Source: Nitrospira sp. CG24A (GTDB lineage Bacteria > Nitrospirota > Nitrospiria > Nitrospirales > Nitrospiraceae). From it: 39,580 bases of DNA. Positions 1 through 39,580 of the stretch are shown here, piece by piece (within the stretch, counting starts at the first letter, position 1; each line of letters begins with the position of its first letter). The notes beneath the pieces were generated by a model, which searched no databases, was not told the origin of the DNA, and saw only the letters and a program-made list of their open reading frames with translations. The stretch is from NCBI GenBank assembly GCA_002869925.2, contig NEWT02000034.1, forward strand, positions 83,554-123,133. The letters run 5' to 3'. Both the position numbers and the translations under genes were made by a program.

Positions 1-47
1 AAGGTCAAGACAATGACAATGCCGGCCAGCGGCTTGAAGAATAACAT
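1..47 (-). CDS. Membrane protein, N-terminus only (runs off window)
   Basis: Only the first 15 codons are visible, reading MLFFKPLAGIVIVLT, which is the start of a hydrophobic segment. The ATG is preceded by an AAAGGAG ribosome binding site about 6 bases upstream. The gene begins 14 bases after the stop of the GNAT relic, so the two were probably co-transcribed. The product cannot be named from this fragment; an inner-membrane protein is the most that can be said. Confidence 0.45.
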   Translation of the reverse strand, partial: MLFFKPLAGIVIVLT

Positions 48-61
48 GATGACTCCTTTTG

Positions 62-327
62 CTAAGCTTCGGTTGGACAATCCATTAAACCATTTTGGCG
101 TGCCAGAACAAAATCGGTTTCAAAGATGGCATAGGAGGACGGAGTGAGCCCCACTTTACGGTACACTGCTTGCGCGACGCTGTTGTTCTCTTCGACGTAC
201 AGGCGGATCCCACAGACATTCGGGTTTGTCTTGGCGGTAGCCATTACGATCTGATGCATTTGGCGAAAGACGCTCTGTCTACGCCAAGCAGGAAATACGA
301 CAGAGGGAGCGATGACTCCAAAAACAT
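62..327 (-). pseudogene. Truncated GNAT acetyltransferase (C-terminal part)
   Basis: The 3' part encodes a recognisable GNAT C-terminus: the acetyl-CoA loop region PAWRRQSVFRQMH, then IRLYVEENNSVAQAVYRKVG and ETDF near the end. Family members are about 150-170 residues long and only about 80 are present. The upstream residues of the open frame come from the adjacent 125-bp repeat (starting at 328), which contributes an artificial ATG at 355. The N-terminal beta-strands and helices of the fold are missing. The simplest reading is a gene cut by a deletion with one end at the repeat. The canonical QGV in the acetyl-CoA motif reads QSV, also consistent with decay. Expression as a short protein cannot be excluded. 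Confidence 0.65.
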
Positions 328-452
328 CAGGATGCTCAAAAAGGCCGTCCAGCAAGGCCGCAGGCGAGTCGAAACCGGAGGCGTACCCTCATGGGTACGT
401 TGAGGATTTCGAAGAGACGAGAACGAAGCTGGCGGGCTTTTTCAGCATCCTG
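328..452 (+). repeat. 125-bp dispersed palindromic repeat, copy 1
   Basis: The terminal inverted repeats are CAGGATGCTCAAAAAGGCC at the left and, reverse complemented, CAGGATGCTGAAAAAGCCC at the right. The centre carries a hairpin GTACCC-TCAT-GGGTAC. The right end runs straight into the AAGGAGG ribosome binding site of the next gene. It is homologous in the same orientation to 819-942 and in inverted orientation to 2822-2946. No transposase is encoded, so it is a non-autonomous, MITE-like or extragenic palindromic element. Confidence 0.85.
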
Positions 453-466
453 CTAAGGAGGACGAT

Positions 467-814
467 ATGAGTCTTGCCGACAACAAATGTATTCCCTGCC
501 GTGGCGGTGTGCCGCCGGTTCCAGCGGATCGCGCGCAGGCGTTGCTGAAAGAACTGGGTCGCGGATGGTCGTTGAACCAGACCGGACATCTTGAGCGCTT
601 GTATACGTTCAATGATTTCGCCAAGGCCTTGGCCTACGTGAACAAGGTGGGGGCCGTGGCAGAAGCAGAAGGCCACCACCCAGATTTCTATCTGGCCTGG
701 GGCAAGTGCAAGGTCGAGATTTGGACGCACAAGATTAATGGATTGACGGAAAGCGATTTCTACATGGCTGCCAAAGCCGATCGTGAGTTTGAACCATTCC
801 GGGTAGGGAGTTAA
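467..814 (+). CDS. phhB: Pterin-4a-carbinolamine dehydratase
   Basis: The 115-residue protein dehydrates 4a-hydroxytetrahydropterin, recycling tetrahydrobiopterin-type cofactors in the cytoplasm; some members also serve in molybdopterin-related metabolism. The family signature is clear: AEAEGHHPDFYLAWGKCKVE followed by WTHKINGLTESD, with the active-site histidine pair and the Trp-Thr-His segment in place. The N-terminal CIPCRGGVPPV segment is typical of the bacterial short form, and the length is normal (about 100-115). The start is set by AAGGAGG 6 bases before the ATG. The gene is flanked by two repeat copies, so it has no obvious operon partner; no aromatic amino-acid hydroxylase is in the window. 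Confidence 0.93.
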   Translation: MSLADNKCIPCRGGVPPVPADRAQALLKELGRGWSLNQTGHLERLYTFNDFAKALAYVNKVGAVAEAEGHHPDFYLAWGKCKVEIWTHKINGLTESDFYMAAKADREFEPFRVGS

Positions 815-818
815 CCCG

Positions 819-942
819 CAGGATGTTCAAAAAGGCCTTTCAGCGAGGCCGCAGCGAGCGAAGAGGCGAGGCATACTCTGTCCCGTATGTTGAGCCTCTG
901 GGCGATGCGAGAACGAAGCGGAAGGAGTTTTTCAACATCCTG
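819..942 (+). repeat. 125-bp dispersed palindromic repeat, copy 2
   Basis: It begins 5 bases after the phhB stop with CAGGATGTTCAAAAAGGCC and ends TTTTTCAACATCCTG, two bases before the AGGAGG of the radical SAM gene. It has the same orientation as copy 1 and keeps the internal CATAC...GTATG hairpin. The two copies sit in equivalent positions, each ending just before a ribosome binding site, so they could shape the 5' leaders of both downstream genes. Confidence 0.85.
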
Positions 943-956
943 CTAGGAGGCAGCAG

Positions 957-2816
957 ATGAGCGACAACGCCCAGGTTGCGCTTGTCAACATGCCGTTCAG
1001 CTATTCGAAGTTTCCCTCGATCCAATTGGGCACACTCTCCGCACTGCTCAAGTCGAAGGGCATTCCCGTCGACTGCCATCATCTGAACGTGCGTTTTGCT
1101 CACACGATCGGCGTGCCGCTCTATGAATCGATCTGCGAGAAGCGGGCGTTGTTCGGCGAGTGGATTTTTTCCTATCTGCTGTTTCGAGACAATCCGAAGC
1201 GCGCTCAGTACCCCCGCCTGTTCAAACCGGTGTTCGAACAAGTCGCCAAGGAGAGCGGACATCCAGCCTCATTCTTCGAAGAGATGGCGTCGAGAACCGC
1301 GCCACAGTTCTTGACCTGGGCTTTGACCGCCATCGACTGGGGACAGTACAAAATCGTCGGATTCACCTCCACATTCGATCAAAACGTCGCGAGCCTGACG
1401 ATGGCGAAGCTCATCAAAGATCTCTATCCCGACGTGACGATCGTCTTCGGTGGTGCAAACTACGACGGCGAGATGGGGCTGGAATATTTTCGGGCCTTTC
1501 CCTTCATCGATCATGTCGTGGTGGGAGAGGGGGAAGAGGTGTTCCCGCAATTGGTCCGCTACATTCTTGCAGGAAAGGTTGGAGCCGTTCCCGGTGGCGT
1601 GACCTACCGCGAGGGGGCAGCAATCGCGTTTACTCAGAACCACTCGCTCTTTTCGGACTTCGTGAAGACCGGCCCTCCCGATTACGACGACTACTATCAT
1701 TTACTGGCAGAGCTGGGCGAGGCGGCGCAGGGTCTCGATCGAATCCTGTTGTACGAAGGCTCGCGAGGCTGTTGGTGGGGAGAAAAACATCACTGTACAT
1801 TTTGCGGGTTGAATGCGCAAAGCATGAAGTTTCGCGCCAAATCGGCCGAGCAAGCGGCCCGGGAGATGGCCTATCTCTCCAGCCGCTACGATACGGGGCG
1901 ATTCCGTTTGGTGGATAACATCATCGATCTCAAATATATCGAGAACCTCTTTGGCCGATTCGCCGCAAATCATTGCGACCTCGACGTATTTATCGAGACC
2001 AAGAGCAATCTTCAGAAGAGTCAGATTCGAACACTCGCTGCCGGAGGCGTCAAGTGCATGCAGCCTGGCTTAGAGAGCCTGAGCCTCAATCAACTGCAAG
2101 CCATGGATAAGGGCGTGACGCCGATGCAGAATATTATCTGCCTCAAGTGGAGCGCCTACTATCATGTCGCCGTGTCCTGGAATATCTTGCTTGGATTTCC
2201 CGGTGAAACGAACGAGGACTACCAACGCCAGATCGACTTGATTCCCTCGTTGTTCCATCTACACCCGCCTGAGGCGACCGGGAAATTCTGGCTGCAACGA
2301 TTTAGCCCCTACTACACCAAACCACACGACTATGGCATCCGCATCACCGGCCCCTGGGCAGCCTACGAGTATGTCTACGACGCGCAGCAGGTAGATGTGG
2401 AGAAAATCGCCTACGATTTTGAGTATGAGCTGGACAATTGGAACGTGGAGCAACAGATTTACCAAGAATTGGTCGACCTGGTGCAGGAGTGGCAACGACT
2501 GGCTGGATCGAGCGATCGGCCGTTTCTGTATTATTCGAAGGCGATGGACTATGTCACCGTCTACGATGGTCGGAACCCAACATCGCCGATACGACGGCGC
2601 TACAATTGGCCTGCGGCTGGAATCATTGAGATTTGCAACGAAGCGGCGAAGAGCAAAAACCAAATCCTAACATTGCTAGCGAACAGACCTGAGAGCGGCG
2701 CAACGCTCGATGGAGCAATCGATGAGGCGCTCGGCGTATTGACTGCGGCACGAATTCTCTACGAAGAACGCGGCAAATACTTCACGCTCGCCATTCCCGA
2801 AAACCCCTACCTCTAA
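957..2816 (+). CDS. B12-binding radical SAM protein, RiPP maturase type
   Basis: The 619-residue protein has an N-terminal cobalamin-binding-like domain (about 1-215; FGGANYDG and DHVVVGEGEEVF segments) and a central radical SAM domain. The cluster motif reads GCWWGEKHHCTFCGLN, spacing the cysteines as C-x7-C-x2-C instead of the usual C-x3-C-x2-C. This spacing and the surrounding residues match my memory of the RiPP maturation radical SAM protein 1 family (TIGR03975), putative C-methyltransferases or modifiers of ribosomal peptides. A C-terminal region of about 230 residues completes the usual length. AGGAGG lies 6 bases before the ATG. No leader-type precursor peptide is visible beside it: both flanks are 125-bp repeats. 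The substrate is therefore unknown. Confidence 0.85.
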   Translation: MSDNAQVALVNMPFSYSKFPSIQLGTLSALLKSKGIPVDCHHLNVRFAHTIGVPLYESICEKRALFGEWIFSYLLFRDNPKRAQYPRLFKPVFEQVAKESGHPASFFEEMASRTAPQFLTWALTAIDWGQYKIVGFTSTFDQNVASLTMAKLIKDLYPDVTIVFGGANYDGEMGLEYFRAFPFIDHVVVGEGEEVFPQLVRYILAGKVGAVPGGVTYREGAAIAFTQNHSLFSDFVKTGPPDYDDYYHLLAELGEAAQGLDRILLYEGSRGCWWGEKHHCTFCGLNAQSMKFRAKSAEQAAREMAYLSSRYDTGRFRLVDNIIDLKYIENLFGRFAANHCDLDVFIETKSNLQKSQIRTLAAGGVKCMQPGLESLSLNQLQAMDKGVTPMQNIICLKWSAYYHVAVSWNILLGFPGETNEDYQRQIDLIPSLFHLHPPEATGKFWLQRFSPYYTKPHDYGIRITGPWAAYEYVYDAQQVDVEKIAYDFEYELDNWNVEQQIYQELVDLVQEWQRLAGSSDRPFLYYSKAMDYVTVYDGRNPTSPIRRRYNWPAAGIIEICNEAAKSKNQILTLLANRPESGATLDGAIDEALGVLTAARILYEERGKYFTLAIPENPYL

Positions 2817-2821
2817 CAGGG

Positions 2822-2946
2822 CAGGATACTGAAAAAGCCTGCCAGCGTCGTTCTCACATCGTTCAGGCCCTCAACGTACCCCAGGGGGTACGCCTCCGGG
2901 CCTTCACTCGCTGCGGCCTTGCTGGACAGGCCTTTTGAGTATCCTG
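2822..2946 (-). repeat. 125-bp dispersed palindromic repeat, copy 3 (inverted)
   Basis: Its reverse complement begins CAGGATACTCAAAAGGCC and ends CTTTTTCAGTATCCTG, matching copies 1 and 2. The central hairpin GTACCCC-AG-GGGGTAC is perfect. It lies between the convergent ends of the radical SAM gene and the AhpD-like gene, where the palindrome could act as a bidirectional transcription end. Copies 1 and 3 form an inverted pair around phhB and the maturase. Confidence 0.85.
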
Positions 2947-3007
2947 GAAGAATACCCGTCTCAGTAGACTTTCCTCAAGCTGCAACTAAATCGAAGCACC
3001 GATCTCA

Positions 3008-3340
3008 TCACATCGACAATTTCTCTGTGACATTACGCATCTGGATACCGTGCACAAGGGAAGATCCTCCTCGGATGGCGCAGGCAACATGAACGGCTTC
3101 CGTCATTTCTTCAATGTTCGACCCTTTTTCAAGAGAGGCCTGCGTGTAGGCATCGATGCAGTAGGGACATTGGACCGCGTGGGCGACGGCGAGGGCGATG
3201 AGGGCCTTCTCTCGCTCCGTCAACGCCCCTTCAGCGAAGACGGCGCTGTAATAGGCCATGAATTTTTCCCAGAGATCTTTGTTGCCCTTGCCCATCTCAG
3301 CAAACTTACCCAGATCGTGCGGATGATAATAGGTCTCCAT
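3008..3340 (-). CDS. AhpD-like / carboxymuconolactone decarboxylase family protein
   Basis: The 110-residue protein starts METYYHPHDL. It carries the AhpD-type core AHAVQCPYCIDAYTQA, with a C-x2-C redox pair, followed by EAVHVACAIRGG. These small helical proteins act as peroxidase-like or decarboxylase enzymes. The whole sequence resembles the subgroup annotated as arsenosugar-biosynthesis-associated peroxidase-like proteins, although no arsS-like partner is visible here. I chose the ATG at 3340 because GGAG lies 7 bases upstream and the protein matches the family N-terminus there; an upstream ATG at 3406 would add 22 unrelated residues. It lies 82 bp downstream of the unknown gene at 3423-3707 on the same strand and is probably co-transcribed with it. 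Confidence 0.85.
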   Translation of the reverse strand: METYYHPHDLGKFAEMGKGNKDLWEKFMAYYSAVFAEGALTEREKALIALAVAHAVQCPYCIDAYTQASLEKGSNIEEMTEAVHVACAIRGGSSLVHGIQMRNVTEKLSM

Positions 3341-3371
3341 ACGAGGCTCCACATTGTGACTGTTCACTATC

Positions 3372-3401
3372 GAATGCTGAAGCGGGGCCCGCTCAGCATT
3401 C
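3372..3401. repeat. Near-perfect palindrome between two minus-strand genes
   Basis: GAATGCTGAAGCGGG and CCCGCTCAGCATTC are complementary except for one bulged A, with a one-base centre. It lies in the short gap between the genes at 3423-3707 and 3008-3340. It could be an mRNA-processing or attenuation hairpin, or the relic of a palindromic element. No T-run follows on either strand. Confidence 0.5.
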
Positions 3402-3422
3402 ACCATTCCTCATAACCGTTCA

Positions 3423-3707
3423 CTACGCGTTGCTGGGCGGTTCAGGCTCGGCTTGTGCGAGGACTTGCGAAAACCGCGTGCCGACGATACCAGTGACCTT
3501 GGCCATGAGGTCGGCGACCTCTTGCCATTCCTGCGGCAGAAGATCCTGTTTCAGTTGAGGATGAATGGCCCATTGGGCATCGACTTGTGTTCCTTTTCGG
3601 CTCACAAGCACTCGTAGCAGTTCGACATCCTTGGTGCGTGATTCGGCTCCTGCGGCTTGAGGCGGACTTCCGTGTGAATCTCCTGATGGAGGTATTGAGC
3701 GTGCCAT
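3423..3707 (-). CDS. Hypothetical protein, 94 aa
   Basis: I do not recognise this family. The N-terminal third is polar and probably disordered (rich in Ser, Pro, Gly). The remainder, from about residue 27, has a regular helical pattern with acidic and hydrophobic residues (DVELLRVLVSRKG, EWQEVADLMAKVTGI). No signal peptide or cysteine is present. AAGGAG lies 9 bases before the ATG, which supports translation. It lies directly upstream of the AhpD-like gene and may be its operon partner. Confidence 0.6.
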   Translation of the reverse strand: MARSIPPSGDSHGSPPQAAGAESRTKDVELLRVLVSRKGTQVDAQWAIHPQLKQDLLPQEWQEVADLMAKVTGIVGTRFSQVLAQAEPEPPSNA

Positions 3708-3810
3708 GCTGTCTATCTCCTTCCCGCTTGTAGGAAGAGATCATACTGCATCGTCATTCTGTCTGTATATCTCGCCCGAAAACACGTGCCTCGTGAAGTG
3801 TCCCTGACCA

Positions 3811-3888
3811 CTCGCCCTCGCTCGGGTTCGAGCCTGAGCCGGGTCGAAGGCTCGACAAGCTCGGGATACCCTGAGCCCGTCGAAGGGC
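3811..3888. repeat. CTTCGAC/GCTCAGG-type intergenic repeat cluster
   Basis: Two direct units, CCTGAGCCGGGTCGAAGG (3833-3850) and CCTGAGCCCGTCGAAGG (3870-3886), flank an inverted CTCGACAAGCTCGGG segment. Related CCTTCGACAAGCTCAGG repeats are, from memory, widespread as extragenic repeats in many environmental bacteria. The stretch 3708-3966 contains no convincing gene besides this repeat. Confidence 0.7.
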
Positions 3889-3966
3889 GTATCTCGCGTG
3901 GACGATCCAACCACTCATTCTGTCCTGCGCTTCACGCTTCACGGGCGGCTGATGAGCCCTGCGGAT

Positions 3967-4785
3967 TTAGGGGGATCTTGTGTCTTCCTGGAGGAGGTCG
4001 AGCATGGCTTGGTGGATAAGCCCGTTACTTGCGACCAATTCTTGCCCATAAATCGAGTGTGACGCGCCTGTGAAGTCCGTCACGTGGCCACCGGCTTCGC
4101 GGAGAATGACGACTCCCGCCGCCATGTCCCAAGGGTTCAGCGTCACCTCCCAAAATCCATCGAACCGGCCGGCTGCGACATAGCACAGATCCAGCGCTGC
4201 CGTTCCGGTCCGGCGCAGTCCCTGTACTTTTAGTGCGAATCGCACGAAGTGATCTAAGTTATTGTTCGGGGTCTCACGAATGTCGTAGGCAAACCCTGTC
4301 ACGAGGAGCGCACGATCGAGATGGTCTGTGGCGGATACGGAAATGGGAGCCCCATTCAGGTATGCCCCATGCCCGACTTGTGCCGTGAACAGGTCATCCC
4401 TGGTCGGGTCGTAGACCACCCCGATAATTCCACATCCATCGCATTCCACCCCGATGGAGACGCAATAGGCTGGGAACCCGTGGGCGAAGTTGGTCGTGCC
4501 ATCAAGCGGATCGATCACCCATTTGTAACGGGAGGGAGCCTGCTCGGTGAGCCCACGCTCTTCGGCAAGAACAGGATGGGTTGGGAACGCGGCCTGGATC
4601 ACGTCGATGATTCGTTGTTCGGCCTGATGGTCGGCATTCGTGACAAGGTTGAGGAGCTGCTTGTGTTCAATGCGAACACCGCTGCGCGAGCATTCAATGA
4701 GAATGGCGCCGGCCTTGCGGGCCGCATCAATGGCAACAGTAAGAAGCGTGTCGAGGGATATATCTTGGTCATGGGGGAAGGACAT
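3967..4785 (-). CDS. suhB: Inositol-1-monophosphatase family protein
   Basis: The 272-residue protein is a Mg-dependent, Li-sensitive-type phosphatase that hydrolyses inositol phosphate or related sugar phosphates; SuhB members also assist rRNA transcription. The metal-binding motifs are complete: AEERG (near residue 80), VIDPLDGTTNFAHG (about 92-105), and NPWDMAAGVVILREAGG near residue 220. The length is typical (about 260-275). No clear ribosome binding site precedes the ATG, but it fits the family N-terminus. Divergent from the AT-rich region at 4800-5088. Confidence 0.92.
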   Translation of the reverse strand: MSFPHDQDISLDTLLTVAIDAARKAGAILIECSRSGVRIEHKQLLNLVTNADHQAEQRIIDVIQAAFPTHPVLAEERGLTEQAPSRYKWVIDPLDGTTNFAHGFPAYCVSIGVECDGCGIIGVVYDPTRDDLFTAQVGHGAYLNGAPISVSATDHLDRALLVTGFAYDIRETPNNNLDHFVRFALKVQGLRRTGTAALDLCYVAAGRFDGFWEVTLNPWDMAAGVVILREAGGHVTDFTGASHSIYGQELVASNGLIHQAMLDLLQEDTRSP

Positions 4786-4904
4786 GGGGCGCCATCATAA
4801 CACGAGGCGGCACGTCTACTCCGCGGAAGTGGCGTCTTTTGGTTCACCAGCCAGGGATTCCTGCCTGACCGTTGGACTCAACTATTTAAATGGAAAAGAG
4901 TTTA

Positions 4905-5063
4905 GCTTGCTGAGACAAAAGTCTTGCTTGTTTATGGACATGCTTTATAAGCGAGCAGATGTCATTACTAACAAGCAATGTTCAGTTTTAAAGCTATCAG
5001 GACATGCAAGCCACCATTGTAATTTAGCTATTGACTTGCTTTGCAAGCAATGCTATAAAGCAA
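4905..5063 (+). promoter_or_regulatory. AT-rich regulatory region with repeated TTGCTT/AAGCAA boxes
   Basis: TTGCTT occurs at 4924 and 5036, and AAGCAA (its complement) at 4973, 5045 and 5058. The pair at 5036-5050 forms a perfect inverted repeat, TTGCTT-TGC-AAGCAA, located inside the promoter spacer of the downstream gene. The region is markedly AT-richer than its neighbours. The arrangement looks like binding sites for a regulator, possibly the HARE-HTH protein itself. Confidence 0.5.
5031..5059 (+). promoter_or_regulatory. Sigma70-type promoter for the HARE-HTH gene
   Basis: The -35 element TTGACT (5031-5036) and -10 element TATAAA (5054-5059) are separated by exactly 17 bases. The predicted transcript starts near 5066, about 23 bases before the GTG start codon. 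A 6+6 inverted repeat occupies the spacer, so a bound protein would directly block RNA polymerase. Confidence 0.7.
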
Positions 5064-5088
5064 GTATGCTTCATCTGGGGGCAAGATC

Positions 5089-5598
5089 GTGGAAGAACTC
5101 ACCGATATATTGGTTGGTCTTGAACAGCGGATCAGTGCCTATAAGAACCGGCTGCAAGAGCTTGAAAAGAAGCGTCGTCGTTTGGACGACGAAATCGCCA
5201 CGATTAAAAAATACTTGGAATTGGCAGAAACGCTCTATCGCGTTGAAGCCGATAAGGCCAAGCTCGCCAGTCTCTCCAGTCAATTCTATTCCGACGAAAA
5301 AGGCACCCGACAGCGACCAAATACAGATGTCACCGACCAGTCCCGAGAAATCCTCATGGGGCGGAGTAAGTATTCTGGGAAAAGCGTGTCTGAGGCCGCC
5401 TACGAGATGCTCCGCGAGGCCAATCGATCGATGCACGCAAAAGAGCTTGTGCAGCGGTTGGTTGAGGGGGGGCTCCAGATCAAGGGAAAAACGCCATTGA
5501 CGTCAGTCGCCACGTCCTTAAAACGGGACAAGCGGTTCAAAAAAGTCGGTCCGAACACATTCGAAGCATTGGAAGAGTCCCTGATTCACGCAGTGTAA
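5089..5598 (+). CDS. Coiled-coil protein with C-terminal HARE-HTH domain
   Basis: The 169-residue protein has two parts. Residues about 5-60 are a strongly charged heptad coiled coil (LEQRISAYKNRLQELEKK and the following segment). Residues about 100-160 match the HARE-HTH winged-helix domain: SVSEAAYEMLREANRSMHAK, LVQRLVEGG, then SVATSLKRDKRF and a final FEAL strand. HARE-HTH domains occur in restriction endonucleases, RNA polymerase delta and eukaryotic ASXL proteins and are linked to DNA or modified-base recognition. The start is GTG, placed by the promoter at 5031-5059 and a GGGGG run upstream. A DNA-binding role, possibly autoregulatory, is inferred. No restriction-enzyme partner is adjacent. 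Confidence 0.72.
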   Translation: MEELTDILVGLEQRISAYKNRLQELEKKRRRLDDEIATIKKYLELAETLYRVEADKAKLASLSSQFYSDEKGTRQRPNTDVTDQSREILMGRSKYSGKSVSEAAYEMLREANRSMHAKELVQRLVEGGLQIKGKTPLTSVATSLKRDKRFKKVGPNTFEALEESLIHAV

Positions 5599-5643
5599 TG
5601 GGCCCAAGTGTGACCTCAAGATACATGAAAGGGGGTGAGAGTC

Positions 5644-5682
5644 TTGGCGACGAAGAAAGCAGCAAAGAAGAAGAAGAAGTAG
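5644..5682 (+). CDS. Lys-rich micropeptide, 12 aa (candidate)
   Basis: A strong GGGGGTGA ribosome binding site (5631-5638) precedes a TTG start by 5 bases. The frame reads MATKKAAKKKKK and stops at TAG. An alternative GTG at 5635 would give 15 residues. Composition resembles histone H1-like tails. It begins 45 bases after the HARE-HTH stop and ends 18 bases before a terminator-like hairpin, as expected for the last gene of a two-gene unit. Nucleic-acid binding is plausible but inferred from charge alone. Confidence 0.4.
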   Translation: MATKKAAKKKKK

Positions 5683-5700
5683 TCCCCTCCTTGATTCTAG

Positions 5701-5730
5701 CGTCGGGGGTAAGGCCACTTGCTCCCGACG
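5701..5730 (+). terminator. Terminator-like hairpin after the HARE-HTH unit
   Basis: CGTCGGGGGTAAG and CTTGCTCCCGACG pair around a GCCA loop. The T-run that follows is weak (TTAAATC), so intrinsic termination is plausible but not assured. The stretch 5731-5926 shows no convincing gene. Confidence 0.5.
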
Positions 5731-5926
5731 TTAAATCATACCTCAGTGACCCCACATCACACGTGTTCGTCCCAATCGGCACAACCATGCGGAAACGTTC
5801 ATTCAAGAGGCGAAGGGCCGCAGCCTGCATGCTTCATGAATATTTTGTCGCGCAGACGAAGCGAGACGAACCATTGCACCCGCGTTACGCGCTTGCAGCT
5901 GATGAAGCATTTACGAATAATGCGTG

Positions 5927-6862
5927 TTAGGAGGCTTGGAGAGCCACTAGCGATGCGGATCGTGGTGCGGCCATCGCAGAACGAGGCTCAGACGCAGTAA
6001 CCGTTTCGTCGGCATTGAGCAGCACCCAGCTATCCGGGTGAGAGAGAATCTGTTGAACCAGGCGTGTGTGTATCGCGTGCCCAGAACGCTCAGCGATCAA
6101 ATGCCCAATAACCGGGACACCGAGTAGGGAGAAATCTCCGATCAAGTCCAGGATCTTGTGTCGCACAAATTCATTCGCAAAGCGAAGACCTGATTCATTG
6201 AGAATGCCATCTTGAGAAAGAACGATCGTATTCTCTAAGTTGCCGCCTTGGCCAAGCCCGCGAGCCCATAGGGCTTCCACTTCTTGCAAAAACCCGAATG
6301 TCCTGGCATTCGCGATCTCGTGCTCAAACGCATGGGCAGAGTGCTCATAGACGTAGGTCTGAGTCTGGATCAACGGGTGATTGTAATGAATGGAGTAGGT
6401 GATCTTGGCAGTCGAAGAGGGCTCAATGCGAACTCGACGAGCTCCATCCACAACTTCGAGAGGCCTCGTGATCTTCAGATAGGGCTGCCGCCTGCCCTGG
6501 GAAGCAATTCCAGCTGACCGAATCAAGCGAACAAAGTGTGCTGCACTGCCGTCCATGGCAGGTGCCTCACCCGCATTCAGCTCCACATAGGCGTTATCGA
6601 CATTGAGCCCGGCTAAGGCTGCCAAGACGTGCTCGATCGTCTTGACCTGGAAACCATTACCACTAATAGCGGTGCAGAGCTCAGTAGGTACCACATGCTT
6701 AATAGAAGCCGCGAGGGACGCTCCGTTGTGGCCATTTCGGTTGATAAAAACGACGCCTGTACTGATAGGCGCAGGCTTCAGCGTGAGGGTGACCGGCTGT
6801 CCAGAGTGGAGCCCGACCCCTGTACAACTCACTGCATTTGCTAATGTTTGCTGAGTTCTCAC
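5927..6862 (-). CDS. lpxC: UDP-3-O-acyl-N-acetylglucosamine deacetylase
   Basis: The 311-residue enzyme performs the first committed step of lipid A synthesis, the zinc-dependent deacetylation of UDP-3-O-acyl-GlcNAc, so the organism has a Gram-negative outer membrane. The motifs are intact: KTIEHVLAALAGLNVDN with zinc ligand His78, HKILDLIGDFSLLG with the second His/Asp pair, and SGHAIHTRLVQQIL with the catalytic His. The last 25 residues, rich in Ala and Ser, are a nonconserved tail. The start codon is GTG; an overlapping ATG at 6867 is out of frame and stops at once. GGAG lies about 9 bases upstream. The gene follows the kinase-regulator pair on the same strand after a 326-bp gap, so it probably has its own promoter. 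Confidence 0.95.
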   Translation of the reverse strand: MRTQQTLANAVSCTGVGLHSGQPVTLTLKPAPISTGVVFINRNGHNGASLAASIKHVVPTELCTAISGNGFQVKTIEHVLAALAGLNVDNAYVELNAGEAPAMDGSAAHFVRLIRSAGIASQGRRQPYLKITRPLEVVDGARRVRIEPSSTAKITYSIHYNHPLIQTQTYVYEHSAHAFEHEIANARTFGFLQEVEALWARGLGQGGNLENTIVLSQDGILNESGLRFANEFVRHKILDLIGDFSLLGVPVIGHLIAERSGHAIHTRLVQQILSHPDSWVLLNADETVTASEPRSAMAAPRSASLVALQAS

Positions 6863-7188
6863 ACCATCACTCCAATTAACACACGGTCGTTATAAGCAAC
6901 ACGCATGCCAGTTCATAGCATCGAGATAAATGCATGTATATATTTGAAAAGACAAGATAAATTAACTTATGTGTCGGTATACACTCATGTTGTAAAAACA
7001 CGACACCTGTGACTTTTCAAGGATTATTGAATCGAATTGACCATCTTTACCCATGATAGGTCGGCGCGAGCGAACAATAGCTCACAGGCTCTCTGTGGCC
7101 AGCAAGAAAGCGGGGTCATCCATTGGTTTAGGCGGAACAGGCAAGTCAGTCGCGGGACAAACTCGTTTCCACTCAGCAGCCTAAACAA
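6863..7188. other. Intergenic region upstream of lpxC
   Basis: No gene is apparent in these 326 bases. The half next to lpxC (6863-7030) is AT-rich and probably contains its promoter, though I cannot fix the -35/-10 pair with confidence. A GTGTCG...CGACAC inverted repeat (6971-6976 and 7001-7006) brackets an AT-rich loop. Confidence 0.4.
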
Positions 7189-7860
7189 CTATGGCCGGGG
7201 ATCTAACTCAATAAGTCCTTTCCGTATGGCCAGGATCGCCGCTTGCGTGCGGTCGTATACTTGTAGCTTATGAAAAATATTGCGCACATGATTCTTGACG
7301 GTCTTTTCGCTCAGGTCCAAGTTATTGGCGATTTCCTTGTTCGTCTTCCCATCTGCGACCAAGCGTAAGACGGTGATCTCTCGTTCCGTCAGGTCGTGCT
7401 CGACCCATCCAGGCCTTTTCCCCTTCTTCTGAGACATCAAGGAAAACTCCGCCAAGATCTTACTCGCGACAGACGGATGGATCAGTGACTCGCCTTTGTA
7501 GATCGCACGAATCGCGGCGACGATCTGGGAGGACTCGGAATCTTTCAAGAGATATCCCGTGGCGCCGGCACGCACCAAATCAAAGATATATTGTTGTTCG
7601 TCATACATCGTCAGAGCCACGATTCCGATGTGAGGAAACTCACGCTTGATTTGTCTGGTCGCTTCAACTCCGCCCATCCGGGGCATACTCACATCCATCA
7701 GCACAACGTCGGGGACCAACGTCCTCACCTTCTCGACTGCTTCCATACCATCCTGAGCCTCGCCAACAATATGAATGTCGTCTTTCGTCTTGAGGATTGC
7801 GGCCAGTCCTTCGCGTACGACGCGATGATCGTCCGCGATGAGCACCTTAATTTTCTCCAT
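7189..7860 (-). CDS. NarL/FixJ-family response regulator
   Basis: The 223-residue protein has a receiver domain (about 4-125) with the acidic pair DD at 10-11, phospho-acceptor Asp56 in VVLMDVSMP, and Lys in YLLKDSES. A LuxR-type HTH output domain follows (about 155-215; LTEREITVLRLVADGKTNKE and NLDLSEKTVKNHVRNIF). It is the cognate regulator of the upstream histidine kinase: the ATG lies inside the kinase 3' end with a 14-base overlap, implying translational coupling. Targets are not evident; lpxC lies downstream on the same strand, but no binding site is recognised. Confidence 0.93.
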   Translation of the reverse strand: MEKIKVLIADDHRVVREGLAAILKTKDDIHIVGEAQDGMEAVEKVRTLVPDVVLMDVSMPRMGGVEATRQIKREFPHIGIVALTMYDEQQYIFDLVRAGATGYLLKDSESSQIVAAIRAIYKGESLIHPSVASKILAEFSLMSQKKGKRPGWVEHDLTEREITVLRLVADGKTNKEIANNLDLSEKTVKNHVRNIFHKLQVYDRTQAAILAIRKGLIELDPRP

Positions 7861-8959
7861 GGGACATCATCTCCTTTTTCGCCAGGGGAATGTCAACGAC
7901 GATGGCCGTACCACGCCCTTTCTTCGACTCGATCTTGGCTTCACCACCCACGAGTCGAGCCCGCTCCATGATTCCGCGAATCCCAAAATGGTCCCATTTA
8001 TTGGGATCGCGCAGCACGGTGTCCATATCGAATCCCACGCCGTTGTCCTTGATGGTGACCTTGAGACGTTCGGGATCGATGTCCAGGCCCACAGTGACCC
8101 GGGTCGCTTTCGCGTGCCGTTCCACGTTGCTCAGAGCCTCTTGCACAATGCGAAATAGAAAGATCTTGGTACGCGGGAACAAAATCTGTTCATCGCCGGA
8201 GACGCGGAACTGCGTCTTGATATGGTACTGGGTCTCATACGAGGTGAGATAGTTGGTCAGGGCCGGAAACAGCTCCATCTTGTCGTAGTGGAGGGGACGA
8301 AGATTGAAAATGACTTGCCGCGCCTCCTGGATGGCCAACTTCAGCTGGGCCTTACTCTCCCTCACGGTGGCCAGGCCGACTTTCGGACTTTTTCGAATCT
8401 GTTGCAGGGCCAGATCCAGCTTGAAATTCACCCCAGCCAAATTCTGCACGAGGCCATCGTGCATCTCACAGGCAATGCGTGTCCGTTCCTCCGTCACTGC
8501 CACACCCGTCTCCTTGACATACAGTCGATAGAGCGATTGATATTTGTTCAAGGTTTTTTCGATCTCTGCCGTGGCGCGGATGCGGGCTTCGATGAGTTCC
8601 CACATGAACTTTGCGCTGGCCCCACCGATGATGGTGACGCCCATCCGATGGAAATCCTGGAGCAGCTCCCAGACCTTCGCGTTACCAGACACGTCGATAA
8701 TGAGATCGACGCGCTCAAGGTCCAACAGTCGCCGGTAATCGCGAGTCACAGGGATCCCAAGCCGTTTCGCCAGTGCGACGCCCGGAGCATTGACTTGGAT
8801 CTCGGCTACACACACGATTTTGACCAGTGGGTCTGTCGCAAAGATCTCGATCAGCGCCTTGCCGCCGCGGCCTGCGCCGATGATCGCCACATGCGTACCG
8901 CTTGGCGCTCCGGTCTTGCGTAGTTGCTTAGGAGGCTTGGATTCGATTGTCGGCATCAT
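7847..8959 (-). CDS. Histidine kinase (HisKA_3) with N-terminal Rossmann domain
   Basis: The 370-residue protein has no membrane segment. Residues about 20-125 form a dinucleotide-binding-like Rossmann fold: VAIIGAGRGGKAL with a glycine-rich loop, VKIVCVAEI at the second strand and DLIIDVSGN further on. After a helical linker (about 120-160) comes a NarX/DegS-type dimerisation domain with phospho-acceptor His167 in ACEMHDGLVQNL. The ATPase domain (about 260-360) has the N-box SNVERHAKA and the DNGVGFD G1 box. A cytoplasmic kinase sensing NAD(P)H/NAD(P)+ or a related nucleotide is the natural inference, not demonstrated. It overlaps its regulator gene by 14 bases and lies 97 bases after nrdR. 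Confidence 0.9.
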   Translation of the reverse strand: MMPTIESKPPKQLRKTGAPSGTHVAIIGAGRGGKALIEIFATDPLVKIVCVAEIQVNAPGVALAKRLGIPVTRDYRRLLDLERVDLIIDVSGNAKVWELLQDFHRMGVTIIGGASAKFMWELIEARIRATAEIEKTLNKYQSLYRLYVKETGVAVTEERTRIACEMHDGLVQNLAGVNFKLDLALQQIRKSPKVGLATVRESKAQLKLAIQEARQVIFNLRPLHYDKMELFPALTNYLTSYETQYHIKTQFRVSGDEQILFPRTKIFLFRIVQEALSNVERHAKATRVTVGLDIDPERLKVTIKDNGVGFDMDTVLRDPNKWDHFGIRGIMERARLVGGEAKIESKKGRGTAIVVDIPLAKKEMMSHGEN

Positions 8960-9056
8960 GACGCGTACTCGCTGAGCCAGTGCACCATGTTACAACCCAC
9001 ACGCACCGGAAGGATAAGGAGAAGACGATGGGGAGAAAGGAGGCGATCTACGGCCC

Positions 9057-9521
9057 TCAACGATCACGGCGTTGCTGAGCCAACGTTTTCAGCTCGTCCA
9101 TGAACTGGTCGATGTCTTTGAATTCGCGGTAGACAGAGGCGAAACGAACATACGCGACCTGATCCAGTTGATGCAGCTCTTTCATCAACTCTTCACCGAC
9201 GATCCGGCTCTCAATTTCGGTTTCGCCCATTTCCTGAATACGTTTCTCGATACGATCCGTCACGTCTTCGATGGTGGCGGTGCTGATCGGTCGTTTTTCG
9301 CAGGCCTTCTTGAGGCCGGAGAGAATTTTGGTGCGGTCGAACGACTCTCGACGCCCATCCTTCTTCACGACCATGGGGAGGATTTCCTCGACACGCTCGT
9401 AGGTGGTGTAGCGACGCTTGCAGCCGAGACATTCGCGGCGGCGGCGAATCACCTCGCCTTCCTTCGCCATGCGCGAGTCGACGACCTTGTCTTCGAGTTC
9501 ATCGCAGAACGGACATTTCAC
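9057..9521 (-). CDS. nrdR: Ribonucleotide reductase transcriptional repressor
   Basis: The 154-residue protein represses ribonucleotide reductase genes in response to (d)ATP. The N-terminal zinc ribbon is complete (Cys3, Cys6, Cys31, Cys34; MKCPFC...[13 protein letters not shown]). The ATP-cone domain follows ([20 protein letters not shown]). The length is typical (about 150). It starts 30 bases after the glyA stop, and the glyA-nrdR neighbourhood is common in bacteria. The target nrd genes are not in the window. Confidence 0.96.
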
Positions 9522-9551
9522 AGGTGGTGATCCTGCCCCGACTGACGGAGT

Positions 9552-10814
9552 TTAGTAGGCATGAAAGATCGGGAAACGACCGCAGAGCGCTTTGGCTTGA
9601 GCGCGGACTTCGTCAAGAGCCGCAGGGTCTTGCCTATGCTCCAGAACCCGATCGACTAAGCCCACAATCTCTTTCATCTCAGCCTCCCGCATCCCACGGG
9701 TCGATACGACGGGAGTACCCAGTCGGATGCCACTGGCAACGGCCGGCGGCTTCTCGTCATAGGGCACGGCATTCTTGTTCACGATAATCCCGGCAGCGCC
9801 CAAGGCCGCATCCGCTTCTTTGCCTGTAATACCCTTGTTGGTCAGATTCATCAGCATCAAGTGCGTATCGGTGCCGCCCGACACAATTTTGTATCCACGG
9901 TCGATGAGCCCTTGTGCCAGCACCTTCGCATTGGCAAGTACTTGTTGCTGGTACCGCGTAAAAGCCGGTGAAAGGGCTTCCTTGAAGGCGACGGCCTTCG
10001 CCGCAATGACATGCATCAAGGGTCCGCCCTGTATTCCCGGGAAGAGCAATTTGTCGACCCCTTTCGCATACTCAGCCTTACACATCACGACGCCACCCCG
10101 TGGTCCGCGCAGGGTCTTGTGGGTGGTCGTGGTGACAAAATCGGCATAGGGAACAGGGTTCGGATGGAGCCCTGCTGCGATGAGCCCGGCGATGTGAGCG
10201 ATATCGACCAGTAAATACGCGCCGACCGACTTGGCGATCTGTTGGAATCGTGGAAAATCGAAGGTGCGGGCATAGGCGCTCGCGCCAACGACCAGCAAGC
10301 GTGGCCGGCATTCCTCCGCCACCTTCTGCACTGCATCATAGTTAATGGTTTCGGTCTCACGTTCTACGCCGTACGAGAACACACGGAACAAGATCCCTGA
10401 AAAATTGACCTTGCTGCCATGGGTGAGGTGCCCCCCTTGGGCGAGGTCCATGCCCAGGATGGTGTCGCCGGGTTTTAGCACTGACAGGTAGGCCGCCATA
10501 TTGGCTTGCGATCCTGAGTGCGGCTGCACGTTCACATGTTCCGCGCCGAAAATCTGCTTGCAACGCTCGATGGCGAGATCCTCTACGGTATCCACATGCT
10601 GACAGCCACCGTAGTACCTCTTTCCCGGGTACCCTTCGGCATACTTATTGGTCATGATGGAGCCCTGAGCGGCCAGGACGGCCGGACTCGCGAAATTCTC
10701 CGATGCGATCAGCAGCAGCCTGTCGCGCTGCCGCTCTTCCTCGGCGATGATCGCGGCATAGACATCCGGATCTGTGGCTTTGAGTGCGTCTAAAGAACCA
10801 ACCGCATCACTCAT
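9552..10814 (-). CDS. glyA: Serine hydroxymethyltransferase
   Basis: The 420-residue PLP enzyme interconverts serine and glycine with tetrahydrofolate, supplying one-carbon units. The PLP-lysine motif [14 protein letters not shown] is intact, as are the substrate-binding SENFAS and the [14 protein letters not shown] loop. The length matches the family. It starts 17 bases after the rplI stop and is followed by nrdR after 30 bases, forming a tight rplI-glyA-nrdR operon under the promoter at 11337-11365. Confidence 0.97.
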
Positions 10815-10831
10815 GACAGCTCGCTCCCTTT

Positions 10832-11305
10832 TTAGGCCTCAGCGGGGGCGGTTTCAGCTTCCTGTTTCTTCACGACATGGACCACCACAGTGGCCGTCAC
10901 GTCCCGTGGAAGTTTAATCGGTACAGTAACGGTGCCGAGTTCCTTAATCGGATGATCCATCTGGATTTTGCGCCGATCTACAGTGAATCCCTGTTCTGCT
11001 AATTGTTCGGCTATGTCCTTCGACGTGACAGACCCGAACATCTTGTCGTCCTTGCCGACCTGAGCCTGTATGGTGATGGACACGGCCGAGATGCTCTTGG
11101 CGTGGGTTTCGATTTCCAGTTTTTCTTTCTTCGCCCGTTCGCCAGCCACGCGCTTGATATGCTCAAACTCCTTGATGCTCCGACTGTTGGCCAGCACCGC
11201 TTTTTTTCGTGGAAGCAAAAAATTCCGCGCGTACCCAGCTTTCACATCGAGGAGGTCTCCGAGATGTCCGACTCCATCCATCGTTTCTTGTAGAATGACC
11301 TTCAT
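10832..11305 (-). CDS. rplI: 50S ribosomal protein L9
   Basis: The 157-residue protein binds 23S rRNA and bridges the base of the L1 stalk. [17 protein letters not shown] and the [15 protein letters not shown] segment are the N-domain signature. A long charged connecting helix and the C-terminal domain follow. The tail ends with a short Ala/Glu extension. The start at 11305 is fixed by AAGGAG 8 bases upstream; a longer open frame reaching to 11566 is not coding, because it crosses the promoter and the divergent gene. It is the first gene of the operon with glyA and nrdR. Confidence 0.96.
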
Positions 11306-11336
11306 ACCCCTAACTCCTTCTGTTGGAAAGGGAAAG

Positions 11337-11365
11337 AGGATACTGGGGGGGCAGCAAAAAGTCAA
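11337..11365 (-). promoter_or_regulatory. Promoter of the rplI-glyA-nrdR operon
   Basis: On the minus strand, TTGACT (11365-11360) and TATCCT (11342-11337) are separated by 17 bases. This predicts a start near 11330, about 25 bases before the rplI ATG and just ahead of its AAGGAG site. The spacer contains a run of seven C. Confidence 0.65.
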
Positions 11366-11414
11366 TTCGCAATGTATGGAAAGATCTTCGCTGAACCACG
11401 GTCGTGAATCGATC

Positions 11415-12962
11415 ATGAACGAATACATACGCTCACTGGAATGCTGGACAGGCATAAGAACTCGACCGTATGATGGTGCGCGAGACGCAGGCAACATCTC
11501 CAAGAATCTAATGACCGCGCGAAACCTTCTCGAAGTATGGGCCCTCCGCCTTGAAGCCGAACACACACGAGCGCGGGGAATAGCGCGTGACCAGCCAATT
11601 ACTCAGGTCGCAGGCAGACTTGTACGCACAATCGGCACATTGCACCTCTATGAGTTGACACTCCCCCAGGGTTCGTCGATTGAGCACGATACACCCGTCT
11701 CGATCATTTCTTCAGACGACATTGAGCCAATCGAGGGCATTGTGCTTGGAGGGCAAGACAATGTGGTTCTCGTACAAACATTCGATGCCTTTGGACAGTC
11801 CTGTGCCGACGCAACCGTGGTTCCCGATCGAGCCGGGTTTCTGGCCACCTCAGCCAATCGATTGCGCAGCATGGTTGCTCAGCCGGATGCCTATCGACTT
11901 GGCCCGGCAGATCGCTTAGCCCCCCTCCTCAACCTGGCGACAGGAGGAGAGGAGCCTTCCAGGTCGGGCACCGGATCGTCAACACTCACGACCCTCTGGG
12001 AGGACGAGCTTCCGGCGAGACGAACGCGATTGGCCATGCTAGCAATCGAACTGATTCGCGCGAATAAGCGCATTCTGGTGATCTGCCCTCATCACCAGGC
12101 AGCGGATGCACTCATCGGGACCATCGCACGTGCCATGAACGCTGCAGGGCTGATGTATAAAACGTGGGTCAGTCGCTACGAAATGGCATTGGCTCAACAG
12201 GCCGAAGGCATCGGGATTCAGGAGCTGGGATTCGAAGCGCAAATGCACCAGTTTTATGCCAAGTCTCGCGCGGATAAAGCCGCACTCAGACGAAAGTACG
12301 ATCGATTCCGCGAACTCACGCCCATACTGGCCTATAAGGGGCAAAAGCAAAAGGATCTCGATGAAGTGCGTCTCCTGGAATGGCGATTGCTGACGCAGGT
12401 CAGCGACCTGCAGGCCAAGATCAAAGAGGCCAACGCCACGCTAGAAGAATATGAGAATCTTCCTCTCCTCAAACGATTGAGCCTGCAGGTCGTCGGGAAA
12501 AACGTGGAGTCGCTGCATCAATATGTCGAGCTGTACGAGAATCAGTGCGTTGAACTGAGGAGAGAGCTCGATATCGCCAAAGCCCGCATCGATGGACTCG
12601 TGCCGGAAGCCGCCGTACCCAAAGATATGCGCGCAGAGTTTGCCGAACTCAAAGAGGAGATTGTCCGGCTTGGCGGGACGAAACAGATCAGGGAGCTGCT
12701 TGCAGCCGAAGAAAACACGAACCGCCAGGCCTTCATTCAGAATCGGCGTCTCGTCGTCACCACGGCATCGCGAGTGCTGAGCGATCCCCTATTCAGTCGC
12801 ATCCGGTTCGATGTCTTAATCGCCGATGAAGCGCCGTGGATCGCGGCGGCCCCATTGCTCGGCGCCGCCGGGCTCGCCCACGAGAGGATCGTGATCAGCG
12901 GCGACCGGCGCGACATTGCATCATCTGGACTGTGGGCTTCACCTGAACTTGAGCTTCGGTGA
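11415..12962 (+). CDS. Degenerate superfamily-1 helicase-like protein
   Basis: The 515-residue product (from the ATG at 11415) resembles the front half of UPF1/Dna2-type SF1 helicases. After an N-terminal beta-rich region comes NKRILVICPHHQAADALI, equivalent to motif Ia. A long coiled-coil insertion follows (about 290-430). Then come LVVTTASRVLSD, the Walker B-like DVLIADEAPW, and motif III-like IVISGDRRDI. The Walker A lysine loop is missing where expected (SGTGSSTLTTL lacks GKT/S), and the protein stops right after motif III, so the second RecA domain is absent. It is unlikely to be an active helicase. No strong ribosome binding site is seen; ATG 11376 is an alternative start. The stop lies 62 bases before tRNA-Leu, so 3' truncation at an integration site is possible. 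Confidence 0.7.
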   Translation: MNEYIRSLECWTGIRTRPYDGARDAGNISKNLMTARNLLEVWALRLEAEHTRARGIARDQPITQVAGRLVRTIGTLHLYELTLPQGSSIEHDTPVSIISSDDIEPIEGIVLGGQDNVVLVQTFDAFGQSCADATVVPDRAGFLATSANRLRSMVAQPDAYRLGPADRLAPLLNLATGGEEPSRSGTGSSTLTTLWEDELPARRTRLAMLAIELIRANKRILVICPHHQAADALIGTIARAMNAAGLMYKTWVSRYEMALAQQAEGIGIQELGFEAQMHQFYAKSRADKAALRRKYDRFRELTPILAYKGQKQKDLDEVRLLEWRLLTQVSDLQAKIKEANATLEEYENLPLLKRLSLQVVGKNVESLHQYVELYENQCVELRRELDIAKARIDGLVPEAAVPKDMRAEFAELKEEIVRLGGTKQIRELLAAEENTNRQAFIQNRRLVVTTASRVLSDPLFSRIRFDVLIADEAPWIAAAPLLGAAGLAHERIVISGDRRDIASSGLWASPELELR

Positions 12963-12976
12963 TTGGGAGCACTTGC

Positions 12977-13006
12977 TTGACGGCGACCTCACGAATTCAG
13001 GATAAT
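12977..13006 (+). promoter_or_regulatory. Promoter of tRNA-Leu
   Basis: TTGACG (12977-12982) and GATAAT (13001-13006) are 18 bases apart, placing the start about 12 bases before the mature tRNA 5' end. Confidence 0.65.
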
Positions 13007-13024
13007 CCTCTTCCACCTCGATGT

Positions 13025-13111
13025 GCCGAAGTGGCGAAACTGGCAGACGCACTAGATTCAGGGTCTAGCGCCCGCAAGGGTGTGCGGGTTCAAATCCCGC
13101 CTTCGGCACCA
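13025..13111 (+). tRNA. tRNA-Leu (anticodon CAG)
   Basis: An 87-nt class II tRNA with encoded CCA. The acceptor stem pairs GCCGAAG (13025-13031) with CTTCGGC (13101-13107), followed by discriminator A and CCA. The anticodon arm is CTAGA-TTCAGGG-TCTAG, giving anticodon CAG, which reads CUG. A long variable arm (GCCCGCAAGGGTGTG region) and a GCGGG-TTCAAAT-CCCGC T arm are present, as expected for tRNA-Leu. A degenerate 3' copy lies at 15992-16046. Confidence 0.97.
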
Positions 13112-13179
13112 ACCTCTCTTTCCCTTCTCCCATCAAGGCCTTTGTGCGGTCTCACACTCATGTGACTAATGTGACCCGC

Positions 13180-13545
13180 GGAAATGCGTTGCCACTCCTG
13201 CACAACCACCATACTGGCCGTATCCGTCTCAGCGGCATCGACTGACCGGAGTAGGGCCAAGCCTACGGGAAGCGCGCCATGCAAGCTGCATCTGAGTTGG
13301 TCTTTGGCCGGGAAGTTACGCTTCAGGCCCACGGCCACGGTAAGTACAAGCACACCCTTGCCGATGGCTCCTACCGGATGGTTTCGAACGTCAATCACGC
13401 GCTCGCCAAAGACGGCTCGTACTGGTGGTATCGGCAGTATGCGCTGGGAGATACGGTGCTGGAAGGGCTAGAAAGCGAAGCGTGAGAGAGGCGGAAAGGT
13501 TTGTGTGCCGACTCGAAACCGATGCCGCCGTGGAAGTGGAGTCGG
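13180..13545 (+). pseudogene. Thermonuclease (SNase-like) pseudogene
   Basis: From 13201 the frame reads HNHHTGRIRLSGID, a TGA (13243), PE, a TAG (13252), then GQAYGKRAMQAASELVFG and, after a short in-frame loss, NVNHALAKDGSYWWYRQYA and DTVLEGLESEA. This is the staphylococcal-nuclease-like fold of secreted thermonucleases, in which the segment reads RIRLxGIDCPE-K-GQAYGKRA. The stops replace the Cys and Lys codons there. After 13485 the homology continues in another frame, where a degenerate GLWADPNPMPPWEW tail can be read. Two nonsense mutations, an internal deletion and a frameshift make it a dead gene. It lies 70 bases after tRNA-Leu. Confidence 0.8.
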
Positions 13546-13622
13546 GATTGTGTCTGTCCGGTCGAACGAGATGTTCATGCGCTTCGAAAAATTCTCGATT
13601 TCGAGCCGCCTGCCAGGTCTTC

Positions 13623-13653
13623 TTGACAGGTTACGGAAATGCTGTGCTAGGGT
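13623..13653 (+). promoter_or_regulatory. Possible promoter upstream of the peroxiredoxin gene
   Basis: TTGACA (13623-13628) is followed after 19 bases by TAGGGT, with TGC directly before it as in an extended -10. The long spacer weakens the call. It would give a leader of about 190 bases. Confidence 0.35.
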
Positions 13654-13849
13654 GCATTGTAGATTTCCGACGGTCTATTTCGTCAGTGAATTCTAACCAT
13701 GGATGGGGAGCAAAAAGGATCTTGTGCGCTCAACCATTTTATGACGGACACCACAGACTAGACAGGAAGAATTTCACGTTCACATACGTTCAGGAGCGTC
13801 CCAATGAATCCACGAAGAAACTTAAAGCAACCAACGAAAGGAGCCTCAG

Positions 13850-14335
13850 ATGCCCATTCAAGTAGGTGACCGGGTGCCGTCTGCCACGTTCAAACAACTG
13901 ACCGCCAACGGCGTGACCACTATCGATACGGCAACGCTGCTCAATGGTAAGAAAGTCGTGCTCTTCGGCCTACCAGGTGCGTATACGCCGGTGTGTTCAG
14001 CCTACCATCTTCCCGGCTTTGTCGCCAAAGCCGATGATCTGAAGGCTAAGGGCATCAGTGCCATCGCCTGTATCTCAGTCAACGATCCTTTCGTCATGCA
14101 GACGTGGGGCAAAGAGCACGGGGCCGACGGGAAGGTCTTGATGTTGGCAGATGCGGACGGCGCATTCACTCGCGCGATCGGCCTGAGTTTTGACATGCCG
14201 GAATTTGGCCTAAGCGGGCGCTCGGAGCGCTATTCGATGGTGGTCGAAGACGGCGTGGTGAAATCCATCAACATTGAAAAGAGTGTCCTTGATCACGGCA
14301 TCAGCAGCGCTGCCACTTGCATGCTACACACGTGA
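13850..14335 (+). CDS. Peroxiredoxin (Prx5-type)
   Basis: The 161-residue thiol peroxidase reduces H2O2 and organic peroxides in the cytoplasm. The active-site loop GLPGAYTPVCSAYHLPGFV carries the peroxidatic Cys49 with the conserved Pro and Thr46 (P-x3-T-x2-C). Length and motif fit the Prx5/hybrid PrxQ-like redoxin group; family members usually read GAFTP, here GAYTP. A second Cys lies in the C-terminal SAATCMLHT tail and could be resolving. AAAGGAG precedes the ATG by 7 bases. It stands alone, downstream of the thermonuclease relic, inside the segment bounded by tRNA-Leu and its remnant. Confidence 0.92.
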   Translation: MPIQVGDRVPSATFKQLTANGVTTIDTATLLNGKKVVLFGLPGAYTPVCSAYHLPGFVAKADDLKAKGISAIACISVNDPFVMQTWGKEHGADGKVLMLADADGAFTRAIGLSFDMPEFGLSGRSERYSMVVEDGVVKSINIEKSVLDHGISSAATCMLHT

Positions 14336-15036
14336 GGAATTGATCTCTCCTCTTTGATAGTGCCAAGATCCGTATGAGGGTTGAGCCGAAATGGAAGCTG
14401 TGACCACATCATTCTAGGAGCGCTACGACCGCCCGACGGATACAAGGGCGGTGGATGTGTAGAAATTCTCGCGCTGGACGATGAATCACGGGACGATAAT
14501 GGAGCGATACAGGTGCGAAGGATAATAGGAAGGATCCGTGGATTGCTATTGCTGCGTGACGAACTGTCGCCCCATGGTATAACTAACCAAGAACCAAGCC
14601 GGAACTTACCGACCGATAGCAGCAGTCCCTTTCACGCTCTGTAAGGCTGCCGACTCACGACAGACCACAGCACTCAACAAGCGCTGTTCCCAGCTCTGTC
14701 TTGTATGCCGAGGTCTACCTCGGCACCTGTAACAAAAATTTAATATGATTGGAAATCTTGACCGATATCCGAGCACCTAAATAAAGAAGAAGATGCGAAT
14801 GCGCTACGAGGCCATTTCACAATGGTGCTCGAACCTCACGTTAGGAGTTCCTTGGGGAGACAATACAAAATCAACGCGCTGCCCCATCAGCGACACAAGG
14901 TTCAAGAATTCTGACGAATCTGTACTTCTTTCCTTCTCACAAAGCATGAATGCGCGAAAGCCCTGCAGCCACCGCGCCTCTTGCCCTGCATTTTGGACCG
15001 TTGCTTGACTGTTCAAGTAGCACACTTGCCTGTGAT
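14336..15036. other. Gene-poor stretch with a perfect 9-bp hairpin
   Basis: No coding frame here has a credible ribosome binding site or a recognisable product. The one clear structure is TGCCGAGGT-CT-ACCTCGGCA at 14706-14725, a perfect palindrome followed on the plus strand by an A/T-rich tract. It could be a terminator, a protein-binding site or a relic of a mobile element. Confidence 0.4.
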
Positions 15037-15111
15037 TTATCCGGCTTGGCCTTCTGTATCAAATACGGTAAAACGAAAGAGGTCTTGCACTCTCTTCCAC
15101 CGTGAACACAT
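15037..15111 (-). CDS. Possible 24-aa micro-ORF
   Basis: The frame reads MCSRWKRVQDLFRFTVFDTE and four more residues to a TAA. GGAGG lies only 3 bases before the ATG, which is closer than ideal. It is 82 bases downstream of the twin micropeptide genes on the same strand. Nothing else supports it. Confidence 0.2.
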   Translation of the reverse strand: MCSRWKRVQDLFRFTVFDTEGQAG

Positions 15112-15192
15112 CCACCTCCTGCCCTGATACCCACACCAAAGACGCGCCACGCTCACTCGTACGAATGCGAACACGCACATTCCGGCATACCA

Positions 15193-15279
15193 TCATTTGT
15201 CATACGGGAACCATATAATGATAGCCGCCCCTAGCACGAACACGCCGACAAAGGCACCAAACGCAATAGCAAGTTCCAC
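15193..15279 (-). CDS. Single-TM micropeptide, downstream copy (28 aa)
   Basis: The product is a 28-residue hydrophobic helix that begins MELAIAFGAFVGVFVLGAAI and ends IIWFPYDK. It starts at GTG, 6 bases after GGGAGG, and stops at TGA. It is nearly identical to the upstream copy except Gly for Ala at residue 8 and the lack of a C-terminal tail. The pattern (one acidic residue, about 22 hydrophobic residues, aromatic-Pro-Tyr-Asp-Lys end) is that of a one-helix membrane protein. Such peptides often serve as accessory subunits of oxidases or transporters; no such partner is adjacent and the sequence does not match CydX or KdpF as I remember them. Confidence 0.65.
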   Translation of the reverse strand: MELAIAFGAFVGVFVLGAAIIIWFPYDK

Positions 15280-15327
15280 GATAACCTCCCTGGGTTGATG
15301 ATGTATTTAGCTACAGTTCCTCTGAAT

Positions 15328-15435
15328 CTACCGATCTCGCAAGCTCATATCTTTGTCATACGGGAACCATATAATGATAGCCGCCCCTAGGACGAACACA
15401 CCGACAAAGGCGGCAAACGCAATGGCAAGTTCCAT
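15328..15435 (-). CDS. Single-TM micropeptide, upstream copy (35 aa)
   Basis: The 35-residue product begins MELAIAFAAFVGVFVLGAAI, continues IIWFPYDK and has a short charged tail DMSLRDR. The ATG follows GGGGAGG by 5 bases. A promoter at 15518-15546 would give a leader of about 75 bases and could serve both copies. The tail is created because the TGA of the other copy is a sense codon here. The function is unknown; insertion in the inner membrane with the tail outside or inside cannot be decided from sequence. Confidence 0.68.
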   Translation of the reverse strand: MELAIAFAAFVGVFVLGAAIIIWFPYDKDMSLRDR

Positions 15436-15517
15436 GACAACCTCCCCGAGTTGATGGTGTATTTAGCTACGACTTCCCCCTGAATCTATTGATCTCGCAA
15501 GCCCAATGACGGTGGCA

Positions 15518-15546
15518 TTAATACCATAAGAGCCTGTTCAGGGCAA
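15518..15546 (-). promoter_or_regulatory. Promoter of the micropeptide pair
   Basis: On the minus strand TTGCCC (15546-15541) and TATTAA (15523-15518) are 17 bases apart. The predicted start is near 15510, ahead of both micropeptide genes. Confidence 0.5.
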
Positions 15547-15991
15547 CTAGTACTTTAGCGGTGCATAGATAGCTCATTCATTGTCCGTTTTTGTCACACA
15601 TGATCGGTTCGGGTAAAGGGGGACGCCCTCAAGAAGGGCTACAACGAGAGGGGGACGGGTACGTTATATGGTGCAGGACAAGGTCTCGACGCGTTGATTT
15701 TGAGAGATAATACAGACCAGAACCCACAATGGAGAAGAAAGTGGGGGATGCTCGGGGTTACGGAAAAATCCTTTGACCACTTGAGCGGTCGGTATGACGT
15801 GGCTGGGAGGCACCATTGGCAGATGATCGACCGGATCTTCGCACACGCAGGCCCCGCTATTGTTTTCATGCCCCCCCCGACGCTGACCCATTGGCTTCTG
15901 CTGGATCGTGCTGTATCCTGAGGTTCGGTGGACATACGGGGATATGCAACGTAAGACATAGGAAGACAGGCAAACCATGCACTGAGCTCCC
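15547..15991. other. Stretch without a recognisable gene
   Basis: A frame at 15694-15921 on the plus strand lacks a ribosome binding site and resembles no family I know. Two GGGGGACG runs (about 15620 and 15650) recall short repeats found beside REP-associated transposases, but no transposase is readable. Confidence 0.3.
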
Positions 15992-16046
15992 TTCAGAGTC
16001 TAGCGTCCTCATGGGTACTTGGGTTCAAACCCTGCCTTTGGCACCA
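15992..16046 (+). pseudogene. 3' remnant of tRNA-Leu (anticodon loop to CCA)
   Basis: Fifty-five bases align without gaps to the 3' part of the tRNA-Leu at 13025-13111: TTCAGAGTCTAGCG against TTCAGGGTCTAGCG, and the T arm and CCTTTGGCACCA against CCTTCGGCACCA. The 5' half of the tRNA has no counterpart. The T-stem and variable arm carry mismatches, so it cannot fold as a tRNA. Anticodon-loop-to-3'-end segments are the usual attachment footprints of tRNA-targeting integrases. Confidence 0.75.
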
Positions 16047-16188
16047 CCACTTTCAACTCCTCAATTTTAGCGGACGAGACGTCGCCTTGCTATGTCCGAT
16101 CTCTTCCTGACTTACTTGATGTGAGTCCATCAGGAAATAACACTGTTCTGATGATGTATGGATTGAATTGGCAAGAGGTATCTGTCGG

Positions 16189-17607
16189 ATGCTGAACCAT
16201 TCCAGCAGAACATTGATTCTTTCTTCATTGGTCTGCGTGATAGTCATACTCCAAAGCGTCTGGAGCCTTGCCGGCAATCTAGATGTGGTCGCGCATGAAG
16301 ACTCGGCGCAGGCGGAGTCAACGGTGACTGTTCACCCCAAAGAGATCAAGGATGTGCTCTATAACCCAGGGATGGGACTAGCCGATTTTCATTTCGGATT
16401 CGAACATCCTCCATCGGCTGATGAGTATCCACGACAAACCGGGGCCTATTTCCGGTGGTCGTGGTCTACCCTTGAGCCTGAAGAGGGACAGTATGCATTT
16501 GACTTCGTAGATCGAATCATCAGCCAAGCCAAGGCGAAGGGAGAGACTTTGGCCTTTCGCATGATGACGGAGTACAAGGCCGGCTCGCCAGAATGGTTAC
16601 TCCACAAGGGAATTGGGAGTGTGGCGGTCGACGGAGGAATCTTTCCCGATTACAACAACCCGACTTTTCTCCAGTACCACGAAAAGCTCATCAAAGCCTT
16701 CGGAGAGCGGTACGCTGGTTCACCGGATATCGATCATGTTGATATCGGCTCGGTTGGCTGCTGGGGAGAATGGAATATGGCCTGTTGCCAGGGAGTCGAA
16801 GCGCAATGCAAGCACTATTTCCCAGCTGAAGACAATCAGATCAAGATCACAGAATGGTACCTCAAGTATTTTTCCGGCACGCCTCTCGTGATGCTTCATG
16901 GGGGACAGCTCAAGTATGCCGTATCTCGAGGCGCCGGCTGGCGTGCCGACTGTTTCGGAGATTACGGATTATTCGGTCCTACCTGGAACCATATGGAGCA
17001 TGCCTACCCCCCAGTGCTTCAGGATCCAGTCATCGAACGTGCGTGGAAGAATGCTCCGGTCCAATTCGAGGTGTGCGGCGTGATGAAGAACTGGTACGAT
17101 AAAAGTTTCGATATCGATCTGATTCTGGCCAAAGGGCTGGAGTGGCATGTGTCGGTCTTGAATGCGAAGTCATCACCAATCCCCAGTGAATGGCGACCGC
17201 GCATCGATGAATTCCTTACCAAGATCGGGTATCGATTCGTTCTCCGGCAGATGACTCATGCTACAGAAACACAACCTGGACAGAAATTGTTTCTGCGCTC
17301 TCACTGGGAGAATGTCGGTGTGGCTCCGATCTATCACGAGTGGCCGCTCGCCTATCGTTTGAGAACTGCCGAGGACCAGGTTGTCGCGCAGTGGGCCAGC
17401 ACCGCTCAACTACGCCGGTGGCTTCCGGGGGCACAACATGAAGTGGAGGATGCGGTGGCTCTCCCGGAAGGGATACTGGAGGGTTCGTACGCGCTGGATG
17501 TGGCAATTCTGGACCAAACGGCGCGCGCGCCCTTCGTTGATCTCGCCATTTCAGGAAAGCGCCCAGATAGATGGTATCCAATCTCGACTGTCCTGATCCG
17601 TCGTTGA
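16189..17607 (+). CDS. Exported DUF4832-type glycoside-hydrolase-like protein
   Basis: The 472-residue protein has an N-terminal signal sequence (SSLVCVIVILQSVWSLAG), then a TIM-barrel-like region (about 45-320) resembling family 35/42 hydrolases. AYFRWSWSTLEPEEGQYAF is the characteristic first barrel segment and HVDIGSVGCWGEWN a barrel strand with candidate catalytic Glu. The C-terminal beta domain (about 350-470; QPGQKLFLRSHWENVGVAP) is typical of DUF4832 proteins. A polysaccharide-related role in the envelope is inferred. I take ATG 16189 with AGAGG 10 bases upstream; a TTG at 16168 is an alternative. It begins 142 bases after the tRNA remnant and stands alone. Confidence 0.8.
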   Translation: MLNHSSRTLILSSLVCVIVILQSVWSLAGNLDVVAHEDSAQAESTVTVHPKEIKDVLYNPGMGLADFHFGFEHPPSADEYPRQTGAYFRWSWSTLEPEEGQYAFDFVDRIISQAKAKGETLAFRMMTEYKAGSPEWLLHKGIGSVAVDGGIFPDYNNPTFLQYHEKLIKAFGERYAGSPDIDHVDIGSVGCWGEWNMACCQGVEAQCKHYFPAEDNQIKITEWYLKYFSGTPLVMLHGGQLKYAVSRGAGWRADCFGDYGLFGPTWNHMEHAYPPVLQDPVIERAWKNAPVQFEVCGVMKNWYDKSFDIDLILAKGLEWHVSVLNAKSSPIPSEWRPRIDEFLTKIGYRFVLRQMTHATETQPGQKLFLRSHWENVGVAPIYHEWPLAYRLRTAEDQVVAQWASTAQLRRWLPGAQHEVEDAVALPEGILEGSYALDVAILDQTARAPFVDLAISGKRPDRWYPISTVLIRR

Positions 17608-17966
17608 GTGTGGACCGGCAATGAGAAAGATTTGGGAATCGCGTTCTTTCGTCTCTTGCCTCTTGTCTCTAGCCCCCCTAGAATATCCCTCCCAGCGAGA
17701 CGCCCATTCCAAGACCACGGTACGGTGCTCATCTCTCGTGAACTGGTAGACGCCTCTCAAGAGAGAGACCGATGCGTCCGGAGGAGATCCTCGCACTCGC
17801 GGTACGCTGCTCGAATGCGTAACATACTCAAGATCTATGAAGCTGCTATCCCATGGTCACGATGACAGAAGTTTGCGCGAGAGCATCTTGCAACTAAGCC
17901 GCACAGGCGTGCCTCGCCTCAGCAGGACGTCAATCAATTCATCCGGGAACCAGCAAAGAGAGTCAT
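17608..17966. other. Intergenic stretch without a recognisable gene
   Basis: A 16-codon frame beginning at an ATG near 17772 is too short and featureless to call. The sequence just before 17967 provides only a weak purine-rich ribosome binding site. Confidence 0.3.
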
Positions 17967-18455
17967 ATGCGTGAAGATCGGCGATTCATCACGCTCCGAT
18001 TGTCTGTCGCGCTGGCGATGACCTGTCTCGCTGCGCCAGCATGGGCGGAGTTTCAAGTCGGCATGGACGCCTATAACCGTGGAGACTTCAAAACAGCCTT
18101 GCGTGAGTGGCAACCGATGGCCGAACAGGGAGACGCACGAGCACAATTCTACTTCGGCTTGCTGTACGAAAATGGAGATGGCGTTCCCCTAGATTACGCG
18201 AAAGCACGGCAGTGGTATGAAAAGGCCGCCGTTCAGGGGGACGCCAAGGCACAGCTCTACCTCGGCCTACAATCTTCCTTCGGCCAAGGCGTACCCATGG
18301 ATCTCGTCGACGCCTACATGTGGTACAGTCTGGCGGCTGGAAACGGAAATGCACATGCGCCAGGATACCGCGCTGATCTCAGCCGGCAGATGACACCTGC
18401 CCAAATTGCCGAGGCGCAAAAGCGGGCGCGGGAGTGGAAGCCGAAAGGCAAGTGA
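17967..18455 (+). CDS. Exported Sel1-repeat protein
   Basis: The 162-residue protein has a signal peptide ending APAWA (about residue 27). Sel1/TPR-like repeats follow: FKTALREWQPMAEQGDARAQ, LDYAKARQWYEKAAVQGDAK, then LVDAYMWYSLAAGNGNAHAP. Sel1 repeats form alpha-solenoids that mediate protein-protein contacts, here probably in the periplasm. The C-terminal MTPAQIAEAQKRAREWKP is a closing motif shared with the two other Sel1 genes of the window. The next Sel1 gene lies downstream on the same strand, so the pair arose by tandem duplication. Confidence 0.88.
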   Translation: MREDRRFITLRLSVALAMTCLAAPAWAEFQVGMDAYNRGDFKTALREWQPMAEQGDARAQFYFGLLYENGDGVPLDYAKARQWYEKAAVQGDAKAQLYLGLQSSFGQGVPMDLVDAYMWYSLAAGNGNAHAPGYRADLSRQMTPAQIAEAQKRAREWKPKGK

Positions 18456-18594
18456 GCGCCGAACAACTCACACTCGACTCATGCCCACCGAAGAACCGGC
18501 AGAACCATGCGCGCAGGAACGCATGAAGACAGACACCATGGCATGCCACAACAATCTTGTCTCAGCGCAGACTTCATGTCACATCTGGCCACGC

Positions 18595-19203
18595 ATGGTT
18601 TGCATGTGTACCCACCGAGTCATCGCACCTCAAATCTCTATCGCCCTGGTCCTGTCAATTGTGTTGCTCGCGGCCCCTGCATGGGCGGACTTCAAAGCAG
18701 GCGAGAAGGCCTATCAAAGTGGGGACTACGCCACAGCCTTGCGTGAGTGGCAACCGTTGGCCGAGCAGGGCCAGGCCGGCTCACAGTACCAACTCGGCCA
18801 GCTCTATGCCAACGGAAAGGGTGTCACAAAAGACGATGCCAAAGCGCGGCTGTGGTACGAAAAAGCTGCGATCCAAGGGCATACGGAAGCCCAAGTCAAC
18901 CTGGGAGTCATGTTGATGTATGCACGGGGTGGCCAACAGGATTACAAGATGGCCGTGTACTATTTACGCCTGAACGCCAATCAAGGCCACGATTTGGCGC
19001 AGCGAAGACTCGGCGAACTGTACCAGCGTGGGGAAGGCGTGCAGAAAGACTTTGTCAAAGCTTATATGTGGTACAGCCTCGGGGCAGCGCACGGAGCGGA
19101 GGCCGGGGCAAGGCTGCGGGATACGCTCGCCAAACAGATGGATCCTGACCAGATCGCCGAAGCCCAGAAACTAGCTCGGGATTGGAAACCCAAAGCAAAA
19201 TAA
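18595..19203 (+). CDS. Exported Sel1-repeat protein, second copy
   Basis: The product is about 202 residues from the ATG at 18595. A hydrophobic segment ISIALVLSIVLLAAPAWADF forms the signal peptide, followed by four Sel1 units with the G-Y/D-A-KA-WYEKAA pattern and the same DPDQIAEAQKLARDWKP end as its neighbour. It has one repeat more than the 17967 copy. The start is uncertain: the frame is open upstream, ATG 18523 has AGGA nearby but would put about 40 polar residues before the signal, and ATG 18604 is also possible. The two genes share GDYATALREWQPLAEQG-like wording and are paralogues. Confidence 0.85.
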   Translation: MVCMCTHRVIAPQISIALVLSIVLLAAPAWADFKAGEKAYQSGDYATALREWQPLAEQGQAGSQYQLGQLYANGKGVTKDDAKARLWYEKAAIQGHTEAQVNLGVMLMYARGGQQDYKMAVYYLRLNANQGHDLAQRRLGELYQRGEGVQKDFVKAYMWYSLGAAHGAEAGARLRDTLAKQMDPDQIAEAQKLARDWKPKAK

Positions 19204-19222
19204 GCAAAGAACGCAACCCCCC

Positions 19223-19575
19223 ATGGCTGCGACGCGCGGTGGAATGAGAGGGACTGGCTCATGGAACAACGTCAGGATCGGCGCGGTGCATGATCTCTTT
19301 CGATACCCAATCAAATCCATGCAAAGCGAGCGGCTCCACGCTGTGGACATCGGTGTGCAGGGTATCGTGGGAGACCGTGCCTGCGCACTCCGTGATTTGA
19401 ACGCTCGTTTCGCGACCTCCAAGAAGTGGCCCACTATGGCTGGCTTGACGGCACCCTCGAAATGGGTGAACAGGTCCAGCCTGTGCAAATGCGGCCCACG
19501 CTACGCTGCGTCATGACCACACACTGCCAGGCCGGTCTTATGGATCAAGACTCCCCGCGTAGCATACGACCATGA
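19223..19575 (+). pseudogene. MOSC-domain protein remnant
   Basis: The first part (about 19274-19445) encodes a MOSC N-terminal domain: VRIGAVHDLFRYPIKSMQSE and GVQGIVGDRACALRD. The second part (19462-19575), in a different frame, encodes VQPVQMRPTLRCVMTTHCQAG, the start of the C-terminal MOSC core with its conserved Cys. Intact members have about 220-260 residues, so most of the middle and the 3' end is missing. Deletion plus frameshift makes this a relic of a molybdenum-cofactor-sulfurase-like sulphur carrier. Confidence 0.75.
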
Positions 19576-19664
19576 GATGAAGGCCCGGATCTAATCCGTG
19601 GGGAATGGGTCCCTCCAGCCCGTCCCGAAGGTCAACTTCTGGCTTTCGACAGCAGGGATGGGGA

Positions 19665-19693
19665 TTGACCCCTCTCGGGTTCTTTGGTACGTT
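19665..19693 (+). promoter_or_regulatory. Promoter of the Bor-like lipoprotein gene
   Basis: TTGACC (19665-19670) and TACGTT (19688-19693) are 17 bases apart. The predicted transcript starts about 65 bases before the ATG at 19764. Confidence 0.45.
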
Positions 19694-19763
19694 GCGACCC
19701 ACTCGCCCTTTACAATTCCTAATCCCTGTCCGCAAGTTCATTGACGCGCCTAGGAGGGGAAAC

Positions 19764-20126
19764 ATGCATAAATGTCGTTTTACTAACACATTCAAGAAAT
19801 CATGGATTTCAGTTGGTGCTTTGGCCATCTGTCTCGTATTTGCTCAAGGATGTGCTGAGTACCATGTCGCGATGAAAGATGCAGATCCAGCAGAATTACC
19901 CTATAAAGAGAAAATGATTCATTCCTTGGGATGGGGCCTATTATATAAACCTCAGCAGATCACGACCAATTGCAATACCGAAACAGGTATTAACGACGTG
20001 GTTGTCAAAAGCAATTACCTCTATAGCCTGGTGGCTGTCTTGAGCTTAGGGATTTGGATGCCGATAGAAATCGACCACCGATGCCAAGCGGGACCAGGTG
20101 AGGAGATTCGATTGGGCGACAAATAA
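19764..20126 (+). CDS. Bor-like lipoprotein
   Basis: The 120-residue protein starts with a signal peptide (SWISVGALAICLVFAQGC) ending in a lipobox-like AQGC, so it is probably a lipoprotein. The C-terminal part NDVVVKSNYLYSLVAVLSLG followed by IWMPIEIDHRC matches the pattern of phage-lambda Bor/Iss-type proteins (a KTxxxY...G..T.GI..P....C motif). Bor proteins sit in the outer membrane and affect serum survival in E. coli; here the role is unknown. AGGAGG lies 6 bases before the ATG; longer upstream frames are not supported. The FAD oxidase gene starts 60 bases downstream and may share the transcript. Confidence 0.75.
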   Translation: MHKCRFTNTFKKSWISVGALAICLVFAQGCAEYHVAMKDADPAELPYKEKMIHSLGWGLLYKPQQITTNCNTETGINDVVVKSNYLYSLVAVLSLGIWMPIEIDHRCQAGPGEEIRLGDK

Positions 20127-20186
20127 AGACGGCAATCGCTCAACCAGCGCATGGCCGTTCTCAACGGATACGTAGAGGAGAAACGC

Positions 20187-21770
20187 ATGCCCCAAAAATC
20201 ATTCACCCCTACAGACTTCTGGGAAGGAAGGCATCAGTCCTACCATCAGAACATTGATGGGTATTATACATTTGATTCGTCTGCGAAGGGGGAGGGCCTG
20301 GCAGGCTATCGGAACGCATCGAAGGAGTTTCAGGAAATTATTGCGGAAGCTGTTCAGAACAATTTTACGCTACGGGCAATGGGAAGTTCCTGGTCCTTAA
20401 GCAAGTGTGGAGTCACCAACCATCGTTTGATTAGTTCAAAAAACCTTCGCCGATTCTTCGGGGTAAGCGGGAGTTATGTCGACCCCAGCTATAGCAAGGA
20501 CAGTACAAAACTCCTCTTTTTTGAATGTGGGTACACTCTGAGCAAGATCAATATTGAGTTGAAGAAGAAAGGGTTATCTTTGCTGGCCTGTGGGTCGAAT
20601 AATGGGCAAACATTACCGGGGGTGGTTTCCACCAACACGCATGGTTCGGCCTTTAAATTTGGAGCCACACCGGAGATGGTGGTCGGAATCCATTTGATTA
20701 CCGGCCCTTCCTCCCAGGTGTATCTCGAACGAGCATCCGATCCGGTTGTCACCAAAAAACTCACGGATGAGTTGGGTGCAGAACTGGTTCGCGATGACGC
20801 GTTATTCAATGCCGCCCTGGTGAGTTTCGGCTCATTTGGCATAATCCGTGGGTTGATGATCGAAACTCGGGATCTCTTTCTTTTACATCTCTCAAGAAAG
20901 TTTAGACCGTTCAATGCGGCCCTAGAGAAGGCCATTACATCATTGGACTTTTCTGGCTTCACGACCTATTTCAAAGAATTAGAGGATCGGGCTACGGATC
21001 GCAATCATTTTCCCGTCACCTTCACTGAAGAAAGTCTCTATCATTTTCAAGTGACGTTCAGTCCAAATTCAGCTGAAAAAGGGAAACGGCCTCAAGAAGC
21101 CGCCGTATTTTTTGGGTTTGCGGGTCCCTATCGTGACGATTACACGCGACCTCCTGAGGAAGAAGGGAGCATTGGTCCTGGCGCATCAGGGATTGAACTC
21201 CTTGGACATCTCCTGGAGTCTATACCGGGACCACTCAAGAAATTTGTCAAAAAACAGTTGGATGCCCAGGTCAAGAACCTTTTTCAATATGAGTATACCG
21301 GGACGTTTCAAGAAATCTTTCGTGATGAGAGCACGAAAGGGAAGGTCTTCGCCTCTGGAATTGGCCTATCTCCATCCAGAGCGTTGGAGGTCGTGGACAT
21401 GGCCCTGCGAACCTATGAGGACTTCGACACGATTATGCCCGTTCTCATTACCCTGCGGTTTGTGAAAGGGACCAAGGCCACGCTGGGATTTACAAAATTT
21501 GCACCAACCTGCGTCATCGAACTTGATGGCTTGAACACTCCCAATATGCAGGAATATACCAACTTAGTGTGGGCGCGTATTGAACAAGCCGGCATTCCTT
21601 TCACGATGCATTGGGGAAAATTCAATGACCATTTGGACGACACACGGATCAAGGCGATGTATGGCGCCAATCGGGATCAATGGATTCAAAGCCGCGAACA
21701 ACTTCTCAGTCCGGAAGTCCGCGCAGTCTTCACCAACGATTTTCTTCGCCGTCTAGGCTTAGCGACTTGA
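20187..21770 (+). CDS. FAD-binding (PCMH-type) oxidase
   Basis: The 527-residue flavoprotein belongs to the VAO/PCMH superfamily, which includes L-gulonolactone and D-arabinono-lactone oxidases. The FAD-binding half contains LRAMGSSWSLSKC, SLLACGSNNGQTLPGVVSTN, THGSA and FGSFGIIRGLMIETRD, which are the pyrophosphate- and isoalloxazine-contact segments. The substrate half (about 260-500) ends with FTMHWGKFND. The substrate is not predictable beyond an alcohol, sugar lactone or similar. The ATG at 20187 has GAGGAG about 7 bases upstream, preferred over an ATG at 20151. It has no signal peptide. It follows the Bor-like gene and is closed by a hairpin. Confidence 0.88.
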   Translation: MPQKSFTPTDFWEGRHQSYHQNIDGYYTFDSSAKGEGLAGYRNASKEFQEIIAEAVQNNFTLRAMGSSWSLSKCGVTNHRLISSKNLRRFFGVSGSYVDPSYSKDSTKLLFFECGYTLSKINIELKKKGLSLLACGSNNGQTLPGVVSTNTHGSAFKFGATPEMVVGIHLITGPSSQVYLERASDPVVTKKLTDELGAELVRDDALFNAALVSFGSFGIIRGLMIETRDLFLLHLSRKFRPFNAALEKAITSLDFSGFTTYFKELEDRATDRNHFPVTFTEESLYHFQVTFSPNSAEKGKRPQEAAVFFGFAGPYRDDYTRPPEEEGSIGPGASGIELLGHLLESIPGPLKKFVKKQLDAQVKNLFQYEYTGTFQEIFRDESTKGKVFASGIGLSPSRALEVVDMALRTYEDFDTIMPVLITLRFVKGTKATLGFTKFAPTCVIELDGLNTPNMQEYTNLVWARIEQAGIPFTMHWGKFNDHLDDTRIKAMYGANRDQWIQSREQLLSPEVRAVFTNDFLRRLGLAT

Positions 21771-21794
21771 TACGAGCGGCAGGCTCGCGTATCA
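21768..21794 (+). terminator. Terminator-like hairpin after the FAD oxidase
   Basis: TGATACG-AGC pairs with GCTCGCGTATCA around GGCAG, starting at the stop codon itself. No strong T-run follows. Confidence 0.45.
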
Positions 21795-21865
21795 CTGTGT
21801 TCCATTCAGTACCAACAGGCAGTGTTACCAGCCTGCAAAGATCCCCAGAGTAACTAACCAGCTCG

Positions 21866-21908
21866 GATCATTCCACCTCAGAAGAGAAAACTCTTTTCTG
21901 AAATGATC
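21866..21908. repeat. Imperfect inverted repeat in the 21795-22244 gap
   Basis: GATCATT...CAGAAGAG pairs with CTCTTTTCTGAAATGATC around an AAAA loop. The remainder of the 450-bp gap before the CarH-like gene shows no gene. It lies downstream of both flanking convergent genes and could end either transcript. Confidence 0.45.
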
Positions 21909-22244
21909 TGGGCAATGGACAGGCACGATTCCTGGATTTCTGATCCCGTGGGCGATCGTAAGAGGGTCTTGCAGCAGAGCGATTGCCCACCTATTCCATC
22001 TCACTACTCTCACGTCTTCTCAAATCCTAAGTCTTTGACCTCCTGAGTCAATCTCTGCGAAACCCGCCTCAGCATTGATCGTGCTGATTTGCGCACAAAT
22101 CAAACCCCGGCCTCAGCACAACTCCTTCCCTTTCCAGACATCTATCAGGAATGACTTCTCGGCTTGGATGCTATTTGACACCCTGCACCTTCCGGGCCCT
22201 TCGCTGATGATGGGCTCACATCATGCCGATGTGCGCGTTCTTTA

Positions 22245-23165
22245 CTAAGAGCGAACGGCGTGCGCGTGTGCGGAAAGAAGACTCGTCAGGCGGTTGTGGA
22301 GTGCGGTGAGATCATCAAGCAGTTCGATCTTGGCATCACGCAAGCGATCGCCAATGGCACGGGCCCCCTGGCCGCCGACAGCCACAGACCAGCGGGTGGC
22401 CAATAGCTCAAGCTCCTTGAGTTGTTGAAGCGCCATGGCCTCGGGCTTTACCTCGGTGAGAGAGAGCAGTACGAGATCGGGTTTGATCGTCTCGCAGAAG
22501 GTCATAAGGTCTGAACTGGGAAGGTTCGGGCCGAGGTAATACACGTGGCACCCTTTGGTCGCGGCGATGTAGGCCACGGCTTGGGCGCCGATCTCATGGG
22601 TTTCACCTTCCGGGCAGGCGATCAGGATTCGTGGACCGAATTCATTCACCGAAAGTTGATTCATGACCGAAAACAACTTCTGTTGGACGATCTTCGTCAC
22701 ATAGTGTTCGACGGCAGTATTCAATCGATCTTGGTGCCACAGTTCGCCGACCCGCCGTTGCAGTGGCAGCAGAATCCGCTGGACGGCCTCTTCAAAGGGA
22801 ATAACGGCCACTGCGCCGTTCAGTCGACGTTCGAATCCCGCCTTATCGAGCGGATCAAGCGATCCCATCAAATCATCTAACAGGCGCTCATGAGGCTTCT
22901 GATCCTCGGCAGAGACTGGAGTCGCGAGACGCATACGCGCGACAAGCGAATCGTGCCCCTCCACTGCGAGGGAACCAATTGTTGCGCCTTGCTCCATCTG
23001 AGCCTTCACAAAACGAAGGAGTGCCACCTCTTCGTCGCTATATTCTCGATAGCGATTGGAGCTTCGTGAAGGTTTGACAAGCCCAAATCGTCTTTCCCAG
23101 ACTCGAATGACATCCTTCGAGAGGCCTGTGAGTTTCGCAACTCTATGAATTCTATGAATATTCAT
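22245..23165 (-). CDS. CarH-like MerR-family, B12-dependent photoreceptor regulator
   Basis: The 306-residue regulator has a MerR-type HTH (about 3-70; HRVAKLTGLSKDVIRVWERRF, then NRYREYSDEEVALLRF), a helical B12-cap domain (about 85-170) and a cobalamin-binding domain (about 178-290). It keeps the adenosylcobalamin-photoreceptor residues: Trp143-His144, Glu153-His154 (W-x9-EH) and cobalt ligand His190 in EGETHEIG. These correspond in spacing to W131/H132, E141/H142 and H177 of Thermus CarH. Such proteins repress in the dark with AdoCbl and release DNA in light. No carotenoid gene is nearby. The transcript appears to have a leader of only about 5 bases. It diverges from the zinc-ribbon/cupredoxin genes, its likely targets. 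A decayed paralogue lies at 38458-38887. Confidence 0.9.
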   Translation of the reverse strand: MNIHRIHRVAKLTGLSKDVIRVWERRFGLVKPSRSSNRYREYSDEEVALLRFVKAQMEQGATIGSLAVEGHDSLVARMRLATPVSAEDQKPHERLLDDLMGSLDPLDKAGFERRLNGAVAVIPFEEAVQRILLPLQRRVGELWHQDRLNTAVEHYVTKIVQQKLFSVMNQLSVNEFGPRILIACPEGETHEIGAQAVAYIAATKGCHVYYLGPNLPSSDLMTFCETIKPDLVLLSLTEVKPEAMALQQLKELELLATRWSVAVGGQGARAIGDRLRDAKIELLDDLTALHNRLTSLLSAHAHAVRS

Positions 23166-23176
23166 ATTTATTTTTC

Positions 23177-23205
23177 ATTGTAATACGATGTTCAATGTTT
23201 GTCAA
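23177..23205 (-). promoter_or_regulatory. Promoter of the CarH-like regulator
   Basis: On the minus strand TTGACA (23205-23200) and TACAAT (23182-23177) are 17 bases apart. The predicted start is near 23170, so the mRNA would be almost leaderless. A GTTCAATGT box lies in the spacer (23190-23198). Confidence 0.75.
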
Positions 23206-23223
23206 ATATTAAAGCAATAACAC

Positions 23224-23252
23224 TTGACACATTGGACAAAATGGTTTATACG
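23224..23252 (+). promoter_or_regulatory. Promoter of the zinc-ribbon/cupredoxin genes
   Basis: TTGACA (23224-23229) and TATACG (23247-23252) are 17 bases apart. ACATTGGAC overlaps the -35/spacer and ACATTGAAC lies downstream (about 23273), both matching the complement of the GTTCAATGT box in the divergent promoter. These three boxes are candidate regulator sites. Confidence 0.75.
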
Positions 23253-23301
23253 TTGGACGTACATGAAACAAACATTGAACAGTCAACCTATGGAGCAGAT
23301 T

Positions 23302-23565
23302 ATGGCAAGAGCAATCACAAATAAAACGAGAGCTGAGATGCTCGGAAGTCACACATACTCTTCCGCAGTCCAATATGAATGGACGTGCACCCGGTGCGGA
23401 GGACTCATGGTGAACGACTCCTACATGGACTTACTAAACAACGTCGGTGAGTCGAAATTTTCCGCGAAGCGCTGTGTGCAATGTGGTGAGGTTGTTGATC
23501 CCGTCATTCTGCGTAATCGAGGAACCCGGCAAGAGCCGATGACGGCTTCTTCGGCATTGGTCTAA
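23302..23565 (+). CDS. Small zinc-ribbon protein
   Basis: The 87-residue cytoplasmic protein begins MARAITNKTRAEMLGSHTYS. Two C-x2-C pairs, TCTRCGG and RCVQCGE, about 40 residues apart, form a zinc-ribbon-like site around SYMDLLNNVGESKFSAK. The family is unknown to me beyond that. The ATG at 23302 has GGAG 7 bases upstream and matches the start of the paralogue at 39006. Its C-terminus is shorter than the paralogues at 24101-24277 and 39006, which share an additional AGK...CVT tail. Nucleic-acid or protein binding is inferred from the ribbon only. It is first in the run of genes opposite the CarH-like regulator. Confidence 0.75.
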   Translation: MARAITNKTRAEMLGSHTYSSAVQYEWTCTRCGGLMVNDSYMDLLNNVGESKFSAKRCVQCGEVVDPVILRNRGTRQEPMTASSALV

Positions 23566-23593
23566 CCGTTTCAACCAAAAAGGGGGCGTAACG

Positions 23594-24076
23594 ATGAAGA
23601 GAGTTTACAAATTAAAACGGTTGCTGGTTCTTTTAGCAATGGGGATTGCAACCCTCATGGTTATCGGTTTCGATGGGCGATCCGTTGTTCAGGCTACAGA
23701 TCAGGGTGAGATGCACATCGACATTATGATCACGGACCTGGGGTTCAATGTAAAAGGCCATACGATACCCGATGCACTGACATCGATCATCGTCCGCAAC
23801 GATGGCACCATTCCCCATGGGATCACTTCCACGGCGTTCGCGACGGGAGTCATCAAGAAGGAGGGCGATGGTGTGGAGATGAAAGATTCGAAGGGCAAAG
23901 GGTTCACGGCCTATCATCTCGCACCTGGGAAGAGCATGACTTTGCACTTCGCTAAGAGACCTTATACAGATCCGGGGACCGGGATGAGGGAAACGACACA
24001 GATCCCCTTCTGGTGTGATATTCACGCCCACATGAAGGGGGAATTCCTGGTCGTGGAAACAAGGGGTGAGATGTGA
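23594..24076 (+). CDS. Exported cupredoxin-domain protein
   Basis: The 160-residue protein has an N-terminal signal sequence (LLVLLAMGIATLMVIGF, cleaved probably near VVQA). A cupredoxin-like beta-sandwich follows. Candidate type-1 copper ligands are the His in TIPHGITS and the C-terminal loop FWCDIHAHMKGEF, which supplies Cys, His and Met. That is the order of electron-transfer cupredoxins and of sensor-type cupredoxin domains. A periplasmic copper electron carrier is likely. GGGGGCG lies upstream of the ATG. It starts 28 bases after the zinc-ribbon stop and is presumably co-transcribed. Confidence 0.82.
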   Translation: MKRVYKLKRLLVLLAMGIATLMVIGFDGRSVVQATDQGEMHIDIMITDLGFNVKGHTIPDALTSIIVRNDGTIPHGITSTAFATGVIKKEGDGVEMKDSKGKGFTAYHLAPGKSMTLHFAKRPYTDPGTGMRETTQIPFWCDIHAHMKGEFLVVETRGEM

Positions 24077-24100
24077 GGCCGCCGAGTCGCTCTCAGCGCG

Positions 24101-24277
24101 ATGATCGCACGACCCGTAGATAGACTATCGCGTTTCATATTGGAATTTGCCGTGAAACGCTGTGTGCAATGTGGCGAAGCTGTCAATTCCGTGATTCTGC
24201 TCAATCGGCAGCTTAGGCAATACCCAATGACGGTCCAACGTGCAGGGAAAATGTTGTCGAACCATTGCGTGACGTAA
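24101..24277 (+). pseudogene. Fragment of a zinc-ribbon gene paralogue
   Basis: From about 24142 the frame reads EFAVKRCVQCGEAVNSVILL and on to AGKMLSNHCVT and a TAA at 24275. This matches the C-terminal half of the zinc-ribbon proteins at 23302 and 39006; the nucleotides around GTGTGCAATGTGGCGA are almost identical. The first C-x2-C half is missing. A 58-codon frame exists from ATG 24101 but has no clear ribosome binding site. It lies between the cupredoxin and the first FGE-like gene, the scar of a local duplication and deletion. Confidence 0.75.
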
Positions 24278-24347
24278 GGGCCATATTGAAGGTGCTTTCA
24301 ACCAACCAGGGTCGTCCTGGTGTTCCTAAACCACAGGGGGGTGTCCT

Positions 24348-25313
24348 ATGAGGAGTTACAGAGTACTTCAGGTCGGATTGGGGGTGGCATTGATGGCGGG
24401 AGCTATCTCCGTCGCAACAGCGGCGGACATGCCAAGCAGCGATAAGGATATGGTGCTCATCCCAAAGGGTGAGTTCACCATGGGAAGCAACGAACATTCA
24501 GATGAAGCCAAGCACCAGGTCGTGCTCGATGCCTATCTAATCGACAAGTTTGAAGCGTCAAACAAACGGTACAAAGAGTTTATGAAAGCCACGGGTCACC
24601 CGGCCCCAGCTTATTGGGACGATCCTCGACTCAGCAAGCCCGATCAGCCGGTGGTCGGGGTAAGTTGGACTGACGCGAGCGCGTTCTGCACGGCGGAAGG
24701 TAAGCGGCTTCCGACTGAAGCAGAATGGGAGCGAGCGGCCAAGGGTCCGCAAGGCGACAACCATTATCCATGGGGCCATACAGTCGACCAGAAGAAGGCC
24801 AACTATGGACAAAATATAGGCAGGACCATGCCGGTGGATTCCTACCCAGAGGGGGTCAGTGGGTTTGGCGTCTACAACATGGCAGGGAACGTCTTCGAAT
24901 GGGTCGAGGATTGGTATGACCTGAAATATTACAAGGAAAGCCCTGCTCTGAATCCTCGTGGCGCCGAGAAGGGCTACAACTTTGCCAATCAAGGCCCGGT
25001 GAAGGTCTTGCGCGGCGGTTCCTGGCTCGCGCCGGAAACCTCCCTCCATACGAGCCATCGGTTCTGGAATCAGCCGGACAATAACTCCTATGGGGTCGGC
25101 CTCGGATTCCGTTGCGCGAGGTCGGCCCAGACGATATCTGATGACTCCTTGCAGTCAGGCCGCGATGCGTTCATTCAGGCATTAGTTGCGATGGGCGCAG
25201 AGAAGAACGCCGAGGCGATGGCCGCCATCGAGAAGGCGTTGGCTTCTGAGCCCGACAACAACGAATACCTGGCGACCCGCGATCTGATCAAGAAGAGCAT
25301 GAATAAGAAATAG
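24348..25313 (+). CDS. Exported FGE/SUMF1-fold protein 1
   Basis: The 321-residue protein has a signal peptide (VALMAGAISVATAA) and a formylglycine-generating-enzyme-type fold (about 35-265). Diagnostic segments are MVLIPKGEFTMGSNEHSDEA, GKRLPTEAEWERAAKG, MAGNVFEWVEDWYD, KVLRGGSWLAPE and GVGLGFRCAR. The Cys pair that binds copper in true sulfatase-activating FGE is not visible before GFRCA, so a noncatalytic or different role, as in NirV- or PvdO-like proteins, is likely. A C-terminal TPR-like helical pair (about 275-321) is an extension shared with the second FGE gene. A GGGGGGTG ribosome binding site precedes the ATG. Confidence 0.88.
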   Translation: MRSYRVLQVGLGVALMAGAISVATAADMPSSDKDMVLIPKGEFTMGSNEHSDEAKHQVVLDAYLIDKFEASNKRYKEFMKATGHPAPAYWDDPRLSKPDQPVVGVSWTDASAFCTAEGKRLPTEAEWERAAKGPQGDNHYPWGHTVDQKKANYGQNIGRTMPVDSYPEGVSGFGVYNMAGNVFEWVEDWYDLKYYKESPALNPRGAEKGYNFANQGPVKVLRGGSWLAPETSLHTSHRFWNQPDNNSYGVGLGFRCARSAQTISDDSLQSGRDAFIQALVAMGAEKNAEAMAAIEKALASEPDNNEYLATRDLIKKSMNKK

Positions 25314-25380
25314 TTGAATGACGGGAGGGGGGACGGCTGACACCCCCTCCGAGAGCCCCAAGTCTTACTGGAGGCCTGAA

Positions 25381-26937
25381 GTGAATACGTCTGAAACCAA
25401 TGTGCCGAGCAAATCGACAGCGAGCCCCGCGGCAGTTCCGGAGAAGTCCCTCATTCTTCTCACAGGCGCCACCGGGTACGTTGGCGGGCGCCTCCTTCGG
25501 TCGCTGGAAAGTCAGGGGTACCGTGTGCGCTGCGTGGCCAGAAATCCGGAAATTCTCAGACCGAAGGTTGGTCCCTCAACGGAAGTGGTTGCGGGTGACG
25601 TTCTTGATCGAGCGAGTCTCGACTCCGCATTACGCGGAGTCGACGTGGCCTACTATATGGTGCACTCCATGGGTTCGACTGGTTCTTTCGAGGAAACGGA
25701 CCGGCAAGCGGCGCAGAACTTTAGCGAAGCGGCGAAGGCAGCGGGTGTCAAGGGCCTCATCTATCTGGGCGGCTTGGGCAGCGACGAAGAGGAACTCTCA
25801 ACACATCTGCGCAGTCGGCACGAGGTCGGAGAGATTTTGCGGCAGTCGGGCCTGCCCCTGTGTGAGTTTCGCGCGGCGGCCGTGATTGGCTCCGGCAGCG
25901 CCTCGTTTGAACTGGTTCGCGCACTGGTGGAGCGTCTGCCGATCATGGTCACGCCAAAATGGTGCAAAGGAAAAACGCAGCCTATCGCGATCGACGACTT
26001 GCTGGACTACCTGGTGGAAGCGCTTCGGATTCCCATCCCCAAATACCGCATGTATGAGGTCGGCGGTGCGGACCAAGTATCCTACGCAGACATGATGCGT
26101 GCATATGGGCGGCAACGCGGGCTAACGCCTCTGATCATCCCCGTGCCGGTCCTCACCCCTTGGCTGTCTGCTTTGTGGCTTGGTTTGATCACGCCGTTAT
26201 ACGCCCGCATCGGGCGAGCGATTATTGAGAGCATCGTCCATGTCACAGTGGTGCGGGACCATGCCGCGCTCACAGCCTTCTCTGTACGTCCGGTGGGAAT
26301 CGATGAAGCCATTCGACGGGCCATAGCCCATGAAGAAAAACATTTTGCGGCCACGCGCTGGTCCGATGCGCTTTCCTCATCGGGCAAGTTGCCGTCGTGG
26401 GGAGGGGTGCAGTTCGGCACGCGTCTGGTCGATTCAAGGACGTTGACCGTCGAAGCGCCGGCTGAAGTGGTCTTTAAATGCATTGAGAGAATCGGTGGTG
26501 ACAATGGTTGGTACGCATGGAACTGGCTCTGGCGGGTGCGCGGTTTCATCGACCTACTCGAAGGGGGCGTGGGCTTGAGACGTGGACGGCCTTTCGCTAC
26601 GACCCTTCACGTCGGTGATACGGTGGACTCGTTTCGCGTGGAAGCAATTGAACCGAACCGACGCCTGCGGCTCAAATCCGAGATGCATTTGTACGGACGG
26701 GCGTGGCTGGAGTTTGAAGTGACGGGGTCCGGCTCTTCAACAACGATCCGGCAGACTGCCATCTTCGATCCAGTGGGGCTGATCGGACAGATCTATTGGT
26801 ATACGCTCTACGTGCCGCACCAGTTTGTGTTTAGTGGGATGTTGTGTGGAATCGCAGAAGCCGCGTTGCGTGAGATGAGAGACCTCGATAAGGCGAAGAT
26901 ACCTAATGGACAGACAGCGGCGCCGCACCGCCGCTAA
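25381..26937 (+). CDS. SDR-family NAD(P)-binding protein fused to DUF2867
   Basis: The 518-residue protein has an atypical short-chain-dehydrogenase domain (about 25-300): LLTGATGYVGGRLL is the nucleotide-binding glycine motif, and VAYYMVHSMGS and LIYLGGLGSD follow. The C-terminal DUF2867 domain (about 350-500; SRTLTVEAPAEVVFKCIERI, NGWYAWNWLWRVRGF) is a START/SRPBCC-like ligand fold. The SDR-DUF2867 fusion is a known architecture of unknown substrate. I chose GTG 25381 because GGAGG lies 6 bases upstream; ATG 25318 lacks a ribosome binding site and would add 21 polar residues. It lies between two FGE-type genes on the same strand, with gaps of about 67 bases on each side. Confidence 0.87.
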   Translation: MNTSETNVPSKSTASPAAVPEKSLILLTGATGYVGGRLLRSLESQGYRVRCVARNPEILRPKVGPSTEVVAGDVLDRASLDSALRGVDVAYYMVHSMGSTGSFEETDRQAAQNFSEAAKAAGVKGLIYLGGLGSDEEELSTHLRSRHEVGEILRQSGLPLCEFRAAAVIGSGSASFELVRALVERLPIMVTPKWCKGKTQPIAIDDLLDYLVEALRIPIPKYRMYEVGGADQVSYADMMRAYGRQRGLTPLIIPVPVLTPWLSALWLGLITPLYARIGRAIIESIVHVTVVRDHAALTAFSVRPVGIDEAIRRAIAHEEKHFAATRWSDALSSSGKLPSWGGVQFGTRLVDSRTLTVEAPAEVVFKCIERIGGDNGWYAWNWLWRVRGFIDLLEGGVGLRRGRPFATTLHVGDTVDSFRVEAIEPNRRLRLKSEMHLYGRAWLEFEVTGSGSSTTIRQTAIFDPVGLIGQIYWYTLYVPHQFVFSGMLCGIAEAALREMRDLDKAKIPNGQTAAPHRR

Positions 26938-26946
26938 CCCGGGCGC

Positions 26947-26973
26947 ATAGGGAGCGGCGAGGCCGCTCCCTAT
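26947..26973. terminator. Perfect 12-bp hairpin between SDR and FGE 2
   Basis: ATAGGGAGCGGC and GCCGCTCCCTAT pair around GAG. No T-run follows, so it may be an mRNA-stabilising or processing hairpin rather than a full terminator. Confidence 0.5.
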
Positions 26974-27003
26974 CAGGAAACCGACTTGTCAGGGAGGTCT
27001 GCA

Positions 27004-28062
27004 ATGTATATGGCACACACCATTGTGATCGTGGCACTGGCGGCAGGGCTCACACTATTGACCTCACCAGTCCATGCAGAGGAGCCCTTAATCCCGAAAG
27101 ACATGCGGTACATCGGGCAAGGGGGATCGATGATGGGGCTCGACAAGGAAGAGCCTGTGGAATCAGGCAAGACACTGACGAGGCTTGAAAAACATATGAA
27201 AGCTCCGTGGTCTCTCGAGGCGTTCCGTGATGAAGGTCCAGCCCATATGGTGTTCTTGGATTCATACCTCATGGATACGTATGAAGTCTCGAACAAGGAC
27301 TATGGCGAGTTCGTCACGGCGAAAGGTCATCCGGCCCCGGCCTACTGGGACGATCCCCGCTTGAACAAGCCACAACAGCCCGTAGTCGGGGTGAATTGGG
27401 AGGAAGCCAAAGCCTTCTGTGAATATAGAGGCAAACGCCTTCCAACGGAAGCGGAGTGGGAAAAGGCCGCTCGTGGTCCCCAGGCCTACCTCTACCCCTG
27501 GGGCAACGACTTTGATCCGGCGAAAGTCAATTATGGCAAAAATCACGACGCCACCATGCCGGTGGATTCCTATCCAGAAGGCACGAGCTACTATGGCTTG
27601 TATAACATGGCGGGCAACGCCTTTGAGTGGGTCTCGGATTGGTATGACCCGCGATACTATGGGCGGCTTGAAACGATGGTCAATCCGACCGGGCCGACCA
27701 CACCCGCATGGGTAGGTGGAACCGGCACCTATGTCGACCGTCAAGCGCTCGGTGCAAAGCGGATTATTCGTGGCGGATCGTGGGTCGCACCTGAAAAGAC
27801 GGTCAGGACAACGCATAGATTTTGGAATGGTCCGCTGAACAACAGTTACGGAGTGGGTCTGGGTTTCCGCTGCGCCAAGACCGCTCCACCCGAAATTGAT
27901 CAGCGAATCAAAGATGCCTCCATCGTGGCCTATGTCGAAATGGGACGAGAACGGTTTGAGGAGGCCCAACAGGCCGTCGCCCAGGGACTGGCCATTGACC
28001 CAAAGAATGTGGACCTCTTGGAGCTTCGACAGTTGATTGAACAATCCATGAAACGGCCGTGA
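27004..28062 (+). CDS. Exported FGE/SUMF1-fold protein 2
   Basis: The 352-residue protein has a signal peptide (IVIVALAAGLTLLTSPVHA) and the FGE-type fold (about 25-300): GHPAPAYWDDPRLNKP, GKRLPTEAEWEKAARG, MAGNAFEWVSDWYD, RIIRGGSWVAPE and VGLGFRCAK. It is the closest relative of the 24348 gene, sharing the PAPAYWDDPRL...PVVGV block and the C-terminal TPR-like tail (YVEMGRERFEEAQQAV). The FGE copper Cys pair is again absent. GGGAGG lies 7 bases before ATG 27004; a TTG at 26986 is less likely. It probably arose by tandem duplication around the SDR gene. Confidence 0.88.
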   Translation: MYMAHTIVIVALAAGLTLLTSPVHAEEPLIPKDMRYIGQGGSMMGLDKEEPVESGKTLTRLEKHMKAPWSLEAFRDEGPAHMVFLDSYLMDTYEVSNKDYGEFVTAKGHPAPAYWDDPRLNKPQQPVVGVNWEEAKAFCEYRGKRLPTEAEWEKAARGPQAYLYPWGNDFDPAKVNYGKNHDATMPVDSYPEGTSYYGLYNMAGNAFEWVSDWYDPRYYGRLETMVNPTGPTTPAWVGGTGTYVDRQALGAKRIIRGGSWVAPEKTVRTTHRFWNGPLNNSYGVGLGFRCAKTAPPEIDQRIKDASIVAYVEMGRERFEEAQQAVAQGLAIDPKNVDLLELRQLIEQSMKRP

Positions 28063-28115
28063 GAGAGAGTTGCTAGGGTTTTTGTCAATGGTTTGATTGT
28101 GACGGAGGCGCACCT

Positions 28116-28484
28116 ATGATACACAACAAAATTCTTTTCCCAGGGATTGTCCTCATCGCGCTACTCGGAGCCTCACCCCTGCAGGCTGATCCCATCGATC
28201 CGGCTCGGCATCCGCAGCCGGATAAGGCCCAGACGGTGCATCAGGCCGAGCATGATGTGGACCAAGCGTGGGAGATCTATCATCGCGCCGCCTTAGGTGG
28301 GACGGTCGCGTCCCCTGCCCTTCAGGCGGACATCGAGCAGCACCTGCACGAAGCAAGAACCCTCATCACCCAGGCGCAAGAGGCAGCTGAGCTGGGAGAT
28401 GAGCGTCAAGTGCAGACTCTCATAAGCCAAGTGAAAGTCCATACCACCATGGCCATCGAGGGGAGCAAGGAGCAAAAGAAATGA
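28116..28484 (+). CDS. Small exported helical protein
   Basis: The 122-residue protein has a signal peptide (ILFPGIVLIALLGASPLQA) and then only charged amphipathic helices (AEHDVDQAWEIYHRAA, DIEQHLHEARTLITQAQEAA). Several His residues (HQAEHD, HLHEA) recall small periplasmic metal-binding helical proteins of nitrifiers, but similarity is weak and I do not name it. GGAGG lies 8 bases before the ATG. Its stop overlaps the next ATG by 4 bases (ATGA), which indicates translational coupling to the third FGE-type gene. Confidence 0.75.
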   Translation: MIHNKILFPGIVLIALLGASPLQADPIDPARHPQPDKAQTVHQAEHDVDQAWEIYHRAALGGTVASPALQADIEQHLHEARTLITQAQEAAELGDERQVQTLISQVKVHTTMAIEGSKEQKK

Positions 28485-29323
28485 CGAAAGGTCTGAGGAG
28501 AAGAGGGACTCACTGGAGCGCGATTGCAATGATGGCCCTAGGCTGTTGCATGGCCATCGCGCCTGTCGTCGCAGCATCGACGGCCTCAAAAGAGCTCGAC
28601 TCGGTCGTCATGGTGACGATTCCTGCTGGAGAATTCTTGATGGGGAGCTTGAACGGAAAAGGCCGGGCCGACGAGTGGCCGCAGCGATCGGTGTACCTCG
28701 ATGAGTTTGCAATCGATCAAGTCGAAGTGACGAATGCACGGTTTCTAGCCTTCGTTGCGACCACAGGCCATCGAAGCCCTCCGAATCCCTATGGCACCGG
28801 CCCACTCGTGTCCGTCAAGGGAATCGAGCAGCTTCCGATCGTGCAGACGACCTGGTACGACGCCAAGGCCTATTGTAGTTGGGCCAAAAAACGGCTCCCG
28901 ACGGAAGCGGAATGGGAGAAGGCCGCTCGTGGTATTGACGGTCGTCTCTTTCCCTGGGGCAATGAACCGGCGACGTCGAAGCGGGCGAACTTTGACCGTG
29001 AGTGGGAAGAGGAGCACACCTTGCATCCCGTCGGGTCTTTGCCAGACGGAGACTCACCCTACGGGGTGAAGGATCTGTCCGGTAATGTTCGAGAGTGGGT
29101 GCAGGATTGGTATGACGCCGAATACTACCAGCATGCGCCGGATCGGAACCCGCAGGGTCCTGAGAAAAAAGGCGTGGTCCGATCGATTCGCGGTGGATCG
29201 TGGCATAGCCCGATCTCGGACATCACGACGACGGCACGCGGGCGAGGCGGATTCGCGCTGCAGACCCATGGGACAGGCTTTCGCTGTGCACGGGGTCTCG
29301 AGGGCCAGACCCAGCAGAAGTAG
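28481..29323 (+). CDS. Exported FGE/SUMF1-fold protein 3
   Basis: The 280-residue protein has a signal peptide (MMALGCCMAIAPVVAA) and a shorter FGE-type domain: MVTIPAGEFLMGS, DQVEVTNARFLAFV, KKRLPTEAEWEKAARG, LSGNVREWVQDWYD, SIRGGSWHS, then GFALQTHGTGFRCARG. It lacks the TPR-like tail of the two other copies and is more divergent. The catalytic Cys pair of sulfatase-activating FGE is not seen. The ATG lies within the preceding stop (4-base overlap). The last 30 codons recur, degraded, at 39297-39379. Confidence 0.87.
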   Translation: MTKGLRRRGTHWSAIAMMALGCCMAIAPVVAASTASKELDSVVMVTIPAGEFLMGSLNGKGRADEWPQRSVYLDEFAIDQVEVTNARFLAFVATTGHRSPPNPYGTGPLVSVKGIEQLPIVQTTWYDAKAYCSWAKKRLPTEAEWEKAARGIDGRLFPWGNEPATSKRANFDREWEEEHTLHPVGSLPDGDSPYGVKDLSGNVREWVQDWYDAEYYQHAPDRNPQGPEKKGVVRSIRGGSWHSPISDITTTARGRGGFALQTHGTGFRCARGLEGQTQQK

Positions 29324-29507
29324 CCTGTCGATATGGTGAGACGATGAGCGTGGATGACTACAGCAAAAACCTGACACTTCGACGATCGCAGAAAGATGTG
29401 ATGACTGTTTCGAGCCCGAACACGAATAGGTCTGGACCGCCTCGCTTCACATTCGATGAGGATTTCAACTGTACGGCCAAATTGTCTGCGATAGACAAGG
29501 AGGAATC

Positions 29508-30107
29508 ATGGCAGGGAAATTACGGCAATACTTGAGCCTGTCCGGCGGCTCTCTGCTTGTCGGCGCACTGATTGTGGTCGGAGCGATCGCCGTGGTCTTC
29601 GGCGGGGAGCACGCCCTCTCCAGGACCGAGTTCTGCGTGAGCTGCCATTCTCAGACCTACCCGTATGAGGAGCTGAAAAAGTCCTCGCACTATGGCGCGC
29701 TCGGGGCCGATCCTGGCTGCAAGGACTGCCATGTCCCCCAGGGCTTGGGCAACTTCCATCTGGCCCTGTGGACGCACGTGTATGACGGGACGCGGGCCGT
29801 GCTCGCGGAGATGAAGTATGACTACTCGACGATCGAGAAATTCAACGAGCGCCGGCAGATCATGGCCCACTATGCGCGCATGTCGCTCAAAAACTGGGAT
29901 AGCGTCACCTGCCGGGATTGCCACAAGAATACCAAGCCGCCTGGCGCATCGGCGAAAGCCGCGCACAAGAAGATGGAAACGGAGGGCGCCACTTGCATCG
30001 ATTGCCATCAAAACCTGGTGCATAAGAAAGTCCCGGAGATGGACCTCAATGCCAGTAAAGCGCAGGGCATGATGGTGTTGAAGGAGGAGAAGAAAGAGAA
30101 GGGCTGA
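29508..30107 (+). CDS. NapC/NirT-family tetrahaem c-type cytochrome
   Basis: The 199-residue protein has an N-terminal membrane anchor (LLVGALIVVGAIAVVF) and a periplasmic domain with four haem motifs: CVSCH, CKDCH, CRDCH and CIDCH. This layout is that of NapC/NirT/NrfH quinol dehydrogenases, which pass electrons from the quinol pool to periplasmic reductases. The downstream acceptor is not obvious here, but the cupredoxin and FGE-type proteins are candidates. A Lys/Glu-rich tail ends the protein. AGGAGG precedes the ATG. It follows the third FGE gene after 184 bases. Confidence 0.93.
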   Translation: MAGKLRQYLSLSGGSLLVGALIVVGAIAVVFGGEHALSRTEFCVSCHSQTYPYEELKKSSHYGALGADPGCKDCHVPQGLGNFHLALWTHVYDGTRAVLAEMKYDYSTIEKFNERRQIMAHYARMSLKNWDSVTCRDCHKNTKPPGASAKAAHKKMETEGATCIDCHQNLVHKKVPEMDLNASKAQGMMVLKEEKKEKG

Positions 30108-30204
30108 CATAGCCCTCTTAACCGGTCCTGATGCGATCTAAACACTCTCCGATGAGCACATATCAATAGGTCTAGTTGTTTCACATGTAACCGAGGAGGT
30201 TGCC

Positions 30205-30465
30205 ATGTCATCTGTTCCTAAAGTAGTCGGTGTCATATCTTGTGCTTTCTTGCTCTGCCTTGGTCTGTCTGGTACTGCGGCTCTCGCTGCAGACGACATG
30301 CAACTTGGCAAATCTGGCGAGAGAATAGGCGGTCAATCTGGCCACAGAGGCGATGAAGATAAGCTCCGAGGCGGAGCAGGCGGCTCTTCTGGTAAGAGAA
30401 TGGGCGGTCAATCCGGGCACAGGGGCGATGAAGATAAGCTGAAGCGCAGCCCCACGAAAAAATGA
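30205..30465 (+). CDS. Exported two-repeat peptide
   Basis: The 86-residue precursor has a signal peptide (CAFLLCLGLSGTAALAA) and a mature chain of about 57 polar residues made of two near-identical repeats: the core GGQSGHRGDEDKL occurs twice, 27 residues apart, in a Gly/Ser/Lys-rich context. The mature region is probably unstructured; one His per repeat and the Asp/Glu cluster could bind metal. GAGGAGG lies about 5 bases before the ATG. No family is known to me. It sits between the tetrahaem cytochrome and the b/c cytochrome pair. Confidence 0.75.
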   Translation: MSSVPKVVGVISCAFLLCLGLSGTAALAADDMQLGKSGERIGGQSGHRGDEDKLRGGAGGSSGKRMGGQSGHRGDEDKLKRSPTKK

Positions 30466-30622
30466 CGTTGGTCCTGTTCTGAGACAGATCTTCACTGATC
30501 CGGATAAAGGTGCCAGGAAGCGTTTTCGCCAGATCGGTCGGTGCATGGGGTGGCCACTGACTAGGGAGCCAACGACAGGCTTGGTCCTTCTGCAGATGGC
30601 GTCAACTCGCCGAGGGTGGAAC

Positions 30623-30663
30623 AATAGATAAGGGAACGGTGAAACACCTCCGCCTTATCTATT
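30623..30663. repeat. 11-bp perfect inverted repeat
   Basis: AATAGATAAGG (30623-30633) and CCTTATCTATT (30653-30663) are exact complements with a 19-base spacer. It lies in the 436-base gap before the cytochrome b gene, which holds no convincing larger gene, and could be an operator or an mRNA hairpin. Confidence 0.55.
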
Positions 30664-30718
30664 CCGCTTAATCTTCTCCTTGATCTCGAATGAGCATTTC
30701 CTGGTAAGGAGACCTTTC

Positions 30719-30847
30719 ATGATCATGATCACTCAGCAAGCAGGGCTGTTTCGCTCATGCCCCCTTCTACGTCAAGGACGGAGCGGAGTGACTGCTGAAG
30801 CAGCTGGGAACCAGACGAGGGTGCTTGGAACAGCCAACGACCCTTGA
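30719..30847 (+). CDS. Possible 42-aa small ORF
   Basis: AAGGAG precedes the ATG by about 7 bases and the frame runs 42 codons to a TGA, ending 54 bases before the cytochrome b start. The sequence (MIMITQQAGLFRSCPLLRQG and 22 more) resembles nothing I know. Support is the ribosome binding site only. Confidence 0.25.
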   Translation: MIMITQQAGLFRSCPLLRQGRSGVTAEAAGNQTRVLGTANDP

Positions 30848-30901
30848 GGAGTCCCGCAAGAGCCTGATGATGGAAGCCGAAGAAACAAGGAGCTCCGAAA
30901 T

Positions 30902-31498
30902 ATGACGCCGGTGTTCCGTCGGCTTCTCATCGTGGGCGGGGTTACACTGTTTGCGGTTGCGGGAGTGCTCCTCTTCGGAGTGATCTTGACTCCCATAACG
31001 ATCCTGTCTTTTGGCCGCACCCCACAGGGTCAAGTCACCGGATGGATCGGCCTGGCCATCATCCTGTTAGTGTTCGGGTACCCCATCCGGAAGAGCGTCC
31101 ATCAGAATCGCCTATGGCCACATAGATGGCTACAGATCCATATGGTGGCGGGAGTGGTTGGCCCCCTGATCATCATACTGCATGCGGGCGTCCTCCATAT
31201 GCATGCCGTAGTACCGATTCTCGCGATGGTGGCTATGGGCATCGTCGCGCTGAGTGGACTTATCGGACAGCACGTGCATTATCTGGCGTTTCGAACGCTC
31301 TATACGAAGCGGCACGAACTCGTGGGGCGAGGTGTCAGTCCGGAGGAGGTTGAAACAAGTTTGCTCGATACAGTCGCACGAGAGAAAATGTTTCGGGTAT
31401 GGCAAATGATTCATGCTCCTATGACGCTCCTGTTTATTGCGCTGGTGGCCCTACATGTCATCGGGGCACTGTATTTCGGGGGGCTGTATAGCCCATGA
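30902..31498 (+). CDS. Membrane b-type cytochrome-like protein
   Basis: The 198-residue protein has about five transmembrane helices. Histidines fall in pairs inside or at the ends of helices (LQIHMVAGVVGPLIIILHAG, LIGQHVHY, WQMIHAPM, LVALHVIG), as expected for bis-His haem b sites in NarI/ferric-reductase-like subunits. It probably exchanges electrons between quinol and the adjacent c-type cytochrome. AAGGAG lies 8 bases before the ATG. Its stop overlaps the next ATG by 4 bases, so the two proteins are translated together and likely form a complex. Confidence 0.82.
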   Translation: MTPVFRRLLIVGGVTLFAVAGVLLFGVILTPITILSFGRTPQGQVTGWIGLAIILLVFGYPIRKSVHQNRLWPHRWLQIHMVAGVVGPLIIILHAGVLHMHAVVPILAMVAMGIVALSGLIGQHVHYLAFRTLYTKRHELVGRGVSPEEVETSLLDTVAREKMFRVWQMIHAPMTLLFIALVALHVIGALYFGGLYSP

Positions 31499-31881
31499 AC
31501 TATGTGCCTCTTCCTCGCGCGGTCGTTCCCATTGTCGCAGTGGCAGCCATCGTCATTCTCGCCTGGGTGGGCTGGGAATCAATCCTATTCCCGGAAACAT
31601 TCTGGGCTCCCGGTGACTTGAGCCAGTACCATGCGAGCGTGACCCGCTGTGTCCATTGTCACGAGCCCTTCCAAGGCCCGAGCCCGGTCAAGTGCCAGGG
31701 CTGCCATTATGCAGAAGACTTTGCTGCTCGCTCTGAACCGACTGTCCGCGACCATCACCTGAGGGTGATCGACCAGCGGAAAACATGCGTAGCCTGCCAT
31801 ACGGAACATCGAGGGATGCTGGCCGAAATTACGACTGGGGTACTGCCGGCTTCAAAGACACAGGCTGAGACACAGGAATGA
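31495..31881 (+). CDS. Anchored three-haem c-type cytochrome
   Basis: The 128-residue protein has an N-terminal membrane anchor (VVPIVAVAAIVILAWVGW) and three haem motifs: CVHCH, CQGCH and CVACH, in a compact periplasmic domain with additional His (RDHHLRVID). It is coupled by a 4-base overlap to the b-type cytochrome and is its probable electron partner. The arrangement resembles quinol-to-periplasm electron-transfer modules. The protein ends with a short polar tail. Confidence 0.88.
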   Translation: MNYVPLPRAVVPIVAVAAIVILAWVGWESILFPETFWAPGDLSQYHASVTRCVHCHEPFQGPSPVKCQGCHYAEDFAARSEPTVRDHHLRVIDQRKTCVACHTEHRGMLAEITTGVLPASKTQAETQE

Positions 31882-32112
31882 AACTGGAGGTGGGGCATAG
31901 AGCGACGCAAGCTTACGTGAGCGGTCAAGCTGGACGAAGCGCAGCCGATACACGAGCAGGGGGAGGGGGGGGTAACAGAATCAAGGAGCACCTCGGGCTG
32001 AGCACAGGCCTGTGCAAGGGATAGGCAGCCATAGACCGAGATGAGGCTGCTGGTATTAGCGTGCCCGCGAGGGTCAGGCCTGTAAATGACGAATGAACGC
32101 AACGGTGGGGAT

Positions 32113-33195
32113 ATGAATACAACGCCGACAATTGAAAACGGGTTGGGAACATTGATTGTTACCGGCAGCAGTGGGCTGATCGGCAGCGCGTTTCTTGATC
32201 GCATTGGAGAAAGCTACACGGGGATGGGCTTCGACCGCAAAGGGCCGCCTCATTCTCCGCCCAAGACCGCACACGTCATCGCGTGCGACCTCACCTCGGA
32301 TGAGAGCGTCTACGCGGCGTTGGACGAAGTTCGTCGGTTCGGGCATAGGCGGATTGCTTCAATTCTCCATCTCGCGGCGTACTATAGTTTCGCGAGTGAG
32401 TCGAGCCCCCTGTATGAGCAAGTCACCGTGCGCGGTACCGAACGGCTGCTGCGCGGGCTGCGCGACTTTGAGGTCGAGCAGTTCATATTTGCCAGCACTA
32501 TGCTCGTGCATGCGCCTTGCAAATCGGGAGCGCGCATCAACGAAGATTGGCCGCTCAAGCCGAAATGGGATTATCCCAAGTCCAAGGTCACGGCGGAGCA
32601 ACTGATCTTGCGTGAGAGGGGCGACGTGCCGGTGGTGCTTCTGCGCATCGGCGGCGTGTACGACGATCGCTGCCATTCGATCCCTCTCACGCAGCAGATC
32701 AAGCGCATTTACGAAAAGCGGTTCATCGGCCGTATTTTTTCCGGCGATATCACGCATGGAGTGGCTTTCGTGCATATGGAGGATATGGTCGAAGCGTTGG
32801 CGCTCGCCGTCGAACATCGCAAGGAGCTTCCACAAGTCACGACGCTACTTATCGGCGAATCGGAAACCCTCAGTTACGATGAGCTACAACGCGCCATCAG
32901 CCGCCAGCTTTACGGCAAAGAATGGAAGACGTATCACATTCCAAAGCCTTTGGCCAAGCTTGGCTGCTGGCTCCAGAGCTTGTTGCCCGGCGCAGACCCA
33001 TTCCTCAAGCCCTGGATGATCGATCTGTCTGACGACCATTATGCGTTCGACATCTCCCGCGCCCGCACGCTGCTCGGCTGGGAGCCGCGCCACTCTCTGC
33101 GCAAATCATTGCCAACAATAATCGACAAGCTGAAGTTCGACCCAGTGGGCTGGTATGAGGAAAATAATTTGAGGGCGAAAACCAATCCGGAATAA
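32113..33195 (+). CDS. NAD-dependent epimerase/dehydratase
   Basis: The 360-residue extended SDR has the nucleotide-binding motif VTGSSGLIGSAF, the active-site pair in WDYPKSK (Tyr-x3-Lys) with upstream Ser/Thr in FASTMLVHAP, and a substrate region with LRIGGVYDDR. A C-terminal region after about residue 250 completes the usual fold. The substrate is unknown, likely a nucleotide sugar or sterol-like compound. The ATG at 32113 has a GTGGGGAT purine run before it; ATG 32086 would add nine residues. It follows the cytochromes after about 230 bases without a gene. Confidence 0.88.
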   Translation: MNTTPTIENGLGTLIVTGSSGLIGSAFLDRIGESYTGMGFDRKGPPHSPPKTAHVIACDLTSDESVYAALDEVRRFGHRRIASILHLAAYYSFASESSPLYEQVTVRGTERLLRGLRDFEVEQFIFASTMLVHAPCKSGARINEDWPLKPKWDYPKSKVTAEQLILRERGDVPVVLLRIGGVYDDRCHSIPLTQQIKRIYEKRFIGRIFSGDITHGVAFVHMEDMVEALALAVEHRKELPQVTTLLIGESETLSYDELQRAISRQLYGKEWKTYHIPKPLAKLGCWLQSLLPGADPFLKPWMIDLSDDHYAFDISRARTLLGWEPRHSLRKSLPTIIDKLKFDPVGWYEENNLRAKTNPE

Positions 33196-33294
33196 TTTTC
33201 GCCCCTCTGCTCCACAGACGCGGGGCCACTACGCAGCAATAGAAATGTGGTCAGAGGCCGTCGATTCACGCGATTCTCGGCAAGTCATGGCCAC

Positions 33295-33819
33295 TCATTT
33301 CTTTAACGGCCTCCACTCTCGCGCCAGTTGTTGCCCCTCGGCGATCTGGGCAGGGGTCATCTGTTTGGCCAGATCATTGCGGTATCCGGTCGAGATTTCG
33401 TATCCGCTTCCTGCCGCCAGACTGGACCACATGTAGGCCTGGCCAAGTCCTGGGATCCACCCAGCCCGCTGGCATAGAGCTGCCCAAGATCGCTCTGCGC
33501 ACTCACGCTTCCCTGCGCGGCGGCTTTCTCCCACCACTGTCGTGCCCTCGAGTAATCCTGCGGCACCCCATCCCTTGCAATGCAGCGTCCCGAGGAAGTC
33601 CTGCGCATCTGCTTCCCCTTGCTCGGCCAGCGCTTGCCATTCACGCAAGGCTGTTGCGTAATCTTTACGGTTATACGCATCCATGGCGGTTTCAAAATCG
33701 GCCCACGCAGGCAGGACGAGACAAACAATTGACAGCACAAGGACTAGAGGGAATCGGAAAGGTATGGGCCGATCGTAAATCACTGACAATCTCCGCAGGT
33801 TCCCCGGACCGACCGTCAC
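33295..33819 (-). pseudogene. Sel1-repeat protein with two compensating frameshifts
   Basis: The N-terminal part (signal peptide ending LPAWA, then YATALREWQALAEQGEADAQ) and C-terminal part (QAYMWSSLAAG, MTPAQIAEGQQLAREWRP) are in one frame and match the Sel1 genes at 17967 and 18595. The middle is in another frame, where DGVPQDYSRARQWWEKAAAQ and DLGQLYASGLGGSQDLA can be read. The shifts are near 33580 (one base gained) and 33445 (one base lost). The central helices of the solenoid would be destroyed in the actual product. Either it is a pseudogene or there are two sequence errors. The start is a GTG at 33819. Confidence 0.82.
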
Positions 33820-34188
33820 TGCCGGGTGCCTCAGGCCTAGCAGGGTTGCAGCGGTCCGTCAATTTGGCCCTCGCACAACGACTGAGGAAAAAGAAGGGAC
33901 CAGCTTAGAGCAGAGTCATGTGAATCGACTCCAAGCATATTCTGAAGTCCGCTTCCAACCGCAACAGCAATTCGAATCGGAGGGGGTCGGTCTGCCTCTG
34001 TTCATTGTGACGCTTGCCAAGGTCCATGGTGCGAGTTCTTCGCCATCGCCGCATCTTAGGAGATATACACACAATAGCCCAAGGGGTATTGTGACTGTTA
34101 ATGTCAAACCGTGGCAAAGGGCACGTTTCACATCGATCAGGCCTTTGTGGGATTCGGCAATCCACGAACAGACGGCGAGGGCCGAGTC
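33820..34188. other. Stretch without a supported gene
   Basis: Open frames on both strands lack ribosome binding sites and recognisable motifs. The plus-strand frame that crosses 34189-34348 is antisense to the PDZ gene. Nothing else is seen. Confidence 0.3.
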
Positions 34189-34641
34189 CTATGGAGCTGG
34201 GCTGCCGTGCGATCCTGCCGGACCCTTCGGGAGTTTATCGCTGGCCACCCGCGTGATGGAAATTTCGCGAGTGTCTGCCTCACCCTTGACCCCCAGCTTC
34301 ACGATGGTTCCTGCTTCTCCTCGGATCATTTTGATCACTTGCTCATAGCTTTTTCCCGTCACCGCTGTCCCATCGACACTCGTGACCTCATCTCCATGTT
34401 GAATCCCTGCTTGTTGAGCCGGTCCCTCTGGACGAACCATCCCGACATACAGCACCGCTGGATCACCGATACGCTCCGCCCCGACATGCAGTGACAAGCC
34501 GATCACGCCATTCGGCAGTGTGGCCTCGTTTCTATGGGCATAGGGCGCCTCGCTTACTGGTTGGTCAGCAGCCCCAGCGGCAACAGTCAACAGAAGGCCC
34601 ATCATCACACCTGTCGCAATATGGATGCTCTTAATCCTCAT
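34189..34641 (-). CDS. Exported PDZ-domain protein
   Basis: The 150-residue protein has a signal peptide (GVMMGLLLTVAAGAA) and one PDZ domain (about 45-130): VLYVGMVRPEGPAQQAGIQH, GDEVTSVDGTAV, YEQVIKMIRGEAG and VKLGVKG. There is no protease domain, so it is a free-standing periplasmic PDZ protein that may bind C-terminal peptides or act as an adaptor. AAGGAGG lies 7 bases before the ATG. It ends with a short disordered Gly/Pro tail. No operon partner is evident. Confidence 0.85.
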   Translation of the reverse strand: MRIKSIHIATGVMMGLLLTVAAGAADQPVSEAPYAHRNEATLPNGVIGLSLHVGAERIGDPAVLYVGMVRPEGPAQQAGIQHGDEVTSVDGTAVTGKSYEQVIKMIRGEAGTIVKLGVKGEADTREISITRVASDKLPKGPAGSHGSPAP

Positions 34642-35388
34642 GTGTAATCCTCCTTGTGAACGATCATTGATCTACCTCTCCCGTACTATCAATCCCGTGA
34701 AGAAGCCAAGCGAGTCTACAGAGAGCGAACGTTGATGCAAACCCTTCCATGCCGCTTGCACAGAACAATCAACAGCACCATGTTGCCCCCTCGTTCATTC
34801 GACCCCTGATCGCGTTACTCTTCAGCGTCAGCGGCCAACGGAAATAGGCTTCGGCTGTCCGATGCGCGACAGCGCTCGTCGCTGAAACGGTTCGATGAAC
34901 CAGCTGTTTCATTGTCATCCTCTCATCAAATAAAAACGGCTGCCGTGTATGGATTTTAAGAAGTAATAGGAACAGCGTAACAGCCGGCGATGAGAGATGG
35001 ATTAAGAGGGTATTAAAAGATCCTCATCCGGTCTTGATACAACGGGTGAGTGAGCGAACGGAGTGGAGCGGACATTCGTAACCACGAAAGAGGCGTCAAC
35101 AGCCTAGGCACAACCAAATCTGCACCGTGACATGAGCCACGAGAGAGTCATCGACGGGCAATCGAATACCTCCGTGCGTCTGTGACTTCCCACCTCCAAG
35201 CTGGGTAATGCCACTGCGGCCAACTGAAGAAAGACATCAGTTACTGGGCGGCTGTGAGACCAATGTTTGAACGTACACCAGTTCATCTTGCTCGCCGAGG
35301 CCCAACACATTCTTGAGGCCTAACGGTTCGACTATAATCAGTGCGGCCTCACAGCCCAATCGGGCACCTGACCCCAAATGAGTTTATT
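34642..35388. other. Large intergenic stretch
   Basis: About 750 bases without a supported gene. A 47-codon minus-strand frame at 34769-34912 (MKQLVHRTVSATSAVAHRTA and on) has AGAGG upstream, but its basic composition and lack of family make it doubtful. The section 35100-35340 is coding-like in several frames and may be a degraded element that I cannot identify. Confidence 0.35.
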
Positions 35389-35413
35389 AAAAAACCTCAG
35401 ACCTTACAGTCTG
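35389..35413 (-). terminator. Rho-independent terminator of the ferredoxin-reductase unit
   Basis: On the minus strand CAGAC-TGTAAG-GTCTG is followed by AGG and a run of six T. It lies about 145 bases after the stop at 35558, giving the transcript a long 3' tail. Confidence 0.65.
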
Positions 35414-35557
35414 TCGAAGAGGCCGTCTGCTCTGGTTAAGATCAGTCTCGGAACAGGACCAACGTCAGAAGCCAGAAGTTCCCTTGTGAAACGGTCTTCT
35501 TAACAGGGAAGCTTACGAAGCACAACACAACGCTGTGTCTGCCTCAAAATCGATCCC

Positions 35558-36583
35558 CTAAAAGAAATTTTCGTGGCGTATACGGTCAATATTCATGCCT
35601 TTATGGATCAGCAATCGTTTGGCCTCCTCAATCATTGGACGCCCTCCACATAGATATGCGTCGGTGTTTGAGGCTTCGTCGGTGGACACCTGTTCATTAA
35701 TTAAGTCTGTGACACGACCTCGCAATCCGGACCATCCCATCGGGTCAGGTTGTGAGAGGATGATGGTCGGTTCGAACCAGGGGTGCGTCTCTCTTAGATC
35801 GCTCAGCATGGTGGTATAAAAGAGATCAGAGACATTCCGTAATCCGAAAAACAATCGGATACGGCGCGCGCCCGTTTGCCCAAGGAGAGACAACAGCATC
35901 GACTTGATGGGGGCGATACCGGTTCCCGTCGCAATCATCAGAATGTCTCGCTGTGATCCACCGTCCAACCGAAAGTCACCGTAGGGGCCTTCAACTTTGA
36001 TACAGTCCCCGGGGCGGAGCCGATGAATGAAATTCGAGCAGAAGCCACCGGAAACAGCTCGTACACAAATCTCGAAATGTGTCCTGTCGGAAGGATGTGA
36101 CGAAATCGAGTAGGACCGCCTAATGACGTTGCCGATTCCCGGGACATGAACGATCATATATTGACCCGGGGAAAAGGTGACTTCCCCAGACTCGACTGCA
36201 AATCTCTGCTCACAGACCGTCAAGGTAAGCGGGCGATACTCTTTGACGCGCACCGTGCACACACCGAGTGGGGCTGTCGCGTGTTGCGGTTTTGCGCTCG
36301 CCCCTAGAGTGAGCGTTCCATGAACGTCCGCCAGGCACAAAAGTCGATACTGCGCGGGATCCAGCCCATTGCTTTCCAGCGTACGAATCTCTCGGGCTCT
36401 CTGGGGCCCTAAGCTCTCTGCGCCTTGTACAACCTGTGTCGCACAGGTACCACAGGCCCCCGCTTTACACGCGAACGGGACAGAGGATCCAGCAGCCTCG
36501 CACACGTCATAGAGCCATTGTCCCTCTTCCGCATCGTAGGTAATCTCGTCCTGCTGGAAGGTGACGCGGTGCATTGTGCTCAT
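35558..36583 (-). CDS. 2Fe-2S ferredoxin / FAD-NAD(P)H oxidoreductase
   Basis: The 341-residue reductase has an N-terminal plant-type ferredoxin domain (about 1-95) with cluster ligands in CKAGACGTC and a fourth Cys in LLCLAD. An FAD domain follows (about 105-205; RRSYSISSHP is the flavin-binding R-x-Y-S motif), then the NAD(P) domain (about 215-341; MIATGTGIAPIKSML and YLCGGRPMIEEA). This is the layout of oxygenase reductases and CDP-glucoseen-reductase-like enzymes. It passes electrons from NAD(P)H to a partner that is not identified here. It lies 75 bases downstream of the unknown envelope protein gene. Confidence 0.92.
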   Translation of the reverse strand: MSTMHRVTFQQDEITYDAEEGQWLYDVCEAAGSSVPFACKAGACGTCATQVVQGAESLGPQRAREIRTLESNGLDPAQYRLLCLADVHGTLTLGASAKPQHATAPLGVCTVRVKEYRPLTLTVCEQRFAVESGEVTFSPGQYMIVHVPGIGNVIRRSYSISSHPSDRTHFEICVRAVSGGFCSNFIHRLRPGDCIKVEGPYGDFRLDGGSQRDILMIATGTGIAPIKSMLLSLLGQTGARRIRLFFGLRNVSDLFYTTMLSDLRETHPWFEPTIILSQPDPMGWSGLRGRVTDLINEQVSTDEASNTDAYLCGGRPMIEEAKRLLIHKGMNIDRIRHENFF

Positions 36584-36658
36584 TAAGTTATGGGGCGTGA
36601 GAATTGTTAATCACGTACACCAACGGCGCGGCATGCGACTGAAAACGGTGACGAGACG

Positions 36659-37969
36659 TTACTTCGCGATGGTAATCGCAGGCGCAGGGGTTTTTGTCAC
36701 GGCCTCGCTCACGCTCAGTTGATACATCGTATGAAGCATGGCAAACGCTCCACGATTCCAAGACTCGAGAGGGATTGTTGATTGTTCGGCGTGTGTCAGC
36801 CAATAGTAATTCCCCTTGTGTTTTGTCGAGACGAATGCATTACGTGGAAGGCTGTCTCCACTATGGAGCAGCAACGTCCCAGCGGGATTAACCTCCTCAG
36901 CCGCAAGTTGTTCGGCGATGATGCCCGTGCGAGGGTCAGGATCCACCTGATATTCGACCTCTGGACCGAGCCCTTTCGCGAGAAACCGCATCGTTTCATA
37001 GAGACCCCTCAACCGGAGGATTGCCCGTATGGGATAGTCACCGCCAGGGGAATCAGCTTTGATATCTATCGGAATTTCGTTGATTCTCAATCGTCTTACT
37101 TTTAAATCCCAATCCCGCTTTTCCTCATTGCTTAGATTCGCCAGGGGATAATTGGTCATGACCGTTCGTCCATGAACGATTCTGGTCAGCACATATCCCG
37201 ATCCGTCCTGCTTTTTCTCGAACCGGTCCCCGCGTTCCAGGCTTCTCTCAATGAGGGCTCCAAGGTCCAAAATGTTGTCCGAGAGATCGATTCGCTCCTC
37301 ATACACTATTGGGCCGATGTACAGGTGGTGCGTTGAATATAAGTAGGCCAGGTGGAGCACAAGACGACGGAATTCCTGATAGTCTTCCCGGTAACCGGGC
37401 GAGTTGGCGATCACTCGCTGGCCGGCGGTCTCATCAGTCACGTCGATCTCGCGCACCGCTATTCGAAGCAGCGCTGACAGATGGTACGGTTGATGCGCCA
37501 AGAACTCAAATCTGCCGTGGTCAAGCGGCAACAAGACTCTTCTGGTGAATTCCTCTCCCTGAACCGGGATAATGGTTGCCGTGGGGTTCTCTGCCGCTTC
37601 GCTTCCCAAATTTATGCCTAAAAAATCCTCGTGCAATGCTTGTCCGATGAGTCCGCCCCTGACCCGGAAGTCGAATGTGGCGGCGATGCTCGACATGATC
37701 GTGAAATGTGGAGGTTCCTCATCCCTCATTCGCAGGAGGTTGATAAGGAGCAATTCGTTTTCTGCCTTGGTGACACTTTGATCATACGCCAATACAGCGC
37801 GATTGATCGCCAATGGGCTGACACAACCAGATTGTGTGCAGATCAGAAATGTAATCGCAATTATCCACCCGGCGAACAATTTATCTATTTTTTTCTCTGG
37901 CTTTATGAGTGGATTTATCCTCGTGGAGTCTGAATTGGGACTCTGTTGGCTCAGAAGATAGGCACTCAT
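36659..37969 (-). CDS. Hypothetical envelope protein
   Basis: The 436-residue protein has an internal hydrophobic segment (about 32-48; LFAGWIIAITFLICTQSGC) that may be a late signal/anchor ending in a lipobox-like SGC. NRAVLAYDQSVTKAENELLL and HFTIMSSIAATFDFRVRGGL after it recall an uncharacterised bacterial family found near cell-envelope genes, but I cannot name it. The remainder is alpha/beta without known motifs. The ATG at 37969 has only a weak purine run; an internal start closer to the hydrophobic segment is possible. It lies between the DCC-family gene and the ferredoxin-reductase gene, all on the minus strand. Confidence 0.65.
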   Translation of the reverse strand: MSAYLLSQQSPNSDSTRINPLIKPEKKIDKLFAGWIIAITFLICTQSGCVSPLAINRAVLAYDQSVTKAENELLLINLLRMRDEEPPHFTIMSSIAATFDFRVRGGLIGQALHEDFLGINLGSEAAENPTATIIPVQGEEFTRRVLLPLDHGRFEFLAHQPYHLSALLRIAVREIDVTDETAGQRVIANSPGYREDYQEFRRLVLHLAYLYSTHHLYIGPIVYEERIDLSDNILDLGALIERSLERGDRFEKKQDGSGYVLTRIVHGRTVMTNYPLANLSNEEKRDWDLKVRRLRINEIPIDIKADSPGGDYPIRAILRLRGLYETMRFLAKGLGPEVEYQVDPDPRTGIIAEQLAAEEVNPAGTLLLHSGDSLPRNAFVSTKHKGNYYWLTHAEQSTIPLESWNRGAFAMLHTMYQLSVSEAVTKTPAPAITIAK

Positions 37970-38028
37970 TATTACTCTCTATCGGTCGCGGTCACACAGA
38001 ATTTTTTGCGCGAATGGCGGCAAGCAGT

Positions 38029-38439
38029 TCACAGATTGTGCCGGCGTGAAAAGGTTGATCCGCATACGTCCCCAGTACATGCCTGCGAACGACCGGTGAG
38101 CCGCAAGCGGTTACGAGCGAACCAAGCGTAGGCTTTCAGGACAAGTGGCTCGACTGGCGAAAGATGACTGAGCCTAGCCAAAAATCCAAGGCCGACTGCC
38201 TCCCACATGGCTCGGAACACCTCGACACCGGTGATCACACTCCCATCAGCCCAACGGGCGTGAATCACTGTGGCTAGATCCGCTGCGGCAAAGCCGCTGG
38301 ATGCCGCATCATATTCCTTGGCTGAGAAGTCGCAGAATTCCAATTGTCGCCGCCGATCTAATCGTCTCATGAGCGTAATCTCTCGATCGCAAATAGGGCA
38401 GGCTCCGTCGAAGAATACGGTGAGCGGATATTGCGTCAT
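38029..38439 (-). CDS. DCC-family (DUF393) thiol-disulfide oxidoreductase-like protein
   Basis: The 136-residue protein carries the family motif near its N-terminus: VFFDGACPICDREITLM, with the D-x-x-C-x-x-C (here DGACPIC) that gives the family its name. A thioredoxin-like fold is predicted for it; biological substrates are not known. Length is typical (about 120-140). AAGGAGAGG lies about 9 bases before the ATG. It is transcribed from the side of the decayed CarH-like gene and lies 60 bases before the next gene. Confidence 0.87.
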   Translation of the reverse strand: MTQYPLTVFFDGACPICDREITLMRRLDRRRQLEFCDFSAKEYDAASSGFAAADLATVIHARWADGSVITGVEVFRAMWEAVGLGFLARLSHLSPVEPLVLKAYAWFARNRLRLTGRSQACTGDVCGSTFSRRHNL

Positions 38440-38457
38440 CTGACTGGCCTCTCCTTG

Positions 38458-38887
38458 CTACCCTCGGGATAAGGACTGCCTCATCAATCGATCCAGCCTG
38501 TGGTCTAAGTCGGCAAAATCCTCCAGGACCGTAATATTGTATTTCAAGAAAAAATCTCGCATAGCGAGTGCGCCATATCCTCCAACAGCGAGACTGGAGA
38601 CGGGACTCACTTCATCCGCAAGGACCCGGACTAATTCCATGTCCTTCTCATCGCGTAGTGCGAGAGAAAATGACATGATCGTCAAATCAGGCTTAACCTT
38701 GCTGCTCCCAGGAATCTCTGTAACGCAACATCCTCATCGGAATAATTATACGATTGGTACCTCTGATCGGTTTCTGGATTCCAAATCGCCGCTCGCATAC
38801 CCGGATGACATCTCTCGAGATGCTCATGAGTTTTCCAACTATATGAACTTTATGAGTATTTATATTTACAGTTTCATTATATTGCAA
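38458..38887 (-). pseudogene. Decayed CarH-like regulator paralogue
   Basis: The N-terminal part (about 38760-38860) encodes a MerR HTH, SISRDVIRVCERRFGIQKP, matching the 22245-23165 regulator. After NR the frame shifts; the next frame reads YNYSDEDVALQRF, equivalent to YREYSDEEVALLRF. Then most of the B12-cap and the first half of the cobalamin domain are missing: W-x9-EH and the E-x-H-x2-G ligand are gone. The C-terminal part (38458-38700) reads KPDLTIMSFSLALRDEKDME and VAVGGQGA-like SLAVGGYGALA. The original start codon is also changed. It is a pseudogene although its promoter elements persist. Confidence 0.85.
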
Positions 38888-38904
38888 TGTCTAATGTTTG
38901 TCAA
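38876..38904 (-). promoter_or_regulatory. Promoter of the decayed CarH-like gene
   Basis: On the minus strand TTGACA (38904-38899) and TATAAT (38881-38876) are 17 bases apart, a full-consensus promoter. It aligns with the promoter at 23177-23205. Confidence 0.72.
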
Positions 38905-38923
38905 ATATTTACCACTGTAACAC

Positions 38924-38952
38924 TTGACACATTGGACATAATGGTTTATACA
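38924..38952 (+). promoter_or_regulatory. Promoter of the zinc-ribbon paralogue
   Basis: TTGACA (38924-38929) and TATACA (38947-38952) are 17 bases apart. The segment from AACACTTGACAC to TTTATAC is nearly identical to 23220-23250. Confidence 0.75.
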
Positions 38953-39005
38953 ATACGTTAGACATACTTATTACAAACGGTGAACCAAAACCTAGGGAAG
39001 CCATC

Positions 39006-39379
39006 ATGGCAAGAGCGTTCACGAAGAAAACGAAGGCTGAACAGTCCAGGAGGCACACGCTCTCTTCTGAAGCCTCGCATGAATCGACATGCGCCAGGTG
39101 CGGCGGACTCATGGTGACCGACTTCTGGATGGATTTGCTGTTCTGCATCGGCGAAACGGAGTTTGCCGCGAAACGCTGTGTGCAATGTGGCGAGATTGTC
39201 GATTCCGTCATTCTTCGCAACCGAGGAACTAAACAAGAACCGGTGACCACTCTGTCCGCAGGGAAGAAGGTACCAAACAATTGTGTGACGAAAGGGCGCG
39301 GAGGATTTGCGCTGCAGACTCACGGGACAGGCTTTCGCTGTGCTCGTAATGTGGAGAGGGTCAGCCCCAACAGAAGTAG
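39006..39379 (+). pseudogene. Zinc-ribbon paralogue fused by readthrough to an FGE tail
   Basis: The first 98 codons encode an apparently intact zinc-ribbon protein: MARAFTKKTKAEQSRRHTLS, TCARCGG, KRCVQCGE and a tail ending NNCVTK. In the fragment at 24275 the equivalent position is a TAA stop (GTGACGTAAGGG); here it reads GTGACGAAAGGG, so translation continues. From 39297 the frame is the end of the third FGE-type protein, GGFALQTHGTGFRCAR, and after a one-base insertion its own stop is also missed; the open frame ends at 39536. The zinc-ribbon part keeps its Cys residues and promoter, so a chimeric product may be made. The rest of the FGE gene is deleted. Confidence 0.75.
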
Positions 39380-39490
39380 ACGAAGTGGTAGTAGGATGAA
39401 ACCAGATGACCACAATAGAAATACGGAGGCCGGTTTCTTTTCCTCATTGAGGAGGGCGCCGCGAATCCGCACGGCGTCTCCCGCTGAGGT

Positions 39491-39527
39491 AGATAGGCCC
39501 CTCTCTACACCCCGGAGGGGCCTGTCT
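39491..39527. terminator. Strong hairpin near the end of the window
   Basis: AGATAGGCCCCTC pairs with GAGGGGCCTGTCT with one mismatch around CTACACCCCG-type loop sequence. No T-run follows. It lies inside the readthrough frame of the chimeric gene and may end its transcript. Confidence 0.45.
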
Positions 39528-39580
39528 GCTCGGTGAGCAACTGGGCTGGTGACAAGATGGAAGAGTGGGATGGTCAGGGG

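Follow-up and report, generated by a model that had tools for sequence, protein, structure and literature searches.

The window, i.e. the whole analysed stretch of 39,580 nt, derives from Nitrospira sp. CG24A (GCA_002869925.2, contig NEWT02000034.1, positions 83,554-123,133 of the forward strand). The preliminary description had reported tandem 156-bp units encoding twin single-helix micropeptides, each preceded by a strong ribosome binding site, and both points were borne out. Direct repeats at 15196-15314 and 15352-15470, spaced by 156 bp, were 92% identical over 119 nt, and a further repeat stretch (15319-15347 and 15477-15505) showed 86% identity; the tandem was not in the list produced by Tandem Repeats Finder for the window. 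Two ORFs of 35 and 28 aa are located on the minus strand, with GGAGG 5 nt ahead of the start codon in both. The combined Shine-Dalgarno and residue pattern matched twice in the window and not once in 100 shuffles. The features of the locus are as follows.

15191-15502, minus strand: two tandem 156-bp units, from repeat comparison
15328-15435 (stop included), minus strand: upstream micropeptide ORF, ATG start, 35 aa, MELAIAFAAFVGVFVLGAAIIIWFPYDKDMSLRDR; orthologues with identical 156-bp arrangement in genomes G028, G007 and G026, purifying selection
15193-15279 (stop included), minus strand: downstream micropeptide ORF, GTG start, 28 aa, read as MELAIAFGAFVGVFVLGAAIIIWFPYDK; from sequence and selection
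15441-15447, minus strand: Shine-Dalgarno of the upstream copy, GGGGAGG, spacing 5; from sequence, GGAGG kept in all aligned units
15285-15290, minus strand: Shine-Dalgarno of the downstream copy, GGGAGG, spacing 5; from sequence, GGAGG likewise kept in all aligned units
15448-15473, minus strand: conserved segment of the leader, reading GTAGCTAAATACACCATCAACT in the upstream copy and recurring ahead of the downstream copy at about 15291-15314; from alignment
15513-15552, minus strand: conserved promoter-like element with -35 TTGCCC (15541-15546), spacer of 17 and extended -10 TGG-TATTAA (15518-15523); by consensus matching and conservation
15134-15195, minus strand: conserved 3' element with hairpin, single copy 3' of the downstream ORF; from sequence conservation
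15070-15098, minus strand: weak terminator-like stem followed by GTTTT; from sequence, absent from the scanner's list

Transcription unit and its conserved flanks

The upstream copy is longer by a 7-residue tail (DMSLRDR), because the repeat starts directly after codon 28 and the frame reads into the duplicated leader. Each 156-bp unit consists of leader, Shine-Dalgarno and ORF, and there is a single promoter-like element and a single 3' element for both ORFs. Since the unit contains neither of these elements, the pair is most simply explained by one mRNA, and the tandem of the window looks like a bicistronic unit.

Across the family, the promoter-like element follows the consensus CTAGTTGCC-N(8-9)-GCTTATGGTATT and represents the best or near-best sense-strand sigma-70 site in most lineages; G015 and G017 have TTGACT-16-TATCAA or TATAAT, at -42 to -44. 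The leader segment GTAGTCGAATCCACCATCAACCC sits 5' of the Shine-Dalgarno. The 3' element, GCCAGAATGTGCGCCTCCCCATTCTTACGATTGAGCGGG, folds into a hairpin in several species, with compensatory changes in 4 of its 13 pairs. It resembles an intrinsic terminator with a U-tract in G015, G019 and G020 and is degenerate, with a weak stem, in the window. Among the 32 genomes of the genus the promoter-like element was credible solely ahead of the micropeptide gene and the 3' element solely after it, and no credible orphan copies of either were found. Judged from this arrangement, the micropeptide gene is a free-standing transcription unit with a gene-specific promoter-like element, a leader and a 3' hairpin.

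Conservation, selection and duplication of the peptide

A search of 120 related genomes located the peptide in the window's own genus. With a profile built from 15 members and the family threshold set at E below 1e-12, 20 copies were recovered in 13 of the 32 genomes of this genus, with a clear gap to all other matches, and no credible match was obtained in the remaining 143 genomes that belong to the taxonomic family. When one genome per GTDB species was scanned with a pattern, the hits were confined to MAGs of Nitrospira type (Nitrospira sp. RSF3, RSF6 and RSF11, Nitrospiraceae ES-bin-41 and others); viral contigs gave none. The family consensus is ME(I/L)xxxxGxxVxxFxxGAxxILWxPYDK, with M1, F14, I21, P25 and Y26 invariant in the alignment. 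The peptide is predicted to form a hydrophobic single helix with hydropathy in the transmembrane range; AlphaFold2 in single-sequence mode gave one helix over residues 2-33 (mean pLDDT 86), a model informative on little besides helicity.

The preliminary description held that substitutions between the copies mostly spare the protein, and the counts agree with it: 4 synonymous versus 1 nonsynonymous change between the window copies (codons 2-28), 5 versus 0 between those of G026 and 12 versus 4 between the dispersed copies of G020. The comparison of G005 with G030 gave 10 versus 3. Pooled over six comparisons, which we picked as roughly independent, the synonymous excess had p of about 6e-12 by Nei-Gojobori-type site counting. 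The two copies of G006 showed no such excess (0.5 versus 7.5). Positive selection between them was considered and is not claimed, as 7.5 of 8 nonsynonymous changes is close to the neutral expectation of about 76%. It should be added that the differences between these copies (L064, 12609-12927), which are 232 bp apart, are concentrated at the C-terminus, FTPYEKK versus WWPYDK.

Lack of conservation in relatives and frame-disrupting changes in orthologous loci, either of which had been named beforehand as counter-evidence, were not observed: the peptide is kept in 13 genomes, and all 20 family ORFs are intact, with no decayed ones. These intact ORFs and the synonymous excess rule out a chance ORF or pseudogene. 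The micropeptide gene is thus real, conserved and kept intact by purifying selection in related species. Searches of Pfam, NCBIfam, Rfam, PDB, plasmids and phages gave no match to the peptide or the locus, in concordance with the earlier remark that nothing similar was known, and the family is previously undescribed. A mobile or phage gene was likewise rejected, for there was no viral, plasmid or phage match and the one plasmid hit (E = 7) was due to chance.

The tandem is common to G000, G028, G007 and G026. In the tree of their eight copies, upstream copies group with upstream and downstream with downstream ones, except in G007 (bootstrap 81-98%). This topology indicates that the tandem duplication is older than the split of the four species, and the G007 copies have converted each other. 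Separate, independent duplications are found in G006 (the pair 232 bp apart) and in G020 and G019 (dispersed). The preliminary description had proposed a need for either dosage or a heterodimer. Lineage-specific residues (L/I3, F/L10 and I/V/L22) are common to the two copies of each genome, which argues for dose or a homo-oligomer and against specialised partners. Together with the bicistronic look and the G007 conversion, these residues leave dosage plausible and favoured; the heterodimer was not supported, since the copies track each other and differ chiefly in the 6-7 residue tail that arises at the duplication junction.

A nucleotide model detected one more unit, in G014, with promoter, leader and 3' element kept around a hydrophobic but very different peptide, MEAPFIILALLFIVFCGLTGLILGINNNPK, that lacks WxPYDK. 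The flanks are therefore able to outlast the peptide sequence, and the constraint on the latter would be loose. A second, different micro-ORF, MEVLFI[IV]LAVIAAGAALVFF..., was noticed behind GGGAGGGGATC-ATG in G014 and G031 (L165, about 300-400, plus strand; L166, about 300-400, minus strand); these two genomes represent a sister lineage where the peptide is divergent or missing.

The survival of the flanks in G014, as well as the compensatory pairs in the 3' hairpin, would suit a regulatory or dual-function RNA, in which leader and hairpin would be the functional parts and the ORF of secondary importance. Against it stand the strong synonymous excess inside the ORF, the modest extent of the covariation, the weak stem in the window and the lack of any Rfam match, so that we regard such an RNA as very improbable.

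Distribution and gene neighbourhood

Homologues of AmoA, AmoC and HAO are present in the window's genome, which by its gene content is that of a comammox Nitrospira. Its genus is probably Palsa-1315, described as comammox clade B (PMC12625717). At least one of the three markers was found in 20 of the 32 genomes of the genus. All 14 carriers, that is the 13 genomes with family members (G000, G004-G007, G015, G017, G019, G020, G024, G026, G028 and G030) and G014, fall within these 20, and none within the 12 marker-less genomes (hypergeometric p of about 1e-4, calculated by hand); within the genus, the gene is present in ammonia oxidisers only. Six comammox genomes of the genus are without the peptide (G013, G023, G025, G027, G029 and G031), absences among genomes being blurred by MAG incompleteness. 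Two of the six, G031 (99%) and G027 (94%), are apparently complete, and the loss of the peptide from them suggests that its function is not essential.

The 12 marker-less genomes form one clade in a single-gene (glyA) tree, and in the other comammox genus the 57 genomes that bear AmoC lack the peptide. The co-occurrence with AMO thus reflects a single split within the genus and does not recur in the second comammox genus, i.e. it is not independent of phylogeny, and the link to ammonia oxidation is suggestive only. Along this line, the peptide could serve the comammox ammonia-oxidation machinery (AMO, its respiratory chain or electron-transfer partners) as a subunit or assembly factor specific to the lineage, with the duplication adjusting its amount to the stoichiometry of an abundant complex. 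The restriction of all 14 carriers to marker-bearing genomes speaks for such a role, as do two amoC genes located about 2-4 kb from the tandem in G028, an arrangement not seen in other lineages. Opposed to it are the lack of an independent replicate, as the marker-less genomes are one clade, the 57 genomes of the other genus, the six peptide-free comammox genomes and the amoC upstream regions, which do not carry the promoter element; a promoter shared with amoC was rejected on the latter ground. We consider this role, a special case of the accessory membrane protein favoured below, improbable. At the place of the G028 amoC pair (L062, 5353-7771), the window contains an AAA_11 helicase-like ORF close to tRNA-Leu (11070-12962), a possible insertion hotspot.

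The neighbours of the gene vary by lineage and give no hint of a pathway, with redoxin and DUF4832 in the window, an FGE-like protein in G005, a histidine kinase with Hpt in G019, DabA in G024 and a RES domain in G006. A conserved gene neighbourhood was rejected, being present only among close relatives. The preliminary description had named accessory subunits of a membrane complex as an example; for this candidate role no partner gene linked across lineages was found in those examined.

Several side observations concern other genes of the window. Zinc-ribbon-like small proteins (TCARCGGLMV...) occur as paralogues at 39006-39536 and 23224-23565, and a close relative apparently lies upstream of an amoC in G026 (L097). 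Within the ORF at 39006-39536, the stretch GRGGFALQTHGTGFRCAR matches the tail of the ORF at 28481-29323 exactly, a pattern resembling the duplication and fusion of a gene fragment. Judging by its translation, the ORF at 7847-8959 is histidine-kinase-like with an N-terminal dehydrogenase-like stretch, and it adjoins a response regulator (7189-7860).

Proposed function of the peptide

The main and serious rival to an accessory membrane protein is a type I toxin, i.e. a membrane-depolarising hydrophobic peptide silenced by antisense RNA. Toxins of the ZorO, Ldr, Ibs and Fst type are hydrophobic peptides of 29-35 aa encoded by free-standing, often tandemly duplicated loci, and ZorO was found by the criterion of tandemly duplicated small hydrophobic ORFs (PMC8309996, PMC3919570). 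The peptide described here resembles them in size, in its single hydrophobic helix with a charged C-terminus, in its free-standing intergenic unit with a leader and in recurrent tandem and dispersed duplication; the patchy presence and the divergent G014 peptide would also fit. However, no adjacent antitoxin RNA was found in the vicinity of the locus, the part of the genome that the search covers: antisense promoters did not occur at a consistent place, the leader showed no complementarity of 13 nt to DNA up to 1.5 kb away besides the duplicate itself, and Rfam gave no match. As to a ribosome binding site hidden in the mRNA, the mean unpaired probability of GGAGG in the 5' part ranged from 0.08 to 0.62 with no consistent pattern. 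The duplicates share one promoter, and the second unit has none of its own, whereas zor-orz repeats have a toxin gene and an RNA gene per locus. Purifying selection without decayed copies, together with the absence of Pfam or NCBIfam toxin-family matches, also sets the peptide apart, and a toxin seems unlikely on balance.

The best explanation overall, to which we assign a probability of roughly 0.6, is a free-standing gene for a small membrane protein with an accessory or regulatory action on a membrane partner. We prefer it on account of the constraint on the protein, the likeness maintained between the copies and the lack of any evident antitoxin-like RNA. Weighing against it are the lack of a linked partner, the loss from apparently complete comammox genomes, the divergent G014 peptide and the G006 copies with no synonymous excess. 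On present data the gene would occur only in the comammox part of a single Nitrospira genus, and its predicted product, about 28 residues long, is a small protein of the inner membrane with an acidic N-terminus, one helix bearing small-residue packing faces (G8, G12, G17 and A18) and a C-terminal aromatic anchor, WxPYDK. The peptide would most likely bind a larger membrane protein, or itself, and thereby modulate or stabilise it. In the window, where the gene is duplicated inside its putative transcript, one mRNA may yield two nearly identical peptides and hence a higher dose.

PetN of cytochrome b6f is presumably similar to the peptide in its M(D/E)I start, length of about 29 aa and aromatic helix end; it was rejected as a homologue, since neither the PetN chains of the PDB nor Pfam gave a profile match. 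The proposed action is modelled on CydX, KdpF and AcrZ and their partners, with which the peptide shares length (about 28-50 aa), one helix, conservation, a strong ribosome binding site and loose sequence constraint. Unlike them, it has no family match and does not lie in a partner's operon. CydX itself lies in cydAB operons (PMC4325964); a cytochrome bd small subunit was rejected, as no profile match was obtained (Pfam, NCBIfam, PDB) and the neighbours in the examined lineages are not cydAB.

A conserved, lineage-restricted and selected micropeptide with its own promoter-like element would give membrane proteomics, and cryo-EM work on native comammox complexes, something concrete to look for. 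Genes this short are commonly skipped by annotation pipelines, and cultivation of comammox Nitrospira, which are important nitrifiers, is difficult. Moreover, with tandem copies in what looks like a shared transcript and flanks kept as the peptide diverges, the locus offers a clean case for the evolution of micropeptide genes.
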